A stretch of DNA of 64,000 nucleotides from Deefgea piscis (GTDB lineage: Bacteria > Pseudomonadota > Gammaproteobacteria > Burkholderiales > Chitinibacteraceae): contig NZ_CP054143.1 in the NCBI RefSeq assembly GCF_013284055.1, forward strand, positions 1,240,001-1,304,000, given 5' to 3'. Both the position numbers and the translations under genes were made by a program. Below the pieces are notes generated by a model. It was not told the DNA's origin. It was given only the letters and a program-made list of their open reading frames with translations, and did no database searches. Position 1 is the stretch's first letter, and each line of letters begins with the position of its first letter. Below are positions 1 through 64,000 of the stretch, piece after piece.

Positions 1-108
1 CTGGGGGATTGGTCACTGCAAGTATTGAATCTCGCCGGCGGCCCGCGATATCTGGATTTAAGCCCGCACTTTGATCGGGATAAAACTGTTTTTGAGGCAC
101 AGGCTTAG
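1..108 (+). CDS. C-terminal end of an unidentified protein (partial)
   Basis: The first frame is open from the window edge and ends at TAG 106-108. It gives the last 35 residues of a protein that begins outside the window and ends in FEAQA. The piece is too short to identify, and no domain motif is visible. It reads toward the minus-strand nucleotidyltransferase gene that ends at 142, so the two are convergent with a 33-bp gap. It could in principle be a chance open frame, but the codon choices look coding. Confidence 0.55.
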   Translation: MGDWSLQVLNLAGGPRYLDLSPHFDRDKTVFEAQA

Positions 109-141
109 GGCCTGCTGACGTTGGCTTTGCCTGCCGCTAGT

Positions 142-696
142 TTAGGTTCGCCAGTATAAATTGGGCCATTGCTGTTGCCATCTTTTGAGATGGGCGCGAT
201 CTTGGGCGACGTTAGGCGGCAATCCAGAGCGCCGATTGTGTGCCAGACAGAGTGACCACGCATCGATGAGCCCTGCATCGACCGATAAAATAAGTCCATG
301 TTGAGGATGTTGCTGGGCGGCCAAGCAGGTTGCGGTTTCTGGAAAACGTAAAACTGCATCAATGCTACTGCTGTAAGCTGGAACGCCATATTTGAGATGC
401 ATTCTAGCTTGGTTGCGAACCTGCCAATGAACGCCGTTTAATTTCTTCTGTAATTGATTTTCGAGTTCTTCATCGATCATTCGATCGGTATTTCCGGCAT
501 CAAACCATACAACATCGACATCCGCTAAGGGGGTCGGCTTGGGATAATTATGTGCAACATCCCAGATTAAATTGCGAATCAATCCAGCACAAATCATTGC
601 AGAAGGCAGCGCTAAATCGGCGACTGCGGCAAGGCAATCCATGCGAAATGGATCTGCTTTTAGGTGGTAAATGGTGCTGCGGTACAGGTTTGCCAT
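142..696 (-). CDS. Nucleotidyltransferase-fold family protein (COG3575-like)
   Basis: A 184-residue protein that I recognise as the small bacterial nucleotidyltransferase-like family (DUF925/NTP_transf_6 type). The features seen are an early AGLIRNLIWD segment (residues 37-46), an acidic pair in ADVDVVWFD (D59, D61) placed like the metal-binding aspartates of polymerase-beta-fold enzymes, and a conserved C-terminal tryptophan/arginine-rich end. Length is normal for the family. Its substrate is not known. It stands alone on the minus strand, converging on the fragment at the window edge. No RBS of note is visible. The family call is from memory of the motifs, not from a search. Confidence 0.75.
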   Translation of the reverse strand: MANLYRSTIYHLKADPFRMDCLAAVADLALPSAMICAGLIRNLIWDVAHNYPKPTPLADVDVVWFDAGNTDRMIDEELENQLQKKLNGVHWQVRNQARMHLKYGVPAYSSSIDAVLRFPETATCLAAQQHPQHGLILSVDAGLIDAWSLCLAHNRRSGLPPNVAQDRAHLKRWQQQWPNLYWRT

Positions 697-932
697 TGGT
701 GATCAAGGGGGGACGATGCGCAGTAATTTACGCGGATTTTGAGTATAAAAATACACAGAGCAGGGGTATTTTCTTAGGTTTTGGCGGGGGTGGCGTAACT
801 ATGTCACTGAAAATAATCAGTTTTCTACTTAAGATGCGCAGAATTATTTTAGAACAAATGCATAACACCCTGTTTGAATGGTGTCGCGTTCTACCCAGAA
901 TGAATGGATGAGTGCTAGCAAAAGGAGAGTGA

Positions 933-1571
933 ATGGGGATAGCAGTTCAACTAACAAAAATTTTAGTAGCGTGCAGTTTGCTCGCTGGCTGTGCATTGAA
1001 TGAATCGGTGCCAAGTCCGTCGACAGCCACTCAGCAGATTGCCAGTGAAGTCGCGAATAAAGTCACAGGCGATTCGTCGGCTGCTGCGGCGTCTGCGACA
1101 TCTGCAGCAAGCGCATCGGAGACTTTAACTGCATCAGAGGTTAAAGCGTGTAAGGATAATGGCTATGTGTTTAGCCAAAAAGATATTGATGCGCTGATTT
1201 TGAATGCGTTTAATGAGGCGCGTGGCGAATCGAATGCCGGTATTTTGGCGGTATTGGGCGTCACGATGGCGCGGGTGGATTCGGCGTGTTATCCCGATAC
1301 CGTGCATGATGTGGTGTATCAACGCAAACAGTTTTCTTGGACTTGGCAGCGTGGCACGCCGCGTACTTTAGCTGCAGCTAAAGCGATCGAACCGAAAACC
1401 TATGCCAAGGTTAAAGCCTTGGTCGAAAACTATATCGCGCAGGGCGCGAAACCCAATGGCTCTTTGTTGTATCACGCCAAGAGCGTTAACCCGAGCTGGT
1501 CACGCTCGGCGTCAATTGAGCGCACCAAGGTGATGGGCTCGCATATTTTTTACGATCATCGACGCTGTTAA
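933..1571 (+). CDS. Cell wall hydrolase, SleB-like lipoprotein
   Basis: A 212-residue predicted lipoprotein. The N-terminus carries a signal segment ending in the lipobox LLAG-C20, followed by an Ala/Ser/Thr-rich linker (about residues 25-70). From about residue 88 it matches the Hydrolase_2 (SleB/CwlJ) fold. The signs are the FNEARGES motif with the expected catalytic glutamate, the segment around VVYQRKQFSWT, and the terminal HIFY. Such enzymes cleave peptidoglycan, here presumably from the outer-membrane side of the periplasm. A strong RBS (AGGAG at about 923-927) precedes ATG 933. The stop overlaps by four bases with the stop of the convergent CWC gene. Confidence 0.85.
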   Translation: MGIAVQLTKILVACSLLAGCALNESVPSPSTATQQIASEVANKVTGDSSAAAASATSAASASETLTASEVKACKDNGYVFSQKDIDALILNAFNEARGESNAGILAVLGVTMARVDSACYPDTVHDVVYQRKQFSWTWQRGTPRTLAAAKAIEPKTYAKVKALVENYIAQGAKPNGSLLYHAKSVNPSWSRSASIERTKVMGSHIFYDHRRC

Positions 1572-1789
1572 AGCATTGCGTCGTTCTCTAGCGATTGAAT
1601 TATGCCGTGAGTACGGACGATATCGTTAAGACATTGCGGGCAATAGCAATCGCCTTGACTCGGTAGCGGTAGGCCCTGTGGCAGGTTCATACACCAGCAG
1701 CCACCGTTGTTGCCACCGCTACCGCAGTGAAAGAGTTGGCCACATTGCTGGCACTGTAGCTCACGAATTTTAAGCACGGTTGGCGGCAT
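1568..1789 (-). CDS. Cysteine-rich CWC family protein
   Basis: A 73-residue protein with the spaced cysteines of the CWC family: CQQCG near residue 14, then HCG, a CWC triplet around residue 32, and a C-terminal CYCPQC. This pattern predicts a small zinc-binding protein of unknown role. Its ATG shares a base with the stop of the upstream TonB-like gene (TAATG overlap), so the two are probably translated together. Its own stop overlaps the stop of the cell-wall hydrolase on the other strand. Confidence 0.8.
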   Translation of the reverse strand: MPPTVLKIRELQCQQCGQLFHCGSGGNNGGCWCMNLPQGLPLPSQGDCYCPQCLNDIVRTHGIIQSLENDAML

Positions 1790-2583
1790 TATTGTTGCCA
1801 GCGCACGTGGCGCTCATCGACAAATTCATAATAGCGTAGCAGCATAATCTGCCGATTAGCATCGAGTAGCTCGGCAGGGACCGGGCCAAATGGTGCGGCA
1901 AGTCGAATGATTTGCAAGGCATCTTTATCCAGCTTGGGATTGCCCGATTCTCGGGTGAGGCTGAGCGCCGCAATGCTGCCGTCGGCATTGAGGACGACCC
2001 GAAATTGCATTAAGCCAAATAGCGCTCGGCCATTGTCATCTCGCGGGAAATTTTGCTGGCCGATGCGTTCTACTTTTTGCCGAGTTTGTCGCTCCCAAAT
2101 CCCAAAAATCGCTTTGTTTTTGTCTGAACTTTGGCTGCGAATTGCCCCGTCTTCGGCTTGCGGTGCTTCGAGGTGTTTAATATCGGCATAGTGCGTGAGT
2201 AATGGCTTGCCTTGCCGGCTGGTGCCGACTGCGGTATCTAGCCCGGTGATTTCAACTTCTTTATTGTTGCTCGGAATCACTGGCGTTTTGACCATGCTGG
2301 CGGCGACGACTTTTTTTGGTGCCGGCTTGGCACGATATAGCGGCTTTTCGGCGCTTGCGGCTTTGGTCATCAACGGCGGGCTGGGTTCGGGCGGCGTAAC
2401 TTTGGGTGTTTGCCGTTGTTGCAGCGTCATCTCGATTGCGCCACCGCTGGCGGATTTGGGCTTTTGGGGTTCTTGGGCTGGAATCAGCAATACCAGCAGA
2501 TGCAATAGAATCGCCAAGATAAGCGCCTGCAACAGCCAGTGTTGGGGCGTTTGAGCAGGAATGGCGAAATCATGATGCGACAT
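1789..2583 (-). CDS. TonB-like energy transducer / TonB C-terminal domain protein
   Basis: A 264-residue protein with one N-terminal membrane segment (about residues 17-36), a proline/lysine-rich middle region and a C-terminal domain of about 80 residues. The C-terminal features are FRVVLNADGSIAALSLTRESGNPKLDKDAL followed in separate blocks by APFGPVP, the classic TonB box-binding fold pattern. TonB proteins couple the inner-membrane proton gradient to outer-membrane receptors. No exbB/exbD genes lie beside it, so it may be a lone paralogue or a TonB-domain protein with another role. The gene overlaps the CWC gene downstream. Confidence 0.75.
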   Translation of the reverse strand: MSHHDFAIPAQTPQHWLLQALILAILLHLLVLLIPAQEPQKPKSASGGAIEMTLQQRQTPKVTPPEPSPPLMTKAASAEKPLYRAKPAPKKVVAASMVKTPVIPSNNKEVEITGLDTAVGTSRQGKPLLTHYADIKHLEAPQAEDGAIRSQSSDKNKAIFGIWERQTRQKVERIGQQNFPRDDNGRALFGLMQFRVVLNADGSIAALSLTRESGNPKLDKDALQIIRLAAPFGPVPAELLDANRQIMLLRYYEFVDERHVRWQQ

Positions 2584-2723
2584 GCAAAAAAATCCGAGTG
2601 GGAAAGCGGCTTCATTCTATCGTGAAGTTTGGATAGGCGGGCGATGTTGAATATATTGCTGGGCGCTAAAGTACTGATTTTTATCAGAATGGCAAAAAAA
2701 ACAAAAATATTTTAAAAAAAGAC

Positions 2724-2752
2724 TTACCGTTTTAAAAAATATAGGGTATTAT
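2724..2752 (+). promoter_or_regulatory. Probable tRNA-Gln promoter
   Basis: TTACCG (2724-2729) and TATTAT (2747-2752) lie 17 bp apart and are followed by a GC-rich stretch, as in promoters under stringent control. The -35 match is weak. The call rests on position, about 50 bp upstream of the tRNA. Confidence 0.4.
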
Positions 2753-2804
2753 CCGCCCCCTAACTTGCTGAATGTGATTCACACAGTCAACAAGGCTAGT
2801 CGCT

Positions 2805-2881
2805 AGGGGAGTCGCCAAGTTGGTTAAGGCACTGGATTTTGATTCCAGCATGCGAAGGTTCGAATCCTTCTTCCCCTGCCA
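2805..2881 (+). tRNA. tRNA-Gln (TTG), CCA encoded
   Basis: A full cloverleaf can be drawn. The acceptor AGGGGAG pairs with TTCCCCT, the D-arm GCCAAGTTGGTTAAGGC is present, and the anticodon loop TTTTGAT gives anticodon TTG. The T-arm is GAAGG TTCGAAT CCTTC, and G73 is followed by encoded CCA. A terminator follows closely, so it is a single-gene unit. Confidence 0.95.
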
Positions 2882-2891
2882 AGAATTGTAT

Positions 2892-2920
2892 AAAAAAGAG
2901 TCGCGATGCGGCTCTTTTTT
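2892..2920 (+). terminator. Rho-independent terminator after tRNA-Gln
   Basis: AAGAGTCGC and GCGGCTCTT form a hairpin with a short GAT loop and one mismatch, and a run of six T follows. Confidence 0.85.
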
Positions 2921-3006
2921 ATTGCCTGCAATTTTTAATTCAGATGTATTTATCGGCAGCGCTTTATGAATATAAGCTAGCTATAAATACCCCCCTGTTA
3001 CCTTGC

Positions 3007-3513
3007 TTAGTTGCTTAAGACCGCTTTGACTTCTCGCTCGCCTAGATCGGCGGCACCTCGGTAGCCGGAACGGCGCAGTGCAATACCCCATTGTTCGACA
3101 ATCGGGGCAAAATCTTCTGCACGACGAACGCTACTCAATAATTCAGCCAAGCGCTGCTCCCAATTTTGCCCGAGATATTCTTGCGTCACTTGCATAATCA
3201 CTTGGCGTGCGGCTTCGATTTGGCGCTGCTGCTTAAGGTCTTGCCCTAGATCGGGTGCGAGCGTGCTCGGGCCGGTGAATGTGCGTTGATTGAGGATTTG
3301 TTCCGGTGTTGCTGAGTTGATTAATCCCAGATTTTGTAGCTTTAAAAGAATCTCGACTACATCGATCTGTGGCAGCATTTCAATCAAAGCGTAATGATGT
3401 CGGCTGCCATCAATCAAGAGCAAGATCTGCCGCTCTTTTTGGCTGATTAAACCGCTGCGCTGCGCTATTTCTTGTTGGCCGATTGAGGTTTTAGAATAAA
3501 TAGTTTTTTCCAT
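3007..3513 (-). CDS. Uncharacterised protein with winged-helix-like N-terminus
   Basis: A 168-residue cytoplasmic protein from the ATG at 3511-3513; a longer frame to a TTG at 3558 exists but looks unlikely. The N-terminus runs SKTSIGQQEIAQRSG, then ERQILLLIDGSRHHYALIEML and a helix pair. It resembles the small 'KT.KG..EI' domain common in Betaproteobacteria, often attached to signalling or pilus-related proteins. I cannot name a function. The second half is helical, with no catalytic motif that I recognise. It is followed on the chromosome by the NTF2-fold gene, in the same direction but about 100 bp apart. Confidence 0.65.
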   Translation of the reverse strand: MEKTIYSKTSIGQQEIAQRSGLISQKERQILLLIDGSRHHYALIEMLPQIDVVEILLKLQNLGLINSATPEQILNQRTFTGPSTLAPDLGQDLKQQRQIEAARQVIMQVTQEYLGQNWEQRLAELLSSVRRAEDFAPIVEQWGIALRRSGYRGAADLGEREVKAVLSN

Positions 3514-3615
3514 GATGGCACTCGGCGGCGATGACACATGGTTTATATATAAGCTCAAACTGATGTAGTAAGTAAAAACTAACTACATGCTGTTGCATAA
3601 AATAAACAAACTAAT

Positions 3616-4140
3616 TTATGAGTGCTGAATTGGTCGATGAATGATATCGCGCAGCGCTTCTTCGGCTTGCACTAATAGTGGGGCTTGTTGTTTGCGGCGA
3701 TCCACATCCAATAGCGGCGTTTGCTGTTTGCGACGTTCTGGATCATAAAAATGGATTTTGTGGGCGGCCGCGCCATTTTCAAATTGGATCACTCCGGCGA
3801 TTTTCCACGTTTGCTCGATACGCTTGAGGTGATAGCTGGTTTGGTATTCCCATGGGCTGCCATCATTGCGAATGACGCGCCAGCGTAATTGAGCGCTGGC
3901 TAAATCAGCACTGATTTGCATGATGCTGAGAATGGTATAGGTGGCGTCGTGAAAGCCTTGTGCTGCGTACCAAGTAAATAATGCGTGCGTGGTTTCACGT
4001 AGCGCATCCATTTCGGGCCAATCGGTGCGTTCTTCATTGATGAGCGTAAAAAAAGGCATGGCAAATAAATTGCAGACGCCATCGACATCGAGTTTGGTGT
4101 AGACCGTGGCAAAGTCTTCAAAAAATTCTTCTAAATTCAT
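3616..4140 (-). CDS. SnoaL/NTF2-like fold protein with duplicated tail motif
   Basis: A 174-residue protein. Residues 1-125 fit the NTF2/SnoaL-like cone fold: an N-terminal helix (LEEFFEDFATVYTKLDVDGV), a middle LRWRVIRNDGSPWEYQTSYHLKR strand pair in separate blocks, and WKIAGVIQFE. Such proteins are often small-molecule-binding or enzyme-like, and no function can be assigned here. The tail has two adjacent 12-residue units (DPERRKQQTPLL and DVDRRKQQAPLL), an imperfect 36-bp tandem duplication at about 3666-3740. The ATG at 4138-4140 is followed by MNLEEFF. Confidence 0.65.
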   Translation of the reverse strand: MNLEEFFEDFATVYTKLDVDGVCNLFAMPFFTLINEERTDWPEMDALRETTHALFTWYAAQGFHDATYTILSIMQISADLASAQLRWRVIRNDGSPWEYQTSYHLKRIEQTWKIAGVIQFENGAAAHKIHFYDPERRKQQTPLLDVDRRKQQAPLLVQAEEALRDIIHRPIQHS

Positions 4141-4389
4141 TCAGAAAACCTTTCTTTAAACCGACTTCAAAATTGTTTGTTAGTAAATTATAAATGATTC
4201 TCAATGAAGTATGGGTTTTTACTTATATAGTGATGCACTTTTGGATGCAGATTTTCCTGCTTTGCAACGACCATGCTGTTGATCGATTGAATCGGGTTGT
4301 TCTGCTTGAAATTATGACTTTCATCGCCATCTATAAAAATATTCAGTTGTATTCATTTAATTAAAGCCAAGTCTTTGTAGGAGTTGTTC

Positions 4390-4668
4390 ATGGTTCAAGC
4401 TACTGCCAGCCATTTATTGGTAAAAACTGAAGCCCAGTGCGAAGCACTGAAACAAGAAATCTTAGCGGGTGCTGATTTTGCCGCCGTTGCTAAAGCCAAT
4501 TCAAACTGCCCATCATCAGCACAAGGTGGTGCTTTGGGTTCGTTTGGCCCTGGCATGATGGTGCCTGAGTTTGATAAAGTCGTTTTTAGCGCGCCATTAA
4601 ATGAAGTGCAAGGTCCGGTGAAAACGCAATTTGGTTATCACTTATTGGTGGTTACTAGCCGCGGTTAA
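4390..4668 (+). CDS. Parvulin-type peptidyl-prolyl cis-trans isomerase
   Basis: A 92-residue single-domain parvulin (PpiC family), the usual length of the stand-alone cytoplasmic form. The visible motifs are the start ASHLLVKTEAQCEAL, then FAAVAKANSNCPSSAQGGALG, FGPGMMVPEFDKVVFSAP and the C-terminal KTQFGYHLL. It catalyses cis-trans isomerisation of Xaa-Pro bonds. ATG 4390 is preceded by AGGAG at 4379-4383 with a six-base spacer, which settles the start over an in-frame TTG at 4384. A terminator shared with the convergent OmpA gene follows. Confidence 0.9.
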   Translation: MVQATASHLLVKTEAQCEALKQEILAGADFAAVAKANSNCPSSAQGGALGSFGPGMMVPEFDKVVFSAPLNEVQGPVKTQFGYHLLVVTSRG

Positions 4669-4683
4669 GCAGCCTGCGCGAAT

Positions 4684-4722
4684 AAAAAAACACCGCCAAT
4701 TTAAAATGGCGGTGTTTTTTTT
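4684..4722. terminator. Bidirectional terminator between ppiC-like and OmpA-like genes
   Basis: CACCGCCA (4691-4698) pairs with TGGCGGTG (4707-4714). The stem is flanked by A-runs and T-runs on both sides, so it can stop both convergent transcripts. Confidence 0.9.
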
Positions 4723-4745
4723 ATGCCCAATTGCACAGGCAGTGT

Positions 4746-5393
4746 TTATTGCTGTGCTGGCTCGGCAACAAAAATCTCCACTCGGCGGTTTTGTGCACGA
4801 CCCGCTGCGGTGTCGTTGCTGGCCACTGGGTTGCTTGAGCCCATGCCGTCGATTGTCATACGCTGACTGGCCACGCCTTGGCTGGCGAGATAGTTACGCG
4901 TTGCTGCGGCACGATTCACTGATAATGGATTATTGATCGCATCGCTACCGGTATTGTCCGTGTAGCCCACAATGCGTACTTGTGTTGCTTTGTTTTGATT
5001 GAGTGTTTGCGCTAGGCGATTCAAAATCGGTTGCATGCTTGGTTTAATGGTTGAGCTACCGACGGCAAATGAGAAATCTGCCGGGATTTCGAGTTTCAAT
5101 TCATTGTTGGGTGTTTTGCTGACTTCAATACCAGTGCCTTGCGCTGCTTGTTCCATGGCGAGGCGTTGCTTTTCCATATTTGATGACCAGAGGTAAGCAC
5201 CTAAGGCACCCGCTGCGGCACCAATTGCTGCATCACGGCCAGTATGGCTACCTTTAGAGGCCTTGCTAATCCCCGCGCCAAGGGCTGCGCCACCGAGGGC
5301 ACCAAGCACTGAATTTTGTGTTGTTGACATGTTTGAGCAGCCAGTTGCGACCAAGCTGAAAGCAACCAATGCGGGTAAAAGAGCACGTTTCAT
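4746..5393 (-). CDS. OmpA-family lipoprotein (YiaD-like)
   Basis: A 215-residue lipoprotein. The signal peptide ends in a lipobox-like VATGC (C19). Residues 28-65 form a glycine-zipper region (LGALGGAALGAGI, then AAIGAAAGALGAYL). The OmpA peptidoglycan-binding domain spans about residues 100-210, with FAVGSSTIKPSMQ, VGYTDNTGSD, LSVNRAAATRNYL and the terminal NRRVEIF. It anchors the outer membrane to peptidoglycan non-covalently. It is monocistronic, with its own terminator downstream. Confidence 0.9.
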   Translation of the reverse strand: MKRALLPALVAFSLVATGCSNMSTTQNSVLGALGGAALGAGISKASKGSHTGRDAAIGAAAGALGAYLWSSNMEKQRLAMEQAAQGTGIEVSKTPNNELKLEIPADFSFAVGSSTIKPSMQPILNRLAQTLNQNKATQVRIVGYTDNTGSDAINNPLSVNRAAATRNYLASQGVASQRMTIDGMGSSNPVASNDTAAGRAQNRRVEIFVAEPAQQ

Positions 5394-5885
5394 GGTGTAT
5401 TCCTTTCATAAAAATTGATAAGGGCAATCAAAACACTATCTATGCCATTAAGCTATAGAAAATTACCCAAATTCAGGTGATTCTCATCACATTATCCGTA
5501 GTCCATTGCGTTTTTGGCGGCGGATGAACCATCATAAGCAAAAATTTCACGCTGTTTTTGTCTTCAGCTCAATGGTCGATTTGGGGGAGGAAAGGTTGAA
5601 ACTCGACGCGTTTATTCCGCCAAGGCGTTGGCTTGGCGGCGATTATTCTGGATGTTTAAAGCATTTTGATGGATGGGTATGGTGCAGCTCGCGCTGGCAT
5701 TGACTGCCGATCGCAAGAGATTGAAGTGTACTTTTGATGCTGATTCAGCTGGGCGTGGTTTGGCTTGTTTCGCGCGATCTGATCGATTAGATCTTGCTCT
5801 GCTTAGTTTTGGTTCACATTAACTGCGGTACTAAAGGGTATTGTAATGCAGCCTTTTATGAAAAAAGGCTGCGATGATATACCCT
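5394..5885. other. Gene-free stretch between OmpA and TerB-DUF697 genes
   Basis: I see no convincing gene. The part near 5400-5500 must hold the OmpA promoter. A small palindrome GTGAT-TCTC-ATCAC lies at about 5476-5490. A 65-codon plus-strand frame at 5506-5703 has no RBS and no recognisable features. The right end holds a family palindrome at 5836-5884. Confidence 0.6.
5836..5884. repeat. GGTATTGC-family palindrome, copy 1
   Basis: GGGTAT and ATACCC ends enclose GCAGCCTTTT / AAAAGGCTGC arms. It lies one base behind the stop of the TerB-DUF697 gene, where the hairpin can also act as a transcription terminator. Confidence 0.75.
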
Positions 5886-6845
5886 TTACTTGCCTTTAAC
5901 TAAGGCCATGATTTCAGTGGCATTGAGCGTACTAGCTCGCTGCTGAATCTCAGGCAGGTATTTGGTTTGCAGATCTTTTGCTGGTGCCAAGGTTTCTTGA
6001 AAGCTCTGCTGGAGTAACGCTGCGCTCATTTGGCGCCCGCCAGCGTAATAGCGTTTGGCAACTTGACCTAGGGCATAGGTGCTGGCAAAAGAAAATGCCA
6101 TGCCCGTTGCTGCGCCGCCTAAAGTCTTGCCCCATTTACCGCCAACTTTACCGAACAAACCACCGACCAGTTTACGGCCAAATTGTTCGAGATATTGCGA
6201 AGTTAAGCCCACACCGACGGTGGATAAAAATTCGCGGATATGGCCTTGATCTAATTCGTAGCCATAGCGTTGGCCAATGTTGTAAACCATTTTGATTTGC
6301 AGTGGGATAATCGCTACCGAGGCCCAAGTTTGCGGCAGCAGCTCGAGTGCGCCATTGAGGATGGCAGATTTTAAAATACTGCTATCGATAGCCGCTTGAT
6401 CAACAATCGGCTGGCTGGTGGGCTGAGCGTTGATTGGCTGGTTCGTGAATAAGGGCGTGCTGTTTTGTCCGGCCGCGGCCAAGGAGTCCGCTTCTTGCTG
6501 AAACAAGGTGGTTGTCGGGTTGTTGAGGGCTAAGCACGATTTAAGCTCGGCTAAAAATTGTTGTTCTGCCGCGCTGGTGCTGCCATCGGCATCACAGACG
6601 CACACCGCCATCTCATAGGCAAATTGGCGCTCGGCCTCGCTACTCAATTGCATACACACTGAGGCTAAGTTCACGCGCTTAAATAAAACATCTTGATATA
6701 AGCGGGTTAAATCAATGCCGCTGTCTTGGCCTAAAGATTGCGCCAATCCGCGGATATGTTCGCGCTCGCGCTCATCATTATTGCCATCGGCAAACGCGGC
6801 CAGTAGCGCAATGGTGAGAATGGCTTGTTGTTGTGCGGCTTGCAT
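5886..6845 (-). CDS. TerB-like / DUF697 (YcjF-type) membrane-associated protein
   Basis: A 319-residue protein. Residues 1-110 are a TerB-like helical domain (ILTIALLAAFADGN, then EREHIRGLA and CDADGSTSAAEQQFL). A low-complexity Q/P/N linker follows at about 115-150. Residues 155-260 fit the DUF697 family (ILNGALELLPQTWASVAIIPLQ in blocks, IKMVYNIGQRYGYEL, GLFGKVGGKWGKTLGGAATG), where glycine-rich hydrophobic stretches suggest membrane contact. The biochemical role of this architecture is unknown; TerB-like domains occur in tellurite and stress systems. It is a single gene with a palindromic repeat right behind its stop. Confidence 0.75.
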   Translation of the reverse strand: MQAAQQQAILTIALLAAFADGNNDEREREHIRGLAQSLGQDSGIDLTRLYQDVLFKRVNLASVCMQLSSEAERQFAYEMAVCVCDADGSTSAAEQQFLAELKSCLALNNPTTTLFQQEADSLAAAGQNSTPLFTNQPINAQPTSQPIVDQAAIDSSILKSAILNGALELLPQTWASVAIIPLQIKMVYNIGQRYGYELDQGHIREFLSTVGVGLTSQYLEQFGRKLVGGLFGKVGGKWGKTLGGAATGMAFSFASTYALGQVAKRYYAGGRQMSAALLQQSFQETLAPAKDLQTKYLPEIQQRASTLNATEIMALVKGK

Positions 6846-6925
6846 GATGTGCCCTTATAAAGTGGTTTTTTACTAGACCCATTCGCTATGGCTTTGTTCC
6901 CAATGGTTTATTTTTACCGCGGACC

Positions 6926-7618
6926 TTAACGCAGATACTGTAGAAGTCGGCCACGATAGGCGCTACCGTCATTGAGCGCTTGGGTCAGCATGGTTTCGTG
7001 CAGGCTAAAGCCACGCAGGGCCATTTGCTTATGAAAGGCGCTACGATTACTGCGATTGGGATCGATAATTAAAATTTCGGCGGTGGCTGCGGCATGTTGA
7101 TCGATAAAGGCTGCCAACACTTCAGGATGTCCACGCTCGTAGAGCACGTCGCTGCCAATAATCAGATCAAATTCGCCTAAATCATCATTGATACGTCCCC
7201 AGTTACCGGTGCAATATTTTAATTTTGGCAGGGTATTGAGCTGTAAATTGGCTGTTAGAAATTGCTCGGTGAGTGGATGGCAATCGCTAGCGGTAATATC
7301 GCCGAGCCGACGATGAATCACCATACTCGCCAGTGCCAAGCCGCAGCCGATTTCCAGTACACGACGGCCAGCTAAATCATAGCTTTGCATTAAGTCGGCG
7401 AGTTTTTGTGATGAAGGCCAAATTTGCCCAAATAAAGGCCAGCAGGCTTCAGAAATCCCTGCGGCTTCAGCTTCACCCAGAGGGTCATAAAATTGTTGTC
7501 GATCGAGTAAAGCGCGAATATTGAGATCAGCCCCGCCAGCGACGGCAACGGGGAGTTGTTTGACTTGATAGCCAAACGGAACAGCATGGAGCATGACAGC
7601 CTTGGGCATGTGCAGCAC
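6926..7618 (-). CDS. Class I SAM-dependent methyltransferase (METTL21-like)
   Basis: A 230-residue Rossmann-fold methyltransferase. Motif I is VLEIGCGLALAS (about residues 84-95). An acidic residue follows in TASDCHPL, and motif IV is FDLIIGSDVLYERGHPE. The upstream WPSSQKLADLM block matches the protein-lysine or nicotinamide methyltransferase-like group (METTL21/Hnmt-like), so a protein substrate is likely but unproven. Either M1 or M4 (MPKAV) could be the start. It is separate from its neighbours. Confidence 0.8.
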   Translation of the reverse strand: MLHMPKAVMLHAVPFGYQVKQLPVAVAGGADLNIRALLDRQQFYDPLGEAEAAGISEACWPLFGQIWPSSQKLADLMQSYDLAGRRVLEIGCGLALASMVIHRRLGDITASDCHPLTEQFLTANLQLNTLPKLKYCTGNWGRINDDLGEFDLIIGSDVLYERGHPEVLAAFIDQHAAATAEILIIDPNRSNRSAFHKQMALRGFSLHETMLTQALNDGSAYRGRLLQYLR

Positions 7619-7749
7619 TGAATGCTAGTCGAACCGACAGGGCGCAGGGCGCTTTGCAAGGCGAGGAGTAAACGGCGGGGCAGAGGTGCGAGTGATGAAT
7701 CGTTTTTCATACTAACATCTCTTGCGAATTGGTGATGCGTACTTCTGCT

Positions 7750-8514
7750 TTAACGCAGTTGGGCGGCCTTTAAAATCGCGTTTAATTCCCCGCTCGCTTG
7801 CATTTTGGCCAGGCCTTGATTAAAGCGTTGCAGCAAGAGCTCGGCATTGGGTGTCTTTCGGCTAATCAATAAATACATGGGCTCTTCATGAATAATTTGT
7901 GTGCTGATATTGAGTTGCTCTAAGGCTTTGCTGCCTAAATTGTGACGAATGAGGTGCATGCCGACCGCCTCTTCGCAAGGAAAAGCATCGATGCGTTTCG
8001 CGAGGAGTTTGGCAAAGTTTTGTGCATCGTTATTGCCAATATCACTTTGTAGTTGTTGGCTTTGTATGAGTTGAGTTAATGCTTCCCCATAAAAATACCC
8101 ATGCGTCAGTCCCAGCCGATGGCCTTTTAAATCCTTGAGATGCGACCAATAAATTGGTCGATCACGATGAAAAAACAACACGACTTTGCTGCGATACACC
8201 GGGTCGCTGTATAAAAAATCTTGTCGGCGTTCTGCATTATCAACCCAGAGTAGGCTGCCATTCACCTTGCCACTGCGTGCCACATCGAGCGATCTTTTCC
8301 ATGGATAAAATTGATATTTCACCTGAATGTTTTCTAGGGCAAAAGCGCGGCTGACAATTTGGCTGGCGTAGCCATATTGCGGCAGGTTTGCGCCGAGTAA
8401 TGGTGGCCATTCGCCATTGGCAAGCTCAATCTCTTGTGGCGCTGCAAAGCTGCAAGCCGCAAAAAATAGCGTCAGAGTAAACAATAAAATGCGCGGCATA
8501 GCGGTGAAATTCAA
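7750..8514 (-). CDS. Periplasmic substrate-binding protein (SBP_bac_3 family)
   Basis: A 254-residue secreted protein with an N-terminal hydrophobic signal ending near SFAAP. The mature part reads as an amino-acid-type binding protein: ELANGEWPPLLG, LENIQVKYQFYPWKRSLDVARSG in blocks, GSLLWVDNAERRQDFLYSDPVY and DLKGHRLGLTHGY. No ABC transporter permease or ATPase is beside it, which is common for this subgroup in Betaproteobacteria. These orphan proteins may work as sensors or share a transporter. The ligand is unknown. A second member lies at 24157. Confidence 0.8.
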   Translation of the reverse strand: MNFTAMPRILLFTLTLFFAACSFAAPQEIELANGEWPPLLGANLPQYGYASQIVSRAFALENIQVKYQFYPWKRSLDVARSGKVNGSLLWVDNAERRQDFLYSDPVYRSKVVLFFHRDRPIYWSHLKDLKGHRLGLTHGYFYGEALTQLIQSQQLQSDIGNNDAQNFAKLLAKRIDAFPCEEAVGMHLIRHNLGSKALEQLNISTQIIHEEPMYLLISRKTPNAELLLQRFNQGLAKMQASGELNAILKAAQLR

Positions 8515-8714
8515 TGTGGCAAAAGAAATGTAGGTAAGTTTTTTGACAGGCTTACAGTAAGAGCATCATCGCTGTTGGGGAAATTGGCGTCAAGTGTCGA
8601 CGAGTTAATTGGGTGAGAATGATTTGTTAATTGTGCTTATGGGGATATTGCCTTTATTTTGCGGTGTTTTATCGGTAACTTCATGCTCTGAAAATTCAAC
8701 GGGGTAGAGTGCAT

Positions 8715-9296
8715 ATGTCACGGATTTTGATTATTAATGCGGCAAAAGAATTTGGGCATTCTAAGGGGCAATTGAATCAAACCTTGAGTGACCTTGCCCA
8801 AACCACCTTGCAAGCGCAAGGGCATGAAGTGCAAGCGAGCCATATTGATCAAGGGTATGTGGTTGCAGATGAGGTTAATAAAATCCTGTGGGCCGATACC
8901 CTCATTTATCAAATGCCGGCTTGGTGGATGGGGGCGCCGTGGATTTTAAAAAAATACATCGATGAAGTTTTTACTGCGGGGCATGGCGTGCTGTATCACA
9001 GCGATGGCCGTTCTCGCTCAAATCCGGAGCAAAAATATGGTTCGGGTGGATTATTGCAAGGCAAAACCTATCTGCTATCAGTCACTTGGAATGCACCAAT
9101 GACTGCCTTTACCGAGCAGAATGATTTTTTTGCCGGTGCTGGCGTTGATGCGGTGTATTTACCATTTCATAAGGCCAATGAGTTTTTGGGAATGAGCGCA
9201 CTGCCAACGTTTATTTGTACTGATGTGATTAAGCAGCCGGATATTGCTGGCGACTTTTTGCGCTATCAACAGCATTTACAGCAGTATCTTGCTTAG
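8715..9296 (+). CDS. mdaB: MdaB-type NAD(P)H-dependent quinone reductase
   Basis: A 193-residue flavodoxin-fold protein close to 'modulator of drug activity B'. The visible parts are ILIINAAKEFGHSKGQLNQTL (first strand and phosphate loop, in blocks), IYQMPAWWMGAPWILKKYIDEV and SVTWNAPMTAFTEQNDFF. It reduces quinones by two electrons with FAD and NAD(P)H, protecting against redox stress. I place the start at ATG 8715 rather than at the in-frame GTG 8709; a GGGG tract lies upstream. The gene is alone on the plus strand, ending convergent with the PII-like gene. Confidence 0.85.
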   Translation: MSRILIINAAKEFGHSKGQLNQTLSDLAQTTLQAQGHEVQASHIDQGYVVADEVNKILWADTLIYQMPAWWMGAPWILKKYIDEVFTAGHGVLYHSDGRSRSNPEQKYGSGGLLQGKTYLLSVTWNAPMTAFTEQNDFFAGAGVDAVYLPFHKANEFLGMSALPTFICTDVIKQPDIAGDFLRYQQHLQQYLA

Positions 9297-9351
9297 GCAG
9301 AGAGAATGTCTGGATGAGCCGCAGCGTTTTTTAAGGTTGGTATTGCTGGTT

Positions 9352-9375
9352 GCCGCCGTATATCACTACGGCGGC
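9352..9375. terminator. Hairpin between convergent mdaB and PII-like genes
   Basis: GCCGCCGTA pairs perfectly with TACGGCGGC around a TATCAC loop. There is no long T-run, so terminator function is only probable. A GGTATTGCTGG element-like stretch precedes it. Confidence 0.5.
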
Positions 9376-9429
9376 TAGGCTTTATTTGCCAATGAACCGC
9401 CTCAATTCGCTGTGGTGCTTTTGATAAAA

Positions 9430-9732
9430 CTAAAATTTATCACCACGCAATACCCGCACTTCACTGAGCCATTGAACCAGAGCAAAATGTGCGCCAAATT
9501 GATGATGCACTGCTAGGGCCAATTGTTCAGCTTGTCGCGTGTCGATGATGAGTTCAATTTGAATATTTTCATTGGCATCAAAATTGCCATGTTTTTCGCC
9601 GTGTTCTCCGTTGCCGCGTGCGGCAACAATTGTCCAGCCGCGAATCGATCTGGCTTCAAATAAAGCGATTAAATCATTTTCAAGTACCGCTTCGGTGACG
9701 ATGGTCAGTAGTGTTCGGGTATGGAAAGTCAT
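9430..9732 (-). CDS. PII-like signalling protein, SbtB-type partner
   Basis: A 100-residue protein with the ferredoxin-like PII fold pattern: LLTIVTEAVLENDLIALFE, RGWTIVAARGNGEHGEKHG (T-loop region), and NIQIELIIDTRQAEQLA, read as separate blocks. It starts 11 bp behind sbtA, with AAGGAG in front of its ATG, so the two form one operon. In cyanobacteria SbtB binds adenine nucleotides and controls the bicarbonate transporter SbtA; the arrangement here suggests the same job. The C-terminal redox loop of cyanobacterial SbtB is not visible. Confidence 0.8.
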   Translation of the reverse strand: MTFHTRTLLTIVTEAVLENDLIALFEARSIRGWTIVAARGNGEHGEKHGNFDANENIQIELIIDTRQAEQLALAVHHQFGAHFALVQWLSEVRVLRGDKF

Positions 9733-9743
9733 CGCACAGCTCC

Positions 9744-10709
9744 TTAAGCCGCATAGCCAGCAAATTGATGATACAGCGGTACGCCCACGAGGATATTAAA
9801 CGGAAACGTTACGCCAAGCGCCGCGCCGAGCGACAATGCCGGATTGGCTTGGGGTAACGCCATGCGCATCGCCGCTGGTGCTGCAATATACGATGCCGAA
9901 GCCGCCAAAATCGCCATCAAGGTTAAGCCGCCCAATGAGAGCCCCATTAACAAGCCAAAACCAATGCCGATCCAGCTGAGCAGTAGCGGTAAAACAATCC
10001 CGATACTGAGCACCAGCAAACCTTGCTGGCGTAAAATCCCCATTTTACCGGCAACGACTAAGCCCATTTCGAGTAAAAACAGCGTTAATACCGGCTTGAA
10101 TAAATCGATATACAACATATCCAGCGGCTTGATGCCTTCTGGCCCCGCCAAAGCGCCAATGAGTAAACCGCCCATCAGTAGCACCATGCTTTTACCAAGA
10201 AAGACTTCATGCAATAGTTTGCGCCAGCCATGACCCGATTGGGCGGCATTGGGGCCCAGTCGCGCCAGCACAACGCCAATCATCAGCGCGGGCATTTCAA
10301 GTAGCACTAAAAATAAAGTGGTTTGTGGCTCAAAGCTAATCTGTTTTTGCGCCAGAAAAGCCACGCCAACAGCATAAGTGACGACAGACACCGAACCATA
10401 ATGCGCCACCATACTCGCCGCATCGACTTGGCTGAGTTTGAGGCGAAGTAGCGGATAGATCAGTAATGGAATCAGCGCCCCCATAAAGATGACGAGCAGG
10501 GCTTGCGGTAATAGGGTCAAAATCGGTTGTTTGGCGAGAATTAAGCCGCCTTTAATACCGATGGCGAGTAATAAAAAAACCGATAGTGTTTCATACAGTG
10601 CACTAGGCAGTTTTAAATCGGATTTTGCCAAGCCAGCGGCCAAGCCAAGCAAGAAGAACAGCACAACGGGATCGATTTGCATGTAGGAATGTTTCTTATT
10701 TATTGGCAA
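9744..10709 (-). CDS. sbtA: Sodium-dependent bicarbonate transporter family permease
   Basis: A 321-residue integral membrane protein with about ten hydrophobic segments. It matches the SbtA family (PF05982-type) by its start PVVLFFLLGLAAGLAKSDLKLP and by GIKGG, VTYAVGVAFLAQKQI, ASASYIAAPAAMRMALPQANP and TFPFNILVGVPLYH, each read as a block. In cyanobacteria SbtA takes up bicarbonate with sodium. In a heterotroph it could feed carboxylases or act on another anion. It is first in a two-gene unit with the PII-like gene. No carboxysome or Rubisco gene is in the window. Confidence 0.85.
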   Translation of the reverse strand: MPINKKHSYMQIDPVVLFFLLGLAAGLAKSDLKLPSALYETLSVFLLLAIGIKGGLILAKQPILTLLPQALLVIFMGALIPLLIYPLLRLKLSQVDAASMVAHYGSVSVVTYAVGVAFLAQKQISFEPQTTLFLVLLEMPALMIGVVLARLGPNAAQSGHGWRKLLHEVFLGKSMVLLMGGLLIGALAGPEGIKPLDMLYIDLFKPVLTLFLLEMGLVVAGKMGILRQQGLLVLSIGIVLPLLLSWIGIGFGLLMGLSLGGLTLMAILAASASYIAAPAAMRMALPQANPALSLGAALGVTFPFNILVGVPLYHQFAGYAA

Positions 10710-10901
10710 TATTTACGAATTTACTACATTTTGCCAAAATAAAAAACATATAAAAACAAAGGCTATTTTCATTATTTTGTGTAGCAGAAGTACGTAGTGA
10801 GAAATAGGATATAGGCATTTTTTTGCGGAGGAAAATGGTCATGCGTTGCGGAGCGATTTTTTTGCGCTGACGATGTCGTTCACTGCAAAGTGGAATACAA
10901 A

Positions 10902-10930
10902 ATGCCGCTCATTATTGCAATGAGCGGCAT
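10902..10930 (-). terminator. Hairpin behind the PEP-CTERM gene
   Basis: ATGCCGCTCATT (10902-10913) pairs perfectly with AATGAGCGGCAT (10919-10930), followed on the minus strand by a short T-rich stretch. Confidence 0.7.
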
Positions 10931-10973
10931 GGAATTTGACTCGCGAGTAACTAGTGATCGGGTTTGGTGTTGA

Positions 10974-11648
10974 TTAGTGCGATTGCTGTTGTTTCCGGCG
11001 GCGTGCTGCCAGCAGGCCAGCCAAGCCAATGCCCATTAAGGCGTAGGTTTCTGGTTCAGGAACTGGGGCAACACTGAGATTGACGTTATCTAGATAAGTG
11101 CCATAGCTGTCGGATGTACCGGCGGCTTTAAATACTAAATAACTATAACCAGTGCCGCTACCAACTACATTGTGACTAAAAGTTTTCCAAGTATTGCTTG
11201 TCACCGTATTTGGGTGTAAATCGGCAATCATATTGCCTGCTGTTGCTGCCGCAAGAATGCTGGCGGTAGTTGCACCTGCACCTAGCGAGTTAATCCAAAA
11301 TGCTTGTAAGCCATTGGTAGCGGCGGTGGTGTTTGGGCGGGCGGTAAAATCAAAATTTAAACTGTAATTTGTTCCGGCTGCTGTGCCGATCGATTGCGCC
11401 ATGGCACTGTTTTTATGGCTGTCTAGCTCTACAAATTGAGCAAGATGGGATGCAGGACCAGTAACATTGCGTTGGATTTCAATTCCAGAGCCTGAGATGC
11501 TTTTCCAAACACCGCCAGTACCGACGCTGGAAAATACGTTCCAAGTTCCGTTCGGAACGACAGTTTCTTCAAAACTGCCATCTTGTACTAAATTGGCCTG
11601 CGCTAGAGCAGGTGCAGATAAAAGTAAAGCAATCAGAATGTTACGCAT
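10974..11648 (-). CDS. PEP-CTERM sorting-domain secreted protein
   Basis: A 224-residue exported protein. It has a signal peptide (ILIALLLSAPALAQA), a jelly-roll-like body typical of DUF642/choice-of-anchor domains (LVQDGSFEE, VFSSVGTGGVWKSI, YSLNFDFTARP, YLVFKAAGTSDSYGTYLDNV), and a C-terminal PEP-CTERM signal: VPEPETYALM, a hydrophobic helix, then RRRK. Exosortase (EpsH) would cut it and attach or export it, usually together with exopolysaccharide; no exosortase is in the window. The start at 11646-11648 has GGAG upstream and makes the signal peptide begin correctly; longer in-frame starts do not. Confidence 0.85.
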   Translation of the reverse strand: MRNILIALLLSAPALAQANLVQDGSFEETVVPNGTWNVFSSVGTGGVWKSISGSGIEIQRNVTGPASHLAQFVELDSHKNSAMAQSIGTAAGTNYSLNFDFTARPNTTAATNGLQAFWINSLGAGATTASILAAATAGNMIADLHPNTVTSNTWKTFSHNVVGSGTGYSYLVFKAAGTSDSYGTYLDNVNLSVAPVPEPETYALMGIGLAGLLAARRRKQQQSH

Positions 11649-12124
11649 GGTGAGCTCCAGTGCAGGTCTAAGAAGTTGGTAATATTGCCGATCGCTTGTC
11701 AGCATTCAAGGCCGATAGTCATTCATGCCTTGTGCGTTATGAAGGTGGAGACTCTTCATGCTGACGGTATAGTTCACCAAGCTTACTTAGTTGTTTTGAT
11801 GCCATTACTGGCGTATAGGTGCGGAAGTGATTTGCTGATTTGCTTGCCTGCCAAAATAATGCTTACGGAATGTGTTTAATTTGAAAGGTGGCTGGTTTAG
11901 AGCGAAGAAAATGATGGAGGCATGAATCAATGTCAGCTTTGGGTAGGTTATTGCTTTCTGATTAACGGCAGAAAATTAAAGTCGATCCAGCGGTTTTTTT
12001 TGTTGTCGATTCAAGGCGATATTAAAAAATCGCCAAATTTTGGCGAGCTTATTAGGTATAGCTCGCAGGGTCTTTAAATATAATATCTGCCGAGATATAC
12101 CTTGATAGACGTTGCTTGAAAGCA
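11649..12124. other. Gene-free stretch before the zinc-ribbon gene
   Basis: No credible gene is visible. The left part holds the PEP-CTERM promoter region. Two small hairpins (GGCGAT/ATCGCC and CGCCAAA/TTTGGCG) lie at about 12016-12046, and a family palindrome follows at 12054-12102. Confidence 0.6.
12054..12102. repeat. GGTATTGC-family palindrome, copy 2 (diverged)
   Basis: AGGTATAGCTCGCAG and CTGCCGAGATATACCT are imperfect inverted arms around an AT-rich loop. It lies 22 bp behind the stop of the zinc-ribbon gene. Confidence 0.6.
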
Positions 12125-12898
12125 TTAGCGCCAATGCCACGCGATGCCAGTGGCGAGTGCCAGTAAATAAACCGGCCAGCTCAGCCCGAGTAAAAAGAAC
12201 AGCAAGAGGGTTAAAACGACGCCAACACACCATGCGGGTACATTCTCGCTGAATGATGCGTTGGGCTTGGGCGAGCGGAAAAAATCGTCGATGCTTTGTG
12301 CGGTTTCGCTGGGCTGGGATGAGTCGGCGGCGTAGCGAATCGCATCGACTTGACCATTGGCGGCGTCGATTCTGGCTTGGCGTTCGGTTTCTGCCAGTAC
12401 ATATTGTTGGCCGCCGGCTTCCATCCATTCGGCCAAAATACTAAATTCGCCACCATCGAGCCATACACCATGCTCGCGGCATTCATCGACAATCACCGCG
12501 ATGTGCCGGCTAAAGGCCCGGCGATTCATCATTTTATTGCAGGCAGGGCAAGGTTTGTAGCGCACGACTTCAGGTTTGATGCGCTCAATGATGATTTGGC
12601 GAATTCGCCCATGATTGATTTCGCGAACTTGCGCTGCCACATGATCGAGCACGATCGGCAATGCGCCGGGGGCAAAATGCAGCCCTTTACAACTGGGGCA
12701 ATGGCCGACCGTGGTGTGTTGTGCGCCTAATTGCAGTAGTTGCAGATCACCACATTGATTGGGGCAAAGTAATTCACTGTGCTCAGCCAGTATTTTGAAA
12801 TCGCGGATGGCCAGTAAATCAACGGCATTATATAAGCCGCAATAGCTGCAAACGAGTTGGTCAACGGGTAGTGCCGCGCCGCATCCGGTGCAATTCAT
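12125..12898 (-). CDS. Zinc-ribbon (zf-TFIIB-like) membrane protein
   Basis: A 257-residue protein. A first zinc ribbon is at residues 2-22 (CTGCG...CSYCG). A second, looser cysteine set (CPNQCG...CPSCKGLHF) follows. A third pair, CPACNKMMNRR, leads into VIVDECREHGVWLDGGE, which is the typical zf-TFIIB-like signature (about residues 120-155). The C-terminus has two hydrophobic segments (VVLTLLLFFLLGL and VYLLALATGIAW). The function is unknown; members of this group are membrane-anchored zinc proteins. The start at 12896-12898 has AGGAA six bases upstream. Confidence 0.75.
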   Translation of the reverse strand: MNCTGCGAALPVDQLVCSYCGLYNAVDLLAIRDFKILAEHSELLCPNQCGDLQLLQLGAQHTTVGHCPSCKGLHFAPGALPIVLDHVAAQVREINHGRIRQIIIERIKPEVVRYKPCPACNKMMNRRAFSRHIAVIVDECREHGVWLDGGEFSILAEWMEAGGQQYVLAETERQARIDAANGQVDAIRYAADSSQPSETAQSIDDFFRSPKPNASFSENVPAWCVGVVLTLLLFFLLGLSWPVYLLALATGIAWHWR

Positions 12899-13031
12899 GG
12901 TGTATTCCTGTAGTGCCAAGTGTACTTATTTTGGGCAGACTGTCTTAGATCGGTACGCCCAATTACAAAGGCGTGACCGCTTGGCGACTGCCAGCCATAA
13001 TAGGCCATCACTTATTCTAGCGGAGTTTGTT

Positions 13032-14183
13032 ATGCCGATGTCAACACTGCTTAAGCCCAGCATTCAACCTTTTTTTCCTCCACAACGTACCTTAATGGGG
13101 CCGGGGCCTTCTGATGTTTATCCTTCGGTATTGGCAGCTCAAGCCAAACCAACGCTAGGGCATTTAGATCCGGTGTTTGTTGGCATGATGGATGAAGTAA
13201 AGTCGTTGTTGCAGTATGCATTTCAAACTCAAAACGAAATGACTTTGGCGGTTTCTGCGCCGGGTTCGGCGGGGATGGAGGCGTGTTTTGTTAACTTGGT
13301 TGAGCCGGGCGAAAAAGTCATCGTTTGTCGCAATGGCGTATTTGGCGAACGAATGCGGCAAAACGTTGAGCGGGTCGGGGCGATTGCTGTTTTGGTTGAT
13401 AGCGAATGGGGATTGCCGGTCGATCCCAATGCCGTAGAAGCCGCACTGCAGGCCAATCCAGATGCGAAGTTTTTGGCGTTTGTTCACGCTGAAACGTCAA
13501 CCGGCGCACGATCCGATGCTCAAGCGCTGTGCGCTTTGGCCAAGCAATATGGCTGCTTGAGTATTGTGGATGCCGTCACGTCGCTCGGTGGGATTGAATT
13601 GCGCGTCGACGAATGGGGAATTGACGCGATTTATTCGGGCAGCCAAAAATGTCTATCCTGCGTGCCGGGCTTGTCACCACTGTCGTTTTCACCTGCCGCG
13701 GTCGAAAAACTTAAAGCGCGTAAAACGCCAGTACAAAGTTGGTTTCTCGATCAAACCTTGGTGATGGCCTACTGGGGAAATGGGGGCGGCAAGCGCAGCT
13801 ATCACCATACCGCACCAGTGAATGCTTTATATGCTTTACACGAGTCTTTGCGTTTATTGGCCGAAGAAGGCTTAGAAGCCGCTTGGGCGCGGCACGCGGC
13901 CATGCATCTTGAATTGCGCGATGGTTTAGAAAAACTCGGTATTGAATTTGTCGTGCCGGAAAATGCGCGGTTGCCACAACTGAATGCGGTGTTTATTCCG
14001 GCTGGGGTAGATGATGCTGCGGTGCGGAGCCAGTTGCTGCAAGACTATAATTTAGAGATCGGCGCAGGTCTTGGCGCTTTGGCTGGAAAAGCATGGCGAA
14101 TTGGTTTGATGGGCTATGCGGCGCGGCGTGAAAACATTGCTTTATTACTACAAGCATTGGGTCATGTTTTAGCCAAAAAATAA
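13032..14183 (+). CDS. PLP-dependent aminotransferase, alanine/serine-glyoxylate type
   Basis: A 383-residue class V aminotransferase. It begins with the family signature TLMGPGPSDVYPSVLAA. It continues with VSAPGSAGMEACFVNLVEPG and HAETSTGARSD, the aspartate block VDAVTSLGG and the PLP lysine in GSQKCLSCVPG. HHTAPVNALYALHESL and a C-terminal GLGALAGKAWRIGLMGYAA complete it. It should move an amino group from serine or alanine to glyoxylate, or act as a related transaminase. ATG 13032 is chosen because the longer frame back to 12888 overlaps the divergent gene. The two divergent genes share the region 12899-13031. Confidence 0.85.
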   Translation: MPMSTLLKPSIQPFFPPQRTLMGPGPSDVYPSVLAAQAKPTLGHLDPVFVGMMDEVKSLLQYAFQTQNEMTLAVSAPGSAGMEACFVNLVEPGEKVIVCRNGVFGERMRQNVERVGAIAVLVDSEWGLPVDPNAVEAALQANPDAKFLAFVHAETSTGARSDAQALCALAKQYGCLSIVDAVTSLGGIELRVDEWGIDAIYSGSQKCLSCVPGLSPLSFSPAAVEKLKARKTPVQSWFLDQTLVMAYWGNGGGKRSYHHTAPVNALYALHESLRLLAEEGLEAAWARHAAMHLELRDGLEKLGIEFVVPENARLPQLNAVFIPAGVDDAAVRSQLLQDYNLEIGAGLGALAGKAWRIGLMGYAARRENIALLLQALGHVLAKK

Positions 14184-14204
14184 ATTTGTGTTAGCCATGA
14201 ATAA

Positions 14205-14234
14205 GGCACTGCAGATGATTTGCGGTGCTTTTTT
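14205..14234 (+). terminator. Terminator after the aminotransferase gene
   Basis: GCACTGCA pairs with TGCGGTGC (one G-T pair), followed by seven T. Confidence 0.75.
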
Positions 14235-14470
14235 TATTTGGCTGTTAATACGTCGTTTATGCAGAAAAAACGCAGCGAATCGTGGCTTCACACCGCGTAT
14301 TTTTGGCGCGCGCCTTGATGGTAAATCGTGGTTGTTGGTGAATGGGAGGGCAAAAGCGTTAAAAATGCGCTTTGTTGCTTAAATCTGCGCATAAAATGAG
14401 CTTTGAGTTTCCCGTTGCTGAGCATGGACGCGTACCATGTCGAGCAATAAAGTGAATTGAGGTGTAACTG

Positions 14471-14836
14471 ATGAGTACAAAACTATCTAAAGATGAAATG
14501 GCGGCGCTGGTTGAAGTGAGCCGTGGTTTGAAAAGTACCCGTTTAAGCCACGCGGTATTTAAAAATGTAAAAGCCCTTACTGGGCAAAAATTAGCCGCTT
14601 ATGAGCGCAAAACCGGGATTTTGCAAATCACTGATTTGGGTAAACAAACTATTTTTATGACGCTGTGTATCGAGAGTTTGCGCCAATTAAAAATCAATCC
14701 AACGCTAAAAATTAACGGCGAAGCATTGGCGTTTTTATTGCGTAAAGGCCATGTTGAAACGCGTGAAGGCGAAGTCGGTCATTTCATCACCACCAAAGGT
14801 GAAGAGTCGCTAGCGGATATTGACTCGCAAAAATAA
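14471..14836 (+). CDS. Uncharacterised 121-residue protein
   Basis: A small soluble, mostly helical protein (LSKDEMAALVEVSRGLKSTRL at the start, LKINGEALAFLLRKGHVETRE near the end, in blocks). The second half reads like a winged-helix tail, but no family is recognised. GAGGTG lies nine bases upstream of ATG 14471, which supports translation. It stands alone between the aminotransferase and the DUF2061 gene. Confidence 0.65.
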   Translation: MSTKLSKDEMAALVEVSRGLKSTRLSHAVFKNVKALTGQKLAAYERKTGILQITDLGKQTIFMTLCIESLRQLKINPTLKINGEALAFLLRKGHVETREGEVGHFITTKGEESLADIDSQK

Positions 14837-14936
14837 ATTGCTCAGCACCAAAGCGCTTGGCGAGTGAGTCAGCTTTGCTGACGCCGCCAGAATAAGCGCT
14901 AAAATTTTTGCATCCGGCCCGCCGATAGCATGATGT

Positions 14937-15173
14937 TTATGCTGCGGCATGGCCAGAGTCGATTGCTGTTGGCTCGGCGCTCTGGGCTGCAGATTGGCCG
15001 CGCCCCAAGCGGTAAGCATCCCATGCTTTTTCATGGAAAAAATACGCTACGGTATTGACCATCGGCTCAATCAAAGCCAAAAAGCCCGCCATACCTAAAC
15101 TGCCGGTAATCAAATACGCCACGCTAAATGCCACGGTAAAATGCACCATTGCAAAAGTAATCGTCTTCGCCAT
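14937..15173 (-). CDS. DUF2061 small membrane protein
   Basis: A 78-residue protein with two hydrophobic helices. It matches DUF2061 by KTITFAMVHFTVAFSVAYLITGSL (two blocks), the central ALIEPMVNTVAYFFHEKAWD and the following tryptophan/tyrosine. The function is unknown. The start at 15171-15173 has AGGA upstream; a longer frame to 15227 lacks one. A Fur-box-like palindrome sits about 35-55 bp upstream, so iron may control it. Confidence 0.8.
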   Translation of the reverse strand: MAKTITFAMVHFTVAFSVAYLITGSLGMAGFLALIEPMVNTVAYFFHEKAWDAYRLGRGQSAAQSAEPTAIDSGHAAA

Positions 15174-15557
15174 GATTGTATCCTGTTCGGTCAATGTGTT
15201 TGATATGCAAATGATAGTCGTTCTCATTTAAAATAAACAGTTGAATATTTGCACCAATTCCATAGCAAAAAACTATCAATGTGCTGGTGCTGATTTGCAA
15301 AGCAAGGTTAGATTTTGATGTACAAGGCGCTGATATCGCGATTAACAAATACGATTCGACGACGTTACTTATCGATAATTGGTAAATTTATAGTAAGAAT
15401 GTAGAAATAAAGTATCAGCTTAGCCTAGATTGTCTGTGAAATTAGACAGCCAGCCAGCGAATCGAATTGAATCGGCAGCGATGCTTTACAATCAAAAAAT
15501 GAGCACTTACTTCCCCTCTCTGATCGCTATTGTGAGTGATCGATTCTGGCCACAGCG
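15174..15557. other. Divergent intergenic region, DUF2061 / diguanylate cyclase
   Basis: It carries the Fur-like palindrome at 15209-15229 and otherwise AT-rich DNA that should hold both divergent promoters. I see no gene or structured RNA in it. Confidence 0.5.
15209..15229. promoter_or_regulatory. Possible Fur box
   Basis: AAATGATAGTCGTTCTCATTT has inverted ends AAATGA/TCATTT and resembles the GATAATGATAATCATTATC Fur consensus. It is placed upstream of the DUF2061 gene. The match is partial. Confidence 0.45.
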
Positions 15558-17195
15558 ATGAATTGGCCGGCGTTTGTATTATTCAGCTGCGCGATTTTTA
15601 CGCTTGCATTGGCGCTATTGACTGCGCGGCGTAATGCATTTCCTGCAAAATTCTATTATGTTTGCATGCTGCTCGCTTCCGCATGGTGGAGTGGCGCAGC
15701 AGGGATGGAAAACTGGCAAACTGCGCCAGCAGATAAAATTCTATGGGCCAAACTCGCTTGGCTAGGCATCGTTACGGTGCCTTGCTATTGGACGCTATTT
15801 GTTTGGGCTTACGTCAAAGGCGATAATCGTCGCCCGACTTGGCTGGGCCAATTGGCGCTGTGGTTGATGCCGCTGCTGACTTGCTTGATTGCTTTTACCA
15901 ATGATCAGCATCATTGGCTGTATGTGAGCACACTACCAGTGAGCGATGCACCGGGTGCCGCGATTCGCTATCTACATGGCCCATGGTTTTATTTATGCGC
16001 CTTGTACTTATACGGCTATATGACTTTGAGCATGTTGGTCATTATTAATGCCCTAGCGCGCGCCAATGCCTTGTATCGTCAGCATTATCTCGGGCTAGCC
16101 ATCGCGATGGCGATTCCATGGCTGGCTAATGCCGCACATTTAACGGGCTTGGTTACGCTGTTTGATTTTGATCCGACCCCATTTAGTTTTTTAATCATGG
16201 GGGGGATTTTTTATTGGCTGATTACCCATCGGCAATGGTTTGATTTATTGCCGATCGCGCATGATGTGTTATTTGATGCCATCCCCGACGCCGTTTTGGT
16301 GATTAATGATCAGCAGCAAATCGCTAGATTGAATCACGCCGCGCGAGCGTTGCCGAATATGCCGGCCAATGCAATTGGTCTGCCGCTCAAACTATTGCCT
16401 TATTTCGGCAATTTATTACCGACTTTATGGGATCGTTTACTCCCGGTTGAGTTTGAGCTGCAATTGGACGATGCGTATTACGATTTGCGCTCGGTCACTA
16501 TTTATTATTTGCAGCAGCCGATTGGCTTATTGCTGGTGCTGCGTAATATCACTCACCATAAACATAATCAGCTGGCTTTACAGCAGGCGTTGATTTCACT
16601 CGAAGCGCAACTGGAATCCAACGCGCAACTGCAGCAGCAGCTGCATCAAGCGGCGATTCTTGATCCATTGACCAATTTGCATAATCGGCGCTTTCTGGAT
16701 GAAGTCACCCCTAGCTTACTCAGGCATAGCACGCAACAGCAGCAAACCATTAGCTTGGTGATGATCGATTTAGATCACTTTAAAACCATTAATGATCACT
16801 ATGGGCATAGTGCAGGCGACGAAGTTTTACGGCATATGGCGCAATTATTACGCCGCTATAGCCGGCAAACTGATCTGCTATTTCGTTTGGGCGGCGAGGA
16901 GTTTTTAGTTATTTTTCCAGATACCAGCGCCGCGCAAGCCTTGCGACTGACTGAAGTTTGGCGTGAACAATTACTCGCTCAGCCTGCTTTAGTGCATGGC
17001 ACACCAATGCCGGTGACTTTCTCGGCAGGGATTGTCGAGGTTGCTTATGCCAGCAATACCTTTGATACCGCCATCGCTTATGCTGATATGGCCTTGTATC
17101 GGGCCAAAGATGCCGGTCGCAATCGCAGTGAATTGGCTAGCCCTAAAAATAAAATCGCCATTCAGCCTTTGAGCACTCCGGTAATGTTTGACTAA
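15558..17195 (+). CDS. Membrane diguanylate cyclase (7TM - PAS-like - GGDEF)
   Basis: A 545-residue protein. Residues 1-220 form seven or eight hydrophobic helices of the histidine-kinase-N-terminal 7TM type. Residues 235-340 are PAS-like (IPDAVLVINDQQQIARLNHAA), followed by a Q-rich coiled coil (about 345-370). The GGDEF domain is at 370-525: DPLTNLHNRRFLDE, then VMIDLDHFKTINDHYGHSAGDEVL and the active loop GGEEF (445-449). An inhibitory I-site RQTD (436-439) lies five residues before it, so feedback by cyclic di-GMP is expected. It makes cyclic di-GMP from two GTP. A PilZ effector is encoded at 29387, but no direct link is shown. Confidence 0.9.
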   Translation: MNWPAFVLFSCAIFTLALALLTARRNAFPAKFYYVCMLLASAWWSGAAGMENWQTAPADKILWAKLAWLGIVTVPCYWTLFVWAYVKGDNRRPTWLGQLALWLMPLLTCLIAFTNDQHHWLYVSTLPVSDAPGAAIRYLHGPWFYLCALYLYGYMTLSMLVIINALARANALYRQHYLGLAIAMAIPWLANAAHLTGLVTLFDFDPTPFSFLIMGGIFYWLITHRQWFDLLPIAHDVLFDAIPDAVLVINDQQQIARLNHAARALPNMPANAIGLPLKLLPYFGNLLPTLWDRLLPVEFELQLDDAYYDLRSVTIYYLQQPIGLLLVLRNITHHKHNQLALQQALISLEAQLESNAQLQQQLHQAAILDPLTNLHNRRFLDEVTPSLLRHSTQQQQTISLVMIDLDHFKTINDHYGHSAGDEVLRHMAQLLRRYSRQTDLLFRLGGEEFLVIFPDTSAAQALRLTEVWREQLLAQPALVHGTPMPVTFSAGIVEVAYASNTFDTAIAYADMALYRAKDAGRNRSELASPKNKIAIQPLSTPVMFD

Positions 17196-17260
17196 CACTT
17201 GCAATTAGCCGTCAACAGGGTGAAGGTTTGAACCTAATCACTCACTCCTTGGGGTAAAAC

Positions 17261-17818
17261 ATGCTAAAAAACACTCGCCATAGCTATGGCAAAGTAGCTC
17301 GTCTATTGCATTGGCTCTGTGCCATCGCGGTGATTACGGCCTTGGCGTGTATTGAGCTGAAAGGCTATTTTCCCAAAGGTGATCCGTGGCGAGATTACTT
17401 AAAAATGGTGCATATTCAAGCGGGTATTATGGTTTTTTTGTTGGTGATTCCGCGCTTTATTTGGCGCACCGCCAATCGCTCGCCGCAGATTACGCCCAGC
17501 CCAGCACCCTTGATTATGAAAGCCGCGGATTTAACGCACTGGGTTTTATATGCGCTGATGTTTTGCATGCCGATTTTGGGCGTAGCCTTTATTCAAGGCT
17601 TTGGTAAGCCGGTAGATTTTTTCGGCTGGATTTTGCCAACGTTGTTCACCATGACCCCAGAAACCGCCAAAGACGTGAAAGACGTGCATGAATTTTTGGG
17701 TAATACGCTGTTGTGGTTAGTGATATTGCACGTCGGCGCTGGGTTGTGGCATCAACGCATTATTAAAGACGATACGATGAGTCGAATGATAGGGCCGATT
17801 CGGCGCGATGATGAGTGA
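17261..17818 (+). CDS. Cytochrome b561-type membrane protein
   Basis: A 185-residue four-helix membrane cytochrome. The pattern is SYGKVARLLHWLCAIAVITAL, MVHIQAGIMVFLLVIPRF, THWVLYALMFCMPILGV and VHEFLGNTLLWLVILHVGAGLWH, with paired histidines (about H17, H51, H146, H160) fitting two b hemes. Such proteins pass electrons between the quinol pool and periplasmic partners, or scavenge superoxide. It follows the cyclase gene by 65 bp with its own GGGGT RBS. Co-transcription is possible. Confidence 0.88.
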   Translation: MLKNTRHSYGKVARLLHWLCAIAVITALACIELKGYFPKGDPWRDYLKMVHIQAGIMVFLLVIPRFIWRTANRSPQITPSPAPLIMKAADLTHWVLYALMFCMPILGVAFIQGFGKPVDFFGWILPTLFTMTPETAKDVKDVHEFLGNTLLWLVILHVGAGLWHQRIIKDDTMSRMIGPIRRDDE

Positions 17819-17893
17819 TGGTCTTGTTTAGATGATGTGTTGATGGTGTGCCTGCGGCACGATTGTTTACAGTCGCAGTCCGCGACGGGGACC

Positions 17894-17923
17894 CTCTTTT
17901 CTTTGTCTCGCCAAAGAAAAGAG
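17894..17923. repeat. Perfect 12-bp inverted repeat in a repeat-like block
   Basis: CTCTTTTCTTTG and CAAAGAAAAGAG enclose a six-base loop. From memory, similar 'TTTCTTTG.CTCGCCAAAGAAA' blocks recur between genes in many Betaproteobacteria. Confidence 0.6.
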
Positions 17924-18097
17924 GGGAAAAGAAAGGCGACCCGAGCGCGCCCAGCTCCGCTGTTCCCTCGATCGATCGTGAGCCAAACGATAAATCTGTT
18001 TGTCTCCCTCCTCACTCGGTGCGCTTGGACGGGTTTTTAAGCCCCAGACCAACGAGCGCGGCACGGCATTAAACCTAATCTAATCCCCGCAATTTGA

Positions 18098-18150
18098 ATG
18101 GGTATTGCCATCTAGGCTTTATTTTTAAAAATCTACCTAGCAATACCCAT
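18098..18150. repeat. GGTATTGC-family palindrome, copy 3
   Basis: ATGGGTATTGC at the left and GCAATACCCAT at the right, with CTAGG/CCTAG inside and an AT-rich loop. This is one of the clearest copies. Confidence 0.8.
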
Positions 18151-18250
18151 AGTTTGTATGATTTTCCCGATGCCAAAAGCATGACTCGTGCTCGACGGCG
18201 CAACGCCTTCGTTTATACTCTTTGGCTTTCCTCTTTTGATCGACTTCACG

Positions 18251-19321
18251 ATGAACAGCCAAGACTTAGAGAATATCAACGTCACTTCGTTTGACGCGAT
18301 GCCCTCACCCGAAGAATTACATGCCCGTTTACCGCTTTCTGAATCCGCCGCCCAAGTGGTGGATGCTGGCCGTGAAGCCTTAAAAAACATTCTGGATCGA
18401 CAAGATGATCGACTGATTGTGGTGGTTGGTCCTTGCTCGATTCATGATCCCGTTGCCGGTTTAGAATACGCGCGCCGTTTGAAAGCACTGCAAGCCGAAG
18501 TCAAAGACAGCTTATTGCTAGTGATGCGGGTTTATTTTGAAAAACCACGTACCACCACCGGTTGGAAAGGCTATATCAACGATCCATTTATGGATGATTC
18601 ATTCCAAGTGGATTTGGGTATGGAAAAAGCGCGGCGCTTTTTGCTCGACGTATGCGAGCTAGGTTTGCCGACCGCCACCGAAGCGCTCGATCCAATCTCG
18701 CCACAATATTTGGGCGATTTAATTGCCTGGACGGCGATTGGCGCGCGCACCACCGAATCGCAAACGCATCGTGAAATGTCATCCGGCCTATCCACGCCAG
18801 TGGGTTTTAAAAATGGTACCGATGGCGATATTAGCATTGCGATTAATGCGATTTTATCTGCTTCGCACCCGCATTCATTCTTGGGTTTGAACGGCCAAGG
18901 CCGAGTATCGATTGTGCGCACGCGCGGCAATCAATACGGGCATGTGGTGCTGCGTGGCGGTGATGGTCGACCCAACTACGACACCGTATCGGTGGCGATG
19001 GCCGAGCAAGCGCTGAAAAAAGCTAAATTACCGTGCAATATCATCGTCGATTGCTCGCATGCCAATAGCTATAAAAAGCCGGAATTACAGCCACTAGTGA
19101 TGAATGACGTGATTAATCAAGTCGTCAACGGTAGCCAAGCTTTGGTGGGTGTGATGATCGAGTCGAACTTGGTCGTTGGCAATCAAAAAATCCCCGCAGA
19201 TTTATCGCAATTGATTTACGGCTGCTCGGTCACCGATGGTTGTATTGATTGGGCCAGTACCGAAAGTATGTTGCGCGATGCCGCGCAACGCTTGGCGGCC
19301 GCCAAAGCCGCTCGCGCTTAA
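18251..19321 (+). CDS. aroG: 3-deoxy-7-phosphoheptulonate synthase (DAHP synthase, class I)
   Basis: A 356-residue enzyme that joins phosphoenolpyruvate and erythrose 4-phosphate, the first step of the shikimate pathway. The class I AroFGH signature is clear: VVVGPCSIHDPVAGLEYARRL, the block MRVYFEKPRTTTGWKGYINDP, ARTTESQTHREMSSGLS, VLRGGDGRPNYD, and the metal-site block IVDCSHANSYKKP. Length is normal. The start is ATG 18251 (MNSQDLEN); the longer frame runs through the palindromic repeat region and is not credible. Which aromatic amino acid inhibits it cannot be told. A duplicated 20-mer spans its stop. Confidence 0.92.
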   Translation: MNSQDLENINVTSFDAMPSPEELHARLPLSESAAQVVDAGREALKNILDRQDDRLIVVVGPCSIHDPVAGLEYARRLKALQAEVKDSLLLVMRVYFEKPRTTTGWKGYINDPFMDDSFQVDLGMEKARRFLLDVCELGLPTATEALDPISPQYLGDLIAWTAIGARTTESQTHREMSSGLSTPVGFKNGTDGDISIAINAILSASHPHSFLGLNGQGRVSIVRTRGNQYGHVVLRGGDGRPNYDTVSVAMAEQALKKAKLPCNIIVDCSHANSYKKPELQPLVMNDVINQVVNGSQALVGVMIESNLVVGNQKIPADLSQLIYGCSVTDGCIDWASTESMLRDAAQRLAAAKAARA

Positions 19322-19357
19322 GCCAATAAGCTGGGGCTTAAGCCAATAAGCTGGGGC
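19318..19357 (+). repeat. Two tandem copies of a 20-bp unit at the aroG stop
   Basis: TTAAGCCAATAAGCTGGGGC occurs twice back to back, the first copy containing the aroG stop codon. The second copy forms the left arm of a hairpin with GCCTCAGCTTAT (19364-19375), so the duplication may have built or doubled a terminator stem. Confidence 0.8.
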
Positions 19358-19506
19358 TTTATCGCCTCAGCTTATGCTCATCTGGCCATCTGTTGATGGT
19401 GATCTAACTTTGGGTGGTTCGTTGGGTAATTTGTCAGCCGTTTGCAGATTGAATTGCCTGGTTATTGGTCGCACAATGGTTCAATCCAAATTAAAGGTGA
19501 GCCCCG

Positions 19507-21060
19507 ATGACTGACGCAACTGCTACACACTGCAGTGAAATTTATCTGGATGCGAATGCCACCACGCCGATTTTGCCTGCGGCGCAAGCGGCGATGATTC
19601 GGGTACTTAGCGATAATTTTGGCAATCCGGGCAGCCCACACGGGGCAGGGATTCGCGCGCGCATTGAGCTCGATCGTGCCCGCGCTGCCGTTGCTGAGGT
19701 GCTGCATGTGCCTGTGGATGGTTTGATTTTTACTTCCGGCGCCACCGAAGGCATTCAAACCGCGGTGCTGTCGGCGCTGCATCCGCAGCGTGGTGCGGCG
19801 TTGGTGCGGGTGTTATACGGAGCCACTGAGCATAAAGCCGTTCCCGAGGCGCTGGCGCATTGGGGCGAAATTTTGGGCCTCACGCTGGAATTGCTGCCGA
19901 TTCCGGTTGATCAACAAGGTCGACATGATTTGTCTTGGCTGGCTGAAAACGCCGAGGGCGCCGCCTTGGTGTGTACCATGGCGGCCAATAATGAAACCGG
20001 TGCCATTAGCGATTTAGACGGCATTGCCCGTGTGCTCGATGCGCTGCCAGTGCGGCCCTTATGGTTGGTCGATGGCGTGCAGGCTTTGGGCAAATTGGCC
20101 GTCGATTGGCTGGGCTTGCGAATTGATTATGCGCCGTTCTCGGGGCATAAATTACACGCGCCCAAGGGCATCGGCTTGCTGTATGTGCGCGCCGGCGCGC
20201 CGTTTACGCGGCTATTGGCGGGCGGTGGGCAAGAGGGCAATGCACGCTGTGGCACTGAAAACTTACCCGGCATTGCCGCTTTAGGTGCGGTTTGCGAAGC
20301 GATATTGGCTGGGCAGTGGCAAGCGGGCGCGCTGAATGCGGCGCAGCAACGGCTGAAAGCCGCGCTGCAACAAGCCTTTCCGCAACTGGTGATCAATAGC
20401 CCTAGCCAGCATTGTTTACCCACGACGATTAATTTTTCTTTACTCGGCATCCCCAGCAAATGCTTGCTTGATCTATTTGATGCGCTGGGTTTACGGCTCA
20501 GTGCCGGCTCGGCTTGCAATAGCAAAAACGCCAAACCGAGCTTTGTGTTAATGGCGATGGGCTTAGGGGAAGAGCGCGCATCGAGCGCGATTCGGATGTC
20601 GATCTCACCGAACGTTTGTGCCGCTGATATCGACGCCGCCGTTGAGCGAATTGCCCTCGCCGGACAAATACTGCAAACCCATCTGAACGATATGCTGCAG
20701 CTGGAGCAAGTGGCATTACCCGACGAAGACCTTGAGCTCTCGAGTCGCTACGCCGTCACCGCCGAGCAATTACCCGCGTGGATCGCCGCGCACCCTGCTG
20801 GTGTCTTGCTGGATATTCGTGAGCAATGGGAACAAGCCGCGTGTTGCCCATCGCTGGGTCTGGCCATTACCGCTCAGCCATTAAGCCAATTGGCCACTTG
20901 GCTAGGCCAAATCGAGCTTGATCGCCCGCTATTACTTGCCTGCCGCAGTGGCCGGCGCAGCGGGCAACTCCTCAGCCTAATGCGCGGCAAAGGCTATACG
21001 CAAATTTGGCATTTGGCCGATGGTCTGGCTGGATTGCCGATGCCAAGTGCTGCCGACTAA
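19507..21060 (+). CDS. Cysteine desulfurase fused to a rhodanese domain
   Basis: A 517-residue fusion. Residues 1-395 are a NifS/IscS-type class V PLP enzyme: YLDANATTPILP, FTSGATEGIQTA, a histidine in ATEHKAV, and AANNETGAI. The PLP lysine is K215 in FSGHKLHAP, and the persulfide cysteine is C337 in SAGSACNSKNAKPS. Residues 420-517 are a rhodanese-like domain with LDIREQWEQAACC and an active loop CRSGRRSG (C479). The desulfurase frees sulfur from cysteine as a persulfide that the rhodanese part could receive directly. It is not in an isc or suf operon. It is followed by a palindrome shared with the convergent agmatine deiminase gene. Confidence 0.9.
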   Translation: MTDATATHCSEIYLDANATTPILPAAQAAMIRVLSDNFGNPGSPHGAGIRARIELDRARAAVAEVLHVPVDGLIFTSGATEGIQTAVLSALHPQRGAALVRVLYGATEHKAVPEALAHWGEILGLTLELLPIPVDQQGRHDLSWLAENAEGAALVCTMAANNETGAISDLDGIARVLDALPVRPLWLVDGVQALGKLAVDWLGLRIDYAPFSGHKLHAPKGIGLLYVRAGAPFTRLLAGGGQEGNARCGTENLPGIAALGAVCEAILAGQWQAGALNAAQQRLKAALQQAFPQLVINSPSQHCLPTTINFSLLGIPSKCLLDLFDALGLRLSAGSACNSKNAKPSFVLMAMGLGEERASSAIRMSISPNVCAADIDAAVERIALAGQILQTHLNDMLQLEQVALPDEDLELSSRYAVTAEQLPAWIAAHPAGVLLDIREQWEQAACCPSLGLAITAQPLSQLATWLGQIELDRPLLLACRSGRRSGQLLSLMRGKGYTQIWHLADGLAGLPMPSAAD

Positions 21061-21062
21061 TT

Positions 21063-21111
21063 AGGTATTGCCATCTAGATATTATATAAATTGATCTATG
21101 TGGCAATACCT
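21063..21111. repeat. GGTATTGC-family palindrome, copy 4
   Basis: AGGTATTGCCA and TGGCAATACCT ends with CTAGAT/ATCTA inside. It lies exactly between two convergent stops, so it can serve as a two-way terminator. Confidence 0.8.
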
Positions 21112-21122
21112 CAGTTATTTGC

Positions 21123-22232
21123 TTAGGCTATTTGCTGCTGGGTGGCGCAATGAATGCCACCACCGCCGGCGGCAATGGCATCGATATTCAGTTGAATCAC
21201 ATCTCGGTTAGGAAATAAATCGCGCAGCGTATCGCGGGTATTGCGATCGGTTTTGCTATCGCCAAATTGCGGGCAAATCACGGCGTGATTGCAAACATAA
21301 AAATTAATATAACCGGCAGTAAATTCATCATTACTAAACTGCTGGCGAATTGAATTGGGCCCTGGTAGTTCGATCACTTCCAGTTTGCGGCCTTTGGCAT
21401 CGGTGGCGGCGCGTAATATTTTTAAATGCCGCCGTGTGACCGCGTAATCGTAGGAATCAGGGTCATGATCGATATGCGCTACAACCACACCGGGCTCGGT
21501 AAAGCGGGCATAAAAATCGGTATGGCCGTCGGTAATATCGCGGCCCGCAATGCCGGGTAACCAGATGATTTTGCTGAGCCCAAGCAAACGCTTTAGCTCG
21601 GTTTCGATGTGGGCTTTGCTCACGCCCGGATTGCGATTGGCATTGATTACGCAGCTTTCGGTGATGATGGCGCTACCGTCGCCATCGACCTCAATTGCGC
21701 CGCCTTCCAGCACCAAACGCGTGGCTAAAGCGGTGACTGCGGTACTGTGAATCATCATTGCTGCAACGCGTGCGTCTCGAGCATGACTTTGTTTATTGCC
21801 CCAGCCATTAAAATGAAAATCAATCGCGCCAATTTGGTGCTGCTGATTTTTAACAAACACCGCGCCGGTATCGCGAATCCACAAATCATCAATTTCTTGC
21901 ACGATCAGCTGCACACTACTGCCGCATTGCTGCGCGGCGATATCGTAATCTGCCGCTCGCACCAGCATATTGACCGGTTCAAATTGCGCAATGGTTTTGG
22001 CAATGCTGGCTAAATTGGCGCGTGCGCCATGCATTAGTCGCGGCCCCCAAATTGCCGCTTGTGGACCATACGCCATCCACGTTGCACGATGCGCCGCGGC
22101 TTCATCTGGCATGGTCCAGACGGTGTCACTATTGGCGTGGGCCACGCTGGGCAGTGAAATCCCCGCGCCAAGCAGTAAGCTGCTACCGGCGGCACCGAGC
22201 GTGTGTTTTAAAAAACGGCGACGTGGATGCAT
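21123..22232 (-). CDS. Agmatine deiminase family protein, Tat-exported
   Basis: A 369-residue protein. It begins with a twin-arginine signal (RRRFLKHTLGAAGSSLLLG... ending near VAHA), so it acts in the periplasm. The body is the peptidylarginine-deiminase-like fold: MPDEAAAHRATWMAYG, DDLWIRDTGAVFV, FHFNGWGNKQ, LVLEGGAIEVDGDGSAI, ITDGHTDFYARF, and the catalytic cysteine C362 in GGGGIHC. Cytoplasmic family members hydrolyse agmatine to N-carbamoylputrescine. An exported form is less usual and its true substrate is open. It is divergent from a LysR regulator with a 106-bp shared promoter region. Confidence 0.85.
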   Translation of the reverse strand: MHPRRRFLKHTLGAAGSSLLLGAGISLPSVAHANSDTVWTMPDEAAAHRATWMAYGPQAAIWGPRLMHGARANLASIAKTIAQFEPVNMLVRAADYDIAAQQCGSSVQLIVQEIDDLWIRDTGAVFVKNQQHQIGAIDFHFNGWGNKQSHARDARVAAMMIHSTAVTALATRLVLEGGAIEVDGDGSAIITESCVINANRNPGVSKAHIETELKRLLGLSKIIWLPGIAGRDITDGHTDFYARFTEPGVVVAHIDHDPDSYDYAVTRRHLKILRAATDAKGRKLEVIELPGPNSIRQQFSNDEFTAGYINFYVCNHAVICPQFGDSKTDRNTRDTLRDLFPNRDVIQLNIDAIAAGGGGIHCATQQQIA

Positions 22233-22338
22233 TGGGTTTCCTTTGGGTGGCTGTGAAGGTATAGCGCATTGTTACGCTATTTATTGATGAAGAAAAATGA
22301 TATTTTTAGCGCTAATTTATCAATATTTCTCATCAGTC

Positions 22339-23229
22339 ATGGCCAAACTACCGTCATTTAAATTATTAATGGGTTTTGAAGCCGCCGCTCGATTGGGTAG
22401 CTTTTCGCGGGCTGCCGATGAATTGTGCTTATCGCAATCGGCAATTAGTCATCAAATTTTGCAATTAGAAACGCAGCTAGCGCAGCCCTTGTTTTTACGC
22501 GTTGGTCGTGGCGTTGAGCTCACTGTTGCGGGCGAGGTGTTGCTGCGCAGCGTGCAGCGTTCGCTCTCGGTGCTGGCTGGGGGTTTAGCGCAAATTGACA
22601 CCTATCTTGACCCCGGACTGGTGGTGATTGTTGCACCAGCGGCATTGCTACAAGGTTGGTTACAGCCTCGATTGGCCGCGCTACAAGCGGCGATTCCCGA
22701 GCTATGTTTGGTGCTATCGGTGGATGAGTCGGCGCGGTATATCGACGAGGTTGACGTTGATTTACTGATTAGCCAGCGGCCGTTACAGCAAGCGGGAGTA
22801 CAAGATCACACTTGGCTCAGCGATGAATGGGTGGCCGTGGTTAGCCCGCAGCGCATGCCTGAATTACAAGCACTGCCAGTTCATCAGCATCATCAAGTGA
22901 TTGGTCTGATTTCATTAGAGGCCGATTTTCAAAACGATGGCCCAAGCCATCAGTTTCGTCAGCAATTGGCTGCTTTTCGCCGGCGGCGAATTTATGACGA
23001 TGTGCGTTTGCAGCTGGATGCCGTTTGCCGAGGTGATGGCATGGCCTATGTGTTACGGCGGCAAGCCAGTGAGTATTTGCAAACTGGGCAATTACTCATT
23101 TTGCCGGACTATCCGCGTTTAGCCGCCGCACCGTGGATTTTATCTAGCGTTGCTGGCGCACCGCGTGCTGAGATTGTGCGCCAAGTGCGGGATTTTTTGC
23201 TGCAAGCAGGTGAGCTTGAGGCCACGTAG
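22339..23229 (+). CDS. LysR-family transcriptional regulator (GcvA-like)
   Basis: A 296-residue regulator. The N-terminal winged helix reads LMGFEAAARLGSFSRAADEL then LSQSAISHQILQLETQL (recognition helix), close to GcvA-type sequences. The rest is the two-lobed inducer-binding domain. ATG 22339 starts MAKLPSFK; upstream codons are less likely. Being divergent from the exported agmatine deiminase gene, it probably controls that gene, perhaps sensing agmatine, a polyamine or arginine; this is inference from position. Confidence 0.88.
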   Translation: MAKLPSFKLLMGFEAAARLGSFSRAADELCLSQSAISHQILQLETQLAQPLFLRVGRGVELTVAGEVLLRSVQRSLSVLAGGLAQIDTYLDPGLVVIVAPAALLQGWLQPRLAALQAAIPELCLVLSVDESARYIDEVDVDLLISQRPLQQAGVQDHTWLSDEWVAVVSPQRMPELQALPVHQHHQVIGLISLEADFQNDGPSHQFRQQLAAFRRRRIYDDVRLQLDAVCRGDGMAYVLRRQASEYLQTGQLLILPDYPRLAAAPWILSSVAGAPRAEIVRQVRDFLLQAGELEAT

Positions 23230-23346
23230 GTGGTGTTTGCTGACATAAAACTTGCGATTATTTCTGGTTTTGGTAATCATAGCGCTGCACCGCGTTTTTT
23301 AAGCGTGGGCTTTGCATGATGCTGTGCGCCAATTTGGAGCTTACCT

Positions 23347-24057
23347 ATGTTTCTTCGTGCCATCGTTCTCAGCGTCTGTGTGCTGCTTCCCCTTGGTTTG
23401 GTACAGGCGCAAGATCTCACCACGATACCGGTGCATTTTGCTAAAGGGCAATCGAGCACGGTGTTAAAGGGGCAGATTAAAGGCTATCAATACATCGATT
23501 ACACCTTGAATGCCAAAGCAGGGCAAAGGCTCACGGCGGTGTATAGCAGTCGCCAGCTCAGTAGTTATTTCAATATTTTGCCACCGGGTTCATCAGACGA
23601 AGCCTTATTTGTCGGCGCAAGCGCCGGCAATACCTATCGTGGGATATTGCCTGCGAGCGGCGAATATAAGCTGCGGGTTTATATCATGCGCAATGCCGCA
23701 CGGCGTAATGAAACCGCGAAATTCACTCTTAAAGTCGCCATCGACACGCCGCCAGCGTCCGATGCCAAAGTCAGTGGCACGCCTTACCATGCCACCGGCA
23801 CGATACCTTGCGTTGCTGGGCAAAGCCGAGAATGCCAATTTGGCGTAGTGCGACAAGGGCAGGGCTCGGCGGAGGTGACGATACAACTTGCGCAGGGGCA
23901 ACGCGTTATTCGTTTTGACCATGGTACTGCAACGGGCTATACGGCAACGCCGATGTCGCATGGCGACTTTAGTCAGCAAAAGCAAAAAGACGTCAGTCAT
24001 ATCCAAATTGGTGCGGAGCAATACGAAATTCCTGATGCCGTGATTTATGGCGGCTAA
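23347..24057 (+). CDS. Secreted PliG-like (g-type lysozyme inhibitor) protein with extra domain
   Basis: A 236-residue exported protein with a signal peptide ending near VQAQ. Residues 25-130 resemble the E. coli lysozyme inhibitor PliG (YcgK): VHFAKGQSSTVLKGQIKGYQ (in family order), YTLNAKAGQRLTAVYSS, then ILPASGEYKLRVYIMRNAAR and NETAKFTLKV. Residues 140-236 are a second beta-rich domain with two cysteines (IPCVAGQSRECQFGVVR) and a conserved ending VDGEQY-like IQIGAEQYEIPDAVIYGG. PliG is about 130 residues, so the second domain is an addition. It may protect the cell wall from goose-type lysozymes. GGAG precedes ATG 23347. Confidence 0.75.
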   Translation: MFLRAIVLSVCVLLPLGLVQAQDLTTIPVHFAKGQSSTVLKGQIKGYQYIDYTLNAKAGQRLTAVYSSRQLSSYFNILPPGSSDEALFVGASAGNTYRGILPASGEYKLRVYIMRNAARRNETAKFTLKVAIDTPPASDAKVSGTPYHATGTIPCVAGQSRECQFGVVRQGQGSAEVTIQLAQGQRVIRFDHGTATGYTATPMSHGDFSQQKQKDVSHIQIGAEQYEIPDAVIYGG

Positions 24058-24156
24058 TCTATAGAGGTATCGATTAATCGTGTTCGGTGGCTCGCTAAGC
24101 GTGTAGCTCCGAGTTGGCTTGGGATGATTGTGGCGGATTTGGCCGGGAGTCAAAAA

Positions 24157-24900
24157 ATGCGTCTGATCTTGGGTGTCTTGTTGTTTAGTTTGAGTTTAAG
24201 CTGCTCGGCACAAAAATTGCGCTTGCTGGCCGCAGAATATCCACCCTATACCTCGCAGGCCATGCCCACGCAAGGGGCATTGATTGAGGTGGTACAAAAA
24301 ACCCTTGCACCGCGCTATCAGTTAGAGATTGTCTTTGTGCCGTGGGCGCGGGCGCTCAATGAATTAAAAGCCAATCGTGCCGACGGCATTATCGGGGTGT
24401 GGCCCAATAGCTATGTGGATCGGGGCTTTCGGGCGTCGAGCCCGATTTTTATCAGCAAACTGGGCTTTTATGTGCCCACCGCGCAGCGAGTGCCACTATT
24501 AGATTTAACTCAATTGCGGGGGCGGCTTGCGGGTGGGGTCCGCAATTATGGCTATCCAACGACGCTGTATAAAACCGGCGTACGCATCGATGCCGCTCAC
24601 GATGATCTGAGCAATTTAAAAAAACTCGCGATTGGGCGGATATCGCTAGCGATTTTAGAAAAAGCCGTTGGCGAATATTTGCTGACTCAGCCTGAATTAG
24701 CCCCGATTGCCGACAAAGTGAGCTGGCAAGAGCCCGCCTTTGCTGAGGCGGCGCTGAGCATTGCGTTTGCGCCAAAAGCCAGCGCGGCACTGGCCGCATT
24801 TGAAACCGCGCTACGCCAGCTCACTCTATCGGGTGAACTCAAACAAATCGCCAACCGCTACCAAATCGACCTACCTGCAGATAGCAGCGCCGCCCCCTAG
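24157..24900 (+). CDS. Periplasmic substrate-binding protein (SBP_bac_3 family), second
   Basis: A 247-residue secreted protein. The signal is LILGVLLFSLSLSCSAQ. The mature protein reads LRLLAAEYPPYTSQAMPTQG, LEIVFVPWARALNELKANRA, then GVWPNSYVDRGFRAS and TQLRGRLAGGVRNYGYPT. It is related in plan to the protein at 7750. No transporter genes are nearby, and the ligand is unknown. The start is put at ATG 24157 so that the signal peptide begins with MRLIL; a frame reaching 24124 adds an unlikely N-terminus. Confidence 0.8.
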   Translation: MRLILGVLLFSLSLSCSAQKLRLLAAEYPPYTSQAMPTQGALIEVVQKTLAPRYQLEIVFVPWARALNELKANRADGIIGVWPNSYVDRGFRASSPIFISKLGFYVPTAQRVPLLDLTQLRGRLAGGVRNYGYPTTLYKTGVRIDAAHDDLSNLKKLAIGRISLAILEKAVGEYLLTQPELAPIADKVSWQEPAFAEAALSIAFAPKASAALAAFETALRQLTLSGELKQIANRYQIDLPADSSAAP

Positions 24901-24956
24901 TGCTTGCCAGCCGCCATGCAATCGCGTTCAATACGCGTTTTTTTGCAGGCTAGGCC

Positions 24957-25151
24957 ATGACTGTCGCATCACCGTGTATTCAGCAATGCAAACTTGATTC
25001 GGCTGGCCAATATTGCCTTGGCTGCCGCCGCAGCTTGGACGAAATCAAAGCTTGGTCGAGCAGCAGCGACGCTGCCAAACACGCCGTTTGGCAACGCCTG
25101 GCTCGCTTGCCGCCTAGCGCGCCAGCAAACTCAACGAACTCAACGAACTAA
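24957..25151 (+). CDS. DUF1289 small cysteine protein
   Basis: A 64-residue protein with the complete DUF1289 signature: SPCIQQCKLD, then YCLGCRRSLDEIKAW, giving four cysteines that could bind zinc or a cluster. The function is unknown. The last four bases overlap the stop end of the convergent endonuclease gene. Confidence 0.85.
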   Translation: MTVASPCIQQCKLDSAGQYCLGCRRSLDEIKAWSSSSDAAKHAVWQRLARLPPSAPANSTNSTN

Positions 25152-26041
25152 GCCGGGCAATATTGCGCCAAGAGCTCAGGGTTGCTCACCAAAGGATTGC
25201 CGCTGCCTTGTAGCCCGACAATGCGTTTGTCGCGTTTGATCTCCCACGCATCCACCGGATAGGTTTTGGCCCAAGCGCACATTAGTTGGCGATCTTGGCG
25301 GCTGAGATTGAGCTGGTATTGCTGGTGCATATACAAAGTAATTCGCGCGGCGCGGCCGCGCACTTCTTCGCGGGGCTGAACTTTTTTGGCTTTAAAATCC
25401 ACAATCGTTTGGCAACTGCCATACATAGGCGGTGGATTACGCGTCCACGCGCTAAAGGCGTAATTGCTGCGATCGCCATTCACCTCGCCCACCGCTGGCA
25501 CCAAATTGACTAAATCACCCTCGGCAATTTGATAGATAACATCATTTGCGCTGCAATTTTTGCGCCCGCCGTTTTTCCAGCATTGGCGTTGATGACCAAT
25601 CACCCACGCCGGTACCACATGCTCCCATTCCAAGCGGCGCGCCCGTTCGGCATTTTTACGCGGCTGATAATTACAACTGGCCCAGTCGATTACTTTGCCG
25701 GAGTATTGGCAGCCACAGTAGAAATCCTCTTCCATACCGGCAAATACCCTCGGTAATACCTTTTTGGCCTGCTGAAAATCCCGATGCCCGACCGGGTTTT
25801 GCCGAGTCGCCATCACGACGTTTTCGGTATTAAGCGGCGCTAAATCGCCCGCTGGTGGTGGCGTGGGTGAAGTCAGCGCTGCCAAACCTTGCTCGGCCCA
25901 ATCGCCAATTTGCTGCACACCCGAGCTATTAAAAAATTGCTTAATTTGCTCCGTCGCCTGCGTCACGCAGCCGGATAAAGTGAGCGTGAGCACGCCGCCA
26001 AGCGCCAAGGAAATCATGCGGCGCGAATTTAAATAAGACAT
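25148..26041 (-). CDS. Endonuclease I family secreted nuclease (EndA/NucM-like), lipoprotein
   Basis: A 297-residue protein. The N-terminus has a lipobox LTLSGC, so it is probably a lipoprotein. The nuclease body has the bacterial endonuclease I order: DFYCGCQYSGKVIDWASC (in blocks), LEWEHVVPAWVIGHQRQCW (the ββα-metal histidine of the active site), GDLVNLVPAVGEVNGDRSNY and FKAKKVQPREEVRGRAARITLYM. It degrades DNA non-specifically in the periplasm or outside. The start is at 26039-26041 (MSYLNSRR); the 22-residue longer version would spoil the signal. The RBS is weak. Confidence 0.88.
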   Translation of the reverse strand: MSYLNSRRMISLALGGVLTLTLSGCVTQATEQIKQFFNSSGVQQIGDWAEQGLAALTSPTPPPAGDLAPLNTENVVMATRQNPVGHRDFQQAKKVLPRVFAGMEEDFYCGCQYSGKVIDWASCNYQPRKNAERARRLEWEHVVPAWVIGHQRQCWKNGGRKNCSANDVIYQIAEGDLVNLVPAVGEVNGDRSNYAFSAWTRNPPPMYGSCQTIVDFKAKKVQPREEVRGRAARITLYMHQQYQLNLSRQDRQLMCAWAKTYPVDAWEIKRDKRIVGLQGSGNPLVSNPELLAQYCPA

Positions 26042-26231
26042 GGGGAATCGATCAAAGAAGAGAGAAAAACAATTGAAGCAGTGGCAATACCGCATGGATT
26101 CAATCAAACCGTCGACAGTATAAAATCGTCGTCAGAAATCAACTAGGGTATTCGTAAGATTTGCCCTAGGTAATAAGTACGATGCGCCGCATGAACTAGA
26201 TCGTGTGATGACTCGCAACCTGTTGAGCAAC

Positions 26232-26249
26232 TTGTCATGTTCTTGTCAT
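26232..26249 (+). promoter_or_regulatory. Pho box with -10 downstream
   Basis: TTGTCAT-GTTC-TTGTCAT is a direct repeat with the 11-bp period of the PhoB consensus CTGTCAT-N4-CTGTCAT. A TAATAT -10 follows at 26260-26265, ten bases behind, the spacing of PhoB-activated promoters. The gene served is the phytase-like protein starting at 26300. Confidence 0.7.
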
Positions 26250-26299
26250 TAAGCTGACTTAATATCGCAATCCATCATCAATTCTTTTGCGGGTTTGGC

Positions 26300-27643
26300 A
26301 TGTTGAAGTTTTCGCTCATCACTTTATTGCTCGCTGGTGCTGCCCATGCGGCGCCGTTCTTTGAAATGCAGCAGGTCGATCATCCGGCGATTGCTTCGAT
26401 TGAGCGCTACACCTTGCAAAGCCCCAGCAAAGAAAACATTGCTTATCACGGCGAATTTGCCAGCGCTTTTGCCCAAGGATTTAGCTTTGCGCCGGGCTCG
26501 GGTTTGGGATTTAAAAAAATGGATCGCGACGGCACTGTGTATTTTTGGGCCACTGGCGATCGTGGCCCCAATGGGGATGCGCCTAAAGTGCAAGTGGGCG
26601 ATAAAAAACGCGAAGCCAAATTCTTTTTGGCCCCCGATTACGCACCGCGCTTTGCCGAAATCAAAGTTCGCCGCCAGCGTTCTGCCGATGTGATCTTAAG
26701 CAAGCCGTATTTAATTGATGGCCAAGTGGCTAGCGGCCTGCCGTTGCCGCAAGGCCGCGTTGGCGCTACGGGCGAAGTGGCACTCAGCGACACCCTGAAA
26801 ACGCTAGACGCCAGCCCACGCGGTATTGATCCCGAAGGCATTGTCGCCGGCAAAAAAGGCCAATTGTGGGTGGTGGATGAATACGGCCCATTTTTGCTGC
26901 AAGTCGATGCCGCCAGCGGCAAAGTGTTAAAGCAACTCGCCCCCGGCGCGGGCTTGCCTGATGTGCTTAAACATCGCCAAGCCAATCGCGGCTTTGAAGC
27001 CGTTGCCTTCACCCCGAATGGCAAAGTGTATGCCATGCTGCAATCGACGCTGAATATCGACGGCGAAACCAAATCTAGCGCCCAATTTATCCGCTTGGTT
27101 GAGTTTGACCCAAGCAGCGGCGCAACGCGCACCTTGGCCTACCCATTGGATGTCGACGCGTACAAAAAAACCGGCGACGCCAAAATTGGCGATCTGGTCG
27201 CCATCGACAACACGCATTTTGCCTTGATTGAGCAAGGCAAAGGCAAAGATAAACAGCTGCGCAATGTGCTGTATGTGATTGATATCGCCGGTGCCGATAC
27301 GCTGGCGCCCATCGCTGGCAAAGAGCCGGAATACGCCAGCAAAGCCGATTTAGCCAATGTCAAAATGATTCGCAAACAACGCGTACTCGATTTGCGTGAG
27401 CTGGGCTGGCAAGCCGAAAAAGCCGAAGGCCTCGCCCTATATAACGGCGGCCTCGCCATCATGAACGACAACGACTTTGGCCTAAAAACCGAACTCGCCA
27501 GCGGCAAAGACGTCGATGATGTCGTCATCGACAACGGCCAACTCCCCAACAACGAACGCCTCGTCGTTAAACCGAGCAACGAAGCGACTGAGCTGTGGCT
27601 ACTCAACCTGAAACAACCCTTGAGCCACTACTACCCAAAGTAA
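26300..27643 (+). CDS. Secreted phytase-like esterase family protein
   Basis: A 447-residue exported protein. The signal peptide ends near AAHAAP. The body belongs to the 'esterase-like activity of phytase' family (PF13449-type), a beta-propeller: YFWATGDRGPNGDAP, RGIDPEGIVAGKKGQLWVVDEYGPFL (in blocks), NRGFEAVAFTPNGKVYAML, and LYNGGLAIMNDNDFG near the end. Family members are linked to phosphate-ester hydrolysis. The Pho box upstream fits induction by phosphate starvation. A clean terminator follows. Confidence 0.85.
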   Translation: MLKFSLITLLLAGAAHAAPFFEMQQVDHPAIASIERYTLQSPSKENIAYHGEFASAFAQGFSFAPGSGLGFKKMDRDGTVYFWATGDRGPNGDAPKVQVGDKKREAKFFLAPDYAPRFAEIKVRRQRSADVILSKPYLIDGQVASGLPLPQGRVGATGEVALSDTLKTLDASPRGIDPEGIVAGKKGQLWVVDEYGPFLLQVDAASGKVLKQLAPGAGLPDVLKHRQANRGFEAVAFTPNGKVYAMLQSTLNIDGETKSSAQFIRLVEFDPSSGATRTLAYPLDVDAYKKTGDAKIGDLVAIDNTHFALIEQGKGKDKQLRNVLYVIDIAGADTLAPIAGKEPEYASKADLANVKMIRKQRVLDLRELGWQAEKAEGLALYNGGLAIMNDNDFGLKTELASGKDVDDVVIDNGQLPNNERLVVKPSNEATELWLLNLKQPLSHYYPK

Positions 27644-27671
27644 ACATATCGCCGACTACCCTCCAAGCTTT

Positions 27672-27696
27672 GCCCCGCAGATGCGGGGCTTTTTTT
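27672..27696 (+). terminator. Terminator after the phytase-like gene
   Basis: GCCCCGCA pairs with TGCGGGGC, followed by seven T. Confidence 0.92.
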
Positions 27697-27697
27697 A

Positions 27698-27803
27698 TGG
27701 GTATTGCTGGCTAGTTATTGATAATTATTATCTGCAGATATATACCTCGATAAAAAAGCTTGGCAGTAGGGCGGCTTAGCCACAGGCGTAACCCGCCAAC
27801 CCG
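27698..27803. repeat. Composite repeat, copy A
   Basis: A GGGTATTGCTGGCTAG...TATATACC palindrome remnant is joined to a GTAGGGCGGCTTAGCC hairpin (27770-27797). Two related composites lie at 28914 and 30182. Confidence 0.65.
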
Positions 27804-27897
27804 CTTACGGTGTTACATCGCATAAGCCGATTAAGATTTTTTGTAATTATTTGGTCAAAACTGCGTAAAATCTCGGCAAACGAATCCGAGTCTACTC

Positions 27898-28827
27898 ATG
27901 CCTAATTCACTGCACTCCAAAATCGCTCAACGTCAGTCTGGTATCTTGCTGTATGGCATTACGCCGCCCAAGGCCAATAACACGCCGGAAAAAATCGCCG
28001 AGATTGCCGCGCTGCAAATTGAGCGCATTGCGCCGCTGGGCTTGGATGGCTTGGTGTTGTATGACATTCAAGACGAGGCCGATCGCACGGATGCCACGCG
28101 GCCGTTTCCGTTTATGGCGACGCTTGATCCGCTGGTGTATAGCCGGGATTACCTTGCGGCTTTAGACATGGCCAAAATTGTGTACCGCTGCGTGGGTAAG
28201 TATGCGCCTGCGCAATTTGGCGCTGATTTGCTGGCGATGAACGATGGGGTGTCGGTGTTTGTTGGCGCGGCCTCTCGCCAGCAGCAGGTGTCGCTCACCG
28301 TGGCCCAAGCCTACGCGCTGCGCCGCGAGGTGAATCCCCATTTGCTAGTCGGTGGCGTGGCGATTCCGGAGCGGCACTTGGTCAAAAACGACGAGCATTT
28401 GCGCGTGGCGCACAAGGTGACTGAGGGCTGCTCTTTCTTTGTGACGCAATGCGTTTACAACGTTGAAGCGGCCAAGAATTTTCTGTCGGATTACTACTAC
28501 GCTTGCCAACAAACTGGCACGGCGATGGTGCCGATTATTTTCACCATTACGCCATGCGGCTCGGTGAAAACGCTGGAATTTATGAAATGGCTAGGGATTA
28601 GCATTCCTAAATGGCTAGAGAACGATTTGATTCATTCGGGTGATATTTTGGCTAAATCACTGGATGTATGTAAGGGTATATTCGCAGAGCTGTTGCAATA
28701 CGCTAGCGAGAAGGGAATACCTGTAGGTTGCAATATTGAGAGCGTCGCCATTCGTAAAGACGAAATCGAAGCCTCATTGCAATTGGTGCGTGATGTGCAG
28801 CAGATGTTTGTAGCCAATCAGGCGTAA
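27898..28827 (+). CDS. Methylenetetrahydrofolate reductase family protein
   Basis: A 309-residue TIM-barrel protein of the MetF/MTHFR family: GILLYGITPPKANNT, LGLDGLVLYDIQDEADRT (in blocks), PFPFMATLDPL, HLLVGGVAIPERH, GCSFFVTQCVYNVEAAK and the late KWLGISIPKWL. MTHFR reduces 5,10-methylene-THF to 5-methyl-THF, the methyl donor for MetH, whose gene is 5.4 kb away. The sequence departs from standard MetF (the usual N-terminal FEFFPPK is YGITPPK), so it may be a paralogue with an altered role. A terminator follows at 28886. Confidence 0.75.
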   Translation: MPNSLHSKIAQRQSGILLYGITPPKANNTPEKIAEIAALQIERIAPLGLDGLVLYDIQDEADRTDATRPFPFMATLDPLVYSRDYLAALDMAKIVYRCVGKYAPAQFGADLLAMNDGVSVFVGAASRQQQVSLTVAQAYALRREVNPHLLVGGVAIPERHLVKNDEHLRVAHKVTEGCSFFVTQCVYNVEAAKNFLSDYYYACQQTGTAMVPIIFTITPCGSVKTLEFMKWLGISIPKWLENDLIHSGDILAKSLDVCKGIFAELLQYASEKGIPVGCNIESVAIRKDEIEASLQLVRDVQQMFVANQA

Positions 28828-28885
28828 GCGCCCGAGGGATTCGGCTTTTGGTTTATCTATTTTGCCGCTGCCTAAAAAATCACCC

Positions 28886-28912
28886 AAAACCTCGCATTCG
28901 CGAGGTTTTTTT
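28886..28912 (+). terminator. Terminator after the MTHFR-family gene
   Basis: AACCTCGC pairs with GCGAGGTT, followed by a T-run. Confidence 0.88.
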
Positions 28913-28913
28913 A

Positions 28914-29016
28914 TGGGTATTGCTGGCTAAGTCTTGCTCAGCAACACCTGCAGTCAAATACATCGATGCAGTAGGGCGGCTTAGCCTTTAGGCGTAACCC
29001 GCCAATCCGATGCGGT
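28914..29016. repeat. Composite repeat, copy B
   Basis: It starts ATGGGTATTGCTGGCTAAG, passes ATACATCGAT and ends in a GGCGG...CCGCC hairpin (28975-29003). It is very similar to the copy at 30182. Confidence 0.75.
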
Positions 29017-29075
29017 AATCACTCATCGCAATCAGCGCGGGTCTCGACCCGCCCTACATGCCGGCATCCAATCAA

Positions 29076-29109
29076 ACCCATTTTGGGTTCGATCATACCC
29101 AAAATGGGT
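29076..29109 (+). promoter_or_regulatory. Double palindromic operator over the start of a broken HTH gene
   Basis: ACCCATTTTGGGT (29076-29088) and ACCCAAAATGGGT (29097-29109) are each palindromic and are inverted copies of each other. The second contains the ATG at 29104. This looks like an autoregulatory operator of the HTH gene that follows. Confidence 0.6.
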
Positions 29110-29320
29110 ACTTATACCGATGCGCTTTTTAGCAAAACTCAGCCGTGGGTGCTGGCGCTGCTGTTTGGCCAGCCGCAAAGCTCTTTCTATGCCAACGAAA
29201 TCATCGCCTTGGCGGGCAGCGGTTCGGGCGCAGAGCCTCGCCCAGCGGCAAATGAATGCCGAGCATGCGCTGGGTATTTGTTGTTTTGGATCAGAAATTC
29301 TTGCTGAAGGCGTTGAATAA
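29104..29320 (+). pseudogene. Remnant of an HTH / minimal nucleotidyltransferase protein
   Basis: Residues 1-38 from ATG 29104 read TDALFSKTQPWVLALLFGQP, then SSFYANEIIALAGSGSG. This is the start of a winged-helix family that normally continues with VQREL..L and a small nucleotidyltransferase domain. After GSGSGA the frame loses similarity. A neighbouring frame (AQSLAQRQMNAEHALG) runs on to TAA 29320, so a shift or deletion has removed the rest. Intact relatives of about 150-220 residues often pair with HEPN partners in toxin-antitoxin-like loci; that partner is missing here. Family recognition is from memory. Confidence 0.6.
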
Positions 29321-29386
29321 ATTAATTATTTCTTGTTTTAGCTTACTTTTTGAGTCATCTTTCTGAGGTCGATATGGGAGTTTGCA

Positions 29387-30100
29387 ATGAGCCAAATCAA
29401 TCCAGTAGCAGCAAACAAGGTCGAGCTAGACCACGCGCAAAAACTCGCTCTAAACCAATATTTATTAGACGGTAAAGAGCTATTCCTTGGCCTGCCACAG
29501 AGCAATATGCCGATTCGCGCTCAGCTATTGCAGGTGATTGTCGGGCAAACGTTGCTGCTTCGGCCATTGATTAAGTCCGACCAACTCGATATCCGCGTTA
29601 AATTAAATTGCGCCGCCACCATCAGCGTTCGGCTGGCCGTGCCCAATGGCGTGCTGTGCTTTGAGACCAACCTGATCCCCCAACCGCAGCAGCCGCAATG
29701 GACGATCGGTTTGCAATGGCCAGAGCAGATGCGCATCGAACAAAGCCGCCACTTTTCGCGCGTGGCCTTGCATCAAGTGCTGCTGGTGGAGCGCACCGGC
29801 GATGTACGCCGCCGCGCCATGCTGCTGAATTTATCTGAACAAGGCATGCAAGTGGAATATCACGCCGCCTTGGGCATGATTGGCGATGAGCTACATGTGC
29901 TGCTGGAATTGCCCTTTGAGCAAGGCGCAATCTCGGTTGAAGCCAGTGCGATTATTCGCAGCAAATTCAGCGAAATCAGCGAAGACCATGTGCTGCATGG
30001 CTTGGAATTTTGCAATTTAACCGAAGCCGCCAATAACAACATTCAACGCTATATGCAGCAAAGATTAACCGCCCAAAACGACGCCGCGACGCCAGTTTAA
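29387..30100 (+). CDS. PilZ-domain cyclic di-GMP effector (YcgR-like)
   Basis: A 237-residue protein. Residues 1-115 form an N-terminal domain like that of YcgR-type flagellar brakes (FLGLPQSNMPIRAQLLQV). Residues 120-232 are PilZ, with the ligand motif RHFSR (RxxxR) and LNLSEQGMQV (NxSxxG), then GLEFCNLTEAANNNIQRYM. It should bind cyclic di-GMP and adjust motility or surface behaviour. GGGAG lies before ATG 29387. The gene ends at a strong terminator, beyond which the AT-rich island begins. Confidence 0.88.
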   Translation: MSQINPVAANKVELDHAQKLALNQYLLDGKELFLGLPQSNMPIRAQLLQVIVGQTLLLRPLIKSDQLDIRVKLNCAATISVRLAVPNGVLCFETNLIPQPQQPQWTIGLQWPEQMRIEQSRHFSRVALHQVLLVERTGDVRRRAMLLNLSEQGMQVEYHAALGMIGDELHVLLELPFEQGAISVEASAIIRSKFSEISEDHVLHGLEFCNLTEAANNNIQRYMQQRLTAQNDAATPV

Positions 30101-30148
30101 TTACGCCATTTGGGGCGCAAAGCCAGCGTTTCACCCCACAGTAGTATT

Positions 30149-30179
30149 CAAAAAAGCCTCGCAGTTGCGAGGCTTTTTT
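30149..30179 (+). terminator. Terminator after the PilZ gene
   Basis: AAAAAGCCTCGCA pairs with TGCGAGGCTTTTT around a two-base loop; strong both ways. Confidence 0.92.
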
Positions 30180-30181
30180 GT

Positions 30182-30270
30182 TGGTATCGCTGGCTAAGCA
30201 TTGCTCAGCAACACCTGCCAGCAAATACATCGATACGTAGGGCGGGTTAGCCGCAGGCGTAACCCGCCAA
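30182..30270. repeat. Composite repeat, copy C
   Basis: GGTATCGCTGGCTAAGCATT, then the shared TTGCTCAGCAACACCTGC, ATACATCGAT, and a perfect GGCGGGTTA/TAACCCGCC hairpin (30241-30268). Confidence 0.75.
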
Positions 30271-30331
30271 TCTGATGCTGGAGTCAGCTGTCGTTATTAG
30301 GGCGGGTTGATAAGCCCAACCCGCTCAATGC

Positions 30332-30405
30332 GAATCAAAGGGGGCAGAGTCGATTGATTCCACGGAAAACTAGAAATCAATCGACTCTGACCCCATTGAT
30401 TTTTT
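30332..30405. repeat. 74-bp hairpin repeat, copy A
   Basis: Identical to the copy at 32153-32226 except for one base. The core is an inverted repeat, left arm GGGGCAGAGTCGATTGATT with right arm AATCAATCGACTCTGACCCC, around a 15-base loop, ending in a run of six T. It resembles the REP sequences that RAYT (Y1-type) transposases move; no such transposase gene is in the window. Confidence 0.85.
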
Positions 30406-30481
30406 AATAAAGCTAACACTTTCCCATCAAATAGCTGACGCTGAGTTTGCAAGTGGATATGATGCTGGCATCGGATGAACG

Positions 30482-30589
30482 GTAGGGCGTATTCGACGCG
30501 AAGCGGCAATACGCCAAATGGTGCCAAGGTAAACGTATTGTGTGAGTGTGATGGCAAGCGGCGTAATGTCTTCGGCGATTACGCCCTAC
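30482..30589. repeat. Inverted pair of GTAGGGCGTA repeats (BIME-like)
   Basis: GTAGGGCGTA (30482-30491) and TACGCCCTAC (30580-30589) are perfect inverted ends. An inner GGCGTAAT/ATTACGCC hairpin lies at 30560-30585. Confidence 0.7.
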
Positions 30590-30661
30590 TGCGGTACACA
30601 GTTTCGCGGCGTACCAATGTCGCTTTGTTGAATACATTTAATTAAACAAGAAAAAACAATC

Positions 30662-31573
30662 ATGATCTTCGAAGATAATTCAATACGAATTGATTACGAT
30701 GGCTCCGGTGAAAAAATAAAAGCCCATCAAATGAATGCTAAATTAGTAGCGGACAGCATCTCCGCCATGAATTTTATTATTGATGAATCATATAAAGAAA
30801 TTAGAAAGATTTACCATGCTGAATTAGATGCCGAGGTATTTATTGACGGTGGTTTTGGGGAGGGCTCACTATGGTGGCTACTTCGCATTCTCGGCCAAGG
30901 GGAGAATGTACAGGGCAATTTGAGTTTTCAGTCAGTTTTCAAAAAAATTACTCAAGCTCTGAACAAAGTCATAGAGATAATGAAAAAAATATCTCCAAAC
31001 AAAACAGAAATTGTTATTACACAGCAAGAAGAAGGCAACTACACAATAGAGGTGGATGGTAAAAGTGTTGTTCTTGATGAATTAGAAGCAGCCATTCTTT
31101 CGAACAAGAAAATTAGAGCTTCAATAAGTGACTTAGTTCGTCCTTTACTTGAGGAAGGCATTGACACATTAAACATATCACCTAGCCACTATGAAAATAG
31201 TGCAATCAAAATTAACAAGGAAGAGCGAGATAGCCTATTAATTGAAAGACAGTACAAAACATTGTTAGATGAAGGCACTGTGACAGGTAAATATTACATT
31301 GAAACACTATCCTACAATAAAAAGTCCCGCTGGAAAATCATTCCAAAAGATGAGCCCAGAAATGGATTCAACGTCTCAATAATTGATGAAATATTCTTGG
31401 CCAGTGTAGCAGCAAACAGAGAAAAATTTGCAAAAGATGATCTGCTGGATCTCCAATTACATTGGAAAAAGGAGAAAACATCATTCTCTGGAAAGATAAA
31501 AACTACTTACACAGTCACAACTGTATTTGATCACATATCAGTTGATACAAGTCTTCAGGAAGAATTATTGTGA
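30662..31573 (+). CDS. Uncharacterised 303-residue protein, first gene of the AT-rich cassette
   Basis: I recognise only a loose likeness to a family of mobile-DNA-associated proteins of unknown function. It starts with a beta-rich segment (IRIDYDGSGEKIKAHQMNA), then a helical LVADSISAMNFIIDESYKEI. A glycine-rich AEVFIDGGFGEGSLWWLLRIL follows at about residues 56-76. The C-terminal third is beta-rich (WKIIPKDEPRNGFNVSIIDE, DDLLDLQLHW, TTYTVTTVFDHISV) and might bind a ligand. No catalytic motif or membrane segment is seen. Base composition and codon use (many AAA, ATA, AAT) differ sharply from the flanks, suggesting transfer. The stop overlaps the next gene (GTGA). Confidence 0.7.
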   Translation: MIFEDNSIRIDYDGSGEKIKAHQMNAKLVADSISAMNFIIDESYKEIRKIYHAELDAEVFIDGGFGEGSLWWLLRILGQGENVQGNLSFQSVFKKITQALNKVIEIMKKISPNKTEIVITQQEEGNYTIEVDGKSVVLDELEAAILSNKKIRASISDLVRPLLEEGIDTLNISPSHYENSAIKINKEERDSLLIERQYKTLLDEGTVTGKYYIETLSYNKKSRWKIIPKDEPRNGFNVSIIDEIFLASVAANREKFAKDDLLDLQLHWKKEKTSFSGKIKTTYTVTTVFDHISVDTSLQEELL

Positions 31574-31770
31574 TAGAATTTTTGGCAATAATTAGCGTCG
31601 TCGCAATAATATACCTTTACCCAGTAATAAAATTACTCATATCAACAAAAAAAATAAAACTAACATTTATCGACAAGAATGGAAACAAGAACAGCACAAC
31701 CATTCGCCTAGAAAAAACCGATGAGATCTGGGACTTAATTCGAGAAAACAAAAAATGGGTGGATCAATGA
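31570..31770 (+). CDS. Small membrane-anchored protein, second gene of the cassette
   Basis: A 66-residue protein starting at GTG 31570, four bases inside the previous gene, with AGGAAG just upstream. One N-terminal membrane helix (FLAIISVVAIIYLYPVIKLLI) is followed by a small soluble tail (LTFIDKNGNKNSTTIRL, then DEIWDLIRENKKW). The family is unknown. Overlapping stops and starts on both sides indicate translation coupled to its neighbours, so the three proteins probably work together at the membrane. Confidence 0.65.
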   Translation: MIEFLAIISVVAIIYLYPVIKLLISTKKIKLTFIDKNGNKNSTTIRLEKTDEIWDLIRENKKWVDQ

Positions 31771-32141
31771 CCACATCCACCCAAAAGAACAAAGACATCA
31801 AGGCACGTGATGTTGCGATAAGTGGTGCCATCACTGGATTTGTCACAAAAATAATGATTGATGCAGGCAAAGGAATCTCTCAGGATACTAGCCTACATTA
31901 TTTATTTACAGATCAGGGCATAGCACTAATTTCAGCTTTATTAACACTTCTTCTCGCGGTAGCTCTTTCATGGATTGGTTTTTGCGTTGACACTTATATG
32001 ATCAAAGAAAAGCTCACTAAAAAAATACAATTACTAAAAATAATGCATGATCAAGCTGACGACAAAACCACTAAAGACAAGATTCAAAAGCAAATAAGCA
32101 AGTTGCTAGAAAACTCTGCAAAAGAAATTTTTGAAAAATAA
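31767..32141 (+). CDS. Membrane protein with basic helical tail, third gene of the cassette
   Basis: A 124-residue protein whose ATG overlaps the previous stop (ATGA at 31767). A longer version from ATG 31755 is also possible. It has a weakly hydrophobic stretch (VAISGAITGFVTKIMIDAG), then a clear membrane helix (IALISALLTLLLAVALSWIG), then a charged coiled-coil-like tail of about 50 residues (KLTKKIQLLKIMHDQADD). No family is recognised. It ends 11 bp before the second 74-bp hairpin repeat, which would act as its terminator. Confidence 0.65.
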   Translation: MTTSTQKNKDIKARDVAISGAITGFVTKIMIDAGKGISQDTSLHYLFTDQGIALISALLTLLLAVALSWIGFCVDTYMIKEKLTKKIQLLKIMHDQADDKTTKDKIQKQISKLLENSAKEIFEK

Positions 32142-32152
32142 TTATCATTCTT

Positions 32153-32226
32153 GAATCAAAGGGGTCAGAGTCGATTGATTCCACGGAAAACTAGAAATCA
32201 ATCGACTCTGACCCCATTGATTTTTT
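32153..32226. repeat. 74-bp hairpin repeat, copy B
   Basis: This copy has a perfect 20-bp stem: GGGGTCAGAGTCGATTGATT pairs with AATCAATCGACTCTGACCCC, and six T follow. Together with copy A it encloses the three-gene cassette as direct repeats whose starts are 1,821 bp apart. The T-run runs into the start region of the macro-domain gene. Confidence 0.88.
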
Positions 32227-32275
32227 GACAAAAAGATCAGTACGGGTTAACGCCCATTCCAAATGGCTTGAAATC

Positions 32276-33229
32276 ATGAGAAAAATCATAAACAAGATAA
32301 TCAACCGATGGCTTGTTCTTTCAACAAGAAAGAATGGTTATTTTATGGCAGCAAATTCTCTCTTTGGTATAGCAATAATACTAATTCCATTTGCGCATGA
32401 ATCATTTCAGGAGCTAATAGCAAAGATAATAATCGAAATCGCCTGCTCTAATTGGAACTTTGCTTGCGAAATCAAGCCAATCGTTAACAATTCGCAGCAG
32501 ATATATGTTCTCATTGGGATAATTAGCTGTATCCTAACAGGGCTATATTTATATCACAAAGGCCAGACCCCCCCAAAAAATAAGCCCAACAAGAGAATAA
32601 CCCCCCAAATTGACCCCATTGGCAGCAATAATAACGTTAAATTATTCTCGTATTGTGGATCAATATTGCATATCAACAATATTGAAGTGGTTGTAACTTC
32701 TGAGAATCAATGGCTAAACATAGGAACAGGGGAGTCAATGTCTTCTAGAATTAGGATATTATCCTCAGAGAAAGACGAGAAAGGGCAAACCATAATTTGT
32801 CACATTGAAAAAGAAATTAACTATTGGAAAAAAAATAAAGGAATTGGGCCCTACCAAACAGGTGAAACCATTGAAATCAAAGCTGCAAAGAATACAGATG
32901 CTTACGCCCGAGGAGTAAGACATACAATTCATGCAGTCGCCCTGAAAAAATGCTCAGAAACTGGAGAAAAAAAGATATCCGAGACAACAAATAAAAAAAT
33001 AATTGATAAATGTTTGAAATTCTGCGAAGCGAATAACATTTCATCAATATTTATACCTATATTTGGGCTTGGCGCAGGAGAAATTGACGAGGAATTGGCT
33101 ATTCCAGCAACAATAAACCCGATTATTAACGGCATGAAAGAGTACAGCAATAATCTGGATGTATATTTTGGAACCTACAGAGAGGGCGATGCAGAAAAGG
33201 TCAAAATGTACCTTGAAGATAATCTATGA
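32276..33229 (+). CDS. Membrane-anchored macro-domain protein
   Basis: A 317-residue protein from ATG 32276; the frame is open back to a TTG at 32225 inside the repeat. Two membrane helices lie near residues 24-40 and 76-93. A basic linker follows, then a macro domain at about 128-315. Its signs are IEVVVTSENQWLNIGTGESM (first strand and loop), RHTIHAVAL, and KCLKFCEANNISSIFIPIFG leading into the phosphate-binding loop GLGAGE (264-269). Macro domains bind or hydrolyse ADP-ribose and related nucleotides. Its last four bases overlap the next gene (ATGA), so it is coupled to the nucleotidyltransferase. Composition is AT-rich. Which ligand it binds, and whether it is enzyme or sensor, is open. 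Confidence 0.75.
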   Translation: MRKIINKIINRWLVLSTRKNGYFMAANSLFGIAIILIPFAHESFQELIAKIIIEIACSNWNFACEIKPIVNNSQQIYVLIGIISCILTGLYLYHKGQTPPKNKPNKRITPQIDPIGSNNNVKLFSYCGSILHINNIEVVVTSENQWLNIGTGESMSSRIRILSSEKDEKGQTIICHIEKEINYWKKNKGIGPYQTGETIEIKAAKNTDAYARGVRHTIHAVALKKCSETGEKKISETTNKKIIDKCLKFCEANNISSIFIPIFGLGAGEIDEELAIPATINPIINGMKEYSNNLDVYFGTYREGDAEKVKMYLEDNL

Positions 33230-33624
33230 ATAACGCAATCGGCTATGCATGTGGCACATTTGATTTACTTCACAAAGGCCACATAAGTTTTCTCGCAAAC
33301 TGTAAAAAAAAATGTTCCGTACTATTAGTTTTTGTAGATTCTGACACCAAGGTCAAGTTACGAAAAGGAATAGGAAGACCAATTGAATGCGAGAGTACAA
33401 GAATAAACAAATTAAAAAAAACAGGACTTGCAGATGCAATTTTCTTAAAAGAAGATTGCACTATAGAAATCTATGAAAAAATAAAATTTAATATTTACTT
33501 TCACGCCAACGACAGGAGAATCAATGAAGACCTTAAAAAACACCTGCAAAACAACAATGTCGAGATAGTAACCCTGCAATATAGCTATGAAATTTCAACA
33601 TCCTCACTAATTATGGATTCGTAA
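33226..33624 (+). CDS. Cytidylyltransferase-like HxGH nucleotidyltransferase
   Basis: A 132-residue protein of the TagD/RfaE-like nucleotidyltransferase fold. It has YACGTFDLLHKGHISFL with the HxGH motif at residues 16-19, LLVFVDSDTKVKLRKGIGRP, and a C-terminal ISTSSLI that matches the ISTT-like nucleotide-contact motif. Length fits glycerol-3-phosphate cytidylyltransferases. The normal reaction moves CMP or AMP from CTP/ATP to a phosphate-bearing substrate. Here, beside a macro domain and a likely ADP-ribosyltransferase, the substrate may instead be an NAD- or ADP-ribose-derived compound (inference). Its 3' end overlaps the convergent ART gene by 40 bp. Confidence 0.8.
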   Translation: MNNAIGYACGTFDLLHKGHISFLANCKKKCSVLLVFVDSDTKVKLRKGIGRPIECESTRINKLKKTGLADAIFLKEDCTIEIYEKIKFNIYFHANDRRINEDLKKHLQNNNVEIVTLQYSYEISTSSLIMDS

Positions 33625-34187
33625 AAAGACAGGGGCATGATCTCCACATCATAAATTAGATTGCCATTATATAACGAAACCAAAGTTTGATTAGGATAAG
33701 CAGATTCTAGCTGGATTTGAGACTGCAACTTATCTTTTATGTAAACATTATGGATTATATAGTCACACTTCAAATACCGAACAACCATATTTGTAATTAT
33801 TCTGTCATCACATCTAATGTCTTTTCTCTTCTTTATCGAAAGATCTCTTCTTGCCAGCAAAGACAAATACTCACTTCTAATTAACTCACCCTTGACTTGA
33901 TTGTAAAGAGCAAGTCCGGATCTTGTCCTCAGATCTAATCCATTATCAGTTAATCTAATTCTTGCACGAACCACGGCTAGCTCTTCATTTGGCCATTTAA
34001 ATTGCGCCCATTCAAAAGCACTCATTGCACCTGAAGACAATCCATCAGTTACAAAGTAAATACCCCAGCCTAGCCAATCATCTTCATTCTTTGATGAAAT
34101 AAAGCCATCTTTTAAGATTTTTATCGAGTTGCTTAAAGAAGTACCATGATAAACAACTAGTTCTTTACTAGGCAGCACTAGAGTCAC
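33585..34187 (-). CDS. Probable ADP-ribosyltransferase-fold protein (PARP/DUF3990-like)
   Basis: A 200-residue protein. Near the start is VVYHGTSLSNSIKILKDGF with the histidine H14 of the H-Y-type ART active site, then WLGWGIYFVTDG with the tyrosine Y44 in the expected place. The third catalytic residue is not certain. ARTs move ADP-ribose from NAD to a target and are common toxins or effectors. It starts at GTG 34187 (or GTG 34178), right behind the metH stop; GAGG overlapping that stop serves as RBS, so it can be read from the metH transcript. It is AT-rich like the two genes it faces. The fold call rests on two motifs only. Confidence 0.6.
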   Translation of the reverse strand: MTLVLPSKELVVYHGTSLSNSIKILKDGFISSKNEDDWLGWGIYFVTDGLSSGAMSAFEWAQFKWPNEELAVVRARIRLTDNGLDLRTRSGLALYNQVKGELIRSEYLSLLARRDLSIKKRKDIRCDDRIITNMVVRYLKCDYIIHNVYIKDKLQSQIQLESAYPNQTLVSLYNGNLIYDVEIMPLSFYESIISEDVEIS

Positions 34188-34190
34188 ACC

Positions 34191-37100
34191 TCACGCCACA
34201 TACCCCAAATTCGGTGCCAAATCCCGCTCGGCCTGAGCAAGACTCACCCCACGCCGCTGGGCATAATCTTCCACCTGATCCAGCGTCACTTTCCCCACGC
34301 CAAAGTAGCGGGATTCTGGGTGGCTAAAGTAAAAACCACTCACCGCTGCGGTTGGCAACATGGCGTAGCCCTCAGTCAGCGTCATGCCGATGTTGGGCGC
34401 ATTGAGCACTTTGAATAAATCGACTTTTGGCGTGTGGTCAGGGCAGGCCGGGTAGCCCGGCGCTGGGCGCACGCCGACGTATTTTTCGTCGATTAAATCG
34501 TCGTTGCTCAGCGCTTCATCTTGGGCGTAGCCCCATAGTTCGGTGCGAACGCGGTAGTGCATGTGTTCGGCAAAGGCTTCGGCAAAACGGTCGGCCAGTG
34601 ATTTAAGCAAGATGGCGTTGTAGTCGTCGTTGGCGTCTTCAAAGGCTTTAACTGGCGCGTCGATGCCGATGCCGCCGGTAACGGCAAAGGCGCCGATATA
34701 GTCTGCCACGCCGCTTTCTTTGGGGGCGATAAAGTCGGCCAAGCACCAGTTGGGTTTCACATCGCCCGTTTTCGGCTTCGGCAATTGCTGGCGCAGATTG
34801 TGCCAAGTCATGATGGGTTTGCGCTCAGCGGCTTGGTCGACTGAAGTCGACCCTACATCACTTGGATCGTAGAGCTCGATGTCGTCGTGATTAACGCTGG
34901 CGGCGGGGAAAAAGCCAATTACGCCAGCAGCGGCAATCCATTTTTCATCGACGATTTTTTTCAGCATCGCTTTGGCATCGGCGTACAAGCTACGCGCGGC
35001 TTCGCCGACGATTTCGTCTTGCAAGATGGCCGGATAGCGGCCGTGTAATTCCCAGCTTTGAAAGAACGGCGTCCAGTCGATAAAGGGCTCGATATCAGCC
35101 AAGCTATAGTCGGTATATTCACGTACGCCAAGAAAGCTAGGCTTTGGCGGGGTATACGTTGACCAATCAGGGCTAAATTTATGTGAGCGCGCCTCAGCCA
35201 AACTAATCAATTTAGTGCGATCTTTGCTTTCAAAAATCTCGCGCGCCTTGGTGTATTCGGCTTTCACGCCAGCCACAAACGCCGGTTTTAACTCATCGCT
35301 GAGTAGATTCGAGCACACGCCCACCGCGCGGCTGGCGTCGGCAACGTAGATGACTTGGTCATTTTGATAATGCGGCTCGATTTTAACGGCGGTATGCACT
35401 TTGGATGTGGTTGCGCCGCCAATCAGCAGCGGAATGGTAAAGCCTTGGCGCTGCATTTCTTTGGCCACGTGGCTCATTTCTTCCAGACTTGGCGTAATCA
35501 GGCCCGATAGTCCAATGATGTCGGCGTTGATTTCGCGCGCGGTATCGAGGATTTTTTGCGCCGGTACCATCACGCCCAAGTCGGTGACTTGGTAGTTATT
35601 ACAGCGCAGCACCACGGCGACGATGTTTTTGCCAATATCGTGCACATCGCCTTTCACCGTGGCCATCACGATCACGCCTTTGGCGGGTTCGTCTTGTAGG
35701 CCGAGGGCGATTTTTTCGGCTTCGATAAATGGCTCTAAATGCGCCACGGCGGCTTTCATCACGCGCGCGGCTTTCACCACTTGCGGCAAGAACATTTTGC
35801 CGGCGCCAAACAAATCACCGACCACGTTCATGCCGGTCATTAAATGCCCTTCGATGACATGAATTGGCCGTTCCACCGAAACGCGAGCGGCTTCGGTGTC
35901 TTCGATAATAAAGGTGGTAATGCCTTTGACCAGCGAATGGGTGATGCGCTCTTGCAGCGGTAATTCGCGCCAGCTTAAGTCTTCACCTTTGGCCACATTG
36001 GCGTCGCCTTTAAAGGCTTCGGCCAGCGTAATCAGCGCCTCGGTTGCGGCAAGGGCGTCGTCGGTTTTCATTAACACGACTGATTCAATCGCATCGCGCA
36101 GCGTTGGTGCCACTTGGTCGTAGGTTTCTAGCGCACCGGCGTTGACGATACCCATCGTCATGCCTTTGGCAATGGCGTGGTACAAGAATACGGCGTGAAT
36201 CGCTTCACGTACTTTGTTATTACCACGGAACGAGAACGACACATTCGAGACGCCGCCGCTGATTTTGGCGTGCGGCAGATTGTGCTTAATCCAGCCAGTG
36301 GCTTCGATAAAATCGAGGCCGTAGCGGGCGTGTTCATCGATGCCGGTGGCAACGGCAAAAATATTTGGGTCAAAAATAATATCGGCAGGGTGAAAGCCAA
36401 TCTCGTCGACCAAGATGCGGTAGGATTTTTCGCAAATTTCGATTTTGCGCGCATAGGTGTCGGCTTGGCCCAGCTCGTCAAACGCCATCACGATCACGGC
36501 CGCGCCGTACATTTTGAGCAATTTGGCTTGCTCAATAAATTTGGCTACGCCTTCTTTCATCGAGATCGAATTGACGATGCATTTGCCCTGCACGCATTTA
36601 AGGCCAGCTTCGATGACTTCCCATTTGGATGAGTCGATCATGATTGGCACGCGGCTAATATCGGGCTCGGCAGCAATCAGGTTGAGGAAGGTGACCATCG
36701 CTTTATGCGCGTCGAGCATGCCCTCGTCCATATTGATGTCGATAATCTGCGCGCCGTTGACCACTTGTTGCCGTGCCACATCGAGCGCGGCGGTGTAGTC
36801 GCCAGCTAAAATCAAGCGCGCAAAGGCTTTTGAGCCGGTGACATTGGTGCGTTCACCCACGTTCACAAATAAATCATGGTCGCCGATATTAAATGGCTCT
36901 AAACCAGACAGTCGGCATTTGGCTTCGATGCTGGGTTTTTTACGTGGTGGCAAGTCTTTTACCGCTTGATACATCGCGGCAATATGCTCCGGCGTAGTGC
37001 CACAGCAGCCGCCGATAATATTGGCAAAGCCCGATTCGGCCCATTCGCGAATATCGACGGCCATCATGGCGGGGTCGAGATCGTAGCCGGTGGGCGCTAG

Positions 37101-37943
37101 CGGATTGGGCAAACCGGCATTGGCATGCACTGATACATAGCAGTCCGAAATCCGGCTCATTTCTTCTACATACGGGCGCAGCAAATCGGGGCCGAGCGCG
37201 CAATTTAGACCAAATGAGATCGGGTCGGCGTGGCGCAGCGAATTATAAAAAGCTTCGGTGGTTTGCCCAGTGAGCGTGCGGCCCGATTGATCGGTAATGG
37301 TGCCGGAAATCATAATCGGCAATTCTTCGAGTTCGGGGCGATCCGCGAAGTATTTCTTAATCGCAAACACCGCCGCTTTGGCGTTGAGCGTATCAAAAAT
37401 GGTTTCGACCAATAAAATATCCGCGCCACCTTGCACGAGGCCGTCGATGGCCTCGAGGTAGGTTTCAACCAGCGCATCAAACGTCACATTGCGAAAGCCC
37501 GGGTCGTTGACATCAGGAGAGATTGAGCAGGTGCGGCTGGTTGGGCCGAGTACGCCAGCGCAAAAGCGCGGTTTTTCTGGGGTTTTCGCCGTTTGCGCCA
37601 CGCACAGGTCTTTGACCAATTTGGCGGCAGCAAAATTGAGCTCCCAGACTAATGCTTGCATTTCATAATCGGCCATCGCAATCGCGGTGCCGTTAAAGCT
37701 ATTGGTTTCGATAATATCCGCGCCAGCATCAAGGTAGGCTTGGTGAATATCGCTAATGATCTGTGGCTGGGTCAGCACCAGTAAATCGTTATTGCCTTTG
37801 ACGTCGGTATGCCAGTCGGCAAAACGCTCGCCACGGTATTGCGCTTCATCGAGCTTATATTGCTGGATCATTGTCCCCATGCCGCCATCCAAAATCAGGA
37901 TGCGTTGTTCAAGTAAGCTTTGCAGTTGCGCGAAACGAGTCAT
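34191..37943 (-). CDS. metH: Cobalamin-dependent methionine synthase
   Basis: A 1,250-residue enzyme that moves a methyl group from 5-methyl-THF to homocysteine by way of B12. The N-terminal homocysteine domain has [10 protein letters not shown], then zinc cysteines at NCALG (near residue 246) and [10 protein letters not shown] (near 311). The pterin domain has [11 protein letters not shown]. The B12 domain has [10 protein letters not shown] with the cobalt-binding histidine (near 767). The C-terminal activation domain has YFSHPES and [12 protein letters not shown]. The start is ATG at 37941-37943 (MTRFAQLQ); the frame is open for another 74 residues of non-coding character. A short palindrome sits inside the frame at 34835-34852. 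No cobalamin riboswitch is seen upstream. Confidence 0.95.
34835..34852. repeat. Palindrome inside metH
   Basis: GGTCGACT-GA-AGTCGACC, followed by CTAC. On the minus strand it begins GTAGGG, like the intergenic hairpins between 27.7 and 30.6 kb. It adds about 15 residues ([11 protein letters not shown] region) to the activation domain without breaking the frame. Confidence 0.6.
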
Positions 37944-38139
37944 GAATGAATCCAAAAAAATAAGGCGATGAACCTGACACTTTACCATGCAAAAGCGAGC
38001 TTGCCTTACCACTAACCGCGATTTTCCGCAGCAAAAGGTGACTATTTTGGTAAAAATGCCGCGATAGAGCGGACTTAGTACATTTTTTATCGCGGGAGAG
38101 CGGCATAAGCTAAGCGTATGATTTAGTGGAGTTCTTCTT

Positions 38140-38469
38140 ATGCCGCGTGCCATTGCCATGCCCACCCTGAAAGTGCCATATGTAACGCGAGTACATCCTT
38201 TGTCAGCGCGTACGCCAGCGGCGGATTTTCAGGCGCGGCAGACGGAAATCGCTGCGGCCAAGCAGCGCTCAACGCCTAATCGGGTATTGGCAGCGCAGCG
38301 TAATGAATTACAGATCAAGCCAATTAGCACTTTTCCGCATTTATCCTCGATGCTGATTCAGCAAATGCTACCTTCCCGTGGGGTATCGCAAGCTCGCATG
38401 ATGGCTTATCAAGCGGTTGCTGACGATGAGTCTACAGAAGTTGGTCAGCTGCTTGATTTATTGGCTTAA
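38140..38469 (+). CDS. Uncharacterised 109-residue protein
   Basis: A small basic protein, probably cytoplasmic, with a disordered first half ([18 protein letters not shown]) and a helical end ([20 protein letters not shown]). No family is recognised. GGAG lies 11 bases before ATG 38140. It is divergent from metH. Confidence 0.55.
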
Positions 38470-38566
38470 TTGCTGATTTCACCTGCTATCGGCTAAGGCA
38501 TGTGATTGTCATTTTCGGCCGGCGCTGAGGCCGCTATGCTGCAGCATGTTGGTTTTACGGTGGCGC

Positions 38567-39010
38567 ATGATGTCTGAGATGATGGTTTCCCGCAGTAGTT
38601 CTGTCGCTCGTGCAGCCAATGGCATGAATAATGCCGCTGCGGTTATGCTTGAGCTACAAAAGTCGAGCGTATCGACCACGGATTCAATTAAGCCCATTGA
38701 TGCCGCGCCCAGCCGCAGCGCAGAAAAACCACCCGTAGATGCGGTGTCGATTTCGGATGCCGCAAAGAAAAAACAGTCCGAAGACGCCGAACAATTCACC
38801 GAGCAAGTCGCCAGCAAGCAAGCAACACCAACCCCAACGCCGCCAGCACCACCAGCTACGGCGGCGAAAGCGGCAGAGCCCGCGACTGAGCCAGTAGCAA
38901 AACCCGCCAATTCACGGCCAGCCGCAGCGGCTGCCGCCCAATATGCGCAGCAACAAGCTAGCGCCAATAGCAAACCCAGCACCGCACCCAATATCAGCGA
39001 AACCGCTTAA
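38567..39010 (+). CDS. Possible Ala/Pro-rich protein of unknown function
   Basis: 147 residues from ATG 38567 with GGTGG upstream. The first 35 residues are helical (VARAANGMNNAAAVMLELQ). The rest is low-complexity Ala/Pro/Thr/Lys, as in disordered linkers; VDAVSISDAAKKKQ is reminiscent of small flagellar or phasin-like tails. The opposite strand is also open over most of it. I favour the plus strand because of the RBS and the credible N-terminus, but it remains uncertain. Confidence 0.5.
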   Translation: MMSEMMVSRSSSVARAANGMNNAAAVMLELQKSSVSTTDSIKPIDAAPSRSAEKPPVDAVSISDAAKKKQSEDAEQFTEQVASKQATPTPTPPAPPATAAKAAEPATEPVAKPANSRPAAAAAAQYAQQQASANSKPSTAPNISETA

Positions 39011-39252
39011 ATCGGATTGGCTTTAATGCTGCATATCGATCAGGTTTGCGCTTGATTGATCGCCTTGGTGTGCGCTTAATTTGGCTTTTTTTTGCTTTGC
39101 CGCAAGGCGATGACGCTTGCTGGCCTTGCTGGTAAAAAAGCGCGTATCGGCGCTTTAAGCTTGCGAGTATGATTTTTGTCGAAGAGAGTGCGGGTTTGCT
39201 GATCTTTGGTGTGTTACCCAGACCCAAGTCTCTCGCATTCATGGAGAAAGCA

Positions 39253-40023
39253 ATGATCGTGGGTTCTTTAGCAGGAAAAGTCGCGCTGGTAATGGGTATT
39301 GCCAACGAAGATTCAATTGCCTATGGCGTAGCCAAAGCGTTAAAAGCGCGTGGTGCCGAATTGATTTTGACGTATCAAACCGAAAAAACGCTGAAGTATA
39401 TTCAGCCCATTATCGATGAATTGCAGCCCGGTATTGTGCAGTTGTGCGATGTGCAAGATGAGGCGGCGATGGTGGCGGTGTTTGCAGCGATTGCGCAAAA
39501 ATATGCGCATCTTGATATTGCGGTGCATTCAATTGCCTTTGCCCAAAAAGAAGATTTACATGGCCGCGTAGTCGATAGCTCGGCGGCGGGTTTTGCCTTG
39601 GCAATGGATGTGTCTTGTCATTCGTTTATCCGCATGGCGCATCGCGCCGAGGCTTTAATGGATAGAGGCGGCACGCTATTGGCCATGAGCTATTACGGCG
39701 CAGAAAAAGTCGTTCCTAATTACGGCATGATGGGGCCGGTGAAAGCCGCGCTCGAAAGCTCGGTGCGCTATATGGCCAGCGAGCTGGGCCCGAAAAAAAT
39801 CCGCGTGCACGCGGTGTCTCCCGGCCCAGTTAAAACCCGTGCCGCTAGTGGTATTCGTGAGTTTGATTTGTTGATTAGTAATGGCGCGGGTAGCGCACCA
39901 CTGCGCGAATTGCCGGGGATTGATGACGTTGGCGAGGCGTGCGCCTTTTTGTGTGAAGACGGTGCAGCGCGGATGACGGGTAGCACTTTGTATATTGATG
40001 GCGGGATGAATATCCTCGCTTGA
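39253..40023 (+). CDS. fabI: Enoyl-[acyl-carrier-protein] reductase FabI
   Basis: A 256-residue SDR-family enzyme that reduces the enoyl-ACP double bond in fatty acid elongation. It starts VGSLAGKVALVMGIANEDSI (cofactor-binding turn). The catalytic set lies in LAMSYYGAEKVVPNYGMMG and PVKAALE, with Y157 and K164 spaced as in FabI and a Tyr about ten residues earlier. The end TGSTLYIDGGMNI is typical. GGAG lies six bases before ATG 39253. A strong terminator follows. Some residues differ from E. coli FabI (for example the GMMGPVK stretch), so it may be a sister paralogue. Confidence 0.88.
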   Translation: MIVGSLAGKVALVMGIANEDSIAYGVAKALKARGAELILTYQTEKTLKYIQPIIDELQPGIVQLCDVQDEAAMVAVFAAIAQKYAHLDIAVHSIAFAQKEDLHGRVVDSSAAGFALAMDVSCHSFIRMAHRAEALMDRGGTLLAMSYYGAEKVVPNYGMMGPVKAALESSVRYMASELGPKKIRVHAVSPGPVKTRAASGIREFDLLISNGAGSAPLRELPGIDDVGEACAFLCEDGAARMTGSTLYIDGGMNILA

Positions 40024-40049
40024 TAGGCTGTAGCGTGTTGTGTAGCCAT

Positions 40050-40085
40050 AAAAAAATACCCCAGTTTTAAACTGGGGTATTTTTA
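40050..40085. terminator. Terminator between fabI and pta
   Basis: ATACCCCAG (40056-40064) pairs with CTGGGGTAT (40072-40080), with A-runs and T-runs on both sides; it serves both convergent genes. Confidence 0.92.
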
Positions 40086-40124
40086 TGCAGGCCATTAAAT
40101 ACAATGGCTAGATGGATATACCGC

Positions 40125-42176
40125 TTAACCTAGCATTTGCTCGGCTTGAATTGCAGTCAATGCAATCGTAAACACGATATCGTCTACCAAAGCACCACGC
40201 GACAAGTCATTCACCGGTTTACGCAAGCCTTGCAGCATTGGGCCAACGCTGACTACATCGGCACTACGTTGTACCGCTTTATACGTGGTATTGCCGGTAT
40301 TCAAATCAGGGAAGACAAACACTGTGGCTTGACCTGCAACCAGACTACCCGGCGCTTTTTGCTGACCGACTTCAAGTACTGATGCCGCATCGTATTGCAA
40401 TGGACCATCAATCATCAGTTGTGGATGGCGCGCTTTGGCGATTTCAGTCGCGCTGCGTACTTTATCCACATCCACACCCGTACCAGATTGGCCGGTTGAG
40501 TAGCTAATCATTGCCACTTTTGGATCAATACCAAAGGCTTTGGCTGAGTAAGCACTTTGTGCAGCGATTTCGGCCAATTGATCGGCGTCTGGGTTTGGAT
40601 TCACTGCGCAATCGCCGTAAACCAAGACTTGTTCTGGCATCAGCATAAAGAATACCGATGACACAATCGACGAGCCCGGTGCGGTTTTGATCAATTGCAA
40701 GGCTGGACGAATGGTATTGGCGGTAGTATGGATTGCACCTGATACCAAGCCATCCACTTCATCAATGGCCAACATCATGGTACCGAGTACCACATTGTCT
40801 TCGAGTTGACGCAAAGCTTGGATTTCAGTGAGACCTTTGCTCTTACGCAATTCAACCATTGGCGCGACGTATTGCGCGCGAATTTCTTCAGGATCTAGGA
40901 TTTCTAGCGAAGCCGGTAATGTCAAACCTTGTGAAGCGGCAATGCCTTCAATCACTGCGCGATTACCCAGCAATACGCAGCGCGCGATGCCTTTTTCTTC
41001 ACAAGCAATCGCCGCATTAATCGTGCGTGGCTCTTCGCCTTCTGGCAAGACAATACGTTTATTGGCGTTACGGGCTTTTTGAATTAACTGGTAACGGAAC
41101 GCTGGCGGGCTTAGGTGATGCGCGCCTTTGGTTTGTACGCCCACATGCAAAGCGTCGCTATCGAGTTGTTCGGCGACTGAATTCATCACCAAGCTCATCC
41201 GATCTTTGTCGTCTGCTGGCACGGCGGTTGGTACTTGGCTAATTGCCAGTGCGGTACTAAAGCTATCGCCTTCGGTACGCAATACTGGAATACCGGTGTG
41301 GAAGGCCATTTCAGTAAAGGCGCGTACGGTTTCATTCAGTTCGGTATTGTGCGTCAAGATCAAGCCGGCCAATTGCACGCCGTTGCTGGCGGCTAAGGCG
41401 GTCGCCAAAATCACATCATCACGGTCGCCCGAGCTGACAATCAACGCGCCGGGTTTCAGACGACGAATGACTTCAGGTACGGCGCGAGCGGCAACCACGG
41501 TTTCGCTGACGCGGCGTTTAGTGAGCTCACCTTTAACGATGATCTCGGCATTTAAATGCAAAGCCACGTCAATCGTGCGCGGTGCGAGTAGTTTTGAATC
41601 AAATTGCACCACGCCCCAGATTTTGAGTTCGCCGATTTCGGCTTGTAGTGCGGCTTTATCAAAGTCGGCAGGCGCTTTGTTGAGAATCACGCCGCCCACT
41701 TGTACGCCTTCATTGCGAAATTGACGTTCGGCGATTTTGATTTCTTCGCTAATGTTTTTTTCGCTGGCGTCGCTGACCAAAATCACCGTGGCTTGCAAGC
41801 CCAGTGCCATTTCGGTATTCAATTGGGTGGTAAAAGGATTGCTTGGATCTGGATGCAAACCTTCAACCACTAACACATCGGCATCTTTGCCGGCGGCCAT
41901 GCTCATGGTGATGATTTCTTCGAGTAAATCATCAGTTTCGTCGATTGAAACTTGTTCAATCGCGTAGTTGGCTGGCAAGGCATCAGGAACGTCAAGCTGG
42001 CAAATTTGGCGGGCAAAGTGCGTTGAGCGTTCAACATCGCAAACATTGCGATCTTGAGCAACTGGTTTAACAAAACCGACTTTAAGGCCTTGATTTTGCA
42101 GGCAACGGACCACGCCTAAAGTGACTGAAGTCAGGCCGACATTTAAGCGAGTTGGAGCGATAAAAAATGTTTGCAT
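40125..42176 (-). CDS. pta: Phosphate acetyltransferase
   Basis: A 683-residue long-form Pta that interconverts acetyl phosphate and acetyl-CoA. The N-terminal part is an AAA/BioD-like domain (FFIAPTRLNVGLTSVTLGVV). The middle is a DRTGG-like domain (ALIVSSGDRDDVILATALAA). The C-terminal catalytic domain has RIVLPEGEEPRTINAA, GAIHTTANTIRPALQLI and KVAMISYSTGQSGTG, and ends with the DLSRGALVDDIVFTIALTA block. No ackA is in the window. With phosphoketolase (49694) it can turn pentose-derived acetyl phosphate into acetyl-CoA. Confidence 0.93.
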   Translation of the reverse strand: MQTFFIAPTRLNVGLTSVTLGVVRCLQNQGLKVGFVKPVAQDRNVCDVERSTHFARQICQLDVPDALPANYAIEQVSIDETDDLLEEIITMSMAAGKDADVLVVEGLHPDPSNPFTTQLNTEMALGLQATVILVSDASEKNISEEIKIAERQFRNEGVQVGGVILNKAPADFDKAALQAEIGELKIWGVVQFDSKLLAPRTIDVALHLNAEIIVKGELTKRRVSETVVAARAVPEVIRRLKPGALIVSSGDRDDVILATALAASNGVQLAGLILTHNTELNETVRAFTEMAFHTGIPVLRTEGDSFSTALAISQVPTAVPADDKDRMSLVMNSVAEQLDSDALHVGVQTKGAHHLSPPAFRYQLIQKARNANKRIVLPEGEEPRTINAAIACEEKGIARCVLLGNRAVIEGIAASQGLTLPASLEILDPEEIRAQYVAPMVELRKSKGLTEIQALRQLEDNVVLGTMMLAIDEVDGLVSGAIHTTANTIRPALQLIKTAPGSSIVSSVFFMLMPEQVLVYGDCAVNPNPDADQLAEIAAQSAYSAKAFGIDPKVAMISYSTGQSGTGVDVDKVRSATEIAKARHPQLMIDGPLQYDAASVLEVGQQKAPGSLVAGQATVFVFPDLNTGNTTYKAVQRSADVVSVGPMLQGLRKPVNDLSRGALVDDIVFTIALTAIQAEQMLG

Positions 42177-42390
42177 TGGAGAAACCTAAGTCTAGTGCAC
42201 CCGTAACAAGGGCAGATCGCGTGACTATAACGCGGCTAAGGTTTTCTTTATATGACACAACTCTATTTTTGATGAATTTATTAGCGGTACTTTTCCCAAA
42301 TTACTTTGTGCAATGCTTACCTTTTGCCTCACTTTCTCCAGCGCAGTTGTGCTTGCTAGAATAAGATAGAAGATCAATAAGGAGATACGA

Positions 42391-43365
42391 ATGCAAACCG
42401 TGCGAATTGAAATCCAGCAGCAAGGTGGTCCTGAAGTGATGCAATTACTGACGGCGGAACTGCCGCCACCTGGAGCGGGAGAAGTATTGCTAAAGCATTT
42501 AGCCATTGGCCTGAATTTTATTGATACCTACCACCGCAGTGGCTTGTATCCAGTGAGTTTGCCTTCGGGATTGGGTTTAGAGGCGTGCGGTGTGATCGAG
42601 GCCTTGGGCCACGGGGTGCATGATTTAAAAGTGGGTGATCGAGTGGCTTACGCCGGTGGTGCGGTGGGGGCGTATTCGACGTATCGCATTGTGGCGGCCG
42701 ATAAATTAGTGCTGGTGCCCGATGGCGTTGCCGATGAAGTTGCGGCGGCCACCTTACTGCGTGGCATGACGGCGCAGTATTTATTAAAGCGCACTTTCCC
42801 AGTGCAAGCTGGGCAAACCATTGTATTTCATGCCGCCGCTGGCGGCGTAGGGCAGATTGCTTGCCAATGGGCGCAGGCGTTGGGTGTGCGCGTGATTGGT
42901 ACCGTGGGCTCGGCAGCCAAGGCGAAAATGGCCGCAGCTTGGTGTGATCATGTTTTGGATTATAACGATGCCACTTGGCCGCAGCAGGTGCGAGATTTAA
43001 CCGAAGGGCTAGGGGTTCCGGTGGTGTATGACGGCGTGGGGGCGGCAACGTTTGAAGGCTCGCTCGATTGCTTGGCTTTGCGTGGCATGCTGGTGAGTTT
43101 TGGTAATGCATCGGGCGCTGTGCCGAGTTTTAACCCGGGTATTTTGGCGCAAAAAGGCTCTTTATTTTTGACTCGACCAACCTTGGGGCATTACACCGCC
43201 AATCGCGGTGAATTGGTAGAAACGGCGCAAGATTATTTTACTGCGCTGGCGCAGCACCGCATCGTGCCGGAAATTGGTCAGCGTTATCCTTTGGCCGATG
43301 TGCAGCAAGCACATCGTGATTTAGAGTCGCGTAACACCACCGGATCGACTGTGTTAATCCCATGA
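42391..43365 (+). CDS. NADPH:quinone oxidoreductase (zeta-crystallin type)
   Basis: A 324-residue medium-chain reductase without catalytic zinc. It shows NFIDTYHRSGLYP, LGLEACGVIEALG, then GDRVAYAGG, the hinge LLRGMTAQYLL, and the NADPH motif HAAAGGVGQIACQWA. It reduces quinones by one electron or hydride transfer. AAGGAGA precedes ATG 42391. Its stop overlaps the YqiA start (ATGA), making an operon with yqiA and the Dyp peroxidase. Confidence 0.9.
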   Translation: MQTVRIEIQQQGGPEVMQLLTAELPPPGAGEVLLKHLAIGLNFIDTYHRSGLYPVSLPSGLGLEACGVIEALGHGVHDLKVGDRVAYAGGAVGAYSTYRIVAADKLVLVPDGVADEVAAATLLRGMTAQYLLKRTFPVQAGQTIVFHAAAGGVGQIACQWAQALGVRVIGTVGSAAKAKMAAAWCDHVLDYNDATWPQQVRDLTEGLGVPVVYDGVGAATFEGSLDCLALRGMLVSFGNASGAVPSFNPGILAQKGSLFLTRPTLGHYTANRGELVETAQDYFTALAQHRIVPEIGQRYPLADVQQAHRDLESRNTTGSTVLIP

Positions 43366-43937
43366 AGCTGATTTTTCTGCATGGATTTTTATCCAGTCCG
43401 CTATCGCAAAAAGCGCAAGATACGGCGCAGTGGATGCGCGAGCAAGGGCTGGGCGAACGCTTTATTTGCCCCACCATTCCGATGGAACCGGAGGCGGCAG
43501 CGCAGATGCTGCGCGACTTACTCACACCGCTTGATGGCGACTTTTGTTTAGTGGGTAGTTCTTTAGGTGGTTTTTTTGCCACATGGGCGGTGGAGACGTT
43601 TGGTGGGCGGGCAGTGTTGGTGAACCCTGCAGTGCAGCCTTATCACTTGATTAAGCAATATTTGGGTGAGCAAAAAAACTACCAAACTGGTGAAATTCAC
43701 CATATTGAACCTGATTTTGCTGATAAACTTTGTCAGCTTGAGCGCCGGCCAACTGACTTAAATCGCTATTGGCTGCTCACGCAAACTGCCGATGAAGTAC
43801 TCGATTATCGAGATGCGGTGCAATGGTATGCCGGCTGCCGACAAAATATTATTTCTGGGGGTGACCATAGCTTTGTCGATTACCCTCACTGGTTAGCTCA
43901 AATTTGGGCCTTTGCCAATCAAGGCCCGACTCATTAG
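43362..43937 (+). CDS. yqiA: YqiA/UPF0227-type esterase
   Basis: A 191-residue alpha/beta hydrolase. It starts LIFLHGFLSSPLSQKAQ. The nucleophile serine is in LVGSSLGGFFATW, the acid in TADEVLDYRDAV, and the histidine in GGDHSFVDY. YqiA proteins hydrolyse small acyl esters, and the physiological substrate is unknown. It is translationally coupled to the quinone reductase before it and followed 16 bp later by the peroxidase. Confidence 0.88.
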   Translation: MKLIFLHGFLSSPLSQKAQDTAQWMREQGLGERFICPTIPMEPEAAAQMLRDLLTPLDGDFCLVGSSLGGFFATWAVETFGGRAVLVNPAVQPYHLIKQYLGEQKNYQTGEIHHIEPDFADKLCQLERRPTDLNRYWLLTQTADEVLDYRDAVQWYAGCRQNIISGGDHSFVDYPHWLAQIWAFANQGPTH

Positions 43938-43953
43938 ATAGAAAAGGAATGGC

Positions 43954-44877
43954 GTGTCTACACCACAAAGTGGCATTCTGCCCCCACCATCCAGTCATGG
44001 TTTATTTTTATTATTTCGCCGCCGCTTAGGTCGTCGCGCTGATGCAGAATTAAAGCAATTTTTTGCCAAGCTACCGATTAAATCTGATGAACTCGCTGCG
44101 GCAAATCCTGATGCCGCGTTTTATTCAGTCGTGGGCTTGGGGGCTGAAATGTGGCCTGAATTTTACCCCGAGAGCAAACCGGTGCAATTGCGTAGTTTTC
44201 CGCGAATTGCCGGTGCCATTCATCCTGCGCCAGTCACTGCGGCCGATGTGATTTTGCATTTACGCGCCGAGCGCTACGATGTTTTGCACGAATTTGCCAA
44301 TATGGTGGTGCAAGGCACTAGCCAGTGCCTGGATGTGATTGATACCACGCATGCATTTCGCTACCAAGATATGCGAGATTTAACTGGTTTTATCGATGGC
44401 ACTGAAAACCCAGAAGATGACGAGCGCAGCGAAGTCGCCTTAGTCGCCGCAGAAGACGCCGATTGGGCCGGTGGCAGTTATTTGCATGTGCAGCGCTACG
44501 TGCATCGCTTAGATACGTGGAATAAATTACCGGTTAAACAGCAAGAGGCGGTGATTGGTCGCACCAAGGCCGATAGCGTTGAAATGTCGGATGAAGATAA
44601 GCCACTGACGGCGCATATTAGCCGCGTGGTCATTGAGGAAGAGGGCGAAGAGTTGGCGATTTTGCGTCATTCTTTACCGTATGGCACACCGGGTGGTGAC
44701 CAAGGTTTGTATTTTGCTTCGTATTGCAAAACGCCGAGTCATTTTGAAAAAATGCTGGCCAAAATGATTGCGCCAACATCGGATGGTCGCGTGGATCATT
44801 TACTCAATTTTAGCCGTGCAGTGACTGGCGCCGCATTTTTTATCCCAAGTCGCGAGGCTTTAGCGCGTTTGGTGTAA
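43954..44877 (+). CDS. Dyp-type heme peroxidase (YfeX-like)
   Basis: A 307-residue cytoplasmic Dyp peroxidase. It has the GXXDG motif in LTGFIDGTENP (catalytic Asp near residue 148), a conserved histidine/arginine region in SYLHVQRYVHRLDTW, and LRHSLPYGTPGGDQGLYFASY. It uses hydrogen peroxide to oxidise aromatic or porphyrin substrates. The start is GTG 43954 with AAGGA about six bases upstream. There is no Tat signal and no encapsulin gene nearby. It is last in the three-gene unit, before a terminator. Confidence 0.9.
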   Translation: MSTPQSGILPPPSSHGLFLLFRRRLGRRADAELKQFFAKLPIKSDELAAANPDAAFYSVVGLGAEMWPEFYPESKPVQLRSFPRIAGAIHPAPVTAADVILHLRAERYDVLHEFANMVVQGTSQCLDVIDTTHAFRYQDMRDLTGFIDGTENPEDDERSEVALVAAEDADWAGGSYLHVQRYVHRLDTWNKLPVKQQEAVIGRTKADSVEMSDEDKPLTAHISRVVIEEEGEELAILRHSLPYGTPGGDQGLYFASYCKTPSHFEKMLAKMIAPTSDGRVDHLLNFSRAVTGAAFFIPSREALARLV

Positions 44878-44890
44878 CGTTGGCAGATGA

Positions 44891-44928
44891 AATAAAAAAA
44901 ACCGCGCATATCAGCGCGGCTTTTTTGT
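44891..44928 (+). terminator. Terminator after the Dyp peroxidase gene
   Basis: CCGCGC (44902-44907) pairs with GCGCGG (44914-44919), with an A-run before and T-run after. Confidence 0.9.
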
Positions 44929-44956
44929 TGGCTTGTGTTTGAGTGGCAGTGCCCTT

Positions 44957-45005
44957 GGGTATTTTAATGTGGTCTATATTAATAATGGTCTAGAGCAATA
45001 TACCC
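44957..45005. repeat. GGTATTGC-family palindrome, copy 5 (diverged)
   Basis: GGGTAT and ATACCC ends enclose an AT-rich middle with two GGTCTA units. It lies two bases behind the sulfatase stop. Confidence 0.6.
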
Positions 45006-45006
45006 A

Positions 45007-46683
45007 TTAGTCAAACAAACGCTCTGCATACAGCGCTTCGGGGAATACGTTTCGCCACCATAGGCCGGGCTGATAAAACGCGGTATTGCTGGCGCAGCGC
45101 TCGGCTACAGCGGCGTAAAACGGATCTTGGCTTTGGCTTAAACGCGCTAATTCAGCAGGCAAACAAAACAAAGGACGGCCTTGTAATTGCTCGGCCAATT
45201 GCTGCGCTTGTTCTGGCTGGCGGCTGTCTTTGATATACAGCGGCACATCGCCGCGCACTTTATTTTGTTTTTGACTCAAGATACTTTTAAATTCTAAACG
45301 GCCATTTTTTGCGGGGCTGAAAAATTGCCGATCAAAAATCCCGCGATCTAAAAATTCTTGGTTTAAGCCCGGCTTATGGTCGCCAAAAATCACAATCACT
45401 ACGTCGCGTTTGCGCTGTTTGGCGCTGGCTTCGAGCTGCTTAGCAAACACTGAAAACGCATCAATTGCTTCACCTAAGCGCAGTTGATATTGGCTTAAGC
45501 CACTATCTTGCTCTGCAATAAACGGGCCGTGCGTCATCACGGTGACCAAAAACATAAATTGCTTTTGCCCTGCCGGAGCAGCTTGATAGCGCGCTAAGGC
45601 ATTGTTGTAGAGCGTTTGATCTTTAGGCCAGCCGGCTTTTCTATCCCAATACATTTTTTCGACAAACTGCGTTTGCGCAAAACCCAGTTTGGGATAGACC
45701 TGTTTGCGCTTCCAAAAGGTGCTGAAGTAATTGTGCATACCGGTGGTGAGGTAGCCCACATCCGCCAATGAATTGGGTAGGGCGCTCATTTTGTCGGCAA
45801 ATTGGCCAGCGAAATTTTGAAAGTCGATGCCCGGCAACATATACGCCGACAATCCGGTGAGCGCTTCAAACTCGGCCTCGGCCGTGCCGCCACCATAAAC
45901 CGGACTAATAATCCGTGCTTCGCTAAAGCCCGCTTGGCTCAATTGCGCCATTTGCGTGATTAAGCGCGGGTCGCTATAGCAAGACTCGCACATCACTACC
46001 ACGATATCGGGGCTGGTCGGCGCTGCTGGGGCGGCAAGCTGGCGCGAGTAAAACGAATGCGGACCAGCTTTGGGTTTGTGCGCGGTTTCTATAGTGAGAA
46101 TTAAGTGGCCTAAAATGCCGTTGTCTTTGGCATTGACCCGGAAATTGTAATTTGAATATTTGCTGCCCAAATATTGATGCATCACTGGCTTGGCGTAGGC
46201 CGATAGTTTGCCGGTCCGATCCAATTGCATACTCAATAAAACACAGAGTACCAGCGCCAAGCTCAGACGCGTTTTACTCAGGCGTGGCCGCCGCCATAAT
46301 CCATAGCCGATCGCGCCGATGGTAATCAGGGCATAGGCCCAAATCTGCCAGTTCATATAACCGGTCATGGCCATACCTTGGCCGACTTCAAATAAATCAG
46401 CGCCAAGCAGCGGCTCGCTGGTGGCGACTTCTTTGATGTAGCTGATATTGAGCAGCAGCCCTTCTAGCGCCAAGGTGGCTGCAACGGCTGCCCAACGCTG
46501 TAAAAAAGCGGCAAAAAAGAAATACAGCAACACTGAAAAGCCAACGCGCGGCATATTCCACTGTGTATCGACCAAAAAGCGCCCACCAATCACCGCACAG
46601 ATTGCGAGTAGGTCTGGGAGCAATGGCCGGATTTTGTTAAGCAGCGGATGAGAAAATAACTTCACGTAGCAGTCGTCATTCAA
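45007..46683 (-). CDS. LtaS/MdoB-like phosphoglycerol transferase-type sulfatase
   Basis: A 558-residue membrane enzyme. About five membrane helices fill residues 15-150, followed by a periplasmic sulfatase-type domain (about 225-500). Its features are DIVVVMCESCYSDPRL (first metal-binding acid), SPVYGGGTAEAEFEALTG (nucleophile threonine), VMTHGPFI, and VIFGDHKPGLNQEF (Asp-His metal ligands). Family members transfer phosphoglycerol or phosphoethanolamine to glucans, lipids or polymers. The acceptor here is unknown. It is a single gene. Confidence 0.85.
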   Translation of the reverse strand: MNDDCYVKLFSHPLLNKIRPLLPDLLAICAVIGGRFLVDTQWNMPRVGFSVLLYFFFAAFLQRWAAVAATLALEGLLLNISYIKEVATSEPLLGADLFEVGQGMAMTGYMNWQIWAYALITIGAIGYGLWRRPRLSKTRLSLALVLCVLLSMQLDRTGKLSAYAKPVMHQYLGSKYSNYNFRVNAKDNGILGHLILTIETAHKPKAGPHSFYSRQLAAPAAPTSPDIVVVMCESCYSDPRLITQMAQLSQAGFSEARIISPVYGGGTAEAEFEALTGLSAYMLPGIDFQNFAGQFADKMSALPNSLADVGYLTTGMHNYFSTFWKRKQVYPKLGFAQTQFVEKMYWDRKAGWPKDQTLYNNALARYQAAPAGQKQFMFLVTVMTHGPFIAEQDSGLSQYQLRLGEAIDAFSVFAKQLEASAKQRKRDVVIVIFGDHKPGLNQEFLDRGIFDRQFFSPAKNGRLEFKSILSQKQNKVRGDVPLYIKDSRQPEQAQQLAEQLQGRPLFCLPAELARLSQSQDPFYAAVAERCASNTAFYQPGLWWRNVFPEALYAERLFD

Positions 46684-46780
46684 TTTAAGGAAGCCGGATT
46701 ATAAAGCTTTGATGACAATTTGCTATTTGGTAATAAGTTTGACTGATTAGTGGAGTAGCAGCATGCGGCGAGCAGATAGC

Positions 46781-46810
46781 AAAAAGCCCAACTTTGCAGC
46801 TGGGCTTTTT
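46781..46810 (-). terminator. Terminator behind the tRNA-Lys pair
   Basis: AAAAAGCCCA pairs with TGGGCTTTTT over a ten-base loop; it ends the minus-strand tRNA transcript. Confidence 0.85.
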
Positions 46811-46824
46811 ACAAGTATTGAGTG

Positions 46825-46897
46825 TGGGTCGTGCGGGATTCGAACCTGCGACAAATGGATTAAAAGTCCACTGCTCTACCAACTGAGCTAACGACCC
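46825..46897 (-). tRNA. tRNA-Lys (TTT), second copy, CCA not encoded
   Basis: GGGTCGT acceptor, D-arm AGCTCAGTTGGTAGAGC, anticodon loop ACTTTTAA (TTT), T-arm GCAGG TTCGAAT CCTGC, discriminator A. The next bases are CAC, not CCA. The mature sequence is identical to the copy at 46947. Confidence 0.95.
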
Positions 46898-46943
46898 AAC
46901 GAAGGGTATTACAATTCTAAACTTTGCCTCCCCTCTGAGAGGG

Positions 46944-47019
46944 TGGTGGGTCGTGCGGGATTCGAACCTGCGACAAATGGATTAAAAGTCCACTGCTCTA
47001 CCAACTGAGCTAACGACCC
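46944..47019 (-). tRNA. tRNA-Lys (TTT), first copy, CCA encoded
   Basis: Same 73-base body as its neighbour, with encoded CCA at 46944-46946. Both copies follow one promoter and end at one terminator, so they form a small tRNA operon. Confidence 0.95.
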
Positions 47020-47044
47020 TGAGCTGCTTCGTTCAGAGACAGCG

Positions 47045-47072
47045 ATTATAGATGATTTTAATTTGGCGTCAA
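47045..47072 (-). promoter_or_regulatory. Promoter of the tRNA-Lys operon
   Basis: On the minus strand TTGACG (-35) and a perfect TATAAT (-10) are separated by 16 bp, 25 bp before the first tRNA. Confidence 0.75.
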
Positions 47073-47175
47073 CCCCTTTGTGTAAAATAATTTAAAAAGA
47101 TCGCAGTAATATGCCACTGCCTTGCAAAACAGCCATCGCGTACAATGATTTGCATCTTTGACCGAGGGGAGTGCT

Positions 47176-47556
47176 ATGCGTTTATTACATACCATGTTGC
47201 GGGTTGCTAACTTGGAGCGTTCGATTGCATTTTATTGTGGTGTACTAAATATGTGTTTATTGCGCCAGCAAGATTTTCCAGAAGGACGCTTTACTTTAGC
47301 TTTTGTCGGTTATGGTGCGGAGTCGGAGCAGTCGGTGATTGAGCTGACGCACAACTGGGATGTTGCTGAGTATCAAATGGGAACGGCATTTGGTCATTTG
47401 GCCATTGAAACCGATGATATTGTGATGGCTTGTGAAGCCGTTCGAGCAAAAGGCGGCGTTGTCGTGCGTGAGCCCGGTCCGATGAAGCACGGTAGTACGG
47501 TGATCGCGTTTGTCGAAGATCCGGATGGTTACAAAATTGAATTTATTCAGAAGTAA
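47176..47556 (+). CDS. gloA: Lactoylglutathione lyase (glyoxalase I)
   Basis: A 126-residue enzyme that converts the methylglyoxal-glutathione hemithioacetal to S-lactoylglutathione. All four metal ligands of the nickel-type enzyme are present at the E. coli positions: H5 (RLLHTML), E56 (VIELTHN), H74 (FGHLAIE) and E122 (YKIEFIQK). Length is normal. GAGGGGAG lies before ATG 47176; the in-frame TTG at 47158 is rejected. A palindromic repeat follows its stop. Confidence 0.95.
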
Positions 47557-47557
47557 G

Positions 47558-47605
47558 GGGTATTGCTAGCTACTGCATTCTATATATAGGTAGCAAAGCA
47601 ATACA
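47558..47605. repeat. GGTATTGC-family palindrome, copy 6
   Basis: GGTATTGCTAGC at the left, GCAATAC at the right, AT-rich loop. It lies directly behind the gloA stop. Confidence 0.75.
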
Positions 47606-47633
47606 TTAGTTAATGTTTAACTGAGTGGTCTCA

Positions 47634-49025
47634 ATGATTAAAAAACTAACTTGGCTGTTGGCCTTATTGCCTGGTTTGGCAATGGCGGCAGATTTTGACG
47701 GTGCGCAACTGTCTTTATTATGGGCAGCACCGTTTGCAGGTTTATTGCTGTCAATTGCGTTGTTTCCGATTTTTGCGCCAGCTTTTTGGCATCATCATTT
47801 CGGTAAGATCTCGGCTTTTTGGGCGGCAGCGTTTTTGCTACCTTTTATCACGAGCTACGGCATGGCACCTGCGGCAGGTATCGTGGTGCATGCGATGTTG
47901 GCGGAATATATTCCGTTTATTCTGATTTTGTTTGCGCTGTATACCGTGTCGGGCGGGATTTTGGTGAGCGGTAATTTACATGGCTCACCAAAAATGAATA
48001 CCGGTATTTTGGCCTTGGGCGCGGTGATGGCCTCGTTGATGGGAACGACTGGCGCTGCCATGTTATTGATTCGTCCATTACTTAAAGCCAACGATAATCG
48101 CCTACACAATGTGCACGTGGTGGTGTTCTTTATCTTCTTGGTGGCCAATATTGGTGGCGGTTTAACGCCGCTCGGTGATCCGCCATTGTTCCTGGGCTTT
48201 TTGAAGGGCGTTGATTTCATGTGGACGGTTGAGCACATGATGTGGCCGGTGCTGTTTGCTGCGGCAATCTTGCTGGCGATGTTTTATGCCATCGATAGTT
48301 ATTACTATAAGAAAGAAGGCGTGTTGCCGGTTGATCGGACACCTGATAGCAAGATCGAATTTTTTGGTTTATGGAATTTCGGTTTGATTGGCGCGATTAT
48401 CGCTTGCGTGGTGATGTCTGGGATTTGGAAGCCGGGTATCGAATGGAACATCATGGGCACGCATGTTGAATTGCAAAACATCGTGCGCGATGTGCTGTTA
48501 GTGCTGATTGCGATTATTTCTTTGAAGTTCACCAAAAAAGAAATCCGCGCGGGGAATGATTTTAACTGGGGTCCGATTTTAGAAGTCGCCAAACTGTTTG
48601 CGGCGATCTTTATTGCGATGGCGCCAGCGATTGCGATTTTGCGCGCAGGTGAAGCAGGGCAAATGGCCAGCTTGGTGAAGATGGTTAGCTCGCCGGATGG
48701 CATGCCGATTGATTATATGTATTTCTGGATGACGGGTTTGCTGTCGGCCTTCCTAGATAATGCACCAACGTACTTGGTGTTCTTTAATCTAGCGAGCGGC
48801 GATGCTGCGCATCTGATGACAACAATGGCATCGACCTTATTGGCGATCTCATGTGGTGCGGTGTTTATGGGCGCGCTGAGTTATATCGGTAATGCACCTA
48901 ACTTTATGGTGAAGGCGGTAGCTGAAGATCGTGGCGTTAAAATGCCAAGTTTCTTTGGTTATATGGCTTGGTCTTGTGTTTGCTTGTTACCCGTATTTGT
49001 TTTGATGACGCTGGTGTTCTTTTAA
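47634..49025 (+). CDS. NhaD-type sodium:proton antiporter family protein
   Basis: A 463-residue polytopic membrane protein with about 12 hydrophobic segments. The Na/H antiporter NhaD/ArsB-like group is suggested by GILVSGNLHGSPKMNTGIL, LMGTTGAAMLLIRPLLKAND, GGGLTPLGDPPLFLGFLKGV and LSAFLDNAPTYLVFFNLASG, each a conserved half-helix or loop. It exchanges sodium for protons and aids salt and pH balance. The start is ATG 47634; an in-frame GTG 47625 is the alternative. A strong terminator follows. Confidence 0.85.
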   Translation: MIKKLTWLLALLPGLAMAADFDGAQLSLLWAAPFAGLLLSIALFPIFAPAFWHHHFGKISAFWAAAFLLPFITSYGMAPAAGIVVHAMLAEYIPFILILFALYTVSGGILVSGNLHGSPKMNTGILALGAVMASLMGTTGAAMLLIRPLLKANDNRLHNVHVVVFFIFLVANIGGGLTPLGDPPLFLGFLKGVDFMWTVEHMMWPVLFAAAILLAMFYAIDSYYYKKEGVLPVDRTPDSKIEFFGLWNFGLIGAIIACVVMSGIWKPGIEWNIMGTHVELQNIVRDVLLVLIAIISLKFTKKEIRAGNDFNWGPILEVAKLFAAIFIAMAPAIAILRAGEAGQMASLVKMVSSPDGMPIDYMYFWMTGLLSAFLDNAPTYLVFFNLASGDAAHLMTTMASTLLAISCGAVFMGALSYIGNAPNFMVKAVAEDRGVKMPSFFGYMAWSCVCLLPVFVLMTLVFF

Positions 49026-49693
49026 GTTCGGATTCACGCGTTAATTAATATTAAAAGGCCAGCTTTGCTGGCCTTTTTTTTGTCTGGCCATTGCGTGTGT
49101 AGCTTCGGTGTTGGTTACAACGGTTTTTTGCGTTATTTCGGAGTCGATCTGTGCGGCACGACAAATCCGCGTTGAGCGCGGTAGAGATTGATCATGGGTG
49201 GGCTGGGATGCTGGGCCGCTACGTTATCGGCGTTTGAGCTGTTGTTAGATTTTGCTTTTGGCGGATGGCGACTCAATCTGCAGGATGACGATTTATTTAC
49301 AGTGATTACATACTAGTAAGGGGGTTGGATCGTAGGGCGGCGTTAGTTTTTGCAAAAATCATTGCCGTACGATGAGGGTGGCAGTGTCAATCCAGCTTAA
49401 TAAAAATAGCGTACTTAAAACTGTATTTATTTACATTTGCATTCATATTCTTGACGCATTAAGTTAGCATCATCGTCGGTGCAGCGAAGGCGCTAGTTAA
49501 ATAGAGGTAGCTTGAGTCTATTTCTTGCGTTGTATCAAATGGAAACTATGGAGATCGCCATTGTCATGCTGCTCATTTGATTTGTATCAGTAGCGCACAG
49601 CGTAGTCTCCGTATACTGCATTACATCAGGTGATTAACTGTGGAGTCGATCACCGAGCAATTAACACTATCACAACCCCGAAGAGGTTTAACC
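49026..49693. other. Long non-coding gap before the phosphoketolase gene
   Basis: Apart from the terminator at 49053-49081, I see no gene, tRNA or clear palindrome. Its length hints at regulation of the phosphoketolase gene. Confidence 0.55.
49053..49081 (+). terminator. Terminator after the antiporter gene
   Basis: AAAGGCCAGC pairs with GCTGGCCTTT, followed by a long T-run. Confidence 0.92.
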
Positions 49694-52090
49694 GTGGCTC
49701 AACTATCAAAAGAACAAATTGGTAATATGCATCGTTACTTTCAGGCAGCGAATTACCTGTCTGTAGGTCAGATTTATTTGCTCGACAACCCAATGTTGAA
49801 ACTACCGCTCAAACGTGAACACATCAAGCCACGTTTGTTGGGTCACTGGGGTACGACTCCAGGTTTGAACTTTATTTTTGTTCACGCCAATCGCGTGATT
49901 GTTGAGCGTGATGTATCGATGATTTACATCACTGGCCCTGGCCATGGTGGTCCTGGTTTTGTGGCTAATACTTGGCTCGAAGGTTCGTACGAAGAATTCT
50001 TCCCAGCGATTGATCGCACTGAAGCAGGTATGCAACGCCTATTCAAGCAATTCAGCTTCCCACGCGGTATACCTTCACACGTAGCGCCAGAAACCCCAGG
50101 TTCAATGCACGAAGGTGGTGAATTGGGTTACAGCGTATCGCATGCCTACGGTGCGGCTCTGGATAATCCAGACCAAGTGGTGATTGCTGTTGTTGGTGAC
50201 GGTGAAGCTGAAACTGGCCCATTGGCTGCGTCTTGGCACTCAACGAAATACATCCACCCGATTAATGACGGTTTTGTATTGCCAATCTTGCATTTGAACG
50301 GCTACAAAATTGCCAATCCAACACTTCTTGCCCGTATGGACAAAGAAGAAGTGACTAACTTGTTCAAAGGTTATGGCTACGAGCCAATCTTTGTTGAACT
50401 CAAGCAAGAAACATTCAACGACAAGCTCGATACATTCGACCAGATCCATATTGATATGGCTGCGGCAATGGACTTGTGTATGGATAAATTTGCGGCGATT
50501 CGTGCTGCTGCCATTGCAGAGCAAGAAGCAGGCAAGCCAATCACTCGCCCACGTTGGCCAATGATTGTTATGCGCACGCCTAAAGGCTGGACTGGCCCGA
50601 AAGAAATTAAAGGCAAAAAAGTTGAAGACTACTGGCGTAGTCACCAAGTGCCATTCTCTGATATCGATGATGAGAATGTGATCAACTTGGAAAACTGGAT
50701 GCGCTCGTATCAAATCGAAACCTTGTTTAATGCTGATGGTTCAGTGAAACAAGAATTGGTTGATTTGGCACCGAAAGGCATTAAACGCTTTGGTTCAAAC
50801 CCAATCGTGCACGGTCAAGTTTCGAAAGACTTGAAAATGCCAGACTTCCGTAAATATGAAGTGAAGTTTGCGAAACCAGGTACTGAAAACGCCGAAATGA
50901 CTCGCGTAATGGGTAAATTCCTCCGCGACGTGATGAAAGAAAACGAAGCTGAGAAAAACTTCCGTATCTTCGGCCCAGATGAAACTGCATCTAACCGTTG
51001 GAACGACGTATTCGAAGTATCGGGCAAAACTTGGTTGGCGAACTTCTTTGAAGAAGACAAAACCAATGACTTCTTGCAACAAGATGGCCGTGTTATGGAA
51101 ATCTTGTCTGAGCACACTTGCCAAGGTTGGCTCGAAGCGTACAACTTGACCGGTCGTCACGGCTTCTTTAGCTGCTACGAAGCGTTTATCCACGTGATTG
51201 ATTCGATGTTTAACCAACACGCAAAATGGTTGAAAACAACGAAGCACATCAACTGGCGCAAACCAATTCCGTCATTGAACTACCTGTTGACTTCACACGT
51301 TTGGCGTCAAGACCACAACGGCTTCTCGCATCAAGATCCAGGTTTCTTGGATCACGTGATCAACAAGAAAGCTGAAGTGATTCGTGTGTACTTGCCAGCT
51401 GATGCCAATACTTTGTTGTCGGTGACTGACCATGTATTGCGCTCACGTCATTATGTGAACGTGATCGTTGCCGGTAAACAGCCAGCATTGCAATACCTGA
51501 CTATGGATCAAGCGATTAAACACGCTACCACTGGTTTGGGTATCTGGGACTGGGCATCGAACGACCAAGGCGGCGAGCCAGATGTAGTGATGGCGTGTGC
51601 GGGTGAAATCCCAACAATGGAAGCATTGGCGGCAACTGATTTGCTCCGTCAACACTTCCCAGATCTGAAAATCCGCTTTGTTAACGTTTGCGATTTGATG
51701 ACACTGCAACCGCAAGAAGAACATCCACACGGCTTGTCTGACCGCGAATTTGACGCGATCTTCACGACTGACAAACCAGTGATGTTTGCCTTCCATGGTT
51801 ACCCATGGTTGATCCATCGCTTAACTTACCGTCGTAACGGCCACGCTAACATCCATGCTCGTGGTTATATCGAAGAAGGTTCTACTTCGACGCCGTTCGA
51901 CATGGTTGTAGTGAATCAGTTGGATCGTTTCAACTTGGCCATCGACGTGATTGATCGTGTACCACACCTGCAAAAAATCGGTGCTCACGTTCGTCAAAAA
52001 CTGGTTGGCAAGTTGGTTGAACATGCTGAGTACATCGCCGAAGTGGGTGATGATATGCCAGAAGTGAAAGAATGGAAGTGGACTTACTAA
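49694..52090 (+). CDS. xfp: Xylulose-5-phosphate/fructose-6-phosphate phosphoketolase
   Basis: A 798-residue thiamine-diphosphate enzyme. It splits xylulose 5-phosphate (or fructose 6-phosphate) with phosphate into acetyl phosphate and glyceraldehyde 3-phosphate (or erythrose 4-phosphate). The family signature is strong: [59 protein letters not shown], then [17 protein letters not shown] and the ThDP motif [23 protein letters not shown] 49694 with AAGAGG seven bases upstream is preferred; the frame is open to GTG 49640, adding 18 residues not usual in the family. Codon use looks highly adapted, suggesting strong expression. Confidence 0.93.
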
Positions 52091-52130
52091 GCAATTTCAC
52101 CCTGTAAAGGGTGATTGTTAAAGCGTAAAT

Positions 52131-52159
52131 AGCCCGTGCCTTTTGGCGCGGGCTTTTTT
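52131..52159 (+). terminator. Terminator after the phosphoketolase gene
   Basis: AGCCCGTGCC pairs with GGCGCGGGCT (one mismatch), followed by six T. A smaller hairpin (ATTTCACCCT/AGGGTGAT) lies just before it. Confidence 0.88.
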
Positions 52160-52281
52160 ATGGCTGATCCAAATCAAGGTTAGATGGGCGCTAAGTAAAA
52201 GCCCAGCAGCGAAGACGGTCTGAGTCCGATACAATATAAACTCGCTACAACGTCGTTTGTCATAATGAAAAGAGATTGATC

Positions 52282-53088
52282 GTGCTACAGCCAAAAATGA
52301 GCGAAACGCTATTAGCTTTATGTGCCATTGCACGTGAGGTCGCAGCCACAGAAATCATGCCGCGCTATCAAAAAGTCGTTGCTGAAGTGAAGCATGACGG
52401 CAGTTTGTTTACCGAGGCCGATTTGGCGGCGCAAACAGCATTGCAACGATTATTGCCTGGTTTGCTCGATTGCCCCGTTTTGGGCGAAGAAATGACGCAG
52501 GCCGAGCAAGAGCAACTATGGGCGGCGCATGCCGATGGTTTGTGGGTGGTCGACCCGATTGATGGCACGACTAATTTCGCGCACGGCTTACCCAATTTTG
52601 CTGTGTCGATTGCATTGATGCGTCAGCATCGTCCGGTGTTGGCCGTGGTGTATGTGCCGGTATTGGATGAATGCTTTGCAGCTGAGGCCGCTTGCGGTGC
52701 ATGGTTAAATGATGAGCGCTTGCCACGGGTGCGAGACGAGCGTCCTTTGTCTGGTGCGATTGCTTCGGTTGAAACCAAGTGGTTGTCTGGGCATTTAGCG
52801 ACGCGGATCGTGACCTTGAATCCCTATCACAGTCACCGCAATTTTGGTGCATCCACCATAGATTGGTGCTGGCTGGCGGCGGGGCGCACTGATGTTATGC
52901 TGCATGGGGCGCAAAAACTTTGGGATTACGCTGCAGGGGTGTTGATCCTACTGGAGTCAGGCGGACAAGTTGGTTCGATTTTCCATGATGAGTATTGGCA
53001 AGAAAATCCTTGGCATCGCAGCGCGGTCGCCGCGCGAACACCGTCGCTTTATGCTGCTTGGCAGGTATGGGTGCAAGCTAATAAGTAA
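52282..53088 (+). CDS. Inositol monophosphatase family phosphatase
   Basis: A 268-residue metal-dependent phosphatase. It has GSLFTEADLAAQTALQRLL, the GEE of the metal site, the motif WVVDPIDGTTNFAHGLPNFA and the C-terminal WDYAAGVLILLESGG. It removes phosphate from inositol phosphate or a similar small molecule, and the true substrate in Betaproteobacteria is unclear. The start is GTG 52282 with AGAGA upstream; ATG 52297 is possible. Confidence 0.85.
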   Translation: MLQPKMSETLLALCAIAREVAATEIMPRYQKVVAEVKHDGSLFTEADLAAQTALQRLLPGLLDCPVLGEEMTQAEQEQLWAAHADGLWVVDPIDGTTNFAHGLPNFAVSIALMRQHRPVLAVVYVPVLDECFAAEAACGAWLNDERLPRVRDERPLSGAIASVETKWLSGHLATRIVTLNPYHSHRNFGASTIDWCWLAAGRTDVMLHGAQKLWDYAAGVLILLESGGQVGSIFHDEYWQENPWHRSAVAARTPSLYAAWQVWVQANK

Positions 53089-53112
53089 TGTATTGTGTTG
53101 CAGGCTTTAATA

Positions 53113-53146
53113 AATAATGGCTAGGTGTATATACCTAGCCATTATT
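53113..53146. repeat. Perfect palindrome between convergent genes, family-like copy 7
   Basis: AATAATGGCTAGGT and ACCTAGCCATTATT are perfect 14-bp arms around GTATAT. The inner part shares TGGCTAG/TATACC with the dispersed family, though the outer ends differ. Confidence 0.75.
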
Positions 53147-53165
53147 TTATTCCACGTTGCTGAAA

Positions 53166-54014
53166 TTAAGCTGCTTGTTGTTCAAGTAGATATTTAGCGC
53201 CGTTATCTAGGCCTAAATGTTGAACTAAGTAGGGCATGATTTCTTTAAGTTCATTATTTAAAGTCCACGGTGGATTCAAGATAAACATCCCGCTGCCATG
53301 CATGCCAAAACCATCCGCGCGTGGCGTATGCACGGTGAGCGCAACATGTAACCAGCTTTTTGCGCCGAGCTTTTTGAGTTTCTCAGGCATTTGCTTGGTT
53401 TCGGCCCGTGACAATTGCGGATACCACACCGCATATGTACCCGTTGGAAAGCGCTCTAGCGCTTCTTTTAGTGTTTCAACCACCCGCACATAATCATGCT
53501 TTTCTTCATACGGTGGATCAATCAACATCAAAGCCCGACGCGGCGGCGGCGGTAATACGCTTTTGATGCTGGCAAAGCCATCCGCTTGCACCACTTTGGC
53601 TGCGCGGCCGGCATCCAGAAAATTCTCCGCCAGTAACTTGCTGTCACTTGGATGCAATTCAAATAAACGTAATTTATCGTCCCTGCGCTGCAAAGCCTGC
53701 GCCACATATGGTGAGCCAGGATATAACTGCAAATGCGCGCTACCTGCGTTCAAATCTTTTACAACATCTATATAGCGTTGCAGTGGCGCGGGTAAATCAG
53801 TGCGCTGCCATAATCGCGCAATGCCGGTTTCGAATTCGGCATTTTTGGTCGCATAGCCTTGCGTCAATGAATACACGCCCGCACCGGCGTGCGTATCGAT
53901 ATACCACCAAGGTTTGTCTTTTTGATTCATATAATCGAGCAGCATCACCTCGATGCAATGCTTGAGAACGTCGGCATGGTTGCCAGCGTGGAAGGCGTGA
54001 CGATAACTGAGCAT
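53166..54014 (-). CDS. rlmJ: 23S rRNA (adenine-2030 N6)-methyltransferase
   Basis: A 282-residue SAM-dependent methyltransferase that modifies A2030 of 23S rRNA. It starts MLSYRHAFHAGNHADVLKHC, the family signature. A SAM motif WYIDTHAGAGVYSL follows, and the catalytic motif DPPYEEKHDYVRV (DPPY) lies near residue 164. The end HGSGMFILNPPWTL is also typical. Length is normal. It is next to the rrn operon but divergent from it, which may be chance. Confidence 0.93.
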   Translation of the reverse strand: MLSYRHAFHAGNHADVLKHCIEVMLLDYMNQKDKPWWYIDTHAGAGVYSLTQGYATKNAEFETGIARLWQRTDLPAPLQRYIDVVKDLNAGSAHLQLYPGSPYVAQALQRRDDKLRLFELHPSDSKLLAENFLDAGRAAKVVQADGFASIKSVLPPPPRRALMLIDPPYEEKHDYVRVVETLKEALERFPTGTYAVWYPQLSRAETKQMPEKLKKLGAKSWLHVALTVHTPRADGFGMHGSGMFILNPPWTLNNELKEIMPYLVQHLGLDNGAKYLLEQQAA

Positions 54015-54474
54015 ATATATACATATAAAAAGAGCTTGAATGCGCTAATTGTACTCGTTCAGACGTTTTGCTTAAGTTTTGATTGAGTTAATGGCGATTA
54101 ATTATTCGCATATTGATTGGGCTTGGTGCAGTTTGCGTGGTTGCGTTGCTTTTGTGTCAATTTTAGATGTTATGAAAATCAACGACTTAGCACCTTTGTG
54201 TGGTTTTCTTTGCACCTAGGTGTTGACGGACTTTAGGTGGGTGGGTATAGTTCGGCCTCTCTGCTGCTGACACAGCAAACGAAACAAGCGGTTTTCCAGC
54301 TGGTTTCAGTGTCTAAGCCACTGATCTTTAACAAAATACAGCCGATGAGTGTGAGTGCTTGGTTTGCCAGTCAAACAAGTGCTTACACTCAAGATTTAAA
54401 AGAAATCTTGGTTTTTAACCAAGTGTTTCTTTGAGTAATGAGTACTAAGCCAAGTATGTAAATTCAGCTAGATT
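54015..54474 (+). other. rrn promoter and leader region
   Basis: It holds the rlmJ promoter at the left, the rrn P1 promoter (54223-54251) and a leader with a boxA antitermination site at 54321-54333 (CTGATCTTTAACA). There is no gene in it. Confidence 0.75.
54223..54251 (+). promoter_or_regulatory. rrn P1 promoter
   Basis: TTGACG and TATAGT separated by exactly 17 bp, about 220 bp before 16S. Confidence 0.8.
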
Positions 54475-56009
<1,535 letters not shown>

Positions 56010-56072
56010 AAGAGAAAGATTGGTAGATTAAGTACTCACACTCATCGGCTGTAGATTTGAAAGAAACGATAT

Positions 56073-56149
56073 GGGTCAGTAGCTCAGTTGGTTAGAGCAC
56101 CGTGTTGATAACGCGGGGGTCATAGGTTCGATTCCTATCTGACCCACCA
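56073..56149 (+). tRNA. tRNA-Ile (GAT) in the rrn spacer
   Basis: GGGTCAG acceptor, anticodon loop TTGATAA (GAT), T-arm ATAGG TTCGATT CCTAT, CCA encoded at 56147-56149. Confidence 0.97.
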
Positions 56150-56156
56150 GTATCAC

Positions 56157-56232
56157 GGGGGTTTAGCTCATCTGGTAGAGCACCTGCTTTGCAAGCAGGG
56201 GGTGAACGGTTCGAGTCCGTTAACCTCCACCA
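56157..56232 (+). tRNA. tRNA-Ala (TGC) in the rrn spacer
   Basis: GGGGGTT acceptor, anticodon loop TTTGCAA (TGC), T-arm with TTCGAGT, CCA encoded at 56230-56232. Confidence 0.97.
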
Positions 56233-56591
56233 TTATCTGCTGTAGAAAATAGAATTCTATGTATTGCACGTTGTTATGTGCAGTGTATTTTATTCTGGTT
56301 TCTAAAATTAGAATGATTAGTCATTTAATGATTAATTAAATATCGCTCTTTAACAAAATAGAAGAAGTAATTAATTCCAATAAACATTGTAATGGAATTA
56401 GATTTGAGAATAACTGCTTGCAGTTGTTGTTGAGTTTAGTTTCAAAGTAAAAATATTGGGTTGATTGTATCTGTTCAGTTGTGCTGGTCTCATGCCAGTG
56501 TAACTGAACCGCAAGTGAAATGAGAACTCACTTGCAAGTCGCAAATACGATTTCAGTAATCTGAGATACGTTTTACGTGTTTGAGGTTATA
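56233..56591 (+). other. Spacer between tRNA-Ala and 23S
   Basis: It has a boxA site CGCTCTTTAACA at 56344-56355. Near its end is the left half of the 23S processing stem: AGGTTATAGGATCAAGC (56584-56600) pairs perfectly with 59476-59492. There is no gene. Confidence 0.8.
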
Positions 56592-59485
<2,894 letters not shown>

Positions 59486-59709
59486 ATAACCTGAAGCGCG
59501 TAGTGCGACGATGGATATAATTGACCCAAAGTAGGACGGTGTGAAAGCGCTGAACTACAAAAAATACTTAAATGGTGTTGATTGGTGTGTAGTATAATTA
59601 CTTCTTCTATTGATTTTACGAGTTAGCGTTGTAGGTTGCGGTCTGAAAAGATAGCGGCTGAATGCGATAACTCTCGTGTAGCTCGAAAGAGTTGCACCAG
59701 ACAGTTTAA

Positions 59710-59826
59710 TGTCTGGCGACCATAGCGAGGTGGTCCCACTCCTTCCCATCCCGAACAGGACAGTGAAACACCTCAGCGCCGATGATAGTGCGGATTGCCC
59801 GTGTGAAAGTAGGTCATTGCCAGACT
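59710..59826 (+). rRNA. rrf: 5S ribosomal RNA
   Basis: TGTCTGGCGACC at the start pairs with the end GCCAGAC. The internal CCATCCCGAACAGG and CGCCGATGATAGTG segments are typical. Length is about 117 bases. Confidence 0.95.
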
Positions 59827-59836
59827 TCCCTATAGA

Positions 59837-59867
59837 GAAGCCCGATTCGAAAGAGTCGGGCTTTTTG
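59837..59867 (+). terminator. Terminator of the rrn operon
   Basis: AAGCCCGATTC pairs with GAGTCGGGCTT around GAAA (one mismatch), followed by T-run. Confidence 0.92.
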
Positions 59868-60028
59868 CTATGCGTCGTTTCGGTGCTGGAGTACAAATTG
59901 TAGATACCGATGTGCTGTATCTCTTCCTAGCCCTTGCAATATAGACTGCTGAGGAATATACCTTGGCCTGAAGCTTTTGTAGTGATGCTATGCTGGAGTG
60001 GATTGCAGATCTTAGGGGTTGCGATGTC

Positions 60029-60346
60029 ATGACTTGGTTTGTGTATATTTTAGTTTGCCGAGGTAATCGGTTGTATACCGGCGTAACAACGGATATAGAA
60101 CGTCGATATGTACAGCATCTCAATGGAAAAGGCGCGCGCTATACGCGAGCTTTTCCTCCTGAACGGATTTTAATTCGCTGGCTTTGTAATGATCAACGCG
60201 TTGCTTTGCGGGTTGAATATGCGATTAAGCAGTTAACGACGGCACAAAAATGGGCATTAGTGGCTGAGTCATCAAGTTTGGGTGAAGAATTGCGATGTAT
60301 TGATGGGATTTGGACTGAAGTTAAATTGAAAGAATTGAAAGTATAA
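60029..60346 (+). CDS. GIY-YIG domain protein (YhbQ-like)
   Basis: A 105-residue small nuclease-fold protein. It has WFVYILVCRGNRLYTGVT (the GIY-YIG-equivalent VYI...YTG), DIERRYVQHLNGKGARYTRA with the catalytic arginine, and EYAIKQLTTAQKWAL with the metal-binding glutamate. Single-domain members are common and their substrate is mostly unknown; structure-specific DNA cutting is expected. ATG 60029 is chosen; an upstream frame to 59990 lacks family likeness. Confidence 0.88.
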   Translation: MTWFVYILVCRGNRLYTGVTTDIERRYVQHLNGKGARYTRAFPPERILIRWLCNDQRVALRVEYAIKQLTTAQKWALVAESSSLGEELRCIDGIWTEVKLKELKV

Positions 60347-60401
60347 AAAATCACGATGAATTAATAGATTCATCGTGATATGAAATGCACTCAATAATTA
60401 T

Positions 60402-61637
60402 TTATTGATCTAGTTTATGTATTGTTTTACGCAGAACAAATAATAAAGCGAGTCCTGGTAATGCAATTGCGGCTGAAATCATAAAGAAATGCGACCAACC
60501 CACTGCAGTAACGAGATAACCAGATGCAGGTCCTACATAAACTCGACCAAAAGCAGTTAATGCAGATAAGAGCGCGTATTGAGTTGCAGTAAAATTCGGG
60601 TTACATAAGCTCATTAATAAGGCGACGGCTGCTGTTGTGCCCATTCCGCCGGCTAGATTCTCGGTGCTGATCGCAAAGAGTAACAAACCAATATCAGGCG
60701 AACCATGAATAGCAATGAGCCAATAACCTAAATTGGTGAGTGCTTGTAATATGCCAAAAATGACCAGCGATTTATATAAGCCCCAGCGCAACATCAAAAT
60801 GGCTCCGGCAAAACCCCCGACTAAAGTGGCAACTAGACCAAAGACTTTATAGGCTTGGCCAATAATTGATTTGCTATATCCCATGTCGAGTAAGAATTTT
60901 GTAGATAAGCTGCCAGCAAAAGCATCGCCAAGTTTATAGGCAACGACTAAAGCCAATAGAATCCACGCGCCATCACGGGAAAAAAATTCTTTTAATGGAT
61001 CGATAATTGCAGAACGTAGACTCAGTGGTGGTTTGGTCTGCAATACAGGCTCGGGCGAAAAAAAGGTGACGATGGCCATGGTGCCCATAATCCCCGCCAT
61101 AACTAGGTAAGTTTGTTCCCAAGTTAATATACCGTCGGCCAAAATAAGTGCGACAGCACCTGATGTTAGCATTGCCATTCGATAACCGAAGACGCCCACA
61201 GCCGCTCCGGCGCCACGCTCTTCGGGCTGTAGCACTTCGGTGCGGTAGGCATCAATGACGACGTCTTGAGTTGCTGAAAAGAAAGCAATTAATAGCGCCA
61301 TCAAGGCAAAAGTGGCTAAGTGTGTTTGTGGATCAAGCCCACTCATTTTGGCGATGACTGCAGCAAGCGCAATTTGGGTTATTAAAATCCAACCCCGACG
61401 CCGGCCTAAGAATGGCATTGGAAAGCGATCAACGAGGGGTGACCATAAAAATTTCCAAGTATAAGGTTGTCCAACCAAGGTAAACCAACCTATGGTTTTA
61501 ATATCTAAACCAGCATCGGATAACCATGCTTGCAGTGTGGATCCGGTGAGTGCTAATGGCAGACCAGAAGCAAAGCCAAGTAGCATTGCCGCACAAATTC
61601 GCCGATTATTAAAAACGGCTAGATATTTAGAAAACAT
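60402..61637 (-). CDS. ampG: Muropeptide permease AmpG-like MFS transporter
   Basis: A 411-residue transporter with 12 hydrophobic segments. AmpG features are AAMLLGFASGLPLALTGSTL, LQAWLSDAGLDIKTIGWFTL (helix 2), KFLWSPLVDRFPMPFLGRRR, SATQDVVIDAYRTE and ENLAGGMGTTAAVALLMSLC. It imports anhydromuropeptides released by wall turnover into the cytoplasm for recycling and, in some bacteria, for beta-lactamase signalling. It lies downstream of xthA on the same strand, with a family palindrome in the 54-bp gap. Confidence 0.9.
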   Translation of the reverse strand: MFSKYLAVFNNRRICAAMLLGFASGLPLALTGSTLQAWLSDAGLDIKTIGWFTLVGQPYTWKFLWSPLVDRFPMPFLGRRRGWILITQIALAAVIAKMSGLDPQTHLATFALMALLIAFFSATQDVVIDAYRTEVLQPEERGAGAAVGVFGYRMAMLTSGAVALILADGILTWEQTYLVMAGIMGTMAIVTFFSPEPVLQTKPPLSLRSAIIDPLKEFFSRDGAWILLALVVAYKLGDAFAGSLSTKFLLDMGYSKSIIGQAYKVFGLVATLVGGFAGAILMLRWGLYKSLVIFGILQALTNLGYWLIAIHGSPDIGLLLFAISTENLAGGMGTTAAVALLMSLCNPNFTATQYALLSALTAFGRVYVGPASGYLVTAVGWSHFFMISAAIALPGLALLFVLRKTIHKLDQ

Positions 61638-61689
61638 AGGTGTATTGCTCTGTGTTGATTTATTTTTAAAGGCTATGAAGCAATACCTA
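61638..61689. repeat. GGTATTGC-family palindrome, copy 8
   Basis: AGGTGTATTGC and GCAATACCT ends around an AT-rich loop, filling nearly the whole gap between xthA and ampG. Part of it would serve as the ampG leader. Confidence 0.75.
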
Positions 61690-61691
61690 GC

Positions 61692-62465
61692 TTATATTGA
61701 ATAGTCGTAATCAATGACTAGCGGGGCGTGATCGGAAAATTTTTCATCTTTGTAGACGTAAGCTTGTTGGGCTGTGGCGGCCAATTGTGGAGTCGCGATT
61801 TGGTAATCGATACGCCAGCCAACGTCTTTGGCATAGGCCTGACCGCGGTTGCTCCACCAGGTGTAGCCTGGTACTTCTGGGTATAGAGTGCGCCAGACAT
61901 CAACCAGCTGCAGTTCACTGAGCATACGCGTAAACCAAGCGCGTTCTTCGGGCAGAAAGCCGGAATTTTTTAAATTGCCTTTCCAGTTTTTTAAGTCGAT
62001 TTCATTGTGGGCAATGTTCCAGTCGCCCATTACGATGACATCACGACCCGAGGCCGATAATGAGGCGAGATGTGACCAAAAATGCTCTAAAAAGACAAAT
62101 TTAACCGCTTGACGCTCTTCCGAAGATGAACCAGAAGGCAGATACAGTGAAATGACCGATAAATTACCAAAGCGCACTTCTAAATAGCGTCCTTCGGCAT
62201 CAATTTCAGGAATGCCAAGGCCAACAATAACTTGGTCTGCAGCTCGGCGGCAGTAAAGACCGACGCCGCTATAACCTTTTTTTTCTGCGTAGTGAAAATA
62301 AGCCGTGAAGCCTGCAGGGCTTTGCATTTCGGGACTTAAATCAGCGGCTTGTGCTTTCAGTTCTTGTACGCCAATAATGTCGGCATTTTGGCCGGCTAAC
62401 CAAGTTAAAAAACCTTTGCTGGTGGCGGAACGAATACCGTTGAGATTGGCAGAAATGATGCGCAC
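61692..62465 (-). CDS. xthA: Exodeoxyribonuclease III
   Basis: A 257-residue AP endonuclease and 3'-5' exonuclease of base-excision repair. It has the ordered motifs [24 protein letters not shown] (catalytic Glu), SGVGLYCR-like [27 protein letters not shown] (Asp-Asn), and the C-terminal [12 protein letters not shown] (Asp-His). The start is GTG 62465 with AGGA eight bases upstream. It is divergent from pyrE. Confidence 0.92.
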
Positions 62466-62540
62466 GGGGAGAAATCCTTGTTCAAGGGTGATATGCTTCG
62501 GGGTTGTTTAAATAGTAGTGTTTTAGAGGGATTATTCCGC

Positions 62541-63182
62541 ATGACTGATTTTCGCCGCGACTTCATCCGTTTTGCTGTAGAGCAACAAGTACTTTGTTTT
62601 GGCGATTTTATCACCAAAGCAGGCCGTGCTTCGCCGTACTTTTTTAATGCCGGACTTTTTAGCGATGGCACTTCAGTTGGTGAATTAGCGCGATTTTACG
62701 CGCAGGCTGCGCTGGCCTCGGGTGTGGAGTTCGATGTTTTATTTGGACCTGCGTATAAAGGCATTGTCCTGGCATCCGCGACAGCGGTCGCACTATCAAG
62801 CGCAGGGCATAATGTGCCCTTCGTGTTTAACCGTAAAGAAGCGAAAGATCACGGCGAAGGCGGCGTATTGGTTGGCGCGCCATTAAAGGGTCGGGTGATG
62901 ATTATTGATGATGTGATCTCGGCAGGTACTTCAGTACGAGAATCGGTCAATATGATTCGTGCCGCGGGCGCCGAGCCAGCTGGGGTGTTGATTGCATTGG
63001 ATCGCATGGAACGTGGGCAAGGTGATTTGTCAGCAGTGCAAGAGGTCGAGCAACAGTTTGGTATTCCGGTTATTCCGATTGCGACGTTACAAGATTTATT
63101 GGGATTTCTTGCAGAACAAAAAGGAATGACTGACAATCTAGATAGAGTACAAAGTTATCGCCGTCAGTATGGCATTGATTAA
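62541..63182 (+). CDS. pyrE: Orotate phosphoribosyltransferase
   Basis: A 213-residue enzyme that joins orotate and PRPP to orotidine 5-phosphate in pyrimidine synthesis. It has [52 protein letters not shown] (catalytic loop) and the PRPP motif [17 protein letters not shown]. Length matches E. coli PyrE. ATG 62541 is preceded by AGAGGG. The DUF4124 gene starts 13 bp downstream and may be co-transcribed. Confidence 0.95.
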
Positions 63183-63195
63183 TTAAAGGGTAGAT

Positions 63196-63780
63196 ATGCG
63201 TTTTGTGTGGGTATTGCCATTATTACTATTTCATCAGCTGTGTTATGCGACGGTATATCGTTGGGTTGATGAAACAGGTAAGGTGCAATATAGCGATAAA
63301 CCGCCGGTTGGTCAGTCAAAATCCCTCATGGAATTAGATAAATCAGCGCGGATACGCAAAGGCAATGAGGCGATACTCACCACGGAAGAAAAGCAGGCCT
63401 TAGAAGAGAAAAAACGCGCCGAGCAAGAGCAACGGCGGGCGGACAAGGCGTTACTCCAATCTTTTTCTAAGCCAGAAGAAGTCGATTTATTGCGTGACCG
63501 ACAAATTGAGGCGGTTGATGCTGGAATGCAAACTAATGTATTACGTCGCACAACCGTACAAAAGCGCTTGGACGCACAGCAATCCAAATTAAATAAATTA
63601 AGTAACAATCAGCGCGCTGTTTCTGCGGAATTATTGGCAGATATTGCAGTAACAAAAAAAGAATTGGCTGATATTGATAGCGCTATTGCCACTCAGCAAC
63701 GAGCTGTTATTGCAATTAAAGAGAAGGCTGAGTTACAAAAGAAACGTTTGATTGAGTTAAGGAATGTTCAACCTCGTTAA
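63196..63780 (+). CDS. DUF4124-domain secreted coiled-coil protein
   Basis: A 194-residue exported protein. A signal peptide (LPLLLFHQLCYA) is followed by the DUF4124 motif TVYRWVDETGKVQYSDKPP (residues 19-37), then a long charged coiled coil (about 55-190, many K/E/Q/R). The function is unknown; DUF4124 proteins are periplasmic and common in Proteobacteria. It starts 13 bp after pyrE. Confidence 0.85.
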   Translation: MRFVWVLPLLLFHQLCYATVYRWVDETGKVQYSDKPPVGQSKSLMELDKSARIRKGNEAILTTEEKQALEEKKRAEQEQRRADKALLQSFSKPEEVDLLRDRQIEAVDAGMQTNVLRRTTVQKRLDAQQSKLNKLSNNQRAVSAELLADIAVTKKELADIDSAIATQQRAVIAIKEKAELQKKRLIELRNVQPR

Positions 63781-63879
63781 CGCGTGAGCATTGGATTTAC
63801 AGTTTGATTGAGATTGCGGTGCTCTTATCATGTGAGAGATGTCAGTATCAATATTAATTTTTTGCGAGAAGTAAATCAT

Positions 63880-64000
63880 ATGATTGAAAATAATGAACCA
63901 GTCCGCGCGGTACTCGGTATTGATATCGGTGGCACGGGCATTAAAGGCGCACCGGTGAACGTAGCCACTGGTGAGTTCTTGGCTGAGCGACATCGCATTG
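63880..64000 (+). CDS. ppgK: Polyphosphate glucokinase, N-terminal part (runs off the window)
   Basis: The first 40 codons are visible. [20 protein letters not shown] is the phosphate-binding start of the ROK-type polyphosphate glucokinases; the KGAPV variant is typical of PpgK rather than other ROK kinases. The enzyme phosphorylates glucose with polyphosphate or ATP. GAGAAG lies before ATG 63880. The rest lies beyond the window. Confidence 0.75.

What the first reader, a model, noticed from the sequence alone, without database searches (positions are those of the whole stretch)
17850..18070. Repeat-like block with a perfect hairpin before aroG
The 12-bp perfect inverted repeat (17894-17923) sits in a purine/pyrimidine-skewed stretch that gives open frames on several strands but no protein-like sequence. 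It looks like a dispersed intergenic repeat often mis-called as a gene.
Basis: partly seen in the sequence, partly recalled or inferred. Interest (0 to 1): 0.3.

Follow-up and report, generated by a model that had tools for sequence, protein, structure and literature searches.

The report
Mobile repeat carrying triple-helix DNA motif
The block before aroG is an old copy of a small jumping DNA element, present in dozens of places in this genome, that carries a sequence able in principle to fold into a three-stranded DNA hairpin; such motifs are common in bacteria, but the survey I read had not found its best-studied one inside mobile elements.

Summary
The hairpin has 14-bp perfect arms (17892-17905/17912-17925), and the block is one of at least 38 places of a dispersed repeat in this genome. 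Intact copies are about 275-bp miniature transposons (MITEs) with 26-nt terminal inverted repeats and 8-bp target duplications (7 of 32 perfect; 0 of 992 control pairs). In a genome of the same family, an IS1595-like transposase frame ends in the same terminal repeat. The hairpin is followed by a mirror-image purine strand (AAAGAAAA...AAAAGAAA), the layout of a class II intrastrand triplex (PIT element). In 85 of 97 copies purine arm and third strand match in mirror order, through five sequence versions. The same terminal repeats also bound a second MITE carrying the BoxC/TMECO triplex. Many ends lie exactly 11 nt from the foot of a second palindrome. Holder et al. 2015 report no link of TMECO to mobile elements. 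What the triplex does for the element is inference. The window copy is decayed, and no IS1595 domain (PF12762) was found in its genome.

The parts
17820..17845 (+). left terminal inverted repeat, decayed (6 mismatches of 26; 5 of 24 informative positions)
17846..18063 (+). conserved interior of the element
   Evidence: at least 38 places in own genome; interiors stay about 87-90% like consensus even where terminal repeats are lost
17892..17925 (.). 14-bp perfect hairpin (arms 17892-17905 and 17912-17925)
17897..17934 (+). class II purine-motif potential intrastrand triplex: Y TTTTCTTT 17897-17904, R AAAGAAAA 17913-17920, third strand AAAAGAAA 17927-17934
   Evidence: only such motif found in the window, 0 in 30 simulated windows; mirror match in copies
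18064..18090 (-). right terminal inverted repeat, so decayed that it scores near random (12-13 mismatches); boundary approximate
   Evidence: the same remnant stands at this locus in G001 and G002
18098..18150 (.). second dispersed palindrome (GGGTATTGC...GCAATACCC), the kind beside which this MITE family inserts
   Evidence: 8 perfect copies in own genome; 11-nt spacing in other copies
17261..17818 (+). upstream gene, cytochrome b561-like
   Evidence: E=2e-32, below cut-off
18254..19321 (+). downstream gene, DAHP synthase (aroFGH family)

Best explanation
The block is an old, decayed copy of a non-autonomous transposon (MITE) of about 275 bp with IS1595-like ends. Copies were inserted into 8-bp targets, often 3 bp beyond the ATACC/GGTAT foot of another dispersed palindrome. 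Its cargo is a class II intrastrand triplex (PIT) motif: a pyrimidine arm, a purine arm that closes the hairpin, and a mirror-image purine third strand that could lie in the hairpin's major groove. A sister MITE with the same ends carries the BoxC/TMECO triplex. Shown by sequence: repetition, ends, target duplications, target spacing, mirror match through several sequence versions. Inferred: that an IS1595-family transposase acting in trans moved it, that the triplex folds (probably only when the strand is single, in replication or transposition), and that it serves the element rather than the host.
For: At least 38 places in own genome. Terminal inverted repeats GGCAATGTTCAGATT..GTGTTGATG at both ends; within 2 mismatches they occur in all 7 genomes of the genus and in 1 of 39 others searched, control pattern 0. 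8-bp duplications: of 32 elements 7 perfect and 4 with one mismatch; of 992 cross pairs 0 and 2. In G020 (same family) a transposase-like frame ends inside this terminal repeat (IS1595 model NF033547 E=2.4e-12, residues 14-54 of the 77 in hand, below its cut-off; Pfam IS1595 only E=0.03); IS1595 members usually make 8-bp duplications (PMC8101967), and an IS1595-family IS in G014 has TTTTTTAT on both sides. Empty sites are visible where congeners carry separate insertions about 60 and about 10 bases apart (L025/L292, L039/L299). Triplex: 85 of 97 interiors have an exact mirror match of purine arm and third strand in five versions; 39 of these are asymmetric and so tell mirror from direct repeat; none of the parsed ones was a direct repeat unless symmetric. 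Sister MITE: of 18 TMECO places fetched by the TMECO pattern alone in the genus and G020/G034, 12 have both terminal repeats, 4 one, 2 none. Spacing: ATACC ends exactly 11 nt before 18 of 57 recognisable left ends, GGTAT starts exactly 11 nt after 10 of 49 right ends; background per 45-mer 2.4% and 3.3%.
Against: No PF12762 match in any of the 7 genomes of the genus nor in G020, and only the last 77 codons of the candidate transposase are in hand, at contig ends; no complete partner IS was found. The window copy has no intact right end and no target duplication (6 of 8 mismatches). 12 of 97 copies do not fit the exact mirror classes; L042, L044, L302 and L308 have a changed arm and an unchanged third strand. 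On the tree the covariation rests on few well-supported pairs (5, median p 0.0625; 3, p 0.25), so it is not significant there, and arm and third strand lie within 40 bp and could travel together. Interiors are conserved without the ends, which plain MITE decay does not predict. TMECO places in other genera of the family do not show these ends. Holder et al. saw no stable triplex in vivo by footprinting (PMC4666352).
Confidence: 0.8

Rival explanations
1. The conserved interior is the real unit: a host-maintained or separately mobile element (about 220 bp from TTTTAAGTGCC to GCACAGCATC), and the MITE ends are one of several vehicles.
For: 15 copies whose ends are near random still diverge only 13% from consensus inside, against 9.6% for 15 copies with good ends, while end mismatches rise from 6% to 50%; over all 63 copies the correlation is weak (Spearman 0.27, p 0.036). 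The 14 copies with neither end stop at much the same interior borders, two of them in another genus (L015, L016). The window interior is 100% identical over 220 nt to a G002 copy at another locus (99.1% over the slightly longer piece), while flanks are 91-95%.
Against: Intact copies show terminal repeats with duplications immediately outside them, so the whole element does transpose. Gene conversion between copies could give the same pattern: in 27 comparisons of neighbouring loci interior identity averages 92.4% and flanks 91.4% (interior higher in 19), and in 18 of 27 the first copy has a closer interior among the fetched copies of its own genome than in its counterpart; some of these counterparts are separate insertions.
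Confidence: 0.3
2. A hairpin-only element (REP-like or terminator-like); the third strand is accidental.
For: The hairpin is strong and copies sit mostly downstream of genes: 15 tandem, 11 convergent, 1 divergent, 1 inside an ORF, of 28 by simple ORF calls.
Against: The third strand is mirror-matched in 85 of 97; hairpin plus third strand recurs in 10 of 299 genomes (own included) of a phylum sample, with 0 matches for the reversed control pattern; the sequence shows no U-run after the hairpin.
Confidence: 0.1
3. A structured RNA or small regulatory RNA.
For: Consensus folding of 63 interiors gives some helices besides the hairpin; no covariation test was made on them.
Against: No Rfam family reaches its threshold at 17200-18600; purine-motif triplexes cannot form in RNA according to Holder et al. 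(introduction); copies lie on both strands of the chromosome.
Confidence: 0.05
4. A real small protein gene.
For: Open frames of 65-87 aa on both strands.
Against: No family above threshold for the four frames tested; frames overlap on both strands; interiors differ in length by indels (215-238 nt).
Confidence: 0.01

Closest known systems
Intrastrand triplex motifs: PIT elements / BoxC / TMECO (Hoyne and Maher, recalled and as described by Holder et al. 2015, PMC4666352, sections read)
   Same: Class II layout Y-loop-R-loop-third strand, short loops, intergenic, many copies. The sister MITE matches the published TMECO pattern.
   Different: Window motif is A-rich, not TMECO. It lies inside a MITE with ends and target duplications; Holder et al. 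write that by BLAST they did not find the E. coli TMECO associated with transposons, phages or plasmids and never found mobility genes around its sites.
IS1595-family MITEs
   Same: GG-starting terminal repeats, 8-bp duplications, transposase end resembling IS1595 (NF033547)
   Different: Interior is not recognisably a deleted transposase gene but a triplex motif plus conserved sequence; full partner IS not found; frequent fixed distance to a palindrome
REP/BIME palindromes (recalled)
   Same: Short intergenic palindromes, many copies
   Different: Has terminal repeats and target duplications; third strand; no RAYT transposase was searched for

Membership tests
MITE | terminal inverted repeats | tested here: met
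   26-nt TIRs in the family; 32 of 63 copies have both within 7 mismatches, 17 one, 14 none; the window copy has one
MITE | target-site duplication of fixed length | tested here: met
   8 bp in the family; 7 of 32 perfect against 0 of 992; not in the window copy
MITE | short, no transposase inside | tested here: met
   about 275 bp and 213 bp; the window copy's four ORFs match no family above threshold; two copies hold an inserted IS481-like element
IS1595-derived | ends shared with an IS1595-family IS | tested here: inconclusive
   One end of a transposase-like frame in G020 matches with 1 mismatch (NF033547 E=2.4e-12 but below its cut-off); other end and full gene not recovered
IS1595-derived | 8-bp duplications | tested here: met
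   family property from passages of PMC8101967
Class II intrastrand triplex motif | Y arm, complementary R arm, mirror-order third strand 3' of it; stem 6-15 nt and loops 1-6 nt in ITxF, stem >7 and loops 0-10 in Hoyne et al. | tested here: met
   8 perfect triads, second loop 6 nt; first loop 6 nt counted from the hairpin arms, 8 nt counted from the 8 triads (definitions)
Class II intrastrand triplex motif | folds as a triplex in vitro | not testable with these tools
   needs CD/NMR
TMECO/BoxC | CCCTCNCCC-N3-6-GGGNGAGGG-N3-GGGNGAGGG | tested here: not met
   not met by the window motif (sequence); met by the sister MITE, e.g. L058

The most novel reading that the evidence does not exclude
Intrastrand triplex motifs are working, selected parts of mobile elements rather than passive passengers: one transposon family packages two different triplexes (A-rich and BoxC-type) between the same ends, keeps arm and third strand matched by mirror covariation, and places them at palindrome-adjacent sites. 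This would be one route by which such motifs became scattered in bacteria.
Probability: 0.35. Interest if true: 0.75.

Novelty: new variant of a known kind. Interest (0 to 1): 0.5.

Why it matters
BoxC-type triplex motifs have been known since the 1990s (Holder et al.) without a function or a known way of spreading; Holder et al. 2015 considered horizontal transfer but reported no mobile-element link. Here two triplex classes sit inside MITEs with defined ends, target duplications and a target preference. Mirror covariation is a test that ordinary hairpin correction by template switching should not satisfy, because a mirror copy cannot be templated that way (inference). It makes selection for three-stranded DNA testable by sequence.

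Tried and rejected
In-situ inversion of interiors: many matched regions carry the element in opposite orientation, but of 12 pairs compared base by base at least two are separate nearby insertions with visible empty sites, so I do not claim inversion in general. At the window locus G001 and G002 share the right-end remnant with an interior in the opposite orientation; that remains open.

Autonomous partner: 20 places with one listed end in G001, G002, G004 and G020 were fetched; many proved to have a second end at MITE distance, none was seen to be a complete IS, and only the G020 transposase ends were found. PF12762 gave nothing in the genus. Viral contigs with the exact terminal repeat: 0. 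Phage records: no match. Rfam: below threshold only. A literal search of papers for the hairpin letters listed 17 papers, by title unrelated. Paper searches for a triplex in a MITE: 13 listed of 13; 20 of 27; 7 of 7; for IS1595 with MITE (12 listed of 1,268; 8 of 43); for beta-proteobacterial MITEs (20 of 122); for Chitinibacter MITEs (0). In titles and abstract starts I saw no description of this element or of a triplex in a MITE; most of the longer lists was not seen, and the library holds open-licence papers only. The phylogenetic pair test had too few supported pairs to reach 0.05. The simulated-window control is a first-order Markov model, not a shuffle.

Full report
What is there. The best plasmid match is in Chitinibacter bivalviorum (73% over 75% of the query; the other three are short matches in Pasteurella multocida), so a Chitinibacteraceae-like betaproteobacterium is my inference. 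Between a cytochrome b561-like gene and a DAHP synthase gene lies the stated hairpin, with 14-nt arms. The stretch 17850-18070 matches 46 times in its own genome: 27 rows near full length, 4 rows from 2 copies split by an insertion, 9 partial, and 6 that are the palindrome read on the other strand, thus 38 places, a lower bound because 40 of 49 candidates were scored. It matches 31 of 100 genomes searched (own included, 8 candidates scored in each at most), all 7 of the genus.

The element. Lining up 27 full copies shows that similarity runs beyond the given coordinates to GGCAATGTTCAGATTACGTGTTGATG on the left and its inverted copy on the right. Duplicated 8-mers flank these ends: of 32 elements 7 perfect and 4 with one mismatch, against 0 and 2 of 992 cross pairs. 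Same-ended elements of 213 bp and 74 bp exist. This is a MITE. The terminal repeat (2 mismatches allowed) was found in 8 of 46 genomes: the 7 of the genus and G020 of another genus in the family. In G020 it closes the 3' end of a reading frame of which 77 residues are in hand; residues 14-54 match the IS1595 model NF033547 (E=2.4e-12, below its cut-off), Pfam gives E=0.03. IS1595 members usually have 8-bp duplications (passages of PMC8101967). No PF12762 match exists in the genus, so the element now looks stranded here.

The triplex. A scan of the window for a pyrimidine arm, complementary purine arm and mirror-order third strand of at least 8 triads finds exactly one place, 17897-17934; 30 simulated windows gave none. 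This is the class II intrastrand triplex layout described by Holder et al. 2015 (PMC4666352; I saw the abstract, found passages, two results sections, and part 1 of 2 of the introduction and of the discussion). In one of these (G284) the 13 copies fetched, of 39, all lie inside another dispersed repeat of over 500 bp.

Mirror covariation. Among 97 interiors from the genus and relatives, 85 have purine arm and third strand matched exactly in mirror order: A3GA3/A3GA3 in 41, A3GA4/A4GA3 in 30, A2GA4/A4GA2 in 8, AAGAGAA/AAGAGAA in 5, AAGGAAA/AAAGGAA in 1; 12 are other. The symmetric classes cannot tell mirror from direct repeat; the 39 asymmetric ones are mirror. A more open parse of 80 of the 97 gave 77 mirror, 3 neither, and no asymmetric direct repeat. 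Of the 12 others, L042, L044, L302 and L308 have a changed arm with an unchanged third strand, and L041, L047 and L269 are off by one or two bases. The stem type changes at least 27 times on a poorly supported tree of the rest of the interior; the pair tests do not reach significance because only 5 and 3 pairs lie on supported branches. I regard the covariation as strong by sequence but not proven by phylogeny.

Sister element. The 213-bp MITE carries CCCTCTCCC-TTGAT-GGGAGAGGG-TTA-GGGTGAGGG, which fits the published TMECO/BoxC pattern. The pattern (second loop 3 or 4 nt) occurs in 14 of 43 genomes of the family, in all 7 of the genus (8 places in this genome), control 0. The genus plus G020 and G034 hold 52 places; I examined 24 distinct ones: 18 have both terminal repeats, 4 one, 2 none; 5 have duplications with 0 or 1 mismatch. 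Six of the 24 had been fetched only because they had such an end or, for L277, lay at the window locus; of the 18 brought in by the TMECO pattern, 12 have both ends, 4 one, 2 none. TMECO places looked at in other genera (G012, G015, G035, G041, G042) do not show these ends. Holder et al. state that they did not find the E. coli TMECO associated with mobile elements.

Target preference. Among the copies fetched from three species, ATACC ends exactly 11 nt before 18 of 57 recognisable left ends and GGTAT begins exactly 11 nt after 10 of 49 right ends; in this genome's loci the background is 2.4% and 3.3% per 45-mer, against 14 and 8 of 28 copies. The 11 nt are the 8-bp target plus 3. These pentamers look like the feet of a second dispersed palindrome, of which the window has one at 18098-18150; 3 of its 8 perfect copies in the genome stand beside a copy of the MITE. 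Some copies are orthologous, so events are fewer than rows. Of the 24 TMECO places, 12 show exactly 11 nt and 3 show 10.

Unexpected persistence. Interiors stay alike even when ends are gone: 15 copies with poor ends diverge 13% from consensus inside, 15 with good ends 9.6%, while end mismatches go from 6% to 50%; the overall rank correlation is weak, 0.27 (63 copies). The window interior is identical over 220 nt to a copy at another locus in G002, whose counterpart in this genome is reduced to 74 bp. Gene conversion, selection or separate mobility of the interior could cause this; I favour conversion (18 of 27 comparisons) but cannot decide.

How it likely works. Shown: a dispersed MITE with defined ends, target length and target spacing, and a mirror-matched triplex cargo. 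Inferred: a transposase in trans moved it; when the strand is single during replication or transposition the hairpin takes up its third strand; this could stall a polymerase (PIT elements block DNA polymerase in vitro but had no effect in vivo, as reported by Holder et al.) or mark the site for the transposition machinery. I give that functional reading about one in three. For the window locus the copy is old and I expect no effect on aroG beyond spacing.

Noticed in passing
L045 1209-2399 and L046 1121-2311: Two identical 1.3-kb IS481-like elements (396-aa transposase; IS481 model E=2.5e-56 but below cut-off) sit in two different copies of the MITE, 2 bp apart, just 3' of the triplex third strand, with 3-bp duplications by my reading.
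   Followed up: partly
window 18098-18150: Second dispersed palindrome GGGTATTGC...GCAATACCC, 8 perfect copies in the genome; it seems to mark the insertion target of the MITE family.
   Followed up: partly
window 17820-18090 against L275, L276, L277: The same intergenic region differs between congeners: G001 and G002 carry the element in opposite orientation, in G002 with the triplex stretch missing; G005 carries the TMECO-type MITE.
   Followed up: partly
L059 856-929: A 74-bp remnant with good ends whose interior is gone, apparently between short direct repeats GTGCCGC, at a locus where G002 has the full interior.
   Followed up: partly
L254-L266 (G284): A different dispersed repeat of over 500 bp in another proteobacterium carries the same A-rich triplex in all 13 copies fetched, of 39.
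   Followed up: partly
own-genome copies: Gene context of 28 copies by simple ORF calls: 15 tandem, 11 convergent, 1 divergent, 1 inside an ORF, so promoter regions between divergent genes seem avoided.
   Followed up: no
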